From positions 1 through 52,951 of the forward strand of contig JAIUNY010000021.1 of the NCBI GenBank assembly GCA_020161505.1: DNA of 52,951 bases. The letters run 5' to 3'. Shown here piece by piece: positions 1 through 52,951 of this stretch (positions within the stretch are counted from its first letter, which is position 1; each line of letters starts with the position of its first letter). The notes beneath the pieces are model-generated. The model was not told the origin of the DNA, made no database searches, and was given only the letters and a program-made list of their open reading frames with translations. Position numbers and translations under genes: made by a program. This stretch comes from Armatimonadota bacterium. GTDB lineage: Bacteria > Armatimonadota > Fimbriimonadia > Fimbriimonadales > Fimbriimonadaceae.

Positions 1-67
1 CGATTTCGCCCTCAGCAATCCGGCGACACAGCTCTAACTTGAATTCGCGGGTGTGATTACGACGCAT
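1..67 (-). CDS. IS3-family transposase OrfA, N-terminal fragment
   Basis: The ATG at 67 opens a frame that runs off the left edge after 22 codons. The peptide begins MRRNHTREFKLELCRRIAEG. This is the usual beginning of the helix-turn-helix OrfA protein of IS3/IS911-type elements, where a basic start is followed by an 'xFKxEx(C/A)xxIxxG' helix that binds the element's ends. In intact elements OrfA is joined to the DDE catalytic OrfB by programmed frameshifting. The frame lies just inside a candidate terminal repeat, which supports the call. Whether the element is intact cannot be seen. Confidence 0.6.
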   Translation of the reverse strand, partial: MRRNHTREFKLELCRRIAEGEI

Positions 68-120
68 TGGTACACCTCACAAAGTGTAGATGACGTGTCC
101 ACAATTTGGGGCGCACTCCA
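1..120 (-). mobile_element. End of an IS3-type insertion sequence, cut by the window edge
   Basis: The minus strand reads from a candidate terminal repeat (positions 120 to 96, starting TGGAGTGCGCCCC and containing TTGTGGACA) into the start of a transposase gene at 67. The 5'-TG start, a C-rich block near base 10 and a GGACA/AGACA block resemble IS2-subgroup IS3 ends as I remember them. Only one end is in the window, so neither the partner repeat nor a target duplication can be checked. The outer boundary at 120 is an inference. Confidence 0.55.
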
Positions 121-224
121 AATGCCTACAAAATCGAATACTCGGCATTCTTCCGGGGCTAGAAGGTCGAAGATAGGGCAACTGCCAAAGTGCTGGGGAA
201 TGGTACCTGGCCCTCTGGCCCTGG

Positions 225-632
225 TTAAGCGGCGGATCGCGTGTGGCGACCGCGCCACGGCTGCTCGATGAGCCAGCAGATGCCTCCGGACAGGACGGCG
301 ATGCCCAAGCACGCCACAAAAGTCATGGCGTTAGAAATCAGAAAGTTGGTCTCCGGAGCTTGGACGGCTTGGTTGAAGATGCTGATCGCCACTACGCAGC
401 TCGCAAAGACTCCCGAGGTGGTGATGACAGGGTGTCGATCAAACGGCGAAAGCTTGGCACTCAGCAGGCGAGCCACGAACGCGACCGGAACCATCCACTG
501 AAGAATGCCGATGACGAACTCGTACCGTTGATCGAGAATGAAGCCGATCGAGCCCATCACATTCACCCACGCAATCACGAGCGCAAAAAGCACCGCCTGC
601 ACCAGGTTGTTCCGGTTCCACATCGCCTTCAT
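225..632 (-). CDS. Small four-helix membrane protein (paralogue of 690-1133)
   Basis: This 135-residue protein is almost entirely hydrophobic, with four likely membrane helices at about residues 9-33, 42-62, 68-90 and 96-122 and a basic C-terminus. I do not recognise the family. It resembles the next gene upstream in topology and around a shared L(S/A)xxLxxxxxHPV motif between helices 2 and 3, so the two look like an old tandem duplication. It is the last gene of a minus-strand run starting with cysS, 57 bp after the 147-residue paralogue. The start could also be Met4. Function unknown. Confidence 0.6.
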   Translation of the reverse strand: MKAMWNRNNLVQAVLFALVIAWVNVMGSIGFILDQRYEFVIGILQWMVPVAFVARLLSAKLSPFDRHPVITTSGVFASCVVAISIFNQAVQAPETNFLISNAMTFVACLGIAVLSGGICWLIEQPWRGRHTRSAA

Positions 633-689
633 GCTGTGAATATCGGTCGGAAACCGTGGCTTTGCAGGGCCGATCCGACCTCCGATCCG

Positions 690-1133
690 TCAGATCCCCG
701 AGACGTGCACCCGCGATCCCGGCCGCCGAAGAATCTGACCGAACCGCCAGCACATCACCGAAGGAATCAGGGCCAGCGCAAAGAACGCGACGAAGTTCAT
801 GAAGTGGCTCGTCAAATAGTGAGTGATGCTGAACTCAGTAAATTGCTTGTAGCCCAGCAAGTTGAAGCCCTGGTACGCGATCACCGTCAGTGCAGTCATC
901 CCCGCGAACAGCGTCGCAGATGCGACCACGGGATGACTCCAGCGTCCCTCAAGCCGAGGCGCGAGGAGGCCAGACAGCACTCCAACGGGAAGCAACCACA
1001 GGTTGTGTCTAATGGCCGTTTCCCAGGAAACAAGCGACGGGGAAGCGGTCGCAGCTGCGGAAAAGGTGACGACCATCAAAACGCCGAACAAAATGGAAAC
1101 ACTCAAGTTTTGAAGCGAAAAGCTGGCCCTCAT
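690..1133 (-). CDS. Small four-helix membrane protein (paralogue of 225-632)
   Basis: A 147-residue hydrophobic protein with about four membrane helices (residues 8-30, 45-62, 70-92, 104-130) and no recognisable catalytic motif. After helix 2 it has LAPRLEGRWSHPVVAS, aligned with LSAKLSPFDRHPVITT in the downstream gene, and both end in a long hydrophobic helix followed by a basic tail. It lies 39 bp after the 114-residue membrane protein and belongs to the same minus-strand run. Function unknown. Confidence 0.6.
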   Translation of the reverse strand: MRASFSLQNLSVSILFGVLMVVTFSAAATASPSLVSWETAIRHNLWLLPVGVLSGLLAPRLEGRWSHPVVASATLFAGMTALTVIAYQGFNLLGYKQFTEFSITHYLTSHFMNFVAFFALALIPSVMCWRFGQILRRPGSRVHVSGI

Positions 1134-1172
1134 AGCTTGAGTATCGGGCGCGATGCCCCAATATGCAGGGGA

Positions 1173-1517
1173 TCAAGGCTTGCGCTTGCGCCCTATCCAC
1201 CAGCGTTTGGCCCGCTGCTCCGCTACGGCATCAGCGACCTTTTCGGCTTGCCACTCTCGAAAAAGTGAGTATCCGCGCCACAGGACGACCATCCCCACAA
1301 TCAGCAGGATGCCGAAGTAGATATTGCCAATGACCGGGTAGCCCTCAAAGCCCATCGTGCCCCTTCGGCTCTCCCACGAAAAGTCCTGGCGGATCAAGCG
1401 CCAGGCCGAGGTCCAGATGAGCAGCACGCCGGCACCCAGCCAGAGCAGACCGGAAAGCCAGGTCGGAAGAGACGATTCCTCAGCGTCCAGCCTGGGTCTC
1501 AGAGAGCCGAGAGGCAT
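1173..1517 (-). CDS. Hypothetical two-helix membrane protein downstream of cysS
   Basis: A 114-residue protein with a polar N-terminus, a hydrophobic segment at about residues 18-37, a second at about 65-83, and a basic end (AKRWWIGRKRKP). The start codon lies 3 bp after the cysS stop, so it is almost certainly cotranscribed and translationally coupled. No family is recognisable from the sequence. Its position does not suggest a role in tRNA charging. Confidence 0.65.
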   Translation of the reverse strand: MPLGSLRPRLDAEESSLPTWLSGLLWLGAGVLLIWTSAWRLIRQDFSWESRRGTMGFEGYPVIGNIYFGILLIVGMVVLWRGYSLFREWQAEKVADAVAEQRAKRWWIGRKRKP

Positions 1518-1520
1518 TCT

Positions 1521-2999
1521 CTACCGCCGAATCCACTCGACACCCTGCGGCGTATCGCGAAGCTCAACGCCCGCAGCGATCAACTTGTCCCGAATCGCAT
1601 CCGCCTTGGCGAAGTCTTTGCCCTTCTTCGCCGCCTGACGCTCTTCAATCCAGGCATCAATCGCCTTCCCATCAATCTCATCGCTCCCGGAAGCCGCTTC
1701 TTCCGCCAGAGAGACATACAACGGGCGCACGATGCCCAGCAGATGGTTGACCTTGTCCAAGAACCACACCGCGGCCGCAGCCTCGTCGCCGGCGAGGGTT
1801 GTTTGTCGAAGAATCACCTTAACGCCTTCCAAAGTCTTCGCCAGAGCGACCGATGTGTTCAGGTCATTCAGCATGGCCTCGAGGGCTTCTTCGTAGAGCC
1901 CAGCGAGCTCGTGCCCCTCGGAAATCGCCGGCTCGGGCGAACCAGCAGCAGCAATCCGGCGATCACACTCCTGGAATCGCTCAATATGCCCCTGGCAATC
2001 GCGGAGCGTTTGCAGAGTGAAGTTATGCGGCTTCGCGTAAGGAACGCTGATCAAGGCCATCCGAATCGCCAGGGCGCTGTAGCCTTGCTCCAGCAGATCG
2101 GGCACGGTGTAGAAGTTGCCCTTGCTCTTCGACATCTTCTCGCCCTCAGCCTGGAGGAACGTGACGTGGATCCAGTGGTTGCAGAATGGCTTGCCGGTTC
2201 CCGCCTCACTTTGGGCGATTTCGCACTCGTGGTGAGGGAATTTGAGGTCTTCGCCGCCGCCGTGGAGATCGATGGTGTCGCCAAGATACTTCTGGGCCAT
2301 GACGGAACACTCGATGTGCCAACCCGGGAATCCCCATCCCCAGGGAGAGAACCACTGCATGAGGTGCTTGTCGTCCTTCTTCCAGAGGGCAAAGTCGGCG
2401 GGGTTACGCTTGTTGTCGTCCTGAACAACATCCCGCACCGCGACCTGAAGATTCTCACGGTCGCGATTTCCGCTGAGCTTGCCGTAGTCGGCAAAGCTAT
2501 CCACGGAGAAATACACTCCCGTCGGAGTTTCGTACGCGTTGCCTTTGCGGATCAGATCCTCCACGGCAATGATCTGCTCGCGCATGTGCTCGGTGGCGCG
2601 AGGACGAACCGTCGGCGCTTGCAGGTTGAGTTGTCGCCAGGCGTCTTCGAAGATATCGGAATAATGGCGCGCGAGATCCCAGACGTTGGCGAATTGCTCG
2701 CCTTCTTTGCTCGCCAGAGCCTTCGCCATCTTGTCGTCGCCAGCGGCATCGGCCACGTCATCTTGGGTGAGGTGTCCGACGTCCGTGATGTTGCTCACAT
2801 AGCTCACGCGCCAGCCGATGGCTTGGGCGGTTCGAACGATGAGATCGCTGGTGAGAAACGTTCGGAAGTTGCCGATGTGGGCGTAGCTGTAAACCGTCGG
2901 GCCGCAGCAGTAGAAGCGCAAGTGATCTGGTTCCACCGTGACGAGGGGCTTCACGGTGCGCGAAAGAGTGTCATACAGACGGAAAGTGCGCTCGGCCAT
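1521..2999 (-). CDS. cysS: Cysteinyl-tRNA synthetase
   Basis: This 492-residue class I aminoacyl-tRNA synthetase attaches cysteine to tRNA-Cys in the cytoplasm. All family marks are visible: CCGPTVY at residues 31-37, whose Cys is a zinc ligand for substrate selection, the HIGN form of the HIGH motif at 41-44, WHIECS and HHECE zinc-ligand segments in the middle, and KMSKS at 288-292. A DALR/anticodon-binding C-terminal part ends in GVEWIRR. Length is normal. A TACAAT box ends 9 bases before the ATG with no Shine-Dalgarno sequence, so the mRNA is probably leaderless. It heads a run with three small membrane-protein genes. Confidence 0.97.
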   Translation of the reverse strand: MAERTFRLYDTLSRTVKPLVTVEPDHLRFYCCGPTVYSYAHIGNFRTFLTSDLIVRTAQAIGWRVSYVSNITDVGHLTQDDVADAAGDDKMAKALASKEGEQFANVWDLARHYSDIFEDAWRQLNLQAPTVRPRATEHMREQIIAVEDLIRKGNAYETPTGVYFSVDSFADYGKLSGNRDRENLQVAVRDVVQDDNKRNPADFALWKKDDKHLMQWFSPWGWGFPGWHIECSVMAQKYLGDTIDLHGGGEDLKFPHHECEIAQSEAGTGKPFCNHWIHVTFLQAEGEKMSKSKGNFYTVPDLLEQGYSALAIRMALISVPYAKPHNFTLQTLRDCQGHIERFQECDRRIAAAGSPEPAISEGHELAGLYEEALEAMLNDLNTSVALAKTLEGVKVILRQTTLAGDEAAAAVWFLDKVNHLLGIVRPLYVSLAEEAASGSDEIDGKAIDAWIEERQAAKKGKDFAKADAIRDKLIAAGVELRDTPQGVEWIRR

Positions 3000-3008
3000 G
3001 GAAATTTG

Positions 3009-3014
3009 ATTGTA
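3009..3014 (-). promoter_or_regulatory. -10 box of cysS (probable leaderless promoter)
   Basis: TACAAT on the minus strand, followed by 9 bases and the cysS ATG. Transcription starting about 7 bases after a -10 box would leave almost no 5' UTR. No clear -35 box is seen. Confidence 0.5.
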
Positions 3015-3060
3015 TCAAGTTGAACTGGGGGGCGAAGGGACACGGGCCGCCGAGCCGTGA

Positions 3061-3699
3061 TCAGAGGCCGTCGTCTTGCGGCATCGGAGCACCCTTGTTA
3101 TATCGGATTTTGCGAACCGTGTGAATCGCCTCGATGAGGTTAGCGCCCTTGTGGATCCGCAATTTCTTGACCGCTTCCATCATGTCGTCCTTGTCGATGT
3201 CGGTGAGAACCTCCATGTAGACCGGATCATGAAAGTCGATATCCAGCGCCTGCGAAAACTGTCGGGGCGAAAACGTCCGCAGCGACTTTCGACGCGAACG
3301 GAAGTGGGTCATCAACATCATCATCGCCATGCCGATGCCAAAGACTCCCGGATGAGGGAATGTCGCGACGTCTCCCATGAACCACGCCGCCCAGGAGAGG
3401 GCAATCGCATGAGGGAAAACGGTAAACGCAATTCCGACCCATCGAATCGCCTGGCTCGCGAACTTCGAAGGAACTTCGCCCAGCTTATCCGTGGTCGCAA
3501 GCTCCATGAAAACACCTCTCGTAGAAGTGAAAGCAAGGATCGCAAGGGCGTAGGCGTTGATCAAGAGCGCGGCATTCGGTGCGCGCTTTTCCGCGAAGAA
3601 CTCGACGAGCATCAGCACGAGCGCCGCCCAGATGAAGAAGATCCCGTACATCACGATCGGGACAACCATCCATGGAAACGAAACGGAGCGCGACTGCAT
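3061..3699 (-). CDS. Hypothetical membrane protein with cytosolic C-terminal domain
   Basis: A 212-residue protein with four probable membrane helices (about residues 10-34, 42-62, 85-108 and 116-133), followed by a polar domain of about 75 residues. That part contains a basic stretch (RSRRKSLRTFSP) and ends with a helical, charged segment (DMMEAVKKLRIHKGANLIEAIHTVRKIRYNKG). I do not recognise the family. A GGAAG Shine-Dalgarno precedes the ATG, and a TAAACT -10-like box lies about 20 bases upstream. It is 61 bp ahead of cysS on the same strand, but cysS seems to have its own promoter. Confidence 0.65.
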   Translation of the reverse strand: MQSRSVSFPWMVVPIVMYGIFFIWAALVLMLVEFFAEKRAPNAALLINAYALAILAFTSTRGVFMELATTDKLGEVPSKFASQAIRWVGIAFTVFPHAIALSWAAWFMGDVATFPHPGVFGIGMAMMMLMTHFRSRRKSLRTFSPRQFSQALDIDFHDPVYMEVLTDIDKDDMMEAVKKLRIHKGANLIEAIHTVRKIRYNKGAPMPQDDGL

Positions 3700-3800
3700 C
3701 GGGGACTTCCTTCTGATTCAGTTTACGTCCGCGGGCTCGTGGCTGGTGCGGGGGGCTAGGTCTGGGTAGGGGCGTGCCTTTGGGCAGAGATCCCACCGCT

Positions 3801-3945
3801 GGGTGCCCCGAGCCCTTCAGGGTCGGGACGAATCGCCACGTGCTTCGGCGAATTGGACGTGACTGAGCGAGGGATGATAGCACCCGCTCGGAATGGAGAA
3901 CCTACCTCGTGTCGCCGTCCCGACCCTACAGGGATCGGGGCACCC
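3801..3945. repeat. Inverted pair of REP-like palindromic repeats
   Basis: Two copies of a 30-bp repeat face each other: 3801-3830 on the minus strand and 3916-3945 on the plus strand, 85 bp apart. Each copy has a stem (CCCGA-CCCT, tiny loop, AGGG-A-TCGGG with one bulged A) and a conserved GGGGCACCC tail at the outer side. The pair could fold into one long hairpin. The same element recurs near 14701, 38878, 38973 and 45523, always between genes. The rest of the 271-bp gap between the phosphodiesterase and the membrane-protein gene shows nothing else recognisable. Confidence 0.8.
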
Positions 3946-3970
3946 TGCTTTGGTCGTCCTGCAAAGCTGC

Positions 3971-4819
3971 TCAGTCGCTCTCTTCTTCGAGACCATACAC
4001 CTGATGCTGCCGGAACCGTTCGGATTCGGTGGTGTCTTTGATGCCCTCGAGAACCGCGCGGCCTTCCCAGACTTTGGGCGCGGAGATGCCCATGAGGCGG
4101 GTGACGGTGGGGGCGACATCGAGGAGGGTGACGGGTTGCTGAATTTTGTGGCCCGTGGTGCAGCGGTAGCCCCACATGATGAACGGGACGGTCATATCCT
4201 CTGGCTCTTCGGTGCCATGAACCTTATCGTGGCCGCCGTGGTCGCTGGCGATGATGAAATCGACCGGGTGATGGAGGGCGATGAGAGCATCGACGAACCG
4301 TCCGACGCAGGAGTCGACCTGAGAGATGGCCTGGAGGTATTCGTCGCTCATCCATCCGTATTCGTGGCCGACCCAATCGGTGTGACCGAGATAGAGGAAA
4401 AGAAAATCGAACTCCTCGGCCGCCGCGCCACGGATCGCCATTTCTGCGACGTGGCTGTCGCCATCTGCGGTGTGAGCATTGTTGTTGAGATAGCAGACGT
4501 GGATGTGCTCCGGGTCGCCGAGATCGCGGAGCGGGGACCAGTTGCCGAACATCGCGGTCTGCTGACCCGACCTTGCCGCAACATCGAAAATGGAAGGCGG
4601 CACGTTCGGCCCGACGCGGAGTTCGTTGTTCAGGACTCCGTGCTTCATCGGGGCCACGCTCCGGAACATGGATTGATGGCAGGGAAGGGTGATGCTCGGC
4701 GTCACCGACTGGGCTTCCCAGCTGACGGAGCCGTCTCTGACCAATCGGTCTAGATTAGGCGTGGGGGCAAGTCGAATGCCATCGGGGCGCACGCCGTCGA
4801 TCGAGATCAGAGCGACCAT
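3971..4819 (-). CDS. Phosphodiesterase/nucleotide pyrophosphatase, alkaline phosphatase superfamily
   Basis: This 282-residue protein fits the type I phosphodiesterase/nucleotide pyrophosphatase family, two-metal enzymes that hydrolyse phosphodiester or phosphoester bonds. Visible ligands: Asp in ISIDGVRPD near the N-terminus, the nucleophile Thr in SVTPSITLPCHQSMF, HTDWVGHEYG in the middle, and SDHGGHD followed by the later His positions. No signal peptide is seen, so it is probably cytoplasmic or exported without a classical signal. Its start codon sits in the arm of a perfect inverted repeat. It follows ilvD by 50 bp on the same strand. Substrate cannot be told from sequence. Confidence 0.85.
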   Translation of the reverse strand: MVALISIDGVRPDGIRLAPTPNLDRLVRDGSVSWEAQSVTPSITLPCHQSMFRSVAPMKHGVLNNELRVGPNVPPSIFDVAARSGQQTAMFGNWSPLRDLGDPEHIHVCYLNNNAHTADGDSHVAEMAIRGAAAEEFDFLFLYLGHTDWVGHEYGWMSDEYLQAISQVDSCVGRFVDALIALHHPVDFIIASDHGGHDKVHGTEEPEDMTVPFIMWGYRCTTGHKIQQPVTLLDVAPTVTRLMGISAPKVWEGRAVLEGIKDTTESERFRQHQVYGLEEESD

Positions 4820-4846
4820 GGGTTGGTTTTACCTCTCATGGTCGCT
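4811..4846 (-). promoter_or_regulatory. Perfect 10-bp inverted repeat over the phosphodiesterase start codon
   Basis: AGCGACCATG (4811-4820) and CATGGTCGCT (4837-4846) are exact reverse complements separated by 16 bp. In the minus-strand RNA the 3' arm contains the start codon and next two codons (ATG GTC GCT), while AGAGG, the likely Shine-Dalgarno, lies in the loop. This could be a translation-control hairpin or a protein-binding operator. Confidence 0.5.
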
Positions 4847-4869
4847 CGGTTTGATGCGGATCGCGGGTT

Positions 4870-6543
4870 TTAGTGGGTGACGGCGCCTTCGCACGCCGGG
4901 CCGACGGATTTTGCATATTTGGCATAGCTGCCCCGTTCGGGCGCGGGGTTGGGGTTCACCCAGTTCGCGCGTCTCTCGGCGAGTTCCTCGTCAGTCAGAT
5001 CGACGCTGAGGACACCCGCTTCGGCATCGAGGGTGATGATGTCGCCGTCCTTCACGAGGGCAATCGGGCCACCGACTTGGGCTTCCGGCCCGACGTGTCC
5101 GACCATAAGACCGCGCGTGGCTCCGCTGAACCTTCCGTCGGTGAGGAGGGCGACATCGTATCCCATGCCCTGTCCGACAATCGCCGCTGTGACGCCGAGC
5201 ATTTCGCGCATCCCGGGGCCGCCTTTCGGGCCCTCGTAGCGGATCACCATCACGTCGCCGCGCTGGATTTCGCGGGCTTGGACGGCGGCCATGGCGGCTT
5301 CTTCGGAATCAAAAACTCGGGCCGGGCCGGTTTGTTTGAGTTTCTTGACTCCCGCGGTTTTGACGACTCCGCCCTCTGGGGCAAGATTTCCGCGCACCAC
5401 CACGAGTCCACCCGTCTCCGAGAGCGCACGGGTATGGGGGACGACGACATCTTGACCGACCGGTAAATAAACCTCTTTGAGGTTCTCTGCCATGGTTTTT
5501 CCGGTCACCGTCATGCAGTCTCCGTGGAGGGCACCCGCTTCGAGAAGGGCTTTGAGAACCACCGGAACACCCCCGATCTTGTGGAGATCCAGCATGACAT
5601 AGCGTCCTCCCGGTCGAAGATCGGCGAGGAGCGGGGTGCGCTCACTCACGCGCTGCACGTCGTCGAGCGTGATTTTCATGCCGAGCTCGTGGGCAATCGC
5701 GGGGAGGTGGAGGGCGATGTTGGTGCTTCCCCCCGTCGTCGCCGCGATCGCGATGGCGTTCTCGAAGGCTTCTTTGGTGAGAATGTCGCTGGGCTTGAGT
5801 CCAGATTTCAGCAGATTCATCACCTGGGTTCCAATATGGGTGAGCCACGGCTGACGCGAATCTGCATCTTCGGCAGGCGGCGATGTCGAACCAGGAAGCG
5901 CCATCCCGAGAGCCTCGGCGACACAGGCCATGGTGTTGGCGGTGTATTGCCCGCCGCAGGCTCCGGCTCCTGGGCAGACGGCGCACTCGACGGCGTGGAG
6001 CTCTTCGTCATTGATCGTTCCGGCGGCGTAGGCTCCGGCGGCTTCGAAGGCGTCTTGGATTGTCACGTCTTTGCCCTTGTGACGACCCGGCATGATGGTG
6101 CCGCCGTAGACGAAGATGCTGGGGAAGTTGAGCCGGGCCATCGCCATCAGCATTCCGGGAAGCGATTTGTCGCACCCGGCAACGCCGATGAGGGCGTCGT
6201 AGCAGTGGGCGCGCATCATGAGCTCGACAGAATCGGCGATGACTTCGCGGGAGATGAGAGAGGCCTTCATCCCCTTGTGGCCCATCGCGATTCCATCGCT
6301 GACAGAGATCGTGTTGAATCGGCGCGGAGTTCCTCCGGACGCGGCGACGGCGGTGGCGATCACCTTGCCCTGCTCATCGAGGTTGAGGTTGCAAGGCGTG
6401 GCTTCGCTCCAGACCGTGGCGACTCCGACGAAGGGCTGGGCGAGTTCTTTGTCTCCGAGGCCCATCGCGCGGAGCATGGCGCGGTTGGCGGTTTTGTCGG
6501 CACCTTCGGTGATGGTGCGGGATTGATGGCGGGGGTCAAACAT
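4870..6543 (-). CDS. ilvD: Dihydroxy-acid dehydratase
   Basis: A 557-residue enzyme of the IlvD/Edd family that removes water from 2,3-dihydroxy-isovalerate and 2,3-dihydroxy-3-methylvalerate, the third common step of valine and isoleucine synthesis. Three cysteines expected to hold the iron-sulfur cluster are visible: Cys51 (EATPCNLN), Cys124 (GCDKSLPGM) and Cys196 (PGAGACGGQY). This pattern matches the [2Fe-2S] branch. The C-terminal half has the usual GLMVGHVGPEA and substrate-loop motifs. It is the last gene of ilvBNCD, 56 bp after ilvC with a GC-rich hairpin in the gap. Expression should depend on the attenuator before ilvB. Confidence 0.97.
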   Translation of the reverse strand: MFDPRHQSRTITEGADKTANRAMLRAMGLGDKELAQPFVGVATVWSEATPCNLNLDEQGKVIATAVAASGGTPRRFNTISVSDGIAMGHKGMKASLISREVIADSVELMMRAHCYDALIGVAGCDKSLPGMLMAMARLNFPSIFVYGGTIMPGRHKGKDVTIQDAFEAAGAYAAGTINDEELHAVECAVCPGAGACGGQYTANTMACVAEALGMALPGSTSPPAEDADSRQPWLTHIGTQVMNLLKSGLKPSDILTKEAFENAIAIAATTGGSTNIALHLPAIAHELGMKITLDDVQRVSERTPLLADLRPGGRYVMLDLHKIGGVPVVLKALLEAGALHGDCMTVTGKTMAENLKEVYLPVGQDVVVPHTRALSETGGLVVVRGNLAPEGGVVKTAGVKKLKQTGPARVFDSEEAAMAAVQAREIQRGDVMVIRYEGPKGGPGMREMLGVTAAIVGQGMGYDVALLTDGRFSGATRGLMVGHVGPEAQVGGPIALVKDGDIITLDAEAGVLSVDLTDEELAERRANWVNPNPAPERGSYAKYAKSVGPACEGAVTH

Positions 6544-6555
6544 GGGGTGGGGGAT

Positions 6556-6581
6556 CCCCGGATTGGATTCAAAACCCGGGG
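6556..6581 (-). other. Hairpin between ilvC and ilvD
   Basis: CCCCGG and CCGGGG form a 6-bp stem around a 14-base loop in the 56-bp gap. No U-tract follows on the minus strand, so it is not an obvious terminator. It may stabilise or process the polycistronic mRNA. Confidence 0.3.
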
Positions 6582-6599
6582 AAAGAGATAAGAGACTGA

Positions 6600-7610
6600 T
6601 TAGTCTTGGGGCGGCACTTTGTCGCTGATGAAGGGGATGAGGCTCCGGATTTCCGCCCCGACCTTCTCAACTTGATGATCACGTTCGGAGGCTCGTCGGG
6701 CGTTCATCACCGGGCGACCGGCTTCATTTTCAGCGATCCAATCTTGGGCAAACTTCCCACTTTGGATGTCCCCGAGGAGTGACTTCATCGCGGCGCGAGA
6801 TTGATCGTTGATGACCTGGTTCCCGGCAACATAGTCGCCCCACTCGGCGGTGTCGCTGATCGAGTAGCGCATCCAGTTGAGGCCGCCTTCGTAGAGGAGA
6901 TCGACGATGAGCTTGGTTTCGTGGAGGCACTCGAAGTAGGCAGCTTCGGGTTGGTAACCCGCTTCGACAAGGGTCTCAAATCCGGCCTTGATGAGGGCCG
7001 AGATGCCTCCGCAGAGAACCGCCTGCTCGCCGAAGAGGTCAGTTTCGGTCTCTTCTTTGAACGTGGTTTCGAGGAGCCCGGCGCGGGCGCAGCCAATTCC
7101 CCATGCATAGCTGAGGATTCGCTCGCGGGCATGCCCCGTTGCGTCCTGATGAATCGCGAAGAGGGCCGGCATCCCGGCGCCGTTGCTCACTTCGAATCGC
7201 AGTCGGTGGCCAGGGCCCTTGGGGGCGACCATGCCGACGTCCACGTTGGCGGGTGGATTGATCAGTCCATAATGAATATTGAACCCGTGAGCGAAGAGAA
7301 GAAGCTGCCCATCGCGAAGATGGGGGGCGACTTCGGTCTCGTAGATGCCTTTCATCGGCACGTCGGGGGTGCAGAACATCAGGACATCGGCCCACTTGGT
7401 GGCTTCGGCAACGGTGTGAACGCTCAGGCCCGCTGCTTCGGCTTTCGCTCGGCTTTTGCTGCCCTCGTGCAGTCCGACCGCGACTTGGCCGCCCGCGTCG
7501 TGGAGGTTCAAGGCGTGGGCATGGCCCTGGCTGCCATAGCCAATGATTGCGACTTTGAGACCCTTGATGATCTCCGGGTTGACATCTTTTTCGGTAAGGA
7601 CGGTAGCCAT
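6600..7610 (-). CDS. ilvC: Ketol-acid reductoisomerase (class I)
   Basis: A 336-residue NADPH-dependent enzyme that isomerises and reduces acetolactate and acetohydroxybutyrate, the second common step to valine and isoleucine. I start it at the ATG at 7610 ([11 protein letters not shown]), 4 bp after the ilvN stop; the open frame extends 25 codons further into ilvN, but that extension is low-complexity and unlike the family. Visible: the nucleotide-binding [18 protein letters not shown], the metal-binding [12 protein letters not shown] and [13 protein letters not shown]. The short C-terminus makes it class I. Cotranscribed with ilvB and ilvN. Confidence 0.97.
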
Positions 7611-7614
7611 GGGA

Positions 7615-8145
7615 TTATGCGCTGGTGGCAGCGAAGGTCGGGGAGGCGAGCTCGGACGGGATACGGTTTTCGGTGCGAAGGCCAACGACGCCCGTCCGCA
7701 CGACTTCTGTCACATGATACGGCCCAAGCATAGCAATAAACCGGTCGATGGACTTGGCGTCTCCACTGACTTCGACGGTTAGACTGTCTAGTCCAAAATG
7801 CACGATCTTGCCATCCGCAACGGCGAGCAGGTCGAGAATCTCACGTCGGTTGTTCGCGACTCCCGTCAGATGGATCAGGGCGAGTTCCCTCATCACGCTC
7901 GCGGTGAAGGGGAGGTCATCGACGCTGACGACATCGATCAGCTTCTGGAGCTGACCGACACATTGCTGGAGCACCTCATCGTCCCCGTTGACGACGAGAG
8001 TGACTCGGCTGAACCCTTCGACCTCGCAGTCTCCCGCGTTGAGGCTGGCGAGGTTGAACCCGCGACGACGAAACAGACTGACCAGTCTATTGAGGGTTCC
8101 GGCTTCGTTTTGAACCAGGGCTTGGATTGTGTGTTGTGATTTCAC
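7615..8145 (-). CDS. ilvN: Acetolactate synthase small (regulatory) subunit
   Basis: A 176-residue protein with an N-terminal ACT domain ([37 protein letters not shown] at about residues 5-41) and the C-terminal ALS_ss domain with [37 protein letters not shown]. In this family the subunit activates the catalytic subunit and carries the valine feedback site between ACT domains. Its first codons overlap the end of ilvB by 4 bp (ATGA), a standard coupling arrangement for the complex. Length is typical of the medium-sized form. Confidence 0.96.
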
Positions 8146-9863
8146 GGTTGCGCTCCCATCAAGGATTCAGCATCGGATCGGGCGAGGGCCGGATCCATGA
8201 TCAAGTTATCGTTGCTCGCTCCAGCGGCGACCATGGGGTAGACGTTTTCTTCCATCGCGACCACGAACTCCACGAGGCTCGGCCCCTTGGTGGTTCGCGC
8301 GGCCTCGACGGCAGCGGGCAAGTCCGCCGCGTTGTCGCATCGAACGAAGTGGACTCCGTAGGCTTCGGCGAGCTTCGCGTAGTCGGGGTTGCCCATCGAG
8401 GAGTGGCTTTGGCGGTCGTCGTAGAAGAGTTCCTGCCACTGACGAATCATGCCGAGGTAGCCGTTGTTGATGAGGGCGATGTTCACGTCGAGCTTGCACT
8501 CGAACGCGGTTTGCAGCTCTTGGAGCGTCATCTGGAAGCCGCCATCGCCGACAATCGCCCAGACCTCTTGGTCGGGGCAAGCGAACTTGGCCCCCATCGC
8601 GGCAGGGAACCCGAAGCCCATCGTGCCGAGTCCTCCGCTGGAGAGCCACTGGTAGGGGCGCTTGAACTGATAGAACTGGGCCGCCCACATCTGGTGCTGC
8701 CCGACATCGGTGCTGACAATCGCGTTGCCTCCCGTGCACTCGTTCAGACCTTTCATCACGTGACGGGCGAGGAATCGTCCATCTTCGGGGACCACCAGGG
8801 GATATTCCGCCTGCCACTGGCGAATTTCTCCCCACCAAGTTTTGCGCTTTGCTGGCTTGACCGCCTCAACGAACGCGGGCAGGTTGTGGGTGAGGTCTCC
8901 TGGAACGACATGCATCGTGCGGACGCACTTCCCGAACTCAGTGGGATCGATGTCGAAGTGGATGATCTCGGCTTTCGGGGCGAACCCGCTGGTTTTCCCG
9001 GTGAGACGGTCATCGAATCGGTTGCCGATTCCGATGACGAGATCGGCCTCTTGTACCGCGATCGTCGCGGCGGCTTCGCCATGCATTCCCATCATGCCAA
9101 GCGATCGAGGATCCTGTCGATCAATGGCTCCCAGGCCAAGGAGACTGTTGATGATCGGGAGATCCGCCTTCTCGGCAAGCTGGCGGATGAACGGCGCGGT
9201 CTCGCTCCAAATGACGCCTGCTCCAGCGATCGCGATCGGGCGCTCGGCTTGATTCAGCATCTCGGCGGCGCGCTCGATATCGGTCAGAGGAGCGGCACCA
9301 GGGATGGTGTAGCCGCGCCGATGCACGGTCTCTGGGAAGGGAGCGTCGGTGAGGGCTTGGAAGACATCTTTGGGGATATCCACGTGCACGGGGCCTTTGC
9401 GTCCGGTGTTGGCGAGATAGAATGCTTCCGCCATCACGTAGGGCAGATCGTCGACATTGGTGACGAGGTAGTTGTGCTTCGTGATCGGGATCGTGATGCC
9501 CTGGATGTCGACTTCCTGAAAGGCATCCTTGCCGATCGCCCAGCTGTTCACCTGTCCGGTGAGAACAAGCATGGGCACGGAGTCCATGATGGCGGTGGCG
9601 ATTCCGGTGACGAGGTTGGTTGCGCCGGGGCCGCTGGTGCCCAGGCAGACTCCGACTTTGCCCGTGGCGCGGGCGTAGCCGTCGGCCATGTGGGCGGCAC
9701 ACTGTTCGTGCCGGACGAGGATGTGGTCGATTTGCGGCCACTTCAACATTTCGTCGTAGAGGGGCAAAATCACCCCTCCGGGATATCCAAAGATCGTATC
9801 CACCCCATGCCGGGCAAGGGCTTCCATCACGACCTGCGAGCCTGTTCTTTTCTCCATGTTCAT
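8142..9863 (-). CDS. ilvB: Acetolactate synthase large (catalytic) subunit
   Basis: A thiamine-diphosphate and FAD enzyme of about 573 residues that condenses two pyruvates, or pyruvate with 2-oxobutyrate. Near the N-terminus are GYPGGVILPLYDEM and the catalytic-Glu segment VRHEQCAAHMADGYARATG. The C-terminal third has the diphosphate/Mg motif GDGGFQMTLQELQTA...NNGYLGMIRQW. The frame is also open from a GTG at 9875, and a second Met (MEKRTGSQ) starts at 9857. None of the three starts has a strong Shine-Dalgarno, and I chose the ATG at 9863. First structural gene of ilvBNCD, directly behind an attenuator terminator and a Val/Leu leader peptide. Confidence 0.96.
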   Translation of the reverse strand: MNMEKRTGSQVVMEALARHGVDTIFGYPGGVILPLYDEMLKWPQIDHILVRHEQCAAHMADGYARATGKVGVCLGTSGPGATNLVTGIATAIMDSVPMLVLTGQVNSWAIGKDAFQEVDIQGITIPITKHNYLVTNVDDLPYVMAEAFYLANTGRKGPVHVDIPKDVFQALTDAPFPETVHRRGYTIPGAAPLTDIERAAEMLNQAERPIAIAGAGVIWSETAPFIRQLAEKADLPIINSLLGLGAIDRQDPRSLGMMGMHGEAAATIAVQEADLVIGIGNRFDDRLTGKTSGFAPKAEIIHFDIDPTEFGKCVRTMHVVPGDLTHNLPAFVEAVKPAKRKTWWGEIRQWQAEYPLVVPEDGRFLARHVMKGLNECTGGNAIVSTDVGQHQMWAAQFYQFKRPYQWLSSGGLGTMGFGFPAAMGAKFACPDQEVWAIVGDGGFQMTLQELQTAFECKLDVNIALINNGYLGMIRQWQELFYDDRQSHSSMGNPDYAKLAEAYGVHFVRCDNAADLPAAVEAARTTKGPSLVEFVVAMEENVYPMVAAGASNDNLIMDPALARSDAESLMGAQP

Positions 9864-9946
9864 CACGCGGCACACAAGTGCCAGGGTCAGGAGCCTCTGT
9901 GATCCCGGAGCGACGGCTGCGTCGCGGCTGTGTTTGATTTGTTACC

Positions 9947-9979
9947 AAAAAAGCCTTCCCGGGTTTCCCAGGAAGGCTT
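9947..9979 (-). terminator. Attenuator terminator of the ilvBNCD operon
   Basis: On the minus strand AAGCCTTCCTGGG (9979-9967) pairs with CCCGGGAAGGCTT (9963-9951) through 13 pairs with one U-G wobble, a three-base loop AAA and a run of Us (9952-9947). It lies between the leader peptide and ilvB, where only regulated read-through would express the operon. Confidence 0.85.
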
Positions 9980-10076
9980 CGTTGTTGTTTGATTCGCGTT
10001 CCTGGGTTAGCCGGTTACTTGTACGACGAGTACAAGAAGGCTAAGGACAAGAACGAGGCTGACGACTTGGCCCAGG
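9967..10076 (-). promoter_or_regulatory. Alternative RNA pairings of the ilv attenuator
   Basis: Four competing segments are visible in the minus-strand RNA. Segment 1 is CCTGGG at 10076-10071, inside the leader peptide. Segment 2 is CCCAGGAA at 10006-9999, directly after the leader stop codon. Segment 3 is TTCCTGGG at 9974-9967, part of the terminator's 5' arm. Segment 4 is the terminator's 3' arm. Segment 2 pairs perfectly with segment 3 (8 bp, antiterminator) or with segment 1 (6 bp). A further hairpin CTTGTAC/GTACAAG (10036-10018) lies within the Val/Leu codons and could act as a pause site. Confidence 0.75.
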
Positions 10077-10093
10077 TTGACGCGAGAAATCAC
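10007..10093 (-). CDS. Branched-chain amino acid leader peptide (ilv attenuator)
   Basis: A 28-codon frame beginning with GTG (10093) and ending in TAA (10009-10007). After a short start (ISRVNLGQVV) it reads SLVLVLSLLVLVVQVTG: after the initiator, 17 of 27 residues are Val, Leu or Ile. The stop codon directly abuts the antiterminator segment. Such peptides sense charged tRNA-Val, tRNA-Leu and tRNA-Ile: a ribosome stalled in the Val/Leu run lets the antiterminator form, while one reaching the stop codon allows termination. No strong Shine-Dalgarno precedes the GTG, so the start is uncertain; the same frame is open upstream to 10270, but the upstream part is not enriched in these residues. Confidence 0.75.
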   Translation of the reverse strand: MISRVNLGQVVSLVLVLSLLVLVVQVTG

Positions 10094-10481
10094 CGGAGCA
10101 TCTGCGATGAGGCTCTGGCTTCGATTCCCGGTCTGAGGGGTCGTCGGCATTGGGGACAAGTGTGGCATGGCCCTGCGATGTTTTGCTTCAGGGAGGAGAT
10201 GGGGCAATGTGGTGAGTGTGTGGGTTTGCCAAAGAATCCACAGAATAGGCACTTGAACCAGGTGAGACATTTTGCCCGGCGCAGATCAGACGGAATCTTC
10301 TTTCGATCTGACCGAAAATCCGGGATTCCTGCGGCTCCCCGTATCTTTACTGGATGTTGTGTTAAGGTTTGGATTCTGACCTTGTCCCGGAGACTCGGTC
10401 TGTTGGGGGTGTGGTAGAGTTCCTGAGTCGGTCACTTGGTCGACGTCGCCCTTTGGGTGAATTTCTGGAGAAGGAGCATAA
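10094..10481. other. Divergent intergenic region between the ilv leader and the PEP-CTERM gene
   Basis: This 388-bp stretch must contain the promoters for the ilv transcript (minus) and the PEP-CTERM gene (plus). I could not identify a convincing -35/-10 pair for either. A clear Shine-Dalgarno (GGAGAAGGAG) stands before 10482. No other gene is supported here. Confidence 0.4.
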
Positions 10482-11171
10482 ATGAATACTTCCAAAATTC
10501 TCGTTGTCGCCGCTTCGTGCGTTTTCCTGGCTGCCCAGGCATCCGCCGCGACCCTTTTCGGTATTGATTGCCAAGACACTTCAGGCACTGGTTCGTCCGC
10601 GATCGGCGTTGACCCGGTCGTGACCGTTGCGACGGTGAGCGCAAACGTTTATCAGCGAGGGGCTGGCCTCACTGCTGTGAACACGACAAACGCTTACACG
10701 AACAACAACTGGATGGCAACGAGCCTTGCCGCAGCGATCACCGCGAATGACTTTATCACATGGAGCTTCAGTAGTTCGATGCCGCTGAACCTGACGGAGG
10801 CACGTTTTGCATCACTGAGATCGAACACTGGCCCTGCGAACATTGCTCTGCAATTCATGGAGACTGGTGCGAGTTCATTCACAACCGTGGCCACGAGTAG
10901 CAGTGTCCCGACCTCTGCGTCAGTTTTCACGGTCGATATGTCGGCATTTACCAACGTCAGCGGCGGAACGTTCAGATTTATCGGTTGGGGGGCGACGGAG
11001 ACTGCCGGGACTCTGCGGCTCTCTGATAATGCTGGTGTCGCGGTGCTCGGCGTGTCGGCTCCAAAGAACGTGAGCTTCGTCCTCGAAGGCGAGCCGGTCC
11101 CCGAACCGGCGACGATGACCATCCTCGCTGCGGCTGGTCTCATGGCAGCCCGACGACGCAAGTCCCGCTAA
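10482..11171 (+). CDS. Secreted PEP-CTERM sorting-signal protein
   Basis: A 229-residue exported protein with a Sec signal peptide (KILVVAASCVFLAAQASAA, cleavage after about residue 23), a Ser/Thr/Ala-rich beta-type body with no recognised enzyme motif, and a C-terminal PEP-CTERM tail: VPEPATMTILAAAGLMAARRRK, i.e. the Pro-Glu-Pro motif, one hydrophobic helix and a basic end. In this class an exosortase cleaves at the tail and the protein is delivered to the surface or extracellular polymer. No exosortase is in the window. The start is fixed by a strong GGAGAAGGAG site, and a terminator follows directly. Confidence 0.9.
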   Translation: MNTSKILVVAASCVFLAAQASAATLFGIDCQDTSGTGSSAIGVDPVVTVATVSANVYQRGAGLTAVNTTNAYTNNNWMATSLAAAITANDFITWSFSSSMPLNLTEARFASLRSNTGPANIALQFMETGASSFTTVATSSSVPTSASVFTVDMSAFTNVSGGTFRFIGWGATETAGTLRLSDNAGVAVLGVSAPKNVSFVLEGEPVPEPATMTILAAAGLMAARRRKSR

Positions 11172-11199
11172 GTCGATCCTCTCTCACACCAAACCAAGA

Positions 11200-11227
11200 A
11201 CCCCCGGGCTTTCTCCAGACCGGGGGT
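11200..11227. terminator. Terminator between convergent genes
   Basis: ACCCCCGG (11200-11207) and CCGGGGGT (11220-11227) form an 8-bp stem with a 12-base loop, followed by GCTCTCTTTT on the plus strand. It lies between the PEP-CTERM gene and the convergent beta-propeller gene and may serve both. Confidence 0.7.
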
Positions 11228-11248
11228 GCTCTCTTTTGCGAAACTGCC

Positions 11249-12532
11249 TTATTCCGCTTTCTTGATGGCGGGCAGCCCTGGCATTGCCGCCAAAGGGTGC
11301 CAAGCAGGAACCGGGTTGAAGTGGAGCGTGCTGTAGCTGGCAGCGGGGAAGTCGCCGAGGAGCTCGCCGCCGTTTTCCGCGATTTTGTCGGCGGCGCGAC
11401 GATAGAGCTTTCCGCCTTCGAACCGGGTGGTAAACAGCATGTTGCCGGAGTTGTCGAAGGTGAGCCCGTGCACCGAGAGCGGGGCTTCGGTTTGAACTTC
11501 AGGCTGGCCTCCCCCTCCGAGCTTCAGCTGATCCTCGCTGACGGCCCAGATGGTGGAGTTTTCATCGGCAAACCAGATGCGTCCATCCGGCCCCCAGGAG
11601 GCCTGACCCGTGGATCCCGTGTCTTCGAATGCGACCAGTCGGCCGCGTTTGACGCCCGAGGAGGCGAGTTCGTTGGGGGTGAAGATCGTCGTGTTCCGTC
11701 CGGCGCAGTAAAGCGTTCCATCGGCGGCGAACAGCGGGGAACCGAGGCCGGGGATGTCGTCGCCTTCGGGGAGCTTGATCGTTCGACTGACCTTGGGGTT
11801 TGCCTTCATCAGATCGGCGGCGGCGATCATCTGGAGCATGGTCGGGCTCACGACCCACAGGTTTCCACGAGGGTCAAACGCAACAGCTCCGTCGTAGGCG
11901 AGTCCTTCGATTGTCGTGTTTGACCCAGAGCTCGCGGCACCCAAACCAGAGGGCGTCCATCGGTAAACGATTGAGCTCCAAGGATTCGGCGAAACGAGGT
12001 TGCCCAGTCCGTCAATCGCGAGGTGGAATCCGCGGGGTTCGATGGTCATGGTGCGATCGGGAACCCCGATGCTTTCCTTGGCGAGGCTGGAGGCTCGGAA
12101 CCCTCGGAGTTGGCCTGTCGAAAGGTCATCCTCGTCATTGAGTCGCTCGGTTGCCACCCAGAGGAACCCGGTGCCTCCCCTTGGAGCGTAGGTGACGCTC
12201 AGGGTTCCGCTGCCGTTCGCTTTCAGGCTCAGTTTGGCGGACTTGGCTTCATAGACTGTGTCGACGACGGGATCGCCGTTTCGCACCGGGCGCGGCGTCA
12301 GGGTGTAGTCGCCAGCGGCTGGGTTCTCGATCACAAATCCTTCCGTGATCGACTTCTGCTCGCTGGGGGAGGCGAAGTCGACATCCGGCAAAACGCCTTG
12401 CGGAAGTCCAGAAATGGAAACCGTGAGCTTCGGCGGGGGAGGCGGCGTGGTCTGAGCGGAAATGAGGCCAGGGATCAGGGGCACGGCGCCGAGGGCAGCA
12501 AACACAAACAAGGATCGATAAGGTCGCTCCAT
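11249..12532 (-). CDS. Secreted beta-propeller (NHL/SMP-30-like) protein
   Basis: A protein of about 427 residues with a signal peptide ending in LISA-QT and a Pro-rich linker. A domain of about 100 residues (SISGLPQGVLPDVDF...) is followed by repeated propeller blades: LWVATERL, FHLAIDGLGNLV, AVAFDPRGNLWVVS, PLFAADGTLYCAG, ASWGPDGRIWFAD and LTFDNSGNMLFTT. The 'DxxGNLW' repeat is typical of NHL or SMP-30-type six-bladed propellers, found in sensor, lyase or lactonase proteins. No catalytic residues can be assigned. The frame is also open from a GTG one codon earlier; I prefer the ATG at 12532. Its C-terminus faces the PEP-CTERM gene. Confidence 0.75.
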   Translation of the reverse strand: MERPYRSLFVFAALGAVPLIPGLISAQTTPPPPPKLTVSISGLPQGVLPDVDFASPSEQKSITEGFVIENPAAGDYTLTPRPVRNGDPVVDTVYEAKSAKLSLKANGSGTLSVTYAPRGGTGFLWVATERLNDEDDLSTGQLRGFRASSLAKESIGVPDRTMTIEPRGFHLAIDGLGNLVSPNPWSSIVYRWTPSGLGAASSGSNTTIEGLAYDGAVAFDPRGNLWVVSPTMLQMIAAADLMKANPKVSRTIKLPEGDDIPGLGSPLFAADGTLYCAGRNTTIFTPNELASSGVKRGRLVAFEDTGSTGQASWGPDGRIWFADENSTIWAVSEDQLKLGGGGQPEVQTEAPLSVHGLTFDNSGNMLFTTRFEGGKLYRRAADKIAENGGELLGDFPAASYSTLHFNPVPAWHPLAAMPGLPAIKKAE

Positions 12533-12623
12533 CACTTCATTTTGTCAGGGAGCGATGTAAGAAACCCCTAAAAATGCAGGCATTCCTGGGCCTCAGGAGG
12601 CGATGGTGGAAGCTGAAAGAAGA

Positions 12624-12698
12624 TGGTGCGCGGTACAGGATTTGAACCTGTGACCCCTACAGTGTCATTGTAGTGCTCTACCGCTGAGCTAACCGCGC
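12624..12698 (-). tRNA. tRNA-Val (GAC anticodon)
   Basis: A full cloverleaf is visible on the minus strand: acceptor GCGCGGT/ACCGCGC, D-arm GCTC...GAGC, anticodon stem CTACA/TGTAG around the loop ATGACAC (anticodon GAC, which reads GTC and GTT), T-arm ACAGG-TTCAAAT-CCTGT, discriminator A and an encoded CCA end. Valine is the amino acid most represented in the ilv leader peptide 2.5 kb away. Confidence 0.95.
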
Positions 12699-12827
12699 AC
12701 GAGGATCGTCAGTATGGCAGGTCCTGGAAGGTGCCGACGAAAGGAAATGGGACTGCCGTCCCGGCGCAGGGGATGGAGCCCTTGCTCGCCACCCGCCTGC
12801 GCCGAATCGACGTTGTCTCTCGCCCGA

Positions 12828-14309
12828 TTACTGACCTTGGGCCAGGCTGAATCCGAGCTGACCATCGAAGGTCATCAGATGCTCAGTTTTGACAAAGTTG
12901 ATTCCCTTGTTGTCGACATTCCCCAGCAGGGCGATGATGTCGGCATGGGTGATCGCCTTGTCGCTTTGGAATCGGCATCGCCAGTGGTCGGTGCAGAAGG
13001 TCTCCGGCAGACCCTGTGGCCACACCTTCACACCACGGTTGGTGATGATCTTGAGGGGCAGGGCCACGGTTTGGCACTCCAGGAGGGAAGCCGCGAGCTC
13101 ATCGGGCGTTCCGTTGTGCTGCACAAAGACATCGACACCGATGGTTTCTTGCACCGCAGGAACCTTAGGCAGCTCGTCTTCGATCACGATCTGCTTGACG
13201 ACTTCCGGGTAGTGGATCGGCGCGAGCATGGTCGGGAGTTGGCCCATTCGCTCGATGACGGCATCAGCGAAGTCCTTGGTTCCCACGCGGATCTTGCTGT
13301 GGCCTTCTCGGTAGATGTCCTTGGTGTGGATGCCATCTTCCAGGGTTTTCAGCCAGGCGTTGTGAACTCGCTCGGCGGCCTTGCTTTGCCCGATGTGCAC
13401 GAGCATCATGACGCCAGCGAGGAGGAGGCCGCTCGGGTTGGCGGTTCCTTGACCAGCGATTCGAGGAGCGCTGCCGTGGATCGCCTCGAACATCGCGCAG
13501 TTCTTGCCGATGTTCGCGCTTCCCGCGAGTCCGACCGAACCGGCGATCTCGGCGGCCACATCGCTCATGATGTCGCCGTAAAGGTTCGGCACCACGATGA
13601 CATCCCAGCTCTCCGGTCGGGCCGCGACGCGGGCCATTCCGATGTCGATGATCCAGTGGTCTTGCTCGATGTCCGGATATTCAGCCCCGATTTCCTCGAA
13701 CAACTTGTGGAAGAGACCATCGGTCAGCTTCATGATGTTGTCCTTGGTCATGCAGGTGACGCGCTTGCGTCCGTTGGCCTTGGCGTATTCGAAGGCATAG
13801 CGGATGATGCGTCGGCTGCCTGGCTCGCTGATGAGTTTGAGGCATTGATAAACGTCTTGAGTTTGTCGGTGCTCAATGCCAGCGTAGAGGTCTTCCTCGT
13901 TTTCGCGGATGATGACAACGTCCATTCCCTCAGGGCCGATTGCGATCGCCGGATTGTAGGTCACGCAGGGTCGAACGTTGGCAAAGAGTCCGAGCGACTT
14001 ACGCACCGTGACGTTGAGGCTCTTGAATCCTCCGCCTTGGGGGGTGGTGATGGGGGCTTTCAGGAAGACCTTGGTGCGTCTCAGCGATTCCCAGGAGGAA
14101 TCTTCGATGCCGGAACTGTGTCCTCTCATGTAAACGGCCTCTCCGATCTCGATGGTTTCTGGGGCGAGTGCGGCACCTGCTGCGGTCAGGATGCGAAGGG
14201 TGGCATCCATGATCTCGGGGCCGATGCCATCGCCATGGGCGACGGTGATGGGGACTGGGGTAATGGTCGCATCGGCGAAATCGGTGCGGGTATCTTCCAC
14301 GGTGCTCAT
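12828..14309 (-). CDS. icd: Isocitrate dehydrogenase (long, Thermus/Rickettsia-type form)
   Basis: A 493-residue beta-decarboxylating dehydrogenase converting isocitrate to 2-oxoglutarate in the TCA cycle. Family motifs are clear: AHGDGIGPEI near the N-terminus, LNVTVRKSLGLFANVRPC, IIRENEEDLYAGIEH, DNIMKLTDGLF, NLYGDIMSDVAAEIAGSVGLAGSANIG and FEAIHGSAPRIAGQGTANPSGLLLAGVMML. An extra C-terminal domain of about 150 residues matches the longer IDH form. I start it at MSTVEDTR (14309), not at the open GTG/ATG codons further upstream, because a TATTAT box ends 10 bases before this ATG and would make those codons untranscribed. Divergent from a small winged-helix regulator. Confidence 0.93.
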   Translation of the reverse strand: MSTVEDTRTDFADATITPVPITVAHGDGIGPEIMDATLRILTAAGAALAPETIEIGEAVYMRGHSSGIEDSSWESLRRTKVFLKAPITTPQGGGFKSLNVTVRKSLGLFANVRPCVTYNPAIAIGPEGMDVVIIRENEEDLYAGIEHRQTQDVYQCLKLISEPGSRRIIRYAFEYAKANGRKRVTCMTKDNIMKLTDGLFHKLFEEIGAEYPDIEQDHWIIDIGMARVAARPESWDVIVVPNLYGDIMSDVAAEIAGSVGLAGSANIGKNCAMFEAIHGSAPRIAGQGTANPSGLLLAGVMMLVHIGQSKAAERVHNAWLKTLEDGIHTKDIYREGHSKIRVGTKDFADAVIERMGQLPTMLAPIHYPEVVKQIVIEDELPKVPAVQETIGVDVFVQHNGTPDELAASLLECQTVALPLKIITNRGVKVWPQGLPETFCTDHWRCRFQSDKAITHADIIALLGNVDNKGINFVKTEHLMTFDGQLGFSLAQGQ

Positions 14310-14319
14310 GTCGTGAAAC

Positions 14320-14349
14320 ATAATACACGAAAACAATGTCGTATGTTAA
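14320..14349 (-). promoter_or_regulatory. Promoter of icd
   Basis: TTAACA (14349-14344) and TATTAT (14325-14320) on the minus strand are separated by 18 bp, with the icd ATG 10 bases after the -10 box. The -35 box overlaps the start codon of the divergent regulator at 14343. Confidence 0.65.
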
Positions 14350-14669
14350 CTGATCCCCATAAAGACCTAGCTCTCACTACAGAACCGACCGAAAACGCAG
14401 CGGGTTGGACCTTTTTGACCAACCATTCTCACGTGTTGGTCGCCTTGTTGCGCAACCCTGAGCAAACTCTGCGCGAGGTGTCGATTCAGGTCGGGATCAC
14501 GGAACGGGCCACCCAAAGGATTGTTGCCGAGCTGGAGGAAGCAGGCGTGCTGTCTCGGGAGAAGGACGGGCGGCGGAATCGGTACACGATCCACTTGGCG
14601 AGTCCTCTGAGGCACTCGCTCGAGAGCGGTCAGACAGTCGGTGATCTCCTGGCATGGCTCGTGAAATGA
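14343..14669 (+). CDS. Small winged-helix transcriptional regulator (MarR-like)
   Basis: A 108-residue protein with a single winged helix-turn-helix: SHVLVALLRNPEQTLREVSIQVGITERATQRIVAELEEAGVLSREKDGRRNRYTI at about residues 29-84. This is the classic 'alpha1-alpha2-recognition helix-wing' order, where GITERATQRIVAELEEAG is the HTH and REKDGRRNRYTI the wing. No ligand-binding domain is present. It diverges from icd with its ATG overlapping the icd -35 box, so control of icd or autorepression is plausible but unproven. The frame extends far upstream only as a shadow of icd. Confidence 0.75.
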   Translation: MLTDPHKDLALTTEPTENAAGWTFLTNHSHVLVALLRNPEQTLREVSIQVGITERATQRIVAELEEAGVLSREKDGRRNRYTIHLASPLRHSLESGQTVGDLLAWLVK

Positions 14670-14700
14670 GAGGCCCGACGGACAAGCACCCGATTGAGTC

Positions 14701-14730
14701 TTCCCGCTCGTGAAGAGATCGGGGCACCCA
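14701..14730 (+). repeat. Degenerate copy of the REP-like repeat
   Basis: TTCCCG-CTCG-TGAAGAGATCGGGGCACCC resembles the intergenic repeat found at 3916, 38973 and 45523 but differs in the ACCC/CTCG block and one G. It is a single copy in the 82-bp gap after the regulator gene. Confidence 0.6.
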
Positions 14731-14751
14731 TCGACGGGTGGGAACCGCTCC

Positions 14752-15096
14752 TCAAAGGCCCTGGGCGTTCGCCATGCTGACGGTGAAATGAGTCGGGCAG
14801 ACCGGTTCGGTGCTCAGCGAATCACGCGGGCCGAGCATGAACTCGTCCACGACCCCCACAAACCAGACCTCTTCGCCGTTCTTGGGAGCCTCGTGCCAGT
14901 CGTAGAGATAGCCGTCGACGAGGGTGCGCTCGCTCAAAGTCGATTGCAGATTCCAGCGCGGAAGCCAGACCTCGGCGAGGATTGGGTAGCAGTGGCTCGG
15001 AAGAGGGGGCTGCATCAGCAGGTAGTCATCGCTGACATCGACGACTACCACCTTCACCATATTTGCCGTCCAGAGATCACCACCAATGACTGCCAT
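14752..15096 (-). CDS. Hypothetical protein, 114 residues
   Basis: A soluble protein rich in Val, Asp and Trp, with predicted beta character (MVKVVVVDVSDDYLLMQPPLPSHCYPILAEVWLPRWNL) and no recognised family. No signal peptide or membrane segment. The start could also be Met13 (MVKVVV), which would give a 102-residue protein. It is convergent with the winged-helix gene and stands 105 bp after the start of the GH26-like gene. Function unknown. Confidence 0.5.
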   Translation of the reverse strand: MAVIGGDLWTANMVKVVVVDVSDDYLLMQPPLPSHCYPILAEVWLPRWNLQSTLSERTLVDGYLYDWHEAPKNGEEVWFVGVVDEFMLGPRDSLSTEPVCPTHFTVSMANAQGL

Positions 15097-15201
15097 GCGC
15101 TACTGGTCCAGACGGAGGCTTGGTCCGAGAGGGCGCAGAAACTTTTGCACCGTTTGATCTTTTAATCTCCCCAGCCTCGTTTTGACGCCGGCCGAAGCGG
15201 G

Positions 15202-16398
15202 TCAGTTGGCCTGGAGAACCGGTTTAAGGAAGCTCTCGGCGAGCTGGGCTTTTCCGGTTTTCTTCACTTGCTGGATGGCGGCCAGGCGCAGGTTTGGCTC
15301 CACAAATCCAAAATGCCCCTCCGGATCAGCACGCGTGTTGATATCTCGGGCAAAGAGATTGACCTTCCGGAGTTTCGGCCATTCACCCTGCGCCGCCATC
15401 GCGAGGAAGTCCAGTGTCTCCTGCTTGCTGCGATAGGGCCCGCCGATCTCGCAGATCTGGAAATCGGTGTTGGGGTCGAGCGAGGTCATGAAGCCGTAGT
15501 AATCGTGGTACATCGGCACGAGCTCCAGATTGGTGCGATAAATCGTTCCGCCAATGCGATCCCACAATGTGTTGGGGTTGTTCTCCGTCGCCCCACGGTA
15601 GTTCCATGCCAGGATCTGATCTTGCGTGGCTCTCCCCGTGTAGGCGGTGTTCAGGAGCGGGGAGAAGACCATCTTGACGTTGCCCGGCATCGCGGCGCGG
15701 AACGCCACCGCGGCGTTGTAGAACTTCAGCGCTTTGGTTCGGCCGCCTGCTGCGGAGTATTTGCTCCCGCGCAGATTCTGCTCGCTCGCGAATCGAACCC
15801 AAATCGTGACGCCAGCTTTCTCGGCTCGCTCAAACTCCGTCCGGAGCCAGCCCATGACCTTTTTGTCTTCAAAGACCGCGTACTTCTCGGGCCCCAAGGG
15901 CTCCAGGGCGATGGTGACATCGCCATATTCGCCCGCGAGTAGGAGGTACTGGCCAAGATCCTTGATTCGCGCTTGGAGATCGGTGCGCTCCAGGCTGAAG
16001 TAGTTCATGTCCTCAAGGTCCACGCCGTAGACTTCACGAACCGCGTCTCGGTAGGTGCCGTAAGTTTTGGGATCAGCGAAGGCTCGGGTGGAGGAAGATG
16101 TGACACCCGCCATCAGAGCGGCTTCACCGGCATAGGCTCCAAGAGTGATTTGCCCATAGACCGGCGGAATCAGCTGCCGCGTTTGGGCTTGCTTGCCTCC
16201 GGGCAACAAGGTGGCCACGAACGGGGGAGGGGCCGATTGGGGTTTGGCGGACGCTGAAGGAGCCACAAAGAACGCTCCCAGCGCAAGAAGAGTGACGAAA
16301 AAGGCTCCACCCGCCCACAGGATGCCCACTGGACTCCCACTGGCGGCTTGTCCCACCGGCATCAGCCGGTCTCCGTCGCGTCGATAACTCTGGCCCAT
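15202..16398 (-). CDS. Membrane-anchored or secreted GH26-like (beta-mannanase-fold) protein
   Basis: A 398-residue protein with a cytoplasmic start (MGQSYRRDGDR), one membrane or signal segment at about residues 24-50 (ILWAGGAFFVTLLALGAFFVAPSASA), and a TIM-barrel-like domain. The pattern 'VTIWVRFASEQNLRGSKYS' recalls the GH26 segment in which a Glu on strand 4 is the acid/base. A later 'NTDFQICEIGGPYRSK' has a Glu-Ile-Gly segment in the nucleophile position, and 'FYNAAVAFRAAMPGNVKMVFSPLLNT' matches the family's helix-strand 5 region. So it is probably a glycoside hydrolase or a relative; substrate unknown. Two acidic positions fit, but this is recognition by eye. Confidence 0.6.
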   Translation of the reverse strand: MGQSYRRDGDRLMPVGQAASGSPVGILWAGGAFFVTLLALGAFFVAPSASAKPQSAPPPFVATLLPGGKQAQTRQLIPPVYGQITLGAYAGEAALMAGVTSSSTRAFADPKTYGTYRDAVREVYGVDLEDMNYFSLERTDLQARIKDLGQYLLLAGEYGDVTIALEPLGPEKYAVFEDKKVMGWLRTEFERAEKAGVTIWVRFASEQNLRGSKYSAAGGRTKALKFYNAAVAFRAAMPGNVKMVFSPLLNTAYTGRATQDQILAWNYRGATENNPNTLWDRIGGTIYRTNLELVPMYHDYYGFMTSLDPNTDFQICEIGGPYRSKQETLDFLAMAAQGEWPKLRKVNLFARDINTRADPEGHFGFVEPNLRLAAIQQVKKTGKAQLAESFLKPVLQAN

Positions 16399-16506
16399 GA
16401 TCCCCCGTGATCACTCCCCGTGCCCTGCCTATCTTAACAGGCCAGGAGGATATTCCGTTTCCGCCGGACGCACAAAGTTCAACAAATCGCGGGGGAAAAC
16501 AAAGCA

Positions 16507-16531
16507 GCACCCCGATAGTTCCTCGGGGTGC
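16507..16531 (-). terminator. Terminator after flgM
   Basis: GCACCCCGA and TCGGGGTGC form a 9-bp stem with a 7-base loop. On the minus strand TGCTTTGTTTT follows. It lies about 60 bp past the flgM stop codon. Confidence 0.6.
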
Positions 16532-16592
16532 TTGCGGGTTTTCAGGCGGGGTGTCCTGGAGGAGCCCCGGCAGGAGCTCCTGAGATTGTCAG

Positions 16593-16853
16593 TTAGTCGC
16601 GAATCTTGTCGGCAATCGCTCGGCGGATCATCGTGTCGATGATCTCGTCGCCGCTCGGATTGTAGGTTCCGGCTTCGATTCGGGCCTTCAGGTCGTCGAT
16701 CATGTTCTCGCGATCCGGCATGTTGTTCACATCGCGGGTCACGCGAAGGATCAGCTCGGAGTCGGTGAGCTTAATGACCGCCGTGTCGACTTTTGCTTTC
16801 GAAACGGCATCGCCCTGTTTGATCTTTTCAATTTGTTCGTTTGAGATTTTCAC
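16593..16853 (-). CDS. flgM: FlgM-like anti-sigma-28 factor
   Basis: An 86-residue protein whose C-terminal half matches FlgM: DRENMIDDLKARIEAGTYNPSGDEIIDTMIRRAIAD, the helix-plus-'GxY' segment that binds sigma-28 and holds flagellar late genes off until the hook is complete. I chose the GTG at 16853 (VKISNEQIEKI) because AGAGAGG lies upstream at good distance and the length is right. The open frame runs 33 more codons upstream to an ATG at 16952 (MARRRRLRS), which would be unusually long and basic. A sigma-28-type promoter stands upstream. The motA/motB genes are 9 kb away. Confidence 0.8.
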   Translation of the reverse strand: MKISNEQIEKIKQGDAVSKAKVDTAVIKLTDSELILRVTRDVNNMPDRENMIDDLKARIEAGTYNPSGDEIIDTMIRRAIADKIRD

Positions 16854-16982
16854 GCTGTAGACCTCTCTTGATGCGATTCCTCGACTTGATAACCCGGCGG
16901 TCTCCGTGAGATCCGTGGCTTTGCGTGAGCGGAGTCGCCTCCGTCGTGCCATTTCATTCGAGGTCCTTGCGTCCTGGTATGA

Positions 16983-17010
16983 ATAACGGGACGAATCTGG
17001 TAGTTCCTTA
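16983..17010 (-). promoter_or_regulatory. Candidate sigma-28 promoter of flgM
   Basis: On the minus strand TAAG (17010-17007), a 16-bp spacer and CCCGTTAT (16990-16983). The motA promoter and the one before the ExeA-like gene have the same spacing and similar boxes. Known sigma-28 promoters are TAAA-N15-GCCGATAA. It lies 130 bp before the chosen start, leaving a long leader. Confidence 0.5.
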
Positions 17011-17106
17011 GGGTCGGCAAGTTATCAACGGGCCAAAAGTCCTAGTTTGAACCTGGCAAACCTCCCGGGAGGGCTCTCCAGTACAATACCGCAACAGGTT
17101 TCAACG

Positions 17107-18270
17107 ATGATCCGCTATCACGCTCTTGGTCAGCTTCCTCCAAAGAAGCACATTCAGTTCCGCCAGCCGAGCGGAGAGCTCTACACCGAGCAACTCTTCT
17201 CGACCCACGGGTTCAGTGGCCCGATGTCCACGATGTATCACATCAACCAGCCGACCGAGGTGACGGGCTGGGAGGATCTGGGCAAGGTCAAGCCGGAGTA
17301 TTTGGACGATGAAGCTCTGCGTCATCGCCATTTCAAAACCGCACGGATGCAGCCGCGTGGCAACTTCCTCAGCGGGCGCATCCCCCTGATGGGCAACGGC
17401 GATTGCACTTGGCTTCAGGCCTTGATCGCGGAGCCAATGAAGCCCAAGTGCTTCTACAAGAACGCGGAAGCCGACGAAATTCTGTTCTTCCACGATGGCG
17501 AAGGCGTGCTGGAGAGCATGTACGGCGATGTGGAGATTCGTCCGGGCGACTACATCGTCGTGCCGCGCGGCACCATTTACCGGGTCGAACTCAAGAGCTA
17601 TCCCTCGCGGATGATCGCGATTGAGAGCTTCGGGCCGGTGTCCACCCCCAAGCGATACCGCAACCAGTATGGGCAGATGATGGAGCACGCTCCGTTTACC
17701 GAGCGCGATTTCCGTCCGCCGCACGAGTTGAAGACCTACGATGTCCGCGAGGAGCATGAGGTGATCGTGGCGAGCCGGGGTCGGCATACTTTGTACAAGT
17801 ATCCGTTCCACCCGTTCGACATTGTGGGTTGGGATGGGTATGTCTATCCCGTGGCGTTCAGCATCCACGACTTCCAGCCGATCACCGGTCAGATTCACAT
17901 GCCGCCGCCGATCCACCAAACGTTCATCGGGAATGGCTTCGTGATCTGCTCCTTCTGCCCGCGGATTCTCGATTTCCATCCTGAGGCGATCAAGATTCCG
18001 TACAACCACAGCAACGTGGATAGCGACGAAGTTCTGTACTATTGCAACGATAAGTTCGGCTCACGCAAGGGCATCGAAGAAGGCTCGATTACCCTGCACC
18101 CGCTGGGAATCCCGCATGGCCCGCAGCCGGGCGCGGTGGAGGCGAGCATGCCTCACACCGAAACCAAGGAGCTTGCCGTGATGCTCGACACCTATCGTCC
18201 GCTCAAGATGACGGCGCAGTCGCTGGAGATCGAAGATCCTGACTATTGGAAGAGCTGGCAGACTCGGTGA
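17107..18270 (+). CDS. hmgA: Homogentisate 1,2-dioxygenase
   Basis: A 387-residue cupin-fold, non-haem iron enzyme that opens the homogentisate ring in tyrosine and phenylalanine breakdown. Family segments visible: FYKNAEADEILFFHDGEGVLESMYGDVEIRPGDYIVVPRGTIYRVE (first cupin), HMPPPIHQTFIGNGFVICSFCPRILDFHPEAIKIPYNHSNVDSDEVLYYCN (second, with the iron-binding region), and ITLHPLGIPHGPQPG with the last His ligands. I start it at MIRYHALG (17107), since the 20-codon extension lacks family features. Inverted half-sites TTGAACCTG (17047) and CAGGTTTCAA (17095) flank a TACAAT box at 17082. It shares GTGA with the next gene. Confidence 0.92.
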   Translation: MIRYHALGQLPPKKHIQFRQPSGELYTEQLFSTHGFSGPMSTMYHINQPTEVTGWEDLGKVKPEYLDDEALRHRHFKTARMQPRGNFLSGRIPLMGNGDCTWLQALIAEPMKPKCFYKNAEADEILFFHDGEGVLESMYGDVEIRPGDYIVVPRGTIYRVELKSYPSRMIAIESFGPVSTPKRYRNQYGQMMEHAPFTERDFRPPHELKTYDVREEHEVIVASRGRHTLYKYPFHPFDIVGWDGYVYPVAFSIHDFQPITGQIHMPPPIHQTFIGNGFVICSFCPRILDFHPEAIKIPYNHSNVDSDEVLYYCNDKFGSRKGIEEGSITLHPLGIPHGPQPGAVEASMPHTETKELAVMLDTYRPLKMTAQSLEIEDPDYWKSWQTR

Positions 18271-19304
18271 CGCGGCGTGATTTCTTGGTCGGATCGGCGG
18301 GGGTCGCGGCTCTCGGGGCCGCAGCCGTGACGTCGGCATCCGGAGGGGCGCGGTTCGCTGAGGAGAAGCCGACGATCCGTCCGCTTAGGTTGAAACCCGG
18401 TGACAAAGTCGCGCTCGTCGCTCCGGCGGGAGCGATCGGGTTGCAGGATAACCTGCTCGCCTTCGAGCAAGAGGTGCGCGACATGGGGCTTGAGCCGGTT
18501 CGGGCTCCGTTTTGTGACCGCAGCTACTCGTTCTTTGGAGGGACGGATGAAGAGCGGGCGAGCGACATCATGTGGTCGTTCCAGAATCCCGATGTCTCGG
18601 CGATCTTCCCGGTTCGCGGCGGGTACGGCTGCACGAGGATTCTGGATCGGCTCGATTTCGGGGTGATCGCCAAGAACCCCAAGGCGGTCTGTGGCTACAG
18701 CGACATCACTGGTCTGATTGTGCCGATCAACGAGATGACCGGCATGGTCACATACCACGGCCCGGTTCTGGCGAGCGGCGAAAATCAGTTCTCGACCGAT
18801 TGGTTCCGGCAAGCCTTGATGATCGAGACCCAGTTGCTCGAACTCACGCCTCCGGTGGGCGAGAACGACGATTTCGATCTGCGCACAGTGACTGGGGGAA
18901 GGGCCACGGGGGTGCTGACAGGGGGCAATCTCTGTGTGCTCGCGGCACTGGCCGGGACTCCCTGGCAGATGAGCGCGGCGGGGAAGATCGTGTTTTTGGA
19001 AGATATTGGCGAGGCTCCCTACCGCATCGACCGGATGCTGACCCAGCTCATGGATGCCTGCGGTGTGCGTCAGGCGGCGGGCATCATTCTCGGTCAATTC
19101 ACGAACTGCGATTCCAAGGATCCCGATTCGCCGTTTAAGGTGAGGGATGTCGTGCAAGATCGGTTCGCTGGGCTGGGCATTCCTGTGCTGGCGGGGACTC
19201 CGATTGGGCATGTCAAGCCGAAGTGGACCATGCCGATTGGCGTTCGGGCCGAGCTCGATGCCGACGCTCAGACGGTCAAGCTGATCGATGCTCCCGTGGC
19301 CTGA
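18267..19304 (+). CDS. LD-carboxypeptidase, peptidase family S66, with Tat signal
   Basis: A protein of about 345 residues. It starts with a twin-arginine signal (TRRDFLVGSAGVAALGAAAV), so it is probably exported folded. The S66 triad is visible: Ser in GYSDITGL, Glu in FLEDIGEAPYRIDRML and His in GTPIGHVKPKW, plus GGYGCTRILDRLDF. The E. coli enzyme LdcA trims the terminal D-Ala from peptidoglycan tetrapeptides in the cytoplasm; this exported form may act on envelope peptides. The GTG start overlaps the hmgA stop by 4 bp; an ATG at 18246 would add 7 residues. The pairing with homogentisate dioxygenase has no obvious metabolic reason. Confidence 0.85.
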   Translation: MTRRDFLVGSAGVAALGAAAVTSASGGARFAEEKPTIRPLRLKPGDKVALVAPAGAIGLQDNLLAFEQEVRDMGLEPVRAPFCDRSYSFFGGTDEERASDIMWSFQNPDVSAIFPVRGGYGCTRILDRLDFGVIAKNPKAVCGYSDITGLIVPINEMTGMVTYHGPVLASGENQFSTDWFRQALMIETQLLELTPPVGENDDFDLRTVTGGRATGVLTGGNLCVLAALAGTPWQMSAAGKIVFLEDIGEAPYRIDRMLTQLMDACGVRQAAGIILGQFTNCDSKDPDSPFKVRDVVQDRFAGLGIPVLAGTPIGHVKPKWTMPIGVRAELDADAQTVKLIDAPVA

Positions 19305-19342
19305 GAGGCTCCCAGCCGGGCCTTCTGAGCCGCGCCAGATTC

Positions 19343-21688
19343 TCAGCTAAGTCGACGCAACGAAATCGCGCGTCCTGTGAACTTTTCACTGACGCGGGTT
19401 TGCCGAGCCCTCACTCCGTTCAGATAGATGGCGCCTGTTCGAGGGGTGACCACGAACTCGGGGACGATCTCGCCAAATCCAGACAGAGTTTGCTCCCAGG
19501 TGATGTCAAGTCGCTTTGCCGTGGCCTTGATCCTCACGACCATCTCCGAGCGCGCGCCCTCGCGGTAAGCAAAGCCGATTCCATCGTCGGAGACGTAGGT
19601 GGTTTGGTTCTCCAAAGAAACTCCGTCTGGAACCGCGACGAGGAAGCTTGGTCGGCTGAGATCAACGTTTTCATCCTCCGGTAACGAGGCTTGCATCGGC
19701 AGAATCGCCCCGGTGACCAGATAGGCTGGGGTCTCTGCAGGGCCGACGGCGACGGCGTAGCGTCCGGATGTCAGCCACTCTCCGCTGGTGAGATCGAACC
19801 AAGGCTTCTTGCCAGGCAGAATCACCGCACGCGTCTCTGCTTCGTGCTCAAGAATCGGGGCTTGCATCAAGTACGGGCCGACCATCACCTGGTCAGAAAT
19901 TTCCTCCGCATTCTTGTCATCAAAGTGGTACATCAGGGGCCGAGCGATCGGTTCGCCGGTCTGCTCGTGCTGGGCAAAGAGATTGTAGAGGTAAGGCAGG
20001 AGTCGGTAGCGCAGTCGGATGTAGTGCTTCGAAATCTCTCGCGTCCTGACCCCAAGCGCCCACGGCTCTTGCTGACGGGTGCCCGCGGTCGAGTGATTCC
20101 GCATAAAGGGCATGAGGAAAGCCGCTTGCATCCAGCGTTGCATCAGCTTCGGGTTGGTGTCGTTCCCGAAGCCACCCACGTCGGCTCCCGTGAACACATG
20201 CCCGCTCAGGCCCATGTTCATGGTTGTCAGAATCGAGAGCCGGAGCCAGAAGTCGTTGGCCACGTTGTCGCCGGTCCAGATCGCCGCGTATCGCGACGAT
20301 CCCACGGAGCCTGATCGACTGAGAATGAAGGGGCGCTCCTTTGGTTTTGCCTGCAAAAAGCCTTGATGAGTGGCCATTTGCATCCCCAGGGCGTACTGAT
20401 TTCGGTGGAGCCAGTGGGCGTCGCGCCCTTCTTGGAAGAGCATGTCGGAGGGGTTCATCGGTCCGGTACTGGGGTCATTCATGTCTACCCAGCACGCGCC
20501 AAAACCTTCGTTACGGAATCCTTCCGCGTAGGTGGCCCACCAATCGCGGACTCGAGGCTGAATGAAGTCCGGGAACACCGTTTCGCCGGGCCACACCATT
20601 CCGATGAAGGGTTCTCCCTCACGGTTCTTGCAGAAAACACCCTGCTCCATGCCGTCGTCGTAGACATGGTAGCCCGGCTCAGACTTCACCCCTGGATCGA
20701 TGATCGGGACGATCCGCCGGTTCGATTGGGCTAGCGCATCCGCCGTGCGGGCGATTCCCTTCGGATACAGGCTTTGGTTGTATCGAAAAATCCTGTAGCC
20801 ATCCATGTAGTCAAGGTCAAGCCACAGCCCGCTGCAGGGGATCCCGTGCTTGGTGAACTCAGCATCGAGGTGAAAGAGATCATCATCGCCGCCGTATCCC
20901 CAACGCGACTGGTGATAGCCAAGGCTCCAGAGGGGCGGCAAAGGGGTGACTCCGACGAGTCGGTTGAATTTCGAGGTGAGTTCGGGCAGGGTGTCGGCGG
21001 TCAGCACCCAGAGCTCGGGTTGTCCGTCGTAGGATCCCAAGATCAGGTGCGGAGAGGTTTGCTGCCACTTCAGGAAGGCCCGGCTGCCATCTCGTCCTGG
21101 GATTTCCATAAATGCGGGGGCTGGATTGTTCAGCAGCAGACCCACATACTTGCCCGAAGGGAGCTTGATCGCGAGATAGGGGATCGAGAAATAGCTGGGA
21201 TCAGCCGGGTGGTTCTCGTATTGGCCAATGTGGAAGTCACTCCAAACATCGGTATTCCAGAACACGGTGCGCTTGCCACTCAGCTCTAAGGTGTCGAAGT
21301 TCTTCTCGCCCATCCCGTAGTACCGGTTTTCCTCGGTGGCGATGAATTGGAAGAGGCTGGCTTCCGCATTCGCTCCGACCCCGCGGTTGGTCACGGTTTG
21401 AAGCGCGATGTTGCCGTGTTCGTCTTCGATGACCAGCGAGCCCTCCTCCCAGCGGATGGCATCGCTTTCGATAGGCATGCCGGAGTTGAGCTCACAGAGG
21501 CTCAGATTCGGAAGCCAGGTCTGGTGGTGGGTCAACCGAATTCGATTGATTCCCCCTTGGTAGCTCGCCAGATCCAGCATGATCGGGCGTTTTCCCATGT
21601 CCAGTTCAATCGACTTCCCCGAACCGATCGATCCATGAGCTTGGGCAAAGACAAAGTTCGCCGCGCTGGGATATTTGGTGAAGAACAT
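19343..21688 (-). CDS. Alpha-glucosidase, glycoside hydrolase family 31
   Basis: A 781-residue retaining glycosidase with a beta-sandwich N-domain, TIM barrel and C-terminal sheet domains. GLWLDLDYMDGYRIF marks the barrel entry. WVDMND gives the nucleophile Asp402, and SGSVGSSRYAAIWTGDN gives the acid/base Asp474; the 72-residue gap suits the family. I start it at the ATG at 21688 (MFFTKYPSAANF), where GGAGGGTCTC is the ribosome site; the longer frame to 22300 only shadows the gene on the other strand. No signal peptide, so it is probably cytoplasmic. Likely substrates are alpha-glucosides or alpha-xylosides. Confidence 0.92.
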   Translation of the reverse strand: MFFTKYPSAANFVFAQAHGSIGSGKSIELDMGKRPIMLDLASYQGGINRIRLTHHQTWLPNLSLCELNSGMPIESDAIRWEEGSLVIEDEHGNIALQTVTNRGVGANAEASLFQFIATEENRYYGMGEKNFDTLELSGKRTVFWNTDVWSDFHIGQYENHPADPSYFSIPYLAIKLPSGKYVGLLLNNPAPAFMEIPGRDGSRAFLKWQQTSPHLILGSYDGQPELWVLTADTLPELTSKFNRLVGVTPLPPLWSLGYHQSRWGYGGDDDLFHLDAEFTKHGIPCSGLWLDLDYMDGYRIFRYNQSLYPKGIARTADALAQSNRRIVPIIDPGVKSEPGYHVYDDGMEQGVFCKNREGEPFIGMVWPGETVFPDFIQPRVRDWWATYAEGFRNEGFGACWVDMNDPSTGPMNPSDMLFQEGRDAHWLHRNQYALGMQMATHQGFLQAKPKERPFILSRSGSVGSSRYAAIWTGDNVANDFWLRLSILTTMNMGLSGHVFTGADVGGFGNDTNPKLMQRWMQAAFLMPFMRNHSTAGTRQQEPWALGVRTREISKHYIRLRYRLLPYLYNLFAQHEQTGEPIARPLMYHFDDKNAEEISDQVMVGPYLMQAPILEHEAETRAVILPGKKPWFDLTSGEWLTSGRYAVAVGPAETPAYLVTGAILPMQASLPEDENVDLSRPSFLVAVPDGVSLENQTTYVSDDGIGFAYREGARSEMVVRIKATAKRLDITWEQTLSGFGEIVPEFVVTPRTGAIYLNGVRARQTRVSEKFTGRAISLRRLS

Positions 21689-21797
21689 GAGACCCTCCGA
21701 TTGTGTCGCAACTCCCGGGAGGCTAAACGGGAGGGTCACCTGGTGAGGATGCCGGGGTCGAGTGTCTGTTCCTGCATCCTCTGGCCTCGAAATTGCG

Positions 21798-21803
21798 TAT
21801 GAT
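21798..21803 (+). promoter_or_regulatory. -10 box of the tandem membrane-protein operon
   Basis: TATGAT 11 bases before the ATG at 21815, suggesting a 5' UTR of only a few bases. No clear -35 box. Confidence 0.45.
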
Positions 21804-21814
21804 TCTCCCGGGAC

Positions 21815-22228
21815 ATGTCTAACTCGTCCGAGCATCTTCAGTCCGATTCTGATGTCGAGGCCATCTTGGGTCTGGCCATGGAGAAATCGGGAACCACCAC
21901 GTCGCTGCGTGACCGATTGCAAGCGACGGCGCAAGAACTGGGGATCTCTCCCGAGGCGTTGGCGGAGGCGGAGGAAGAATATCGCCAAGCCAAAGCCGAG
22001 GAGATTCGACGCACCGAGGAAGAGGCGCGGGCCGCGGCCGAAGCACTCCAGGCCAAACGCACTCTCTGGCGAAACATCGGAATCGGTACCTTGGCGGTGG
22101 CGGCGATCGTGCTCATTCTCTTCGTGCTCGATGCCACCAATATGGGGAAGTCTCTCATCGGGCTCGTCTTTCTGACCTTTTGGGCGGGTTCGTCCCGCCG
22201 CACGCGCAGGAGGGCGCGCCGTTCCTAA
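21815..22228 (+). CDS. Membrane protein with N-terminal helical domain, copy 1 of 3
   Basis: A 137-residue protein. Residues 10-60 form a helical module (DSDVEAILGLAMEKSGTTTSLRDRLQATAQELGISPEALAEAEEEYRQAK) shared with the next two genes. A charged, probably coiled linker and two hydrophobic segments (about 88-108 and 112-127) follow, ending in a strongly basic tail (RRTRRRARRS). In copies 2 and 3 the region after the module resembles 2TM-type domains; here the helices are shorter. Function unknown. It heads a three-gene operon with a 3-bp gap to copy 2. Confidence 0.7.
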   Translation: MSNSSEHLQSDSDVEAILGLAMEKSGTTTSLRDRLQATAQELGISPEALAEAEEEYRQAKAEEIRRTEEEARAAAEALQAKRTLWRNIGIGTLAVAAIVLILFVLDATNMGKSLIGLVFLTFWAGSSRRTRRRARRS

Positions 22229-22231
22229 GCC

Positions 22232-22729
22232 ATGTCGAGCGACGAATTGAAACTGAAATCCGACGAAGATGTGGAGGCGATTCTGCGCTTGGCGGTTCAA
22301 AAAGCATCGCCGACGGATGAGGCTCTGCGAGATCGGCTGAAATCAGCCGCGGATGAGTTAGGGATCACGCCCGAGCAATTGGCCGCCGCCGAGGCAGAGT
22401 TCCGCTCTCAGAAGTCGCGCGAGCTCGCGCAGCAAGAGGCGGCTCTGGCGGAAGAAGGTGAGTGGAAGCTGTTCCGCCGCGAGCAACTGCATGAGTTGTA
22501 CGGGCACATGGGCGTCTATTTCGCCGTGAACCTAGGGCTGCTCAGCATGGATTTCTTCCAAAACGGGCGACTCGATTGGTCTCTGTTTCCGCTTTTCGGC
22601 TGGGGCATCGGTGTGCTGATTCACATTGTCTCAACGTTGGCTGCCCACAGTTCGGACAATCAAGACGAGTTCCACAAGTGGCGTCGGAAGCAGAGACGCC
22701 GCAAAGGCCGTCTGGAAGATGATGAGTGA
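22232..22729 (+). CDS. Membrane protein with N-terminal helical domain, copy 2 of 3 (2TM-like)
   Basis: A 165-residue protein with the shared module (DEDVEAILRLAVQKASPTDEALRDRLKSAADELGITPEQLAAAEAEF at about residues 9-57). The C-terminal part has two membrane helices (about 92-108 and 115-138) linked by a short loop, then 'FHKWRRKQRRRKGRLEDDE'. The layout 'two helices then FxxWRxxx' is typical of 2TM domains in other bacteria. No catalytic site. Overlaps the next gene by 8 or 11 bp, implying coupled translation. Confidence 0.7.
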   Translation: MSSDELKLKSDEDVEAILRLAVQKASPTDEALRDRLKSAADELGITPEQLAAAEAEFRSQKSRELAQQEAALAEEGEWKLFRREQLHELYGHMGVYFAVNLGLLSMDFFQNGRLDWSLFPLFGWGIGVLIHIVSTLAAHSSDNQDEFHKWRRKQRRRKGRLEDDE

Positions 22730-23213
22730 GCAAAACCAGATCCTGACGGAAGAAGACGCCTTGGCGATTCTCAAGAGAGCGATCCAGGATGAGCATTCTT
22801 CGGCAAGCATTCGTCAGAGAATGGAGATGACGGCGGCGGAACTGGGGATCTCATCGGAGGCACTTGGCCGCGCGGAAGCCGAAGTCCTGTCAGGGAAACA
22901 GGCGATCAACGCATCGCTCGGGAGCACCGATTGGCTGTTCTTTCAGCAGCTCCGCGCGGCTTTGCGCTTCCTCCACGCAGGACTCTGGGTCGCTGTTTTC
23001 GGATTCGGCATCTACGTCGTGATCAACCACGAGAGATCCGGCGTGGGGATGACGGATGCGGCGTTCTTCTTCGCCGCCATGATTGCGTGGGCTCTCTTTT
23101 GGTCGGCGGTTCGCTGGCGGGCATTTGGGAGCGAAAACGAGCACTCCCACAAGACATTTTTGCTTTGGAAGGCTTGGAAGAACAAGCGCCGGTCTGTCAG
23201 CCGTTTCTCGTAA
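22722..23213 (+). CDS. Membrane protein with N-terminal helical domain, copy 3 of 3
   Basis: A 163-residue protein (or 164 from the ATG at 22719). It carries the shared module (EEDALAILKRAIQDEHSSASIRQRMEMTAAELGISSEALGRAEAEV) and two membrane helices at about residues 84-104 and 115-136, then a basic end with 'LWKAWKNKRR'. The module contains a conserved 'ELGIS/T-x-E-x-L-x-x-A-E' core, which looks like a small helical or HTH-like fold; DNA binding is speculation. Last of three tandem paralogues. Confidence 0.7.
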   Translation: MSEQNQILTEEDALAILKRAIQDEHSSASIRQRMEMTAAELGISSEALGRAEAEVLSGKQAINASLGSTDWLFFQQLRAALRFLHAGLWVAVFGFGIYVVINHERSGVGMTDAAFFFAAMIAWALFWSAVRWRAFGSENEHSHKTFLLWKAWKNKRRSVSRFS

Positions 23214-23279
23214 CCCAGCACACCTCACAGGAATCTCCGATCAAAATCCCCCGATTTGTATTTCCGGAGACGTAAGGGA

Positions 23280-23588
23280 ATGGGAGTCTGTACGCCGGAA
23301 TCGCGCTATACCATGCGCGCCTTGCCGGGGGAAATCGTGTGGTTTCTCCCGACCACCGCGACATGCCTCCCCGCCTCGCCCGATACACCGGACGATGTGT
23401 ATCTGTTTGAACTGGATGATGCGGTGATTCTGCGGAACAAGCTCATCCAAGCGGTTCTGCTTCGGGCGACGTCAGAACGGGCGAGATACCAGTTCTTTGC
23501 ATGGGACAGCCGGTTCGGATCGGAACCAGTTCCCGAGCTCCACCTGTGCGATGTGATCCTGTCCCGCGTGGACTTAAGCGCTGCCTGA
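23280..23588 (+). CDS. Hypothetical protein, 102 residues
   Basis: Starting at the ATG at 23280 (MGVCTPESRYTMRALPGEIVWFLPTTAT), with GGAGA 9 bases upstream. A small soluble protein with alternating hydrophobic residues and no recognised family. It overlaps the end of the convergent crcB gene by 15 bp (23574-23588). The frame is also open 8 codons upstream. It may belong to the preceding three-gene operon (gap of about 66 bp). Function unknown. Confidence 0.45.
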   Translation: MGVCTPESRYTMRALPGEIVWFLPTTATCLPASPDTPDDVYLFELDDAVILRNKLIQAVLLRATSERARYQFFAWDSRFGSEPVPELHLCDVILSRVDLSAA

Positions 23589-23981
23589 AGGCGGCCAAAC
23601 CCTCTGGGCGACGGCAAACCCCGCCATGCACAGCAGGATCCCGAGCACGCACTGGGCGAGCACATTCGTCAGCATCGACCCCCAATGGCCCTCGCGGATC
23701 AGGCGCATGTTGTCCAGGGAGAAGCTCGAGAAAGTGGTGAATCCACCCAGGACACCCGTGACGAGGAAGAGGCTCCAGGCTGGCCCGGAACTGCTGAGAC
23801 CTGCGGCGAGCACCCCGATGAGGAAGCTTCCCGCCATGTTGACCCCGAAAACCGGAATGGAGGCGGGCACGGAATCCAGGCGCGCGACTGCGCTGGTACA
23901 CACAAATCGGAGAATCGCCCCGATGGCTCCCCCGCACCCCACCGCAAGCAAATCGAGCCCCGGTCGGGAAACGGAATCCAC
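23574..23981 (-). CDS. crcB: CrcB/Fluc fluoride channel
   Basis: A 135-residue, four-helix membrane protein that forms dual-topology dimers exporting fluoride. Family marks are clear: GGAIGAILRF in helix 1, VNMAGSFLIGVLAAGL in helix 2 (with the pore Asn), TGVLGGFTTFSSFSLDNMRL in helix 3 (the Phe-box and Na+-site break), and helix 4 near the C-terminus. One copy is seen, which fits a homodimer. It is 5 bp behind the coiled-coil gene, so it is cotranscribed; no fluoride riboswitch stands directly before it. Confidence 0.93.
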   Translation of the reverse strand: MDSVSRPGLDLLAVGCGGAIGAILRFVCTSAVARLDSVPASIPVFGVNMAGSFLIGVLAAGLSSSGPAWSLFLVTGVLGGFTTFSSFSLDNMRLIREGHWGSMLTNVLAQCVLGILLCMAGFAVAQRVWPPSGSA

Positions 23982-23986
23982 GGGAA

Positions 23987-24568
23987 TTACGCCTTCACGC
24001 GTTCGCGCGGGACTTCGACCACGGCCTTAACGGGAACTTGCTGAGCTTCGAGTTCCTTCCGTCCGCGCTCCACCGTACTCAGAACCTTGCCAACCACGCC
24101 TTCGAGATTCGTGAGGACATCGGTTGCGTAATGATCGGCACCCCGGCGCATTTCGCGAGCGTCTCGCTCGGCGGCCTTGCGCATTTCTTCGGCTTGAGAC
24201 TTCGCGATCCGCAGAATTTCGTTCTCGTCGACCATCTGCGTCTGCTTCAGTTCGGCTTGTTGGAGGAGATTCGCCGCTTTTGCCTCGGCTTCATTCACCA
24301 GTCGTTGAGCGTGCTCAATGGCTTGGTCGAGAAGAGCCTTGGCTTCTTCGTCGGCGATCGTCTTGATGCGCTCGGTTTCTCGGGTGAGAGAGGCGGCATC
24401 CTTGACCTCTCGCGGCATGGCGGCGCGGATTTGATCAATTTGGAAACAGAGATCGGTCTTGTCCAGGCCGAACACGATGGAGCCCATGCTCCGCTTGCTG
24501 CCGATGTCGTCCTTCAGCTTCTCCAGCAGTCGGAGGACATCAATCGTATAATCTTTGCGCGTAGACAT
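23987..24568 (-). CDS. Coiled-coil protein, DivIVA/ATP-synthase-b-like
   Basis: A 193-residue soluble protein dominated by a long charged coiled coil (about residues 58-165; TRETERIKTIADEEAKALLDQAIEHAQRLVNEAEAKAANLLQQAE...). The first 45 residues (YTIDVLRLLEKLKDDIGSKRSMGSIVFGLDKTDLCFQIDQIRAAMP) form a short globular part. This is a common 'hypothetical ATPase-like' gene beside coaD; it resembles DivIVA or F0 b in being coiled, but lacks a membrane anchor. GGAGATCGACT precedes the ATG. Possible cell-envelope scaffold; function unknown. Confidence 0.7.
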   Translation of the reverse strand: MSTRKDYTIDVLRLLEKLKDDIGSKRSMGSIVFGLDKTDLCFQIDQIRAAMPREVKDAASLTRETERIKTIADEEAKALLDQAIEHAQRLVNEAEAKAANLLQQAELKQTQMVDENEILRIAKSQAEEMRKAAERDAREMRRGADHYATDVLTNLEGVVGKVLSTVERGRKELEAQQVPVKAVVEVPRERVKA

Positions 24569-24700
24569 AGTCGATCTCCGGGGGCATTCCCACCATGATG
24601 ACCGGGAACAGGTTGCCCGGAACCTTCATAGTTTAACACGAGCCTCCCGTGTCAGAAGGTGCATGACCCAGGGGTTTCTACGAGGAGAAATGGGGGAAAC

Positions 24701-25183
24701 TCACGATTTCAAGCGGTTTTCGATCCGTTTGGCCACGTTTTCTGGCACAAATTGCGCGTAGTCCCCGCCAAACTTGGCGACCTCCCTCACGACAGAGCTG
24801 GCAAGAAAGCTGTACTCTTCTCGTGCGATCAGGAAGACGGTTTCAACTTCCGCCGCGAGTCTTCGGTTGGCGAGGGCGATCCGAAATTCGTAGTCGTAGT
24901 CCGAGATTGCCCGGAGTCCTCTGAGAAGAATGCGGCTGTTGCGAGATCGGGCGTACTCGACAAGCAGTCCCTCAAAGGAGGCGACTTCGACATTTGGCAT
25001 CTTCGCGCAGCACACCCTGAGGTCTTCGAGCCGCTCCTCGACCGAGAAGTACCCTGGCTTTTCCGTGTTGATTCCCACCGCGACGATGAGCCGGTCAAAT
25101 AGATGCGACCCCCGCTCGATGATGTCCATGTGCCCATTCGTGAGGGGATCAAACGACCCGGGGTAGATCGCGGTGCGGTTCAT
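24701..25183 (-). CDS. coaD: Phosphopantetheine adenylyltransferase
   Basis: A 160-residue enzyme that transfers AMP to 4'-phosphopantetheine, the fourth step of coenzyme A synthesis. Visible: YPGSFDPLTNGHMD at residues 7-20 (the T/HxGH motif), LRGLRAISDYDYEFRIALANRRL, and the C-terminal SFLASSVVREVAKFGGD. The length is exactly typical. A TAGACT box with an upstream TGC (extended -10) stands 9 bases before the ATG and no Shine-Dalgarno is present, so the mRNA is likely leaderless. Confidence 0.97.
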   Translation of the reverse strand: MNRTAIYPGSFDPLTNGHMDIIERGSHLFDRLIVAVGINTEKPGYFSVEERLEDLRVCCAKMPNVEVASFEGLLVEYARSRNSRILLRGLRAISDYDYEFRIALANRRLAAEVETVFLIAREEYSFLASSVVREVAKFGGDYAQFVPENVAKRIENRLKS

Positions 25184-25192
25184 GCCGGAGTG

Positions 25193-25198
25193 AGTCTA
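25193..25198 (-). promoter_or_regulatory. Extended -10 box of coaD
   Basis: TGC-TAGACT on the minus strand, 9 bases from the coaD start codon. Probable leaderless transcript. Confidence 0.5.
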
Positions 25199-25270
25199 GC
25201 ACAGGGTCTGGGAGGACTGGTCACTGCCTCTTTTGGGCAGCCTTCAAGAAGAGAGAGAAGGGAAGGAGGA

Positions 25271-26194
25271 TTACTCTTTCCCTTCGATTCCGTACATGCC
25301 CTTGAGATCGAGCGTAGGGGCGGTTGGCGCGGAAGTCGTTCCGGACTCAGGGCGGGTGAACACACCCTCGACCTCATCGTCCACGATCTCAGCGGGGAGC
25401 CGGTAGGTGCTTCCCTTGGCGTAGCGGTAGGGCAGCAGAATCGTCACGCGGCGGTTACTGAAATGGAACGGATCGGTGGGGTTACGGGGGTCCGTGTCGG
25501 CACGTCCCTCCGCGCTCAGGACTTGATCGGTCTTCAACCCATTGGCGAGGAGAAGACGGCGCACCGCGTTGGCCCGGTCGCTGCTGAGATCAAAGTTGTC
25601 GTATCCCGTGCCGGGATAAGGTCGGGCATCCGTGTGGCCCTCGACCTTCAAGAGACGGTTGCTCTTGGCAAGGATCGGGGCAATTTTTGCAAAGATCGCT
25701 CTGGCCTGGTCCCGTACCGAGGAGCTTCCCACCTCGAAGAAGACTTCACCGGTGGTCTCGTTCTCGATGAGTTCGATCACAAGGCCTTCATCGTTCTGCT
25801 TGACGTCGATATCGCCTTTGTCGGCGTAGTTTTTCAGAACGGGATCAGCTTCAATCGCTTCTTCGACTTGGGTTTGAACGTCATCGAGTTCGCCCTTGTC
25901 CTCCATGATCCCTTCGTTGCGGGCGCCTTCGCCTTGTTCTGGAGTCGCTTCTTTGCCTTGGGGACCGATCTTGATGGCATGACCAGGTCGTCGCTGGCTA
26001 AATCCGCTGGGATCGTTGAAGTAGGCGGCGATGGATTCCTTTTCCTCGTCGCTCATTCCCAGGATCCACATGACCAAGAAGAAGGCCATCATAGCCGTGA
26101 CAAAGTCAGCGTAAGCAACCTTCCAGGCACCGCCGTGGTGGCCGTGCCCGTGCACCTTTTTCTTCTTGATGATAATCGGGGTGCCTTCTTGCAT
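25271..26194 (-). CDS. motB: Flagellar motor stator protein MotB
   Basis: A 307-residue stator protein. A basic, His-rich start is followed by one membrane helix (AYADFVTAMMAFFLVMWILGM) with Asp30 at the proton- or sodium-binding position. A plug/linker (EKESIAAYFNDPSGFSQ) and a periplasmic OmpA-like peptidoglycan-binding domain (about residues 140-260; VEGHTDARPYPGTGYDNFDLSSDRANAVRRLL) follow. It forms the 5:2 complex with MotA. It follows motA by 11 bp. Confidence 0.95.
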   Translation of the reverse strand: MQEGTPIIIKKKKVHGHGHHGGAWKVAYADFVTAMMAFFLVMWILGMSDEEKESIAAYFNDPSGFSQRRPGHAIKIGPQGKEATPEQGEGARNEGIMEDKGELDDVQTQVEEAIEADPVLKNYADKGDIDVKQNDEGLVIELIENETTGEVFFEVGSSSVRDQARAIFAKIAPILAKSNRLLKVEGHTDARPYPGTGYDNFDLSSDRANAVRRLLLANGLKTDQVLSAEGRADTDPRNPTDPFHFSNRRVTILLPYRYAKGSTYRLPAEIVDDEVEGVFTRPESGTTSAPTAPTLDLKGMYGIEGKE

Positions 26195-26205
26195 GATTCC
26201 TCCGA

Positions 26206-27063
26206 TTAAGCGGCCTTGTTATCCTTCACGGCTTCTTCGAGCTCGACGAATCCTGGTCGCATGCTCGGTTCGATTTGACGGCGAGCAAATTCGATGCAGG
26301 TGATCGGCGATTCGCCTCGGGCAAAGCTAAAAAGGGCGTGGCGGATGCAGTTGAGATAGACCCCGTCTCGTTTGACCTTCGTGGTGATCGACTTGGACAT
26401 CGGGGCAAAGACGACGTATCCGGCGAAGATTCCGAGGAACGTACCGACGAGGGCAGCGGCAACCGACGCACCGATCTTTTCCGGACCGGCAGTGATTTTG
26501 CCCATCGTGATGATAACGCCGAGAACGGCGGCAACAATCCCGACGGCCGGCATGGCGTCGGCGACGGTTTGCAGGGCTTCGGCGGGGAGAAGTTCCTCCT
26601 CGTGGGCGACTTCCAGATCCATCTCCATCATTTCGGAGAGGTCGTGAGGGCCAACTGCGCCGGTCAGGATGACCTTCATCGTGTCGCACAGGAAGTGCAC
26701 GGCATGGTGGTTGGCCAAAAATGACGGGTATTTGCTGATGATTTCGCTTTCTTCCGGCTTTTCAACGTGCTTTTCCAGGCCAAGGAGACCTTCCTTTCGC
26801 GCGACGTTGAACAGCTCGTACATCATCTTGAGCAGTTGGACATAGAGATCTTTGGTCGGGGCGGGCTTAAGAAGTCCGAGGATCGCTTTGATCGTCTGGG
26901 TGAGCGCTTGCATGCCAAACGAGGCCAAAAAGATGCCGAATGCGGCACCAAAGATGATGATGAATTCTGTGGGCTGGATCAAGACGCCGATCTGACCGTG
27001 GTGGAGGATGTACCCCAGCAAGGTCATCACAACCCCAATAATGATTCCGATAAACGCGAACAT
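26206..27063 (-). CDS. motA: Flagellar motor stator protein MotA
   Basis: A 285-residue inner-membrane protein that couples ion flow to rotation. Four membrane helices (about residues 2-20, 32-52, 170-192 and 202-222) flank a large cytoplasmic domain. VAHEEELLPAEALQTVADAMPAVGIVAAVLGVIITMGKI carries the conserved Pro and helix-3 pattern of MotA. A candidate sigma-28 promoter 54 bp upstream would place it in the late flagellar regulon along with flgM. Diverges from mutL. Confidence 0.95.
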   Translation of the reverse strand: MFAFIGIIIGVVMTLLGYILHHGQIGVLIQPTEFIIIFGAAFGIFLASFGMQALTQTIKAILGLLKPAPTKDLYVQLLKMMYELFNVARKEGLLGLEKHVEKPEESEIISKYPSFLANHHAVHFLCDTMKVILTGAVGPHDLSEMMEMDLEVAHEEELLPAEALQTVADAMPAVGIVAAVLGVIITMGKITAGPEKIGASVAAALVGTFLGIFAGYVVFAPMSKSITTKVKRDGVYLNCIRHALFSFARGESPITCIEFARRQIEPSMRPGFVELEEAVKDNKAA

Positions 27064-27116
27064 AGCGGCTCATGGTTCAGCCGTCAGCCCAAACAAGGCG
27101 ACTGATCCATGAGTGA

Positions 27117-27144
27117 TTGTCGGACACTCCAGCAAAATTGCTTA
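27117..27144 (-). promoter_or_regulatory. Candidate sigma-28 promoter of motAB
   Basis: On the minus strand TAAG (27144-27141), a 16-bp spacer and TCCGACAA (27124-27117). The -10 box agrees with GCCGATAA in six of eight positions; layout identical to the flgM and ExeA-like promoters. Confidence 0.55.
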
Positions 27145-27224
27145 CCCAAAATGTGAGAAGATTCTCGAAGTCCTGGGAGCGACACATGAACACACTGCGT
27201 CAGAATAACTGACTCACTCTCCTG

Positions 27225-29093
27225 ATGGCATTATCGGCAGTTTCATCTTCAACCGGGCGTCCGGTGGTTCGTTTGCTTGATCCTCACACCGTGAACCAGA
27301 TCGCGGCGGGAGAGGTTGTCGAGCGTCCGGCTGCTGCGCTGAAAGAGCTGATTGAGAATGCGCTTGATGCCGGGGCAACTTCGGTCGAAGTGACTTTGCT
27401 GGATGCTGGTCGAAAGTTGATGGAGATCGCCGACAACGGTCACGGCATGGATTCCGAGACCTTGGCGGTGGCGATGCTGCGCCATGCGACCTCAAAAATC
27501 GAGAGTGCCGATGATCTTCAGTCGGTGGCCTCGTTTGGGTTTCGAGGCGAGGCTTTGCCTTCGATTGCCTCGGTTTCTCGGATGGTGGTTGAGACGGGTG
27601 TCGGCGAGGGTTCGCGGACGCGCTGGGTGGTTGAAGCCGGAGAGGCCGAGCCCATGGAGCAGATTCCCGGCCCTTGCGGCACCACCGTTTCGGTTCACGA
27701 CCTGTTTGGCAACGTTCCCGCGCGCTTGAAGTTTTTGAAGTCAGACGCGACGGAACTCAGTGCCTGCGTGGAGGTGGTGAGCAAATGCGCCATTGCCCGC
27801 CCCGATGTCGCCTTTACATTGCGGCATCATGGGTCGGTTCTCTTGCGGACGGCGGGGGCACAGCCGGGTGATGGCGGCGATGAGGTTCAGCAGAGGCTGA
27901 ACGCCCTGGCCGATGTCTGGGGCAGAGATGCGGCGCGGGCCTTGGTTTCGGTGGAAATCTATAACGGATCCGCACGGGTCACGGGATTTGTCTCGCCTCC
28001 TCACTTCACCAAGCCGACGCGGTCCATGCAGTGGTTTTTTGTCAATGGTCGCCCGGTGCGGTCTCGGGTGATGGTGGCGGCCGTCGATCAGGCTTATCGT
28101 TCTTTGACCCCGGATCGCAGGTTCCCGGTCGTGGCCTTGATGATCGAAGTGGATCCTGCCCGGATTGACGTGAACGTTTCTCCGACAAAGAGCGAGGTGA
28201 AGTTCCACCAAGAGGGGGGCGTGTTTGATGCCATCCGCCGGGGAATCAAAGATGCCCTGCTGGCTCACGGCATGGTGCCCACGGTGGAAGAGGTCGCAGC
28301 GGCGAATGATGCCCTGCTTCAGGCTCGGGGCGAGGCTCCCTTCCAGGGGCACTTTGCCCGGGATTTGGCTCCCGGTGGATCCTTTGCTGTGCCGGGAGAG
28401 GCGGCAGGGACTCCTTGGGGGCTCGCGATGAGCATCGCGGCCCTGGGGGCACAAGCCCCTCTGACCCCCAGTTCCATCGGCGCGGGCGACTCTTCGACCC
28501 AAGGGTTTGATGATCTGCTCGAAGATTTACGGATTCTGGGCCAAGTGGATGACACGTTTATCATCGCCGAGAACCGCTCAAGTCTCCTGATCATCGACCA
28601 GCACGTGGCCCACGAGAGGATCCTGTACGAGATGTTGTGCAACACGCGCGGGGCTGCTCCGATCGAGGTTCAGACCCTTTTGAGCCCGGAGACTTTGCAC
28701 TTCCCGCCCTCTGCGATGCCTGCGATGATGGAGCATCTGCCCGAACTCCAGAGAATAGGTTTTGACTTGGAGCCATTTGGCGGAGACAGCTTCTTGGTGC
28801 GGGCGGTGCCTGCTTTGGGGCGAGGGAAGAAGGCGTTGCAGGTCCTGCAAGATCTGGCGGATGAACTGGCGGATGGGGTCGGACGCCCGGATCTCGTGCC
28901 AACCCGCGACGATGTGTACATCATGTGCTCCTGCAAAATGGCCATCAAGGCAGGTGATCGTTTGGCCCCGGCAGAAATGCACAAGCTCATTGAGGATTTG
29001 GCCAAGACAGAGAATCCCTACCTGTGCCCCCATGGTCGACCGATCACGATTGTGATGCCTAAAAGCGACCTGCGCAAGCGGTTCAAGCGATGA
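27225..29093 (+). CDS. mutL: DNA mismatch repair protein MutL with endonuclease site
   Basis: A 622-residue protein. The N-terminal GHKL ATPase has all motifs: ELIENALDAGATSVEV, DNGHGMD, ATSKIESADDLQSVASFGFRGEALPSIASV and GTTVSVHDLFGNVPARLKFLKS. A Pro/Ala-rich linker leads to the C-terminal dimer domain, where DQHVAHERILYE at residues 458-469 fits the metal-binding endonuclease motif DQHA(X)2E(X)4E, and CPHGRP is at 601-606. So this MutL probably nicks DNA, as in bacteria without MutH. The next gene, ruvC, overlaps by 4 bp (ATGA). No mutS in the window. Confidence 0.96.
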   Translation: MALSAVSSSTGRPVVRLLDPHTVNQIAAGEVVERPAAALKELIENALDAGATSVEVTLLDAGRKLMEIADNGHGMDSETLAVAMLRHATSKIESADDLQSVASFGFRGEALPSIASVSRMVVETGVGEGSRTRWVVEAGEAEPMEQIPGPCGTTVSVHDLFGNVPARLKFLKSDATELSACVEVVSKCAIARPDVAFTLRHHGSVLLRTAGAQPGDGGDEVQQRLNALADVWGRDAARALVSVEIYNGSARVTGFVSPPHFTKPTRSMQWFFVNGRPVRSRVMVAAVDQAYRSLTPDRRFPVVALMIEVDPARIDVNVSPTKSEVKFHQEGGVFDAIRRGIKDALLAHGMVPTVEEVAAANDALLQARGEAPFQGHFARDLAPGGSFAVPGEAAGTPWGLAMSIAALGAQAPLTPSSIGAGDSSTQGFDDLLEDLRILGQVDDTFIIAENRSSLLIIDQHVAHERILYEMLCNTRGAAPIEVQTLLSPETLHFPPSAMPAMMEHLPELQRIGFDLEPFGGDSFLVRAVPALGRGKKALQVLQDLADELADGVGRPDLVPTRDDVYIMCSCKMAIKAGDRLAPAEMHKLIEDLAKTENPYLCPHGRPITIVMPKSDLRKRFKR

Positions 29094-29578
29094 TCATCTT
29101 GGGAATTGACCCAGGCTTAGAGCGCATCGGGTACGCGGTGATTGAAAAGCAGGGCTCGCAGTTGAAAGCCCTGACTTATGGCCTCATCGAGACTCCCAGG
29201 GTTGAACTCGGCTCTCGTCTCCAGCAGATCGCGCGAGAGGTCAGGGGCTTGCTCGTCGATCACGCCCCGGACGCCGTTGCGATTGAGCGGCTGTTTTTTG
29301 CAAAGAACCAAACCACCGCGATGGATGTCGCAAAAGCAGTCGGGTGCATCATGCTTTCGGTCGCTGATGCGGGAAAGGAGTGCCACGAGTACGCTCCTCC
29401 CCAGGTGAAGCAGACCGTGGTCGGGAACGGCTCGGCGGACAAGCGCCAGGTGCAATTTATGGTGACGCGGCTGTTGGGTTTGGCGAGCCCGCCGAAGCCT
29501 GACGATGTCGCCGATGCCTGCGCGATCGCGATTTGTCACGCGCTTCGCGCAGGCATCCCAGGAACCGGGAACACTTAA
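29090..29578 (+). CDS. ruvC: Holliday junction resolvase RuvC
   Basis: A 162-residue dimeric nuclease that cuts four-way junctions. The acidic residues are visible: Asp7 in GIDPGLERIGYAV, Glu in AIERLFFAKNQTTAMDVAKAVG, and the terminal DVADACAIAICHA. YAPPQVKQTVVGNGSADKRQV is the usual substrate-contact region. Coupled to mutL by a 4-bp overlap. No ruvA or ruvB follow. Its TAA stop shares TTAA with the convergent dprA stop. Confidence 0.95.
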   Translation: MIILGIDPGLERIGYAVIEKQGSQLKALTYGLIETPRVELGSRLQQIAREVRGLLVDHAPDAVAIERLFFAKNQTTAMDVAKAVGCIMLSVADAGKECHEYAPPQVKQTVVGNGSADKRQVQFMVTRLLGLASPPKPDDVADACAIAICHALRAGIPGTGNT

Positions 29579-30660
29579 ACCAGCCGAGTCTGCCACGCCG
29601 GAAGGTAGGCACGTGGCGTCTCCCGGACGCGGCAACCCCCAAACAGGCTCGGTTGAGCCACCGTTTCCGGAGCCCCCAGAAAAGCCCTCCACACGCCGCC
29701 TGGGTCGAGGCCGTTGCCCCCATCGCTGCGACATCCTGCCGATGAGGACAGAACGCCCGGTGGCGATGCCGCCCTTCGGTCGGTTGGCCCAGGCAAGGGC
29801 AGAGGCTGCGCCCCGAGCGCCACCAGAACCCTCGCGCCGTGTCCGAGTGGCTCCAACGTGCCGAGTCGGGTTAGCCGCCGCCGCGTGGCGTCGATAGCGC
29901 CGTTCCACGTTCCTCCGACTCGGTGGCGCACTGCAACCACCACGGTTGCCTTGGACCAGGCATAGATCAGAGCGTTGCGTTCCATGGCGGTGGCCCGACT
30001 AAATGCGGTTGTGGGTTCAAAGGGGCTGAGCCAGCAGATCTCCTCTAAGGCATTGAGGTCGGCGCAGTGTTTTGGCTGATCGAGCCCATGGGGCAGAAGC
30101 ACGACGCTTCGCCCGGGGGCCTCTTGCGCAAAAGCCGCCAAGGCCAGAGCATCCGCTCCCCTGGCCCCCCCTGTAACCATAAACGCCCCGCAAGACGCCA
30201 AAAAAGTTCCGCACTCTTGCGCGGCAAGGGCTTCGATGACGCTCAAGTTCCGCGATCCAACGACCCCGACCCAACCCCCTTGAGGAGAGGCCCTGGCACG
30301 TGTTTCCCGGCTTCCGAGACCCGCAGGAAGCGGGCCTTCTCGGTACAAAACCGGCGGCGCGGAGGAACCTAGCACATCAAGCCAGCGACGGGGAAACCCC
30401 TCATCGGCAATCGTGAGAACTTTGCCTTGCTCCACCAACAATTCGGCGGCTGCCAGGCGACCTGGTTCCTCGAGCAGGGAGGCCTCGTACCAGAATCCCG
30501 CCCGTTGCAGCGCCGCCGCGCCACCCCCCAGCGAGCAAGGTGACCCGCGCAAAAACGACCAGACTTTAGGCCACTGAGATCGCGGCGCAACCGAAGAACC
30601 GAGGCGCCGATAAAGCGCCACCAATAGGCATGACAAAACATGCCACTCACCCCTTGACAT
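29575..30660 (-). CDS. dprA: DprA-like DNA-processing protein, divergent
   Basis: A 361-residue protein with the DprA Rossmann fold: VGVVGSRNLS, VTGGARGADALALAAF (canonical SGxARGID), VVLLPHGLDQ, and FSRATAMERNALIYAWSKATVVVAV (canonical 'RNR-IAxLS'). DprA loads RecA on single-stranded DNA during natural transformation. The usual SGS-TA motif appears as GGTWNGA, and the C-terminal 100 residues are Gly/Pro-rich without the winged-helix domain, so this is a divergent member. A TGG-TAGACT extended -10 box ends 9 bases before the ATG. The stop is convergent with ruvC. Confidence 0.8.
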   Translation of the reverse strand: MSRGEWHVLSCLLVALYRRLGSSVAPRSQWPKVWSFLRGSPCSLGGGAAALQRAGFWYEASLLEEPGRLAAAELLVEQGKVLTIADEGFPRRWLDVLGSSAPPVLYREGPLPAGLGSRETRARASPQGGWVGVVGSRNLSVIEALAAQECGTFLASCGAFMVTGGARGADALALAAFAQEAPGRSVVLLPHGLDQPKHCADLNALEEICWLSPFEPTTAFSRATAMERNALIYAWSKATVVVAVRHRVGGTWNGAIDATRRRLTRLGTLEPLGHGARVLVALGAQPLPLPGPTDRRAASPPGVLSSSAGCRSDGGNGLDPGGVWRAFLGAPETVAQPSLFGGCRVRETPRAYLPAWQTRLV

Positions 30661-30669
30661 ATCACCTTT

Positions 30670-30675
30670 AGTCTA
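30670..30675 (-). promoter_or_regulatory. Extended -10 box of dprA
   Basis: TGG-TAGACT on the minus strand, 9 bases before the dprA start. AAAGGTGAT lies in between, so part of a ribosome site is also possible. Confidence 0.45.
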
Positions 30676-30754
30676 CCACATTTGCGCTAAAAGTCCCTGC
30701 CTGCCCCCGCCGGTTTCTCCCTCAAATCCCCATAGGTATTCTCGGTTCAAGGTC

Positions 30755-33700
30755 ATGCAAAAGCATCCAGACGTTACGAAGGGGCGGATCCGCCAGTTCA
30801 TGGAGTTCCAGCTCCAGGAGACCATTTTCCACGACGCTCGACCCGTGAAGGGTGATCTGTTGATTCAGGCATGCGCCAACTCTGACGAGGCGGCGAAGGC
30901 CAAAGAGTGGACGCCGGTTGAGCCGGGTACTGCCTGGGGTCCGACGTACCAAGAGGGTTGGTATCGCTTGAAGCTGAACCTGCCTGAAGGGTGGAAAGGT
31001 AAGCAGGCTGTGTTGCTCAACGGCAATCTCCAGGTTCTGCGATGGACGGAATGGCCGAATCTGGATGTGATGTGCGAAGGCACGGTGTGGCTCAACAATC
31101 GCCAAGTCGGCGGCCTCGACCACGGTCACCCCTACGTCCGACTGAGTGATGACCATCCGGGGGAAGTGTTCATTCAGCTCTTCGCACGGAACCGCGAGAC
31201 CACCGTCCACCGCCCGGAGCAGCCCCGAACCCCGAAACCTGAAAAGGTACCGGACTTCCACGTGGCCCTTCTGGATGAGGAAAAGCTTGCCCTCTTCTAT
31301 GACTGTGAGCATGCATTCAACCTCGCCGAAGCCCACGATGAAAAGGATCCTCTCGTCGCCACGATCATTCGAGCTCTGAACGATATTTGCAACACCTACG
31401 AAGCCGACAAGCCCAAGACCTGGAGTAAGTGCCGCAAGATCCTGAAGGATGCCCTCGGGAGCCTGAACACGGAGTACAAACACACCTTGTATCCGGTGGG
31501 TCACGCGCACCTCGACACCGCCTGGCTGTGGCCGCTCAGCGTCACCCATCTCAAGATGTTCCACACCACGGCGATCCAGCTTGACCTGATCGACCGGTAT
31601 CCGGAGCACGTTTTCGCCCACAGCCAGGCTAGCCAATATGAGTGGCTCGAGAAGGAACAACCCGAGCTTTTCGCACGAGTCAAAGCGGCGATCAAGAAAG
31701 GGCAATGGGAGGTCGTGGGGTCGATGTGGGTGGAGGCGGACTGCAACCTGACCGGCGCAGAGAGCTTGGTCCGGCAGTTCCTCTACGGTCGCCGCTACTT
31801 CCAGCAAAAGCTGGGGGTGGAGACGGTGGACATGTGGCTCCCCGACGTTTTCGGCTACTCCGCCGCCCTGCCTCAGATCCTCAACCGCTTCCAGATCAAG
31901 GCGTTTTTGACCCAAAAGATGAGCTGGAATCAGTTCAACAAGATCCCGCACAACACGTTCTTCTGGAAAGGGATCGACGGAAGCTCGATTTGGACGCACT
32001 TCCCGCCGGTGGACACCTACATTGCCAGTGGCGCGCCCAAAGAGATGATCGATGGCGTGAAGCGTCACCGCGATCAGGGGCGCTCGGATGCCTCACTCTA
32101 TCTCTATGGATTTGGCGATGGCGGCGGCGGCCCAACCGAGTGGCACATCGAGCGACTGCGACGCGCCCGCACGTCTCCTGGTTTGCCATTCGTCGAGAGC
32201 AAGATCAAGGCGAAGCAGTTCTTCACTGAAGTGCGTGAGCAAAGCCATGACTTGATGACCTGGGCGGGTGAGCTCTACTTTGAGTACCATCGAGGCACCT
32301 ACACGAGTCAAGCCGCGAACAAGCGGTTCAATCGTCTCACCGAGTTCTTGCTTCGAGATGCAGAGTGGCTGAGCTGCTTCCGGAAAGACTTTGACAAAGC
32401 CTATCCCGCAGAACGACTGGAGGCGGCCTGGAAGCTGATCCTCCTCAACCAGTTCCACGACATCATCCCTGGCTCCTCAGTGCGCGAAGTTTACGAAGAC
32501 AGTGATCGCGACTACGCCCAAATCATCGAGGAAGGCGAAGCGTTGGTGAAGGAGGCGATGGAGTCGATCTCCAGCGGAATGGATACGAGCGGGATGAATC
32601 AGCCGGTCGCGATTTTCCACAATGCCGACGTGACGAGCGAAGCCAGCCTTCCGTGGACGGCCAAAGAAGCTCCTCAGTCGATCACATGCGGAGAGGAAAG
32701 TCTGCCGGTTCAGCTGGTGGAAACCTCCACCGAGCGTAAGATCATCTTCCCGGTGCCCGCTGCCGCGCGCGGCACGGTCGCCGTGGCCGATTTCAGCGAG
32801 AGTAGCCCCTATCACCAGCAGCGTCTCAAGGTTGGCAGCCGGAAGATTGAATCCGATGAATGGGCGGTGAAGTTTGATGCCAATGGCAACATCACGAGTA
32901 TTCAAAGTCTGGACGATGAGCCGATTGAGTTTATCCAGCCCGGGAAGCTGGCAAATCTGTTCCAGATTCTTGATGACCGCCCGCTGTTCTGGGATGCCTG
33001 GGACACCGACGCCTACGCCCAAGAAACCGCGGTTGATTTGGTGAAGAGCGAGAGCTTTGAGATTGTCGAGCGAGGCCCGGTGCGGGTGGCGGTCGAACTG
33101 GTGAAGACCTTCGGCAAGAGCACGATTCGGCAGCGAATCAGTCTTGGCCCCACCCCAGGAATCCGGTTTGATACCTGGGTCGACTGGCACGAGGACTTCA
33201 AGTTCCTCAAGGTTGCCTTCCCGTTGAACGTGAACACGAATCGGGCGACGTTTGAGATCCAGTTTGGGCACGTTGAGCGACCGACGCACCGCAACACGAG
33301 CTGGGATATGGCTCGGTTTGAGGTCTGCGCGCAAAAGTGGGTGGACATGAGCGAAGGCGGTCACGGTGTGGCCTTGATCAACACGGGCAAGTACGGGCAC
33401 GACGTGCTGGACAACGTTCTCCGCCTCAGCTTGCTTCGATCCCCGAAGGCTCCGGATCCGATCTGCGACCGAGGCCAGCATCACTTTAGCTACGTTCTGA
33501 TGCCGCACTTCGACCAGGTGCAGCACAGCGAGGTGATCCAGGCCGCCTATGCCGTGAACGCTGATCCGCGCATTCTGCCCCTCAAGCCCAGCCAGGGCGA
33601 ATCGGGCGAACTGCCGCCGCTCGTGACGGTGGACAATCGAAGCGTGGTGATTGAATCAGTGAAAAAGGCCGAGGACAGCAAGCACCTGATTGTGCGGATG

Positions 33701-33877
33701 TACGAGTGCCACAACACCCGAGGCGCGGCTCATTTGAGCATGGCGATGCCCATCAAGCGAGCATGGATCGTGGATCTGAACGAGACGGTTCTGAGTGAGT
33801 GCCAAGGCGTCAGCGATGGGACGGTCGCGTTTAGCTACACCCCGTTCGAGATCGTGACCTTGATGGTCGAAATCTAA
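30755..33877 (+). CDS. Alpha-mannosidase, glycoside hydrolase family 38
   Basis: A 1,040-residue zinc enzyme of the bacterial/cytosolic GH38 class. It has a beta-rich N-domain, then the catalytic (beta/alpha)7 barrel: zinc-site HAHLDTAW with His250, His252 and Asp254, MWVEADCNLTGAESLVRQFLYGRRYF, and WLPDVFGYSAALPQIL with nucleophile Asp364. The C-terminal domains are beta-sandwiches (DVLDNVLRLSLLRSPKAPDP is typical). No signal peptide, so likely cytoplasmic, releasing mannose from imported or recycled glycans. TATTCT lies 12 bases before the ATG; little Shine-Dalgarno is seen. Confidence 0.94.
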   Translation: MQKHPDVTKGRIRQFMEFQLQETIFHDARPVKGDLLIQACANSDEAAKAKEWTPVEPGTAWGPTYQEGWYRLKLNLPEGWKGKQAVLLNGNLQVLRWTEWPNLDVMCEGTVWLNNRQVGGLDHGHPYVRLSDDHPGEVFIQLFARNRETTVHRPEQPRTPKPEKVPDFHVALLDEEKLALFYDCEHAFNLAEAHDEKDPLVATIIRALNDICNTYEADKPKTWSKCRKILKDALGSLNTEYKHTLYPVGHAHLDTAWLWPLSVTHLKMFHTTAIQLDLIDRYPEHVFAHSQASQYEWLEKEQPELFARVKAAIKKGQWEVVGSMWVEADCNLTGAESLVRQFLYGRRYFQQKLGVETVDMWLPDVFGYSAALPQILNRFQIKAFLTQKMSWNQFNKIPHNTFFWKGIDGSSIWTHFPPVDTYIASGAPKEMIDGVKRHRDQGRSDASLYLYGFGDGGGGPTEWHIERLRRARTSPGLPFVESKIKAKQFFTEVREQSHDLMTWAGELYFEYHRGTYTSQAANKRFNRLTEFLLRDAEWLSCFRKDFDKAYPAERLEAAWKLILLNQFHDIIPGSSVREVYEDSDRDYAQIIEEGEALVKEAMESISSGMDTSGMNQPVAIFHNADVTSEASLPWTAKEAPQSITCGEESLPVQLVETSTERKIIFPVPAAARGTVAVADFSESSPYHQQRLKVGSRKIESDEWAVKFDANGNITSIQSLDDEPIEFIQPGKLANLFQILDDRPLFWDAWDTDAYAQETAVDLVKSESFEIVERGPVRVAVELVKTFGKSTIRQRISLGPTPGIRFDTWVDWHEDFKFLKVAFPLNVNTNRATFEIQFGHVERPTHRNTSWDMARFEVCAQKWVDMSEGGHGVALINTGKYGHDVLDNVLRLSLLRSPKAPDPICDRGQHHFSYVLMPHFDQVQHSEVIQAAYAVNADPRILPLKPSQGESGELPPLVTVDNRSVVIESVKKAEDSKHLIVRMYECHNTRGAAHLSMAMPIKRAWIVDLNETVLSECQGVSDGTVAFSYTPFEIVTLMVEI

Positions 33878-33898
33878 CCTGGTCAGAGCGAAGAACAG

Positions 33899-33930
33899 AA
33901 AAGCCCCTCGGATCTCGCCGAGGGGCTTTT
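33899..33930. terminator. Bidirectional terminator between GH38 and the TPR gene
   Basis: AAAAGCCCCTCGG (33899-33911) and CCGAGGGGCTTTT (33918-33930) are exact reverse complements around ATCTCG, with A and T tracts for both strands. It serves both convergent genes. Confidence 0.85.
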
Positions 33931-33953
33931 CTTCTGTTGGCGACGAAGTGGGT

Positions 33954-35810
33954 TCAGGCGTCGATTTTGTCGAGCGCTTCCACGAGATCGCCGACTTGAG
34001 CGGGATCCACGCCTTGCTCTTGCATCGCTTGGCGGATTTGCCCGGTGATGCGCCGTGCCTCATCGCCATGACCGGCACGCTTAGCCGCTGCGGCGTAGCC
34101 GACGGCAATCGGGAGCGATCCAGGCATGTTGCCGAGCGCGATCTGCATCAGTTGCATGGCTTCATCGTGCTTGCCTTGACCACCCAGAGCGTTGCTCAGC
34201 TCGACATAGCCCGGCTCGCACGCAGGGAACATCTCGAGCAGTCGGCGAGCCGATTGCTCGGCCTCCTCGAACTCTTCGAGCTTGTTTTGGCCGCTGGCGA
34301 GCAGGAGCCACATCTTCCAGTAGTCGCCGAGCCATTGGCGCATCGGACGCAGGTCGGCAACGGAGCCCTCAAAGTCTCCGGCATCCGCCTTCTCCGAGGC
34401 TCCCTTGACCGCTTCGACGCGCTTGGGTTGCTCGATTTCGATCAGCCAAGCGTTGGCGTTGGCGGCAAGATTTGGATCGGGTTGGGTGGCGAGAAGTTGT
34501 CGGAGAACATCCGGCACCTCAAATTCGCGGTTGGCACGGGCAAGGGTTTGGGCGTATTCCCAAAGCAGCTGCTGATCGGTCGGCGCGACATCGATGCAGT
34601 CCTCATAGAAGTCCATGGCACGGTCAAGCTCATCTTCCTTCTGGGCCAGATACGGAGCGTAGTAGCGCTTGATGATCGTGTTGTCTTCCAGAACTTCGAG
34701 TGCGCGATCGAAAGCACGCACACCTTCCTGCTCGCGACCGGTGGCGAGAAGCGACATCGCGTAGCGAGCGTGAGCCTTGGCGTTTTGCTCATTCTTTCGG
34801 ATGAGATCGTTCCAGAGCTCGGGAACCTCGTGCCCTCGTCCGGTTTGGGCGAGCACTTCGCTCAGAAGATCGAGCGAAGGCTTCTCGTCATCTTCCATCT
34901 CGGTGGCCTTGCGCAAGTTGCGCTCTGCGTTCACGGGCATGCCGAGTGCGAGTTGCATGCGGGCGAGGCGGTGGAGGATCGCCGGTTCTTCGGGAGCAAG
35001 TTGGGCGGCCTTTTCGTAGGCATCGCTGGAGCCTTGCGCATTGCCGACGGTTTCATAGAACTCTCCCATCGCGAACCACGCGCGCGAATCATCCGGCTCC
35101 TGAGCGGTCAGACCCTTGATGGTTTCCTCGATCGCCCGGGCATCACCGACGCGGAACTGGGTGCAGATGCGGCAAAGCTGAACCTGAATGAGGAACGGAG
35201 CCTCCCAGTCCTTGTCTGCGGCGATGGCCTCTTGGAGCAGATCCATGTACGGCTTGACATCCCAGGTGCTGACGATTTGGCCCTGAGCTTGCTCGATGAA
35301 CTTCAGGGCATCGTAGCCTTGAAGGAACTTGAGGAAGGCGGCGGAATCCTTGGTGCCGAAGAGGTTCTCGTCCTCTTGGAGATCGGCGTGGAGTTCGCCA
35401 CCCGCGATCTTGAGAACGAATTCGATGGCGGACCGCAAGGCCCCGAAAATGCCGCCCGGGAGATAGGTGAAGTCTTCTTGCGCGAGAGGAGTTTGCGGAT
35501 CCTCGGCCCAGACGCGGATCGTGATGGAACCACTGTCACCGGTCTCGGTGAACAGGCCATCGATCATCCGGTCGAACTGGGCTTGCTGCCGGAACTGCCC
35601 GAGGATTTCAGGGTCGTTCAGCGATTCACTGGGGTTGATGAGGGCAAATCGGGGGATGCCTTGCTCCTCGACTTGGGCCATGTAGTTGGCGGCGTCGATT
35701 TGCGATTCCGTGTTGCCTTGAACAATTTCGACAAGGTAGTTGGCAAGCTGGCGCGCGAGTTCGGGTCGCGTACCTGGGCCAGCATTAAACGGCAAGACGG
35801 CAATTCGCAT
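33954..35810 (-). CDS. TPR-repeat protein with N-terminal nucleotide- or ligand-binding-like domain
   Basis: A 618-residue cytoplasmic protein. Residues 1-130 form an alpha/beta domain (MRIAVLPFNAGPGTRPELARQLANYLVEIVQGN...) that resembles the TolB/'FlgO'-like segment often fused to TPRs. From about 190 on it is built of tetratricopeptide-like helix pairs (e.g. DDSRAWFAMGEFYETVGNAQGSSDAYEKAAQLAPEEPAILHRLARMQLALG). No enzyme motif. TACACT ends 7 bases before the ATG with no Shine-Dalgarno, so the mRNA is probably leaderless. Role unknown; scaffold or stress-network protein. Confidence 0.7.
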   Translation of the reverse strand: MRIAVLPFNAGPGTRPELARQLANYLVEIVQGNTESQIDAANYMAQVEEQGIPRFALINPSESLNDPEILGQFRQQAQFDRMIDGLFTETGDSGSITIRVWAEDPQTPLAQEDFTYLPGGIFGALRSAIEFVLKIAGGELHADLQEDENLFGTKDSAAFLKFLQGYDALKFIEQAQGQIVSTWDVKPYMDLLQEAIAADKDWEAPFLIQVQLCRICTQFRVGDARAIEETIKGLTAQEPDDSRAWFAMGEFYETVGNAQGSSDAYEKAAQLAPEEPAILHRLARMQLALGMPVNAERNLRKATEMEDDEKPSLDLLSEVLAQTGRGHEVPELWNDLIRKNEQNAKAHARYAMSLLATGREQEGVRAFDRALEVLEDNTIIKRYYAPYLAQKEDELDRAMDFYEDCIDVAPTDQQLLWEYAQTLARANREFEVPDVLRQLLATQPDPNLAANANAWLIEIEQPKRVEAVKGASEKADAGDFEGSVADLRPMRQWLGDYWKMWLLLASGQNKLEEFEEAEQSARRLLEMFPACEPGYVELSNALGGQGKHDEAMQLMQIALGNMPGSLPIAVGYAAAAKRAGHGDEARRITGQIRQAMQEQGVDPAQVGDLVEALDKIDA

Positions 35811-35875
35811 GTCTGGCAGTGTACCGCTCGCCCTGATGTCCCAGCGGACCGGGAATCAGACGCTGGATCAGGCGA

Positions 35876-36901
35876 TCAGAACGAGAGGACGCACTTGCCG
35901 GCTTGACCGGATTTCATTGCTTGGATTGCCGATTCGAACTCGGTGTAGTCAAACTGGTGAGTGACCACCGGGGTGACGTCGAGCCCTTTTTCGGCAAGGA
36001 GCCAGGTCATTTGATCCCAGGTTTCCCACATTTTGCGACCCACGATCCCGTGCACTTGCAGCCCGTTGAAGATGATCGTGTTGAAATCAACGTGCTGCTG
36101 GGCATCGGCGTAGACACCGAGCAGGCTGACGCGTCCGCCCTTGCGCGTGTGCTTCAGAGCCAAGTTGAGCGAAGACGGGTGCCCGCTCATCTCGAGCGTT
36201 GCATCGACGCCTTTGGGCTCGAGACGAGCGAGCGCGGCATCGACATCCTCTTTCGCCGGATTCAGAATGAGATCGGTGCCGAGCCGCTCGCCCATCTCCA
36301 TGCGGTAAGGCGAGATTTCCGTGGCGTACACCTTCTTGGCCCCGAGAGCTTTGCAAATCGCCACGGCGAAGAGTCCGATTGGGCCAAGGCCGGTGATGAG
36401 AATGGTGCGCCCTTCCACCGGGCCATCCATGACGGTGTGAACGGCGTTGCCGAGAGCGTCGAGCATGCTGGCAACATCTTTGGGAACCACGGTTGGAACG
36501 GGGCGAGCATTCATCGCCGGGATGACGGCGTAGGGGGCAAAGCCTCCGTCGACGTCCACGCCCAAGATCTCGGTGGTGTCGTCAATATGCCCATCCCCAG
36601 CGAGGTATTGCGGCGAAAGCGGATCGACGATGTGAGATTCGGAGGCAACGAAATCGCCGACGGCGCGATCCGTGACCCTTTCGCCCACTTCGACGATGGT
36701 GCCGCAGAACTCGTGGCCGACGATGCGGGGGGGCTTCATTCGCCCGCTGCTCCAGGCGTCCCAGTTGTAGATGTGCAGGTCGGTGCCGCAGAGGGAAGCA
36801 CGTTCGACCCGGAGCTTGACGCAACCGGGACGGATTTCCGGTTCGGGGACGTCGATGATCTCCAGGCCTGGTTCTGGCCTCACTTTGGCGATGGCATGCA
36901 C
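35876..36901 (-). CDS. tdh: L-threonine 3-dehydrogenase-like zinc alcohol dehydrogenase lacking the structural zinc site
   Basis: A 341-residue MDR-family NAD-dependent dehydrogenase, exactly the length of E. coli Tdh. The catalytic zinc ligands are present: Cys38 (ASLCGTDLHIYNWDAW), His63 and Glu64 (VGHEFCGTIVEVG). The Rossmann segment GLGPIGLFAVAICKALGAKKVYATEISPYRMEMGERLGTDLILNP is intact. The lobe that holds four cysteines for structural zinc in Tdh reads ESHIVDPLSPQYLAGDGHID here, with no cysteine. Threonine is the likely substrate, but other polyols are possible. Starts at GTG; TACAGT lies 6 bases before it, so leaderless. Confidence 0.85.
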   Translation of the reverse strand: MHAIAKVRPEPGLEIIDVPEPEIRPGCVKLRVERASLCGTDLHIYNWDAWSSGRMKPPRIVGHEFCGTIVEVGERVTDRAVGDFVASESHIVDPLSPQYLAGDGHIDDTTEILGVDVDGGFAPYAVIPAMNARPVPTVVPKDVASMLDALGNAVHTVMDGPVEGRTILITGLGPIGLFAVAICKALGAKKVYATEISPYRMEMGERLGTDLILNPAKEDVDAALARLEPKGVDATLEMSGHPSSLNLALKHTRKGGRVSLLGVYADAQQHVDFNTIIFNGLQVHGIVGRKMWETWDQMTWLLAEKGLDVTPVVTHQFDYTEFESAIQAMKSGQAGKCVLSF

Positions 36902-36927
36902 GCGAAAACTGTACCTCTGGCGCCTTG

Positions 36928-36942
36928 TTAACGTAGGGTTAA
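36928..36942. promoter_or_regulatory. Inverted repeat upstream of tdh
   Basis: TTAAC-GTAGG-GTTAA is a perfect interrupted palindrome 26 bp before the tdh start, upstream of its TACAGT box. It could be an operator for tdh or for the divergent gene. Confidence 0.35.
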
Positions 36943-37055
36943 TGGAGACGGTGTAGCGTGAATCCGGCCTTAAGGGCAGCGCAGTTTGAAAACCCGTTCC
37001 GCAGCCATGCTAAACTTTCAGGACTCGGCCCGCGCCGGGCCCTGGAGTTATAACG

Positions 37056-38183
37056 TTGGGAAGTGCCTACACACCTGGATTAACCGTTAGCGGAGACACC
37101 GTCGTTGAACGCATTCGGCGATTGCCGATCAAAGGCGAGGTCTTGGTGAAAGCCGGCGACGTGGTGGATCACGATTCTGTGATTGCCCGCGCCATGCTTC
37201 CCGGCTTGCTACAAACCGTTCGACTGGCCGAGAAGCTTGGGGTCGAAGCAAAGGAGGGCCCGGGAATGAGCCGTTTCCAACCGGGAGACGAGGTCAGCAC
37301 GGGCGATTTGATTGCCGAAACGAAGGGCTTGTTTGGCAAGTACTTCAAGCAACAGGTTCTCTCCGAGTACACCGGGGTGGTGGATTCGCTCTCTGAAGTC
37401 ACGGGCAACATCCTGATCCGGGAGCCTTCGATTCCCGTCGATATGTCGGCGTATATCAAAGGCACGGTCAAGAGCGTCATGGAAGGCGAGGGCGCCATCA
37501 TCGAGACCCGAGGTGCGATGGTGCAGGGCATTTTCGGGATTGGAGGAGAGCGCAACGGCAAGATTCGCGTCGCGGTCAGCGGCCCCGATCAAGTTCTGGA
37601 AGCCTCGAACATCCTGGATACTGACGCAGGGATGATCCTCGTTGGGGGAGCCGGTGTCAGCTACGACGCCTTGGTTCGTGCCAACGAGGTAGGAGTCTTT
37701 GGACTCGTGGTCGGTGCTGTGCGTGATGTTGATCTCACCCAACTGTTGGGTTACGATATCGGCGTTGCGATCACCGGTCAGGAAGAGGTGAACACGACGT
37801 TGGTGGTCACCGAAGGTTTTGGCAAACTCAGCATGGCTGCGCGGACGTTCAAACTGCTGCAATCCCTGGAGGGTCGCAGTGCCAGCTTGAACGGTGCCAC
37901 CCAGATCCGCGCCGGCGTCATTCGGCCCGAACTCATTGCTCCCTCGGAACAGACGGGCGACATGAGCCACGGGGCGGGCGGCGGCAACGAACTCAAAATC
38001 GGAACCCCGATTCGCGTGATCCGAGAACCCTACTTTGGGGCTCTTGGTGAAGTGACCGGGCTCCCGGCGCAACTGCAAACAGTTGAATCGGGCGCAGAAG
38101 TCCGCGTTCTTGAGGCGAAGCTCGACGATGGTCAAGTGGTGTGCGTACCACGGGCTAATGTCGAGATCATCGCCACATCATGA
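37056..38183 (+). CDS. Conserved barrel-sandwich/KOW-like hypothetical protein
   Basis: A 375-residue protein without signal or membrane segment. The N-terminal part has barrel-sandwich repeats (LPIKGEVLVKAGDVVDHDSVIARAMLPG, RFQPGDEVSTGDLIAETKGLFGKYFKQQVLSEYTGVVDSLSEVTGNILIREPS) like lipoyl or RnfC-type hairpins. The middle (DAGMILVGGAGVSYDALVRANEVGVFGLVVGAVRDVDLTQLLGYDIG) is alpha/beta, and the C-terminus is KOW-like (GTPIRVIREPYFGALGEVTGLP). The TTG start has GGAG 9 bases upstream. Its stop overlaps the response regulator by 4 bp, so they form an operon. Function unknown. Confidence 0.7.
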   Translation: MGSAYTPGLTVSGDTVVERIRRLPIKGEVLVKAGDVVDHDSVIARAMLPGLLQTVRLAEKLGVEAKEGPGMSRFQPGDEVSTGDLIAETKGLFGKYFKQQVLSEYTGVVDSLSEVTGNILIREPSIPVDMSAYIKGTVKSVMEGEGAIIETRGAMVQGIFGIGGERNGKIRVAVSGPDQVLEASNILDTDAGMILVGGAGVSYDALVRANEVGVFGLVVGAVRDVDLTQLLGYDIGVAITGQEEVNTTLVVTEGFGKLSMAARTFKLLQSLEGRSASLNGATQIRAGVIRPELIAPSEQTGDMSHGAGGGNELKIGTPIRVIREPYFGALGEVTGLPAQLQTVESGAEVRVLEAKLDDGQVVCVPRANVEIIATS

Positions 38184-38848
38184 AGATTCTGCTCGTCGAC
38201 GACGAAGAAACGATCGTAGAAACGGTCGAACATAAACTCCGCCGGGAAGGCTTCACTGTCTTCTCGGCGGGAACAGCTGAGGAAGGGATGCGCCTCTATC
38301 GGCTGGTCAAGCCCGATCTGTTGGTGCTTGACATCATGCTCCCCCGAAGATCTGGGGTTGAGCTCGCCGAGTCGGTTCGCAAGGATAGCTCGGTCCCGAT
38401 TATCTTTTTGAGCGCAAAAGCCGCCGAGGAAGATCGAGTTCAGGGCTTGGAACTGGCCGACGACTACGTGACCAAGCCGTTTAGCCTCGCCGAACTTGCC
38501 GCTCGGGTGAAGAGCGTTTTGCGTCGTGTTTCGGGTGAAAATGCCTCGGAGATCGTGGAGTCGCAGAATCTGAAGATCGACCCGCGCACCCACGAGGCGT
38601 GGCTTGATGACAAGCCCCTCACGCTTTCGCCGAAGGAGTTTGCTCTTCTCCAGTTTATGGCCCGGAACAAGGGCCAAGTGTTCAGCCGGGAGGCGTTGCT
38701 CGACCGGGTTTGGGGTCACGATGCGTACGTCAGCGCGAGGACGGTGGACGTTCATATCCGCTGGCTGCGGGAGAGGATTGAGGTGGATGCCAGCAAGCCC
38801 ATCCGAATCCTGACGGTTCGCGGTGTGGGTTATAAGTTCGTGGGTTGA
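38180..38848 (+). CDS. OmpR-family response regulator with a one-residue loop deletion
   Basis: A 222-residue DNA-binding response regulator. The receiver has Asp7/Asp8, phospho-acceptor Asp51 (LVLDIMLP), Ser78 (FLSAK) and Lys99 (TKPF). The OmpR winged helix follows (LTLSPKEFALLQFMARNKGQVFSREALLDRVWGHDAYVSARTVDVHIRWLRERIE...RGVGYKF). In the canonical GLELGADDYVTKPF loop the Gly is missing: the sequence reads GLELADDYVTKPF. No histidine kinase is nearby; it overlaps the unknown barrel-sandwich gene by 4 bp. Phosphorylation partner unknown. Confidence 0.92.
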   Translation: MKILLVDDEETIVETVEHKLRREGFTVFSAGTAEEGMRLYRLVKPDLLVLDIMLPRRSGVELAESVRKDSSVPIIFLSAKAAEEDRVQGLELADDYVTKPFSLAELAARVKSVLRRVSGENASEIVESQNLKIDPRTHEAWLDDKPLTLSPKEFALLQFMARNKGQVFSREALLDRVWGHDAYVSARTVDVHIRWLRERIEVDASKPIRILTVRGVGYKFVG

Positions 38849-38877
38849 ATCAACGCCTCACGGGAGTTTGGAATCGA

Positions 38878-39002
38878 GTGCCCCGATCCCTACAGGGTCG
38901 GGTGGTATGTCGGTTGCGGAACATCTCCAACCGCTGGGAGCAGACGCTTTCTAACGTGCTCAGACCAAGCAATTCCCGACCGTGAAGGGATCGGGGCACC
39001 CC
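38878..39002. repeat. Second inverted pair of REP-like repeats
   Basis: Copies at 38878-38902 (minus orientation, GTGCCCCGATCCCTACAGGG start) and 38973-39002 (plus orientation) face each other over 70 bp, as in the pair at 3801-3945. The stem and GGCACCC tail are conserved. It lies in the space between the response-regulator and pspA genes, which are convergent. Confidence 0.8.
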
Positions 39003-39042
39003 AGTTTTTGCCTCCACTGAGATCCCGGAACCGGGGGCAAAA

Positions 39043-39077
39043 AAAGCGGCTCCTGCTGAAAGAGCAGGAGCCGCTTT
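39043..39077 (-). terminator. Terminator of pspA
   Basis: AAAGCGGCTCCTGCT and AGCAGGAGCCGCTTT form a 15-bp perfect stem with a 5-base loop; on the minus strand a run of Ts follows. It is 18 bp past the pspA stop. Confidence 0.85.
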
Positions 39078-39095
39078 GGACGGATCGAACCGCGC

Positions 39096-39872
39096 TTAGC
39101 TCGGAGTTGAGCTGTCCCCGCCGGAGTTGCCCAGGCGGCGCTCAAGCTCTTCGAGCTGCGAGTCAACGCTGTCGGTGGTGGTGGTGGCGACTTCTTGGAT
39201 CTTCGGAGCGCTGAGGCCGAGCTTTTCTTCGAGCTTGGCGAGTTCCTCTTCCGCAGCGAAGTCCATGGTTTGGTCTTCCATCATCATCATCTTGCCTTGC
39301 ACCGAGTTGGCCATCATCTCGGTTCGGGCTTGAGCTTCGGCTTGCTTGTCCTTGATCTTATCGCGGGCGGCGGCGAAGGAGCCTTCATATTCGTTCTCGA
39401 AGGTCAACCCTTCGAGGGCTCGACCGATGGACTCTTGGATTTGAGCCTGCTTCCACTGAGCCTTCATCGCGAGGGCTTCGGCGGTCTTCTTTTTGACTTC
39501 TTCTTCTTGCCGCTTAATCGCCACCTTCACTTGTTCGACGGTTTCAACAGCCGTAGCGAGCGTGCCCTTTAGGGTTTCGATCGTGGTGTCGTTGCTGGTT
39601 TTCTCGCGCAGGAATTGCTTGGCCAGTTCACGATTCCCCTGGCGCAGGGCCGTGGTGGCTTGCTGCTCCAGTTGAGCCGACTTGCGGGTGGCATCGTCGA
39701 GCATTTGCTGGAGTCGGTTGCGCTGGGTGATGGCCTGGACGGCTTTTTCTCGGTTGCCGGTCAGAGCCGTTTGCATATCGCGGCGGGCTTGATCGAGCAT
39801 GATCTCCGGATCCTCGAGCTTGTCCATCGTGCGGCCGAAGAGTGCGCGGAGCCAGGCAAAGAAGCGTTTCAT
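39096..39872 (-). CDS. pspA: PspA/IM30-family membrane-stress protein
   Basis: A 258-residue coiled-coil protein of the ESCRT-III-like PspA/Vipp1 family that binds and protects the inner membrane. It begins MKRFFAWLRALFGRTMDKLEDPEIMLDQARRDMQ, with the amphipathic helix 0 and the conserved DPExxLxQ segment. Charged helices follow (NRLQQMLDDATRKSAQLEQQATTALRQGNRELAKQFLREK). The start at 39872 is preferred; the open frame upstream (32 codons) is not family-like. No pspF or pspBC is seen. A perfect terminator follows. Confidence 0.88.
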   Translation of the reverse strand: MKRFFAWLRALFGRTMDKLEDPEIMLDQARRDMQTALTGNREKAVQAITQRNRLQQMLDDATRKSAQLEQQATTALRQGNRELAKQFLREKTSNDTTIETLKGTLATAVETVEQVKVAIKRQEEEVKKKTAEALAMKAQWKQAQIQESIGRALEGLTFENEYEGSFAAARDKIKDKQAEAQARTEMMANSVQGKMMMMEDQTMDFAAEEELAKLEEKLGLSAPKIQEVATTTTDSVDSQLEELERRLGNSGGDSSTPS

Positions 39873-40035
39873 GGGGCGTAGTGACCTGCGTACTCGCGTG
39901 GGAGCGAGCACGAAAAGTATACACGGCAAGGCTTGGGCCACGTTGCGTGGGGTCCCGTGTTGAACCAAGGCATGACCGGCCCAGATGACCCACTGCCGAG
40001 CCTGACCTGCCGCCCAGGACTCCGGAGCCCATAGG

Positions 40036-40041
40036 TATAAT
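40036..40041 (+). promoter_or_regulatory. -10 box of atpD-atpC
   Basis: TATAAT 55 bases before the atpD ATG. A similar CCATAGGTAT context occurs before the GH38 gene. No strong -35 box. Confidence 0.45.
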
Positions 40042-40081
40042 CCGCGACATCTGCGAGTAGGCTTGCGCCTGCTTGGAATAA

Positions 40082-41530
<1,449 letters not shown>

Positions 41531-41536
41531 AAACTC

Positions 41537-41941
41537 ATGGCGTTGTTCAAGCTCAGCGTGGTTGCCCCGGATCGAACGGTGTTCGAAGACGAAGTCGAAA
41601 GCGTCGTGCTTCCGGGCGTCGAGGGATACCTCGGTATCCAGTCGAGCCACGAGCCGATGCTGGTCGCTCTGCGCCCGGGAATCATCGAATACATGGATCG
41701 CAACAATCAGCGGAGCTTTGTCAGCGTCAGCGGCGGGTTCACTGAAATCAGCGACAACAGCGTGATCGTGCTGGCTCAAGATGCCCAGCGTGCCACCGAA
41801 ATCGACGTAGCCGAAGCGGAGAAGGCGCTTGAAGAAGCCCGACGCGCTCTGCGCGGCGAAGCGTCTTCGATGACGGCTCAGCAAGCAACGGAAGAGATCG
41901 AGCGCGCAATGGTGCGGATCAAAGCCGCTCGGCTCAGTTAA
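41537..41941 (+). CDS. atpC: F1 ATP synthase epsilon subunit
   Basis: A 134-residue protein with the epsilon N-terminal beta-sandwich (LFKLSVVAPDRTVFEDEVESVVLPGVEGYLGIQSSHEPMLVALRPGIIEY) and a C-terminal two-helix part (EKALEEARRALRG...AMVRIKAARLS). It connects the catalytic head with the rotor and inhibits ATP hydrolysis. It follows atpD by 6 bp and ends the pair; an intrinsic terminator follows. Confidence 0.96.
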   Translation: MALFKLSVVAPDRTVFEDEVESVVLPGVEGYLGIQSSHEPMLVALRPGIIEYMDRNNQRSFVSVSGGFTEISDNSVIVLAQDAQRATEIDVAEAEKALEEARRALRGEASSMTAQQATEEIERAMVRIKAARLS

Positions 41942-41959
41942 TTCTTTGGCGAGAAGGCA

Positions 41960-42002
41960 AGCGGGGTTTGGGCAGGGAAACCGGCTCGAACCCCGCTTTT
42001 TT
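41960..42002 (+). terminator. Terminator of atpD-atpC
   Basis: AGCGGGGTT (41960-41968) and AACCCCGCT (41989-41997) form a 9-bp stem with a 20-base loop and a run of six Ts (41997-42002). Confidence 0.85.
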
Positions 42003-42074
42003 CGTCGGACGGCCTACCTGCGGCACGATTCTCGCCTCCGTTCTCGTCTATAGCTTGGATCACTTTTTGAAGAC

Positions 42075-43673
42075 ATGACCTCCTCTCTGCTCCTCGCGAT
42101 GGCTCTCGGTGCTTTGCCGAGCGAATCTGCTCCCGGAATCTTTTCCGAAAAGGAGCGGCTGGTCGTCATGGAGTACTGGAACAAGCCAGGGCGCCTGGTG
42201 CAAACCGAGGTGAATCCGGGCAAGCCTTACGTGGCGGCTTACTCGCCGCAGGCTTCGGCGTGGCTGATGCAGATGTATCGCCTGAGGGAACCAGGCGTGC
42301 GACTCCGGCCCGATGTTGATCCCAAAGCGAGCACAACGCGCCACGCGGCATGGGACACCTGGATCAACGAGCAATACTCGCGCGATTTCGCCTGGGCGAC
42401 TGCGGCAGCGGCGTGGATCAACGAGGACATGGCTCGGGATGAATCTGAGGCTCCTCGTGAGCGGGCCTTGATCAACGTTCCGCCGGACTTGGAATCGCTG
42501 GCCGGAGCGCCCCCGTCGTTTTTCATCGTTGTGCGACCGCAAAAGCACACCGTGATGCTGGAAGGATTCTCGACGACCTACGAGGATGGGGTGGACGTTC
42601 GGCGAAAGTGGCCGTTCTATCGTTCGGCTTACGGGGTTGTGGCGAGTGGATCTTCGCCCAATAGCGCGGAGCTAGCTTCGGGGTTGAAGGCGGCGAAGGT
42701 CGCTCCGAGGCTCGCCAGCAGTCTGAGCGCGGTCTCGCAGATGGAAGGCGGCTTTGATGCCGTGAACACCTACGACACGGGCGGAGTGAGCGTCGGCCTC
42801 GTGCAATTTGCGGCGCTGATGCATGGCAAAGGCCCGCTCGCCGACCTCTTGGCCCTCTATCGAGGGATGAATCGCGCGGGATTCCAGAACGATTTTCGAC
42901 GGTACGGCGTGGATGTCGCGCCGGATGGTCGCCTCACCGTGATTGATCCTCGCACCGGATTCGAGGTGGCAGGCGGCGATGCGGTGCGAGCGATCGTACG
43001 GGACAAGCGATTGACCGCCGTGTTTCAACGTGCTGGGCAACTGAGCGCTTCGTTCCGAGGCGCGCAGCTCCGGCTGGTCGCCCAGAACTTCGATCCGACG
43101 ACGCGGATGATTCCCATTCAGTTTGGTGCGCAGGTGCAGGAGATTCGGGTGGGGGACTTTGTTCAATCGGAGTCTGGAATCGCAACTCTGTTGGATCGTC
43201 TGGTGAATACCGGCAACCTGGATCCTCTGCCTCGCGTGGTGCGCGAGGTGATGACGGAGTTTGGCCTCACGACTCTTGCCCAGTTGCGAGCTGCCGAGTG
43301 GCATGTCATCGAAAAGATGACTTATCGGCACGACTTTCTTGCTTCCGGAAAGCTGAAGAATCCCGATCCAGGGCTCCTTGCCAGTGCGATGGGGCAGCCG
43401 GGACAGGCTCAGATTTCGGGCAACGTCGGAGGCGCGCGGCCGAACAATATGGATTGGGAGAACGGTCAAACCCCGCCCGCCGATCCGGGGATGTTTGGGC
43501 TAGATTTACCGAACGGAAAACCCGCCCCTGGTCGGTTGGTAGAGCGGCCGCAAGAGGCATCGAGCCCCGCTCCGAGCCAATCGAGCCCGGGAAAAACCGC
43601 GTCAGCGCCCCCTCTTCCGGAGACAGAAACCCCGAAGCAACCCGGCGGCCCGATCACAACCGCGGGCGGATAA
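42075..43673 (+). CDS. Secreted lysozyme-like protein, copy 1 of 2, with proline-rich tail
   Basis: A 532-residue exported protein (short hydrophobic start MTSSLLLAMALGALPSESA). The N-terminal domain (MEYWNKPGRLVQ...) and central segment SLSAVSQMEGGFDAVNTYDTGGVSVGLVQFAALMHGKGPL are shared with the next gene. The pattern 'EGGFDxxNTYDTGxVSVGxxQF' resembles the catalytic-Glu region of lysozyme or chitosanase-fold enzymes that cleave glycan chains. The C-terminus is long, Pro/Gly/Ser-rich and probably disordered (PAPSQSSPGKTASAPP). A cell-wall or polysaccharide role is inferred, not shown. Confidence 0.6.
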   Translation: MTSSLLLAMALGALPSESAPGIFSEKERLVVMEYWNKPGRLVQTEVNPGKPYVAAYSPQASAWLMQMYRLREPGVRLRPDVDPKASTTRHAAWDTWINEQYSRDFAWATAAAAWINEDMARDESEAPRERALINVPPDLESLAGAPPSFFIVVRPQKHTVMLEGFSTTYEDGVDVRRKWPFYRSAYGVVASGSSPNSAELASGLKAAKVAPRLASSLSAVSQMEGGFDAVNTYDTGGVSVGLVQFAALMHGKGPLADLLALYRGMNRAGFQNDFRRYGVDVAPDGRLTVIDPRTGFEVAGGDAVRAIVRDKRLTAVFQRAGQLSASFRGAQLRLVAQNFDPTTRMIPIQFGAQVQEIRVGDFVQSESGIATLLDRLVNTGNLDPLPRVVREVMTEFGLTTLAQLRAAEWHVIEKMTYRHDFLASGKLKNPDPGLLASAMGQPGQAQISGNVGGARPNNMDWENGQTPPADPGMFGLDLPNGKPAPGRLVERPQEASSPAPSQSSPGKTASAPPLPETETPKQPGGPITTAGG

Positions 43674-43749
43674 CTCCTAGCCCCTTGCATGCCAGGGGGA
43701 AAATCCTTCATAAAACAACGAGATAAGTTGCGCGTTTACCCTTGAGTAA

Positions 43750-45213
43750 ATGCGGGGAATGACGATGATGCAGACTATGGGTTCTTTGAAGCTCTTGGGG
43801 ATGATGGGCGTGGCTTTGCTGGTCACACCGCGAATCGCGATTGCCCAGCCATCGCATTTCACACCGCAGGAGAATCGCGCGATTCGCGCATTCTGGTTGC
43901 AGGATGGTCGCTATATCGTCGATCTGCCGGAAACGGCTCGCTCTCAAGGGCCGTGGCAGGCCAGACAATCGCCCGACGGCTCGACTTGGTTGCTGAACTA
44001 CTATCGCACCGCGCGAGGGCAGGCGGGCAAGGTTGTTCCGACCCAAGATCCCAAGGCGAGCGACGATCTGGGCAAGGCATGGGATGCTTGGGTGGATGCG
44101 AAGTACGCCTGGGATGAATGGCAAGCGGGCCAAGATTCTTGGAAGAAGAATCAGGAAGCGCTGAAGAAGTCGCTGGTCGCTCCGGCGGGCACGATGCCGC
44201 CTGAGCCTGGGCCGATGCCGGATTCCTTGAAGGGCATTGTTGCTGAGCCCCCGGCGTTTGTCACCCCGGTGATGCCGAAGGCTCACACGCTCGACTACGG
44301 CGACTTCAAGATCACGCTTCAAGACCACACCAAGGTGCGACGCAAGTTTGCCTACTACCGCTTCCACGAGGGGGTGATGGATGTAGGATCGCCGATGCGT
44401 GGTCAGACAATTGAGCAGATCAAGCCCCTCTTCACCAAGGCGGGTCTGACGGAAAGTCAGCTCCGTGTGATGTCAGCGGTGTCGCTTCTGGAGGGTGGAT
44501 TCGATTCGCTGAACACCTACGACACGGGGTTTGTGTCAGTCGGTTTCATTCAGTTTGCCTCGCTCCGGGCCGGCTCCGGCTCCCTTGGTGCGGTGATGCT
44601 TCGCCTGAAAAAGGACGCCCCCAAAGAGTTTGAGCAGCACTTCCGCAAGTTTGGGCTGGATGTGACGGGTCAGGGCGTGATGGTTGCGCTGGATCTGGCG
44701 ACGGGTGAAGAGCGCGTTGGCCCAGCGGCGAACGAGGCGATCATCCGGGATAAGCGTCTGGCCGGGATCTTCGTGAGGGCCGCGCGCAAGTGCGACGACT
44801 TCAAGATTGCCCAGATTCGGACCGCGGTGGATCAGTATTATCCGGCGGGCGATTCGGTGAGCTTCAAGGTGGGCGATCAGACCATTTCGGGCAAAATCTC
44901 GGATGTTTTTCGCTCGGAAGCGGGCATGGCGACCCTGATGGATCGCAAGGTGAATACCGGTGGCTTCGGGAATCTGACCGAGGTGATGGCGGAGATGTTC
45001 GTCACCTATGGTTTCGAGAAGTTCTCGGATCTCGCCCAACTGGAATTCCAGCTGGTTCGGGCGATGGTTTATCGCAAGAACTACATGGAAGCCAGCGACC
45101 TCTCGCGTCCTCGGGATTTGGGGATTGCGGTGAGCCGGGGTTCAGGTGGTTCTCGGAATGATCGGGGGAATGCCCCTCCGCCTCCTCCGAAGGGATCTGG
45201 CAAGGGGAAGTAG
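43750..45213 (+). CDS. Secreted lysozyme-like protein, copy 2 of 2
   Basis: A 487-residue protein with a signal peptide (LKLLGMMGVALLVTPRIAIA-Q), the same order of segments as copy 1 (RAFWLQDGRYIVDL; WDAWVDAKYAWDEW; RRKFAYYRFHEG) and the core AVSLLEGGFDSLNTYDTGFVSVGFIQFASL. Glu in LEGGFD is the best catalytic candidate. The Asn and Asp residues of NTYDTG are kept in both. Ends with a short Pro-rich tail (NAPPPPPKGSGKGK). Only 76 bp after copy 1. Confidence 0.6.
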   Translation: MRGMTMMQTMGSLKLLGMMGVALLVTPRIAIAQPSHFTPQENRAIRAFWLQDGRYIVDLPETARSQGPWQARQSPDGSTWLLNYYRTARGQAGKVVPTQDPKASDDLGKAWDAWVDAKYAWDEWQAGQDSWKKNQEALKKSLVAPAGTMPPEPGPMPDSLKGIVAEPPAFVTPVMPKAHTLDYGDFKITLQDHTKVRRKFAYYRFHEGVMDVGSPMRGQTIEQIKPLFTKAGLTESQLRVMSAVSLLEGGFDSLNTYDTGFVSVGFIQFASLRAGSGSLGAVMLRLKKDAPKEFEQHFRKFGLDVTGQGVMVALDLATGEERVGPAANEAIIRDKRLAGIFVRAARKCDDFKIAQIRTAVDQYYPAGDSVSFKVGDQTISGKISDVFRSEAGMATLMDRKVNTGGFGNLTEVMAEMFVTYGFEKFSDLAQLEFQLVRAMVYRKNYMEASDLSRPRDLGIAVSRGSGGSRNDRGNAPPPPPKGSGKGK

Positions 45214-45219
45214 CCCTCC

Positions 45220-45399
45220 GTGTCCTGGTTTGCGAGGTTTGTGCTTATCCCGCTGTTCTTCGTCGCGGGTGGGTTGATGCTGGGGAAGGCTCTGGCGAGC
45301 CCTGGCGCCCCATTCTTCTGGGTGATGACGGCGCTCACTTTCTTAGGTGGGTATGCGGGACTGAGCCGCATTCATCGGCATGGTCAGTCCCAGCTCTGA
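45220..45399 (+). CDS. Small membrane protein, 59 residues
   Basis: A GTG-started frame of 60 codons, too short for many gene callers. It encodes two hydrophobic segments (FARFVLIPLFFVAGGLMLGK and PFFWVMTALTFLGGYAGLSR) and a short basic-polar end. The GTG is 6 bp after the stop of the second lysozyme-like gene. An 11-bp terminator stem starts at its stop codon, so it sits exactly at the operon end. No homology is recognised. Confidence 0.5.
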   Translation: MSWFARFVLIPLFFVAGGLMLGKALASPGAPFFWVMTALTFLGGYAGLSRIHRHGQSQL

Positions 45400-45435
45400 A
45401 GCGACCAAGTCATCCACGCGACGGCTTGGTCGCTT
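45399..45435 (+). terminator. Terminator after the lysozyme-like operon
   Basis: AAGCGACCAAG (45399-45409) and CTTGGTCGCTT (45425-45435) are perfect 11-bp reverse complements with a 15-base loop, followed by TATGATT. The stem overlaps the last base of the small gene's stop codon. Confidence 0.75.
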
Positions 45436-45522
45436 TATGATTGGACGAGAGGGGTCATCCCAAATCACGCCGTACCCCAAATCGGGAGATTTAGGGGACG
45501 GCGTCGAGTGAGAGTAGGCGGC

Positions 45523-45580
45523 TTCCCGACCCTGAAGGGATCGGGGCACCCTGATTTGAGCTTGATGTCTTGGGTGCCCC
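45523..45580 (+). repeat. REP-like repeat plus a half copy forming a hairpin
   Basis: A full plus-orientation copy at 45523-45552 ends in GGGGCACCC; GGGTGCCCC at 45572-45580 is its exact complement. On the minus strand this hairpin lies 9 bp beyond the prolyl oligopeptidase stop (45590) and may act in transcript 3'-end formation. Confidence 0.75.
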
Positions 45581-45589
45581 GTTGTTGCC

Positions 45590-47707
45590 TTACTTCCCGA
45601 TGAAGTCGGGGATGGCGCGGCCCATGTTGTGGAGAGTGAAGGAGTAGATGTCTCCGACGCGCTCCAAGGTTTTGCGGATCGGGGTGCCCGCGCCGTGTCC
45701 GGCGGAGCTTTCGATGCGGATGTAGACCGGATTCGGCCCAGCTTGGGAGGCCTGGAGCCTGGCCGCGTACTTGAACGAGTGCGCAGGCACTACGCGGTCG
45801 TCGGTATCGGCGGTGAGCACGAGCGTGGCGGGGTAGTGGCTCCCGGGAATCAGATTGTGATACGGAGAAATCCGCAGGAGCGAGAAGAACTCATCTTGAT
45901 TCTGCGGGGAGCCGTAGTCGCTTTCCCAGGCCTTACCAATGGTGAATTGGTTGAACCGGAGCATGTCCATGACGCCGACTTCGGGGACGCAGACGCCAAA
46001 CAGATCGGGCCGCTGGTTCATGACCACACCAATCAGGAGACCTCCGTTCGAGCCGCCATTGACCATGAGGCGCTTGTTGCTGGTGTATTTGTTGCTGATC
46101 AGCCACTCCGCGCAGGCGATGAAGTCATCGTAGGCGTTCTGTCGGCGCACCTTGATGGCAGATTCGTGCCAAGACTTGCCGTACTCGTTCCCGCCTCGGA
46201 TACAGGCGACGGCATAAACGCCTCCCATATCCATCCAGACGGTGCGGCTGCTGCTGAACCAGGGGCTCTGACCAGCGGCGAATCCTCCGTAGCCATAGAG
46301 GATAGTGGGGTTATCGCCGGTCAGCTGGAGACCCTTTTTGTGAACCAAGAACATCGGAACTTTGGTGCCATCGTTCGAGGTCACGAAGACCTGGGAGGCT
46401 TCGTACTTGGTGTTGTCGAATGGCATTTTGAGTTCGCGGAAGACTTCTGATTTGCCGCTGCGGACATCGTACTTGTAGAGGGTGGCTGGGGTGACGAAGT
46501 CGGAGTAGCTGTAGTAGGTGGTCGGGTCATCGGGGAGCCCGCTCCAACCGGAAACAGCGCCGAGCCCGGGGAGCTTGACTTCTTCTTTCCCGGATCCATC
46601 CGGATTCAGCCGGTAGACCTTGCTGTGAGCGTCTTGCGAATACTGGACAAAGAGTTTGCCTCCCACAACGCTGGCGGATTCGAGGTTTTCTTTCTGCTCG
46701 GCAAGAATCTCGACGGGAGCCGATCGGCCCTTGATCGGAGCCTTGATGATGCGGCCATTGGGGGCATCTTTGCTGGTTTGAATCCAGACGAAGTCGCCGT
46801 CGCGGTGAATCGGAGAGTAGTTGCCATCGGCGGCATCGAACATCTTGATGATCGGAGCATCCGGGACGGTCAGATCTTTGATATAGAGTCGGTTGTTGGT
46901 GGAACCAGGATCGTCGGAATAGATGAACAGCGCGGTGCGCTTCGCATCCATGATTGGATACAGGAATCGATCGGGATGCTCTTTGTCCTCGTAAATCAGC
47001 ACGTCTTGGGTTTGCGGGGTGCCGAATTTGTGGAACCAGATCGAGGCCGTATTGGTCGCGGCAGTGAACTCCTGGCCTTCCTTCGGCTCAGGGAAGCGAA
47101 GATAGTAGAGCCCGCTGCCCTCTGCGTTCAGCACGCCTCCGCCGAACTTGGAGAACTTGACCGACTCCGATTTATCCTTCAGGGTATCGACATCTCGCGC
47201 ACGCCACTCGATCCAGTCGGATCCGGCGACGGAGACGCCGTAGAGGAAGGTCTTGCCGTCGAGGCTGAGGTCGGTGGCACTGAGAGCGACGGTGCCATCT
47301 TGGCTCAGAGTGTTGGGGTCTAAGAGGATCCGGGGCTGCTTGCCCGGGCCGTCAGAGACATAGATGACATCTTGATTCTGGAGCCCGGAGTTGTAGGTGT
47401 AAACAGTGCGGTCACCTCGGGCGGTTGGGGCGGAGTAGCGCTCGAAGTTCACGCGCTTCATCAGCTCGTTCAGCACCCGATCCCGGCCTGGGATGGTGTT
47501 CATGTAGGCATCGGTGGCGGCGTTTTGGGCATCCGCCCAGGCGCGAACCTCGGGGGTTGAGATCGGCGCTTCAAGCCATCGATAGGGGTCTCGGATGGTA
47601 ATTCCGTGGTAGGTGTCCGTGTGATCCACGGTCTTGGTCACCGGTGGCTGAGGTGCGTTCATAGGGTTGAGAAGGGAGAGGGCGAGTGCTGTCGAGAGTG
47701 CCATCAT
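45590..47707 (-). CDS. Prolyl oligopeptidase (peptidase family S9A)
   Basis: A 705-residue serine peptidase that cuts after proline in short peptides. A short signal-like N-terminus (MMALSTALALSLLNPMNA) suggests export or periplasmic location. A seven-bladed propeller (about residues 80-400) precedes the alpha/beta hydrolase domain: Ser553 in NGGSNGGLLIG, Asp636 or 637 in DTDDRVVP, and His671 in SSAGHGAG. YGYGGF and RGGNEYGKSWHESA are typical S9A segments. Faces the lysozyme-like operon across a repeat. Confidence 0.93.
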   Translation of the reverse strand: MMALSTALALSLLNPMNAPQPPVTKTVDHTDTYHGITIRDPYRWLEAPISTPEVRAWADAQNAATDAYMNTIPGRDRVLNELMKRVNFERYSAPTARGDRTVYTYNSGLQNQDVIYVSDGPGKQPRILLDPNTLSQDGTVALSATDLSLDGKTFLYGVSVAGSDWIEWRARDVDTLKDKSESVKFSKFGGGVLNAEGSGLYYLRFPEPKEGQEFTAATNTASIWFHKFGTPQTQDVLIYEDKEHPDRFLYPIMDAKRTALFIYSDDPGSTNNRLYIKDLTVPDAPIIKMFDAADGNYSPIHRDGDFVWIQTSKDAPNGRIIKAPIKGRSAPVEILAEQKENLESASVVGGKLFVQYSQDAHSKVYRLNPDGSGKEEVKLPGLGAVSGWSGLPDDPTTYYSYSDFVTPATLYKYDVRSGKSEVFRELKMPFDNTKYEASQVFVTSNDGTKVPMFLVHKKGLQLTGDNPTILYGYGGFAAGQSPWFSSSRTVWMDMGGVYAVACIRGGNEYGKSWHESAIKVRRQNAYDDFIACAEWLISNKYTSNKRLMVNGGSNGGLLIGVVMNQRPDLFGVCVPEVGVMDMLRFNQFTIGKAWESDYGSPQNQDEFFSLLRISPYHNLIPGSHYPATLVLTADTDDRVVPAHSFKYAARLQASQAGPNPVYIRIESSAGHGAGTPIRKTLERVGDIYSFTLHNMGRAIPDFIGK

Positions 47708-47828
47708 CGCGGGTTTGCCTGTGGCTGAAGTCTTACCCGGAAAGAGGGACGAGGGAAAGACGAGCTACCGACAATGATTCCCCATCTTTCGAGGCGAGTG
47801 ATTGAAAAATCTTGTCCCACGCCAGGGG

Positions 47829-47844
47829 CAAGTTCCGCTAGACT
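47829..47844 (+). promoter_or_regulatory. Shared promoter motif of STN gene 1
   Basis: CAAGTTCCGCTA followed by GACT, giving a TAGACT -10-like box, stands 21 bases before the ATG. The identical 12-mer and spacing occur before the second STN gene. TTGTCC lies 21 bp upstream of TAGACT, which is too far for a standard -35 spacing. Confidence 0.5.
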
Positions 47845-47861
47845 GAAGAAAAGGGATTCAG

Positions 47862-50024
47862 ATGATCACAACTCTTGCAGCGGCGATTTTCTTTTCGGCG
47901 GCTCCTCGGGGGGATTTGGATGCGAAGGCAGACTTCAAGTACCCCGTGATGGCTCTCTCGGTGTTGGCGCAGGATCTTTCGGCTCGGGCGAAGGTTCCAA
48001 TTCGGGTGACACCGGATGTGGGGGAGTTTGGGGTGTATGTGAATGTCCGGGATCGGTCGGTTCGGGAAGTGCTCGATCTGGTGGCGAAGGCGACGACCTC
48101 CGAGTGGGTGGAGGCGAACGGCGTCATCACAATCCGCCGAACTCCCGTTCAGGTGAACGCGGAGGCAAAGCGATTCTTTGATCGGAAGCTGGCGGAGGCG
48201 AAGAGGAACATGGCCACGCGCCGGGCGACTGAAGTCTCGGAGGAGGCGATGGTGAAGGCGATCCAAGAAGCGAAGGAGATCCAGCAGAAGCTGAATCAGG
48301 GATACACCGAGGCGCTTCGGAACAAGCTTGCCCTCCTGGATGCCTACACGCCAGCCCAGTTGGTCGGACAAGAGCTCGTGGACACCCTTGGTTTGGAGGC
48401 TCTCCTGCGCATGGCCCCTGGGGATCGGGTGGTGTACTCCTCTCACCCGACGCGGCTACAACGAGCGATGCCAAGTTCCATGCGCAATGTGGTCGCTCGT
48501 TTCGCCGAGCTTCAGGAGATGCTGAATCGGGCGAGCGATGTCGCACAAATTGCATCTGAGCCAAGAGGTTCAGGCTCATTTTCGGGGCTCCTGAATCGTG
48601 GTCGACTGCCGGGAATGTCGCGAGGCGAACCTGCGCCGGTGGCCAGAGTTCTGATCATCATCAACCAGTCGGTTCATAGCCAACGAATGGATGTGAGGGC
48701 GTTTGACGAGACCGGGAATCAAGTCATTTTCGCGAATTTCGAATCGCCGATTCAGGCACTCATGACAGAAGAACCCCCAGCTTCGGGAGCTGACAAGTGG
48801 GGAGGTACGGTGAAACTCACGGGAGAAGTGGCGGAGATCAACCAACTGCTTCACAAGCTGAATCAGCATGCGCTCACCGATGCAGAGCGTCGGCGGATCC
48901 TGACGATGCGAGCCGAGAAAAGACTCATCCGCAACCGAGAAACTCCCCTGAGCGCCTCTCTTGATTTCTGGGCAGAGCGGAACGGCGATCTGGTGATGGA
49001 ATGTCAGAGCGTGATGTATCCGGTTCAGACGCTGGAGTTTTCGCCAGGAGAGTTTCTCAATTTCGTGCTTGCTCCTCGTTCTGTCGAGCTGATCAAAGAC
49101 GGGAATGTGACGATAGGCCGAGCAGTGAGCGCGCGCTACCGGGGGCCTGGTTGGAACGCTGAAGTTCCCGATTCCGTGATGGCGAAGGCGATTTTGGAGA
49201 AAGGGACGCTGGATCTGGATGATCTCGCTGATCTCGCCGCGATCACCCCGGACGACGAAACGTACGCCGGGTTGATGATGCAGGTGCCCACCCTGACGGG
49301 GACAACTTCTCCCGCGCCGTACCTCTACGATGGAGTTTTTCCGCTTCGAGCTTACGGCTTGCTCTCGAAAGCTGATCGGAAGAAGGCGCGCGAGCAAGGC
49401 ATGGAGTGGGAGATTTCTGCTTTACCGCCGAAACTGCGCGCTCTCGTTGAAACCGAGCTTTCGCGGGGGAAGATTGTGCCGGGTGCCTTGGGATACGGCG
49501 GCGATGTGGATCGAAGTGTTCGGAGGGTCGCAAATTCGGACGAGCCCCAGCTCTCGCAATACGAACGCGAACCGACGGTTCTGCTGACGTTGGATCAGGC
49601 GAGGCCGATCATGTTCCGGTTGTCCTTCGGCACCACGCCCAGAATCCTGAGCCAGATGATCACCGACGGCTACGGCAACTATCATTTCCAGCTCCCCAAG
49701 CACGTGGGGGAGCAACTGGCGATGACCGAACTGGCGGCGCGGCAAGGAGTGAAGTACGGAGGAAACATCGAGTACCGTTTTGCCGAGGTCACCAAGGGCG
49801 AACTTACTGCCAGCTTCCGGTTAGGCAAACTGCCGGAGACAAAGATCATTTTTCCGGTGATCCAGGAAAAGAGCTACTCATTCGGGCCACTGACGAGCCT
49901 CTCCAAGGAGACTCAGGCCGCCATAGATGTGGCGTTCAAGCAGACTCTTGAAGAGCGCAAAAACACTCGGTTTGGGGGCGGTGGTTCGGGAGGGCCACCT
50001 CCTCCTCCGCAAAGCTCGCGCTGA
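47862..50024 (+). CDS. Secreted STN-domain protein, copy 1 of 2
   Basis: A 720-residue exported protein. After the signal peptide, residues 20-90 read as a secretin/TonB short N-terminal (STN) domain: ADFKYPVMALSVLAQDLSARAKVPIRVTPDVGEFGVYVNVRDRSVREVLDLVAKATTSEWVEANGVITIRRT. The rest is not a recognised fold and lacks the secretin pore domain. The C-terminus is FGGGGSGGPPPPPQSSR. The STN could let it dock to a secretin or other envelope machine. AAAGGG precedes the ATG. Copy 2 is next to it. Confidence 0.7.
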   Translation: MITTLAAAIFFSAAPRGDLDAKADFKYPVMALSVLAQDLSARAKVPIRVTPDVGEFGVYVNVRDRSVREVLDLVAKATTSEWVEANGVITIRRTPVQVNAEAKRFFDRKLAEAKRNMATRRATEVSEEAMVKAIQEAKEIQQKLNQGYTEALRNKLALLDAYTPAQLVGQELVDTLGLEALLRMAPGDRVVYSSHPTRLQRAMPSSMRNVVARFAELQEMLNRASDVAQIASEPRGSGSFSGLLNRGRLPGMSRGEPAPVARVLIIINQSVHSQRMDVRAFDETGNQVIFANFESPIQALMTEEPPASGADKWGGTVKLTGEVAEINQLLHKLNQHALTDAERRRILTMRAEKRLIRNRETPLSASLDFWAERNGDLVMECQSVMYPVQTLEFSPGEFLNFVLAPRSVELIKDGNVTIGRAVSARYRGPGWNAEVPDSVMAKAILEKGTLDLDDLADLAAITPDDETYAGLMMQVPTLTGTTSPAPYLYDGVFPLRAYGLLSKADRKKAREQGMEWEISALPPKLRALVETELSRGKIVPGALGYGGDVDRSVRRVANSDEPQLSQYEREPTVLLTLDQARPIMFRLSFGTTPRILSQMITDGYGNYHFQLPKHVGEQLAMTELAARQGVKYGGNIEYRFAEVTKGELTASFRLGKLPETKIIFPVIQEKSYSFGPLTSLSKETQAAIDVAFKQTLEERKNTRFGGGGSGGPPPPPQSSR

Positions 50025-50079
50025 GACGTGGCGGAGGGTTTCTCTCGGACGCTGAACCTTAAGCCACCGGGAAAAAATG

Positions 50080-50108
50080 TTGGAATATGCGACAAGTTCC
50101 GCTACACT
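50080..50108 (+). promoter_or_regulatory. Promoter of STN gene 2
   Basis: TTGGAA (50080-50085), a 17-bp spacer and TACACT (50103-50108). The shared 12-mer CAAGTTCCGCTA at 50093-50104 overlaps the -10 box. Confidence 0.6.
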
Positions 50109-50125
50109 TGTGACAAGGGTTTACT

Positions 50126-52297
50126 ATGCTCACCACTCTCGCTGCGGCGATCCTCCTATCCGCTCAGTCCCAGGCATCTTTGGATCAGAAGGCGGACTTC
50201 AAGTACCCGGTTCTGACGCTCACCGCGCTGGGGCAAGAGCTGGCGAAGAAGGCCGGCGTTCCGATTCAGGTGACTCCTGATCTGGAAAAGATCTCGGTGT
50301 ATGTGAATGTCAAGGATAAATCGACGCGAGAGCTTCTTGACTTGGTGGCTCAGGCAACGACCACCGAATGGGTTCAGGCCAATGGCGTGATCTCGATCCG
50401 CCGCACGCCCGTGCAGACCAATGCCGAGGAAAGGCGCTTCCTGCAACGAAAGATCGCCGCGGCCCAGAAGTATTGGGCGGAGAATCGCCCGACTCAGGTT
50501 TCGGCCGATGCGATGGCAAAGGCGATGAAAGAGGCGGCGGAAATTGCTTCAAAGATGGGGCAGAACTGGGACTACGCGAAGTATGCGCAGCTTCAGAAGT
50601 TGGACGCCTACGCTCCGGCGCAGGTGATCGGTCAAGAGTTCATTGAAGCTATCGGTTTAGAGGGTGCATTGGCGCTCAAGAAGGGTGAACGCGTTGTCTT
50701 TTCGACCAAGCCAACACGGCTCCAGCGACCTTTGCCGCCTCGGATGCAGGGCGTTGTTGGACGGTTCAATGCTCTGATTGCGATGGGCGAAGAGGCCTCA
50801 AAAATGGCGAACATTAGCGGCGAGGAGGTTCGTTACTACTCGGCTTTGCTGAATCTGGGGAACTCGGATCCCGACGCTGCAACGCAGCGTGTTTCGGACA
50901 TCCACATTGTGCTGAACGCAGGTGAGTACGACGGGATTGGCACCAGGCTCGACGTGCGAGGATTCGATGCCGCGGGCAACATGGTGCAACAGAGCAGTGT
51001 GGATGCGGGCTTGGGCGGATTCCTGAACGAGGAGCCGAATCCGGACTCGGTCAAGGAGTTTACGGACATGGTGACTCTGCCGGCTGAAGTGGCGGAGTAC
51101 AGCACGTTGATGAACAAGCTCTTCCAGCGAAAACTGACTCCCGAGGATCGCTCGAAGCTCCTGCCGCTGCTGGCGGACGGCGGATTCTTGAAGAATCAGC
51201 CGAACGTGGTGAGCGTGATTCTGGACTACTGGGTCAGCAAAAAGGGTGACTTGGTGATGGAGGCTCCGAATACGTTTTGGCCCGCCCAAGAAGCCGTGAT
51301 GGATCCGAAAGACATCATTCGTTTCTTGATGTCGCCGAACACGACGGCTCTCGAAAAGCGAAACGGAGTGACGATCGGATATGCCCAGACTTCACTCTAT
51401 CGCGATGGGATGTGGCGCGATGAAGGGTCTCTATCTCTCATGGCGAAGGCCATTTTGGAAAAAGGCGCGTTGGATTTTGAGGACATGGCGGACATCGCTG
51501 CTCAATCCACGGAGGATCAGGCGATGATGCAGATGTCGACCTTCGCCACCGCCCTGATGGGGAATTCGGAACCGATGCCGTACAGCTGGCAAGGTGGCCT
51601 GGCGTTGCGCGCCTATGGGTTGCTTTCTCGGGCTGAGCGCAAGCGCGTTCGCGAGACTGGGATCGAGTGGAGTCTCTCCGCGCTCCCCGCCAAGCTCCGC
51701 CCTGCGGTTGAGAAGGAGCTCTCCAAGGGCGAAATCCATCCGGGAAGCTCCGGTTGGGAATCGGATACCGATTGGGAAGTCGAAGGACAGCCGCAGGAGG
51801 GCGAAGAATATGTAACCGCCTACGAGCAGGAACCAACCGTTTTCTTGACCCTCGCCAAGGCCCAACCGATGACCTTCCGGCTCTCGATGAGCTCAAGCCC
51901 GCGCATTCTGCAAAACACGCGCTATCAAGACCAATACGATTCGGTGCAATGGCAGTTGCCGAAACAGATTGGACAGCAAATGGCGATGAACGAACTCGCG
52001 GCCAAGCAAGGCCAGACTATGGGAGGCAATGAACCGACCACCTACGCCGAAGTGACGAAAGGCGAGTTGGTGGCGCGCTTCAAGTTCGGGAAGATGCGCG
52101 AAGCCAAGGTCACCTATTCCTATGTGAAGGATGAGAAGTTCAAGTTCGGGCCTCTGACGAGTCTCTCGAAAGAAGTTCAGGCGACGATCCAGGCGGCGTA
52201 CAAGAAGGCGTTGGAGGACTACAAAGACGTCACGTTCGGCGGCCCGGGCGGTGGCGCGGCTCCGCCGCCTCCGCCGTTCTCCTCATTGTTGAGGTAG
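50126..52297 (+). CDS. Secreted STN-domain protein, copy 2 of 2
   Basis: A 723-residue paralogue of 47862-50024. It has the same signal start (TTLAAAILLSAQSQASL), STN domain (ADFKYPVLTLTALGQELAKKAGVPIQVTPDLEKISVYVNVKDKSTRELLDLVAQATTTEWVQANGVISIRRT), a helical stretch, a C-terminal half conserved along its length (e.g. SMAKAILEKG...LRAYGLLS; KFGPLTSLSKEVQATI), and a tail (GGPGGGAAPPPPPFSS). An ExeA/GspA-type ATPase gene follows 170 bp later. No pore domain, so it is not a secretin itself. Confidence 0.7.
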   Translation: MLTTLAAAILLSAQSQASLDQKADFKYPVLTLTALGQELAKKAGVPIQVTPDLEKISVYVNVKDKSTRELLDLVAQATTTEWVQANGVISIRRTPVQTNAEERRFLQRKIAAAQKYWAENRPTQVSADAMAKAMKEAAEIASKMGQNWDYAKYAQLQKLDAYAPAQVIGQEFIEAIGLEGALALKKGERVVFSTKPTRLQRPLPPRMQGVVGRFNALIAMGEEASKMANISGEEVRYYSALLNLGNSDPDAATQRVSDIHIVLNAGEYDGIGTRLDVRGFDAAGNMVQQSSVDAGLGGFLNEEPNPDSVKEFTDMVTLPAEVAEYSTLMNKLFQRKLTPEDRSKLLPLLADGGFLKNQPNVVSVILDYWVSKKGDLVMEAPNTFWPAQEAVMDPKDIIRFLMSPNTTALEKRNGVTIGYAQTSLYRDGMWRDEGSLSLMAKAILEKGALDFEDMADIAAQSTEDQAMMQMSTFATALMGNSEPMPYSWQGGLALRAYGLLSRAERKRVRETGIEWSLSALPAKLRPAVEKELSKGEIHPGSSGWESDTDWEVEGQPQEGEEYVTAYEQEPTVFLTLAKAQPMTFRLSMSSSPRILQNTRYQDQYDSVQWQLPKQIGQQMAMNELAAKQGQTMGGNEPTTYAEVTKGELVARFKFGKMREAKVTYSYVKDEKFKFGPLTSLSKEVQATIQAAYKKALEDYKDVTFGGPGGGAAPPPPPFSSLLR

Positions 52298-52324
52298 CTC
52301 CTGTTGGGGCTTAAACCGCTTTTA

Positions 52325-52348
52325 GGACAGGTTCGCGTGAATCTGTCC
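52325..52348 (+). terminator. Hairpin after STN gene 2
   Basis: GGACAGGTTC and GAATCTGTCC form a 10-bp stem (one G-U wobble) with loop GCGT, 28 bp past the stop. The T-tract is weak (GATCTCTTG), so it may be a weak terminator. Confidence 0.4.
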
Positions 52349-52401
52349 GATCTCTTGCGTGGCTGAGTAAGTCTTCACGCAGAAAACCTCAAACATTCCC
52401 C

Positions 52402-52429
52402 TAAGGTTCTCCCGGGGGCGGCCCGATAA
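52402..52429 (+). promoter_or_regulatory. Candidate sigma-28 promoter of the ExeA-like gene
   Basis: TAAG (52402-52405), a 16-bp spacer and CCCGATAA (52422-52429), the last with seven of eight matches to GCCGATAA. Same architecture as the flgM and motA promoters. The ATG is 39 bases downstream, with GGAGAAGG as its ribosome site. Confidence 0.55.
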
Positions 52430-52467
52430 ATTTACGTGGGTCACCCCTGACCGGAGAAGGATAATCG

Positions 52468-52951
52468 ATGTACGAACAGTACTGGGGACTGAATGAACCG
52501 CCGTTTACGCTAACGCCCGATCCGCGTTTTCTGTACATGAGCCGCGCCCACGAGGACGCGCTCATGATGCTGCATTACGCGATCACCCGAAACAAGGGCG
52601 CGGCGATGCTGTGCGGAGAGATCGGACTCGGAAAAACCACGATCAGCCGAAAGCTGCTTGAAATGCTCGACCCGGTGCAATACCGGATCGTTCTGATTGT
52701 CAACCCAATTTTGACGCCGACCCAGATGCTTCAGGAGATTCTGACGCAGCTGGATATTGATTGCGCGTCTCGCAACCGGCAGGTGCTGGTTCAACGACTC
52801 CACTTGGCGCTGGTCGAGAACTACGATCGAGGCCGCCGCGTGGTGCTGATGATCGACGAAGCGCACCTCATTCGGTCGGCGAATTCGTTTGAAGAGCTTC
52901 GCCTGCTCCTCAACTGCCAAATGAACGATCAGTTTCTGATCAGCCTCATCC
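52468..52951 (+). CDS. ExeA/GspA-type AAA ATPase, N-terminal part (runs off the window)
   Basis: The first 161 residues of a P-loop ATPase of the type II secretion/pilus ExeA family: MYEQYWGLNEPPFTLTPDPRFLYMSRAHEDALMMLHYAI is the family opening, then Walker A GEIGLGKTT (Lys56) and Walker B VVLMIDEAH (Asp130). In other bacteria ExeA helps place the secretin in the envelope. It is tempting to link it with the two STN-domain genes before it, but the C-terminal peptidoglycan-binding part is out of view. Confidence 0.85.
   Translation, partial: MYEQYWGLNEPPFTLTPDPRFLYMSRAHEDALMMLHYAITRNKGAAMLCGEIGLGKTTISRKLLEMLDPVQYRIVLIVNPILTPTQMLQEILTQLDIDCASRNRQVLVQRLHLALVENYDRGRRVVLMIDEAHLIRSANSFEELRLLLNCQMNDQFLISLI

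Follow-up and report, generated by a model that had tools for sequence, protein, structure and literature searches.

The ilvBN and ilvGMEDA operons of E. coli are controlled by ribosome-mediated attenuators, in which a leader peptide rich in branched-chain residues is combined with mutually exclusive antiterminator and terminator structures. Leader peptides upstream of ilvB have also been described in Actinobacteria (PMC1262725, PMC10272879, PMC11857589, PMC13236596), and leaderless translation initiation is discussed by the authors of the C. glutamicum ilvBNC work (PMC11857589, PMC10272879). The cys leaders of Mycobacterium show no obvious terminators (PMC1262725). To the knowledge of the authors of a 2010 survey, demonstrated cases of peptide leaders had earlier been confined to Proteobacteria and Actinobacteria, to which the survey added Firmicutes (PMC2965389). 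Our literature search, which covered a minority of subscription papers and is weak evidence to that extent, returned no paper combining Armatimonadetes with transcription attenuation or T-box, or Fimbriimonas with leader terms.

Here we describe a site upstream of the ilvBNCD operon of an Armatimonadota genome that is, with high confidence, a ribosome-mediated transcription attenuator of this operon. With it, peptide-leader attenuation of ilv operons would be known from a family of this phylum as well.

Anatomy of the ilvBNCD leader

The window, meaning the whole stretch of 52,951 nucleotides that was analysed, is part of a 3.14 Mb genome in 38 contigs. It carries a compact ilvBNCD operon on the minus strand, with a Val/Leu-rich leader frame located 144 nt upstream of ilvB. 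The features of the leader and the operon are as follows.

10159..10164, minus strand: candidate -10 box CACACT, weak, located 8 nt before ATG 10150 and preceded by TGC in the manner of an extended -10
10007..10150, minus strand: leader peptide ORF, likely starting at ATG 10150 (47 codons); previously proposed GTG start at 10093 (28 codons)
10071..10085, minus strand: segment 1, TCGCGT(caa)CCTGGG, within the leader ORF, complementary to segment 2 (candidate protector)
10016..10066, minus strand: control codon run (V V S L V L V L S L L V L V V Q V), V/L/I enrichment kept in 29/29 family loci, biased codons
9999..10006, minus strand: segment 2, CCCAGGAA, antiterminator strand, directly 3' of the stop codon, pairs with the terminator 5' arm
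9967..9979, minus strand: segment 3, terminator 5' arm AAGCCTTCCTGGG, from hairpin pairing and fold energy
9951..9963, minus strand: segment 4, terminator 3' arm CCCGGGAAGGCTT, from hairpin pairing and two-sided changes in relatives
9947..9952, minus strand: U tract of the intrinsic terminator, six T's
8142..9863, minus strand: ilvB, acetolactate synthase large subunit (Pfam TPP_enzyme N/M/C), start ATG 9863 or nearby
7615..8145, minus strand: ilvN, acetolactate synthase small subunit (Pfam ALS_ss_C, ACT), 4-nt overlap with ilvB
6600..7685, minus strand: ilvC, ketol-acid reductoisomerase (Pfam KARI_N, KARI_C), true start probably near 7610
4870..6543, minus strand: ilvD, dihydroxy-acid dehydratase (Pfam ILVD_EDD)

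The minus-strand frame at 10093-10007 translates as VISRVNLGQVVSLVLVLSLLVLVVQVTG followed by a stop, and valine, leucine and isoleucine make up 17 of the 27 residues after the start, just as a previous sequence-only reading had reported. The stop codon TAA (10009-10007) is followed at once by CCCAGGAA (10006-9999), which is the exact complement of TTCCTGGG within the terminator 5' arm. The hairpin AAGCCTTCCTGGG-AAA-CCCGGGAAGGCTT (9979-9951) consists of 13 pairs, one of them G-U, and its stem runs into six T's (9952-9947). Both the complementary segment adjoining the stop and the 13-pair terminator with its U tract had been claimed in that reading, and both are found as described. Folding of the terminator region gives -27.1 kcal/mol (z -3.9), and the region from the stop codon to the 5' arm forms an alternative helix at -11.8 (z -4.4), or -15.3 with the whole 5' arm; for the first two folds, none of 200 shuffles was as good. 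A terminator scan did not list the hairpin at 9979-9951, probably because the stem runs into the U tract. As expected, the most stable fold of the full-length RNA without a ribosome contains the terminator, so that the switch would depend on kinetics.

A scan of the complete window, on both strands, for a V/L/I-rich C-terminus together with a strong hairpin and antiterminator pairing returned this single site. An Rfam scan of the leader gave sub-threshold matches only (Phe_leader 18.5 bits versus a cut-off of 55), and no attenuator was seen upstream of trpE and pheA of the same genome. About 2.5 kb upstream of the ilv operon lies a tRNA-Val (GAC) gene (12624-12698, minus strand) whose product would read GTC and GTT, the main valine codons of the leaders; this is probably a coincidence. 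A c-di-GMP-I riboswitch is located at 16885-16960 (minus strand), slightly above the gathering score, and since it overlaps the 5' end of a 119-aa frame at 16593-16952, the true start of that frame is probably further downstream.

The site thus contains a short ORF rich in codons for the amino acids produced by the downstream operon, an intrinsic terminator between this ORF and the first gene (with a weak U tract in some relatives), and an antiterminator that excludes the terminator and is placed so that the position of a ribosome would decide between the two. From this anatomy and its conservation in relatives we infer how transcription, translation, termination and the response to amino acids would proceed. 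RNA polymerase would initiate at the leader ORF or a short way upstream of it, followed by a ribosome translating the leader peptide. When charged Val-, Leu- and Ile-tRNA are ample, the ribosome at the stop codon would cover segment 2, segments 3 and 4 would form the terminator and transcription would end before ilvB. When these tRNAs are short, the ribosome would stall upstream in the Val/Leu run, leaving segment 2 free to pair with segment 3, in which case no terminator would form and ilvBNCD would be transcribed. With no ribosome on the leader, segment 1 could hold segment 2 and favour termination, an arrangement that is strong in the genome of the window and not general.

Conservation, pairing and codon usage in the family

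Within a sample of 85 genomes of the family, ilvB was found at the cut-off in 30; one locus ends at a contig end, leaving 29 usable. A LeuA-like match is present in 85/85 genomes and an ilvB match at the cut-off is absent from 55/85; these 55 may import valine or rely on a different route. The same design, V/L/I-rich leader, stop, antiterminator segment and terminator, is found in all 29 ilvB loci with upstream DNA. Near the leader C-terminus, V/L/I account for 9-12 of 14 residues; the antiterminator segment, typically CCGGGAAG-like, follows within a few bases 3' of the stop, and the hairpin and then ilvB come after it. The distance from stop to terminator is 14-36 nt. At the U tract, 24/28 loci have at least 5 T in 8 and the other four have 4 T in 8. 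Pairing of segments 2 and 3 is weak in two loci (L122, L132).

The specificity of this pairing was assessed in 28 non-redundant loci by combining the 14 nt past each stop with the terminator arm of its own or of another locus. Segment 2 pairs with its own arm at a mean of -17.3 kcal/mol compared to -14.5 (sd 0.4) for permuted partners, and 0 of 10,000 permutations were as good, a figure that is not a strict probability because the loci are related. Such partner-specific pairing would be difficult to obtain otherwise than by covariation. The letters change with pairing kept in CCCAGGAA/TTCCTGGG (genome of the window), CTGGGAAGAC/GTCTTCCCAG, CCCCAGGAAG/CTTCCTGGGG and ATATCGGG/CCCGATAT, and the terminator itself shows two-sided, compensatory changes at 9 of 14 consensus pairs. 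A strict automatic rule recovers the structure in 23/31 sense regions versus 1/31 antisense regions, the 31 including L032 and the out-of-family L011, which is without the leader. The sequence-only reading had appealed to ilv attenuation logic and had tied this to an alignment of relatives and the presence there of a codon-rich peptide; it is supported by the 29/29 loci in which the V/L/I run, the position of the stop, the covarying antiterminator pairing and the terminator are all kept.

L032 (CAILEM010000101.1, a record named Armatimonadetes) carries a leader identical to that of one family locus, and this match assigns the family to Armatimonadota. Its gene order, by frame and sequence resemblance, is ilvB, ilvN, ilvC, one further gene and ilvD; the extra gene (4617-5417) has an N-terminus resembling an ABC transporter ATP-binding subunit. 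Upstream of leuA in the same family, no attenuator was found in the 23 loci with a locatable LeuA start motif (seven others are unplaced). In nearly all genomes the match between the LeuA of the family and the leuA model ends at about position 381 of 494 (L200-L227; G000:C3, C35), so that the C-terminal LeuA_dimer regulatory domain is missing.

An attenuator of this kind could act mainly via a protector helix between segments 1 and 2, on the pattern of the three-hairpin model for C. glutamicum with its anti-antiterminator (PMC11857589), and not by direct coverage at the stop codon. In the genome of the window, the CCTGGG of the leader (10076-10071) is complementary to CCCAGG, and TCGCGT..CCTGGG pairs with CCCAGGAACGCGA at -20.7 kcal/mol (p 0.005 versus dinucleotide shuffles). 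The complementarity of CCTGGG to the antiterminator segment, part of the earlier claim, therefore stands for this genome; it is not consistently conserved, the duplex reaching p < 0.05 in 3/28 loci only, with a modest permutation signal (19 of 10,000). On these counts the helix is not upheld as a general part of the attenuator. The first paired base of segment 2, by contrast, lies 0-3 nt past the stop in 27/28 loci, a nearly universal placement that favours direct masking by a ribosome at the stop codon, and we regard action mainly through the protector as unlikely.

Across 28 leaders, L/I/V account for 316 of the 504 residues encoded by the final 18 codons (L 180, I 69, V 67), while F occurs once and M, W and Y not at all. 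The Val/Leu signal proposed earlier is borne out as to these two amino acids and not as to its restriction to them; judged by composition, the leader peptides would sense Leu, Ile and Val jointly. The codons are also strongly biased relative to ilvB at the same loci: CTT makes up 53% versus 16% and CTG 4% versus 29% of leucine codons, ATT makes up 87% versus 26% of isoleucine codons, and the differences reach p 1e-36 for Leu, 6e-25 for Ile and 8e-6 for Val. Attenuation theory predicts a particular choice among synonymous regulatory codons (PMC1183508); the choice may also have a structural cause, in that it keeps strong pairs within the leader few. With its length of about 18 residues, the V/L/I run could pass for a single membrane helix, as would be expected if the ORF were the gene of a small hydrophobic membrane protein with its own terminator that is a chance neighbour of ilvB. 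Its near lack of Phe, Met, Trp and Tyr marks the run as a branched-chain signal and not a generic hydrophobic helix, and together with the codon bias, the covariation of the segment just past the stop with the terminator arm and the occurrence of the leader only before ilvB, this makes a membrane protein very improbable.

Leader start and distribution of tRNA-charging sensors

A TANNNT box lies 6-13 nt ahead of an ATG or GTG giving a leader of 31-43 codons in 27/28 loci versus 3/148 antisense frames, a comparison in which the 27/28 is somewhat favourable, the leader starts having been chosen partly for this motif, and in which the antisense control had the same freedom. The sole exception to the strict motif among the 28 loci is the genome of the window, with CACACT, and a promoter scan at the window site gave no sigma-70 consensus. 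TTGACA-like matches (at least 4/6) at the expected spacing occur in 46% compared to 10% of background positions. The relatives show longer leaders starting just behind the -10 box, which casts doubt on the 28-codon GTG start of the sequence-only reading; the leader of the genome of the window is probably longer, starting at ATG 10150 with 47 codons. Given the short distance from the box to the leader start, the 5' UTR would be absent or a few nt in length, and the leader peptide is probably leaderless or nearly so.

In other families of the phylum, 0/60 ilvB upstream regions have a peptide-leader attenuator, and 22/60 contain a sense-strand T-box with an E-value of at most 6e-10 (8 + 6 + 8; L137, L143, L150, L155 and 18 other loci). 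No match to the T-box (RF00230) was found in the window or in 85 family genomes, in a search run with stricter filters on many of the genomes and with a control that matched in B. subtilis. That the leader is itself a T-box or another metabolite riboswitch with an incidental ORF, a thought invited by the T-boxes of the other families, is scarcely credible in view of this result, of the lack of an Rfam aptamer at the site and of the 14-36 nt between stop and terminator, too little space for an aptamer.

One phylum would thus use either of two tRNA-charging sensors for the same operon. Exchanges of a T-box for a leader peptide, or the reverse, have been described between phyla and, within Firmicutes, for hisS (PMC2965389). 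We lean towards a family-wide attenuator built on leaderless leader peptides, with transcription and translation starting at the first codon, that replaced or alternated with the T-box serving this operon elsewhere in the phylum, an in-phylum exchange of sensors.

Comparison with described attenuators

The phylum would offer a natural case of the same operon under a T-box in some families and under the control of a translating ribosome in one other family. With about 30 natural variants that have diverged, the choice of codons, the position of the stop and the strength of the helices can be compared across loci. The start, being probably leaderless, raises the testable question of how close the coupling of transcription and translation is from the first nucleotide onwards.

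Like the E. coli ilvBN and ilvGMEDA attenuators, the site combines a leader rich in cognate residues with an exclusive antiterminator and terminator ahead of an operon of the same function. Unlike them, it is without an Rfam leader match, and its leader peptide is probably leaderless or nearly so, with a stop directly adjoining the antiterminator strand. The mycobacterial polycysteine attenuators are reported to have a leaderless, amino-acid-sensing ORF (Canestrari 2020), as is probable for the site in the window, and differ in sensing cysteine. The C. glutamicum ilvBNC three-hairpin attenuator (PMC11857589, PMC10272879) shares leader peptide, antiterminator and terminator; its anti-antiterminator, a modelled part there, has a candidate counterpart in the genome of the window that is not consistently conserved in the Armatimonadota family. 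M. tuberculosis ilvB1NC (PMC13236596) belongs to another phylum and has a leader of 166 nt for which the short RNA was measured; it likewise has a uORF rich in branched-chain residues before ilvB-N-C, and there, as proposed for the site in the window, the antiterminator is masked by a ribosome that has reached the stop codon, so that the terminator can form.
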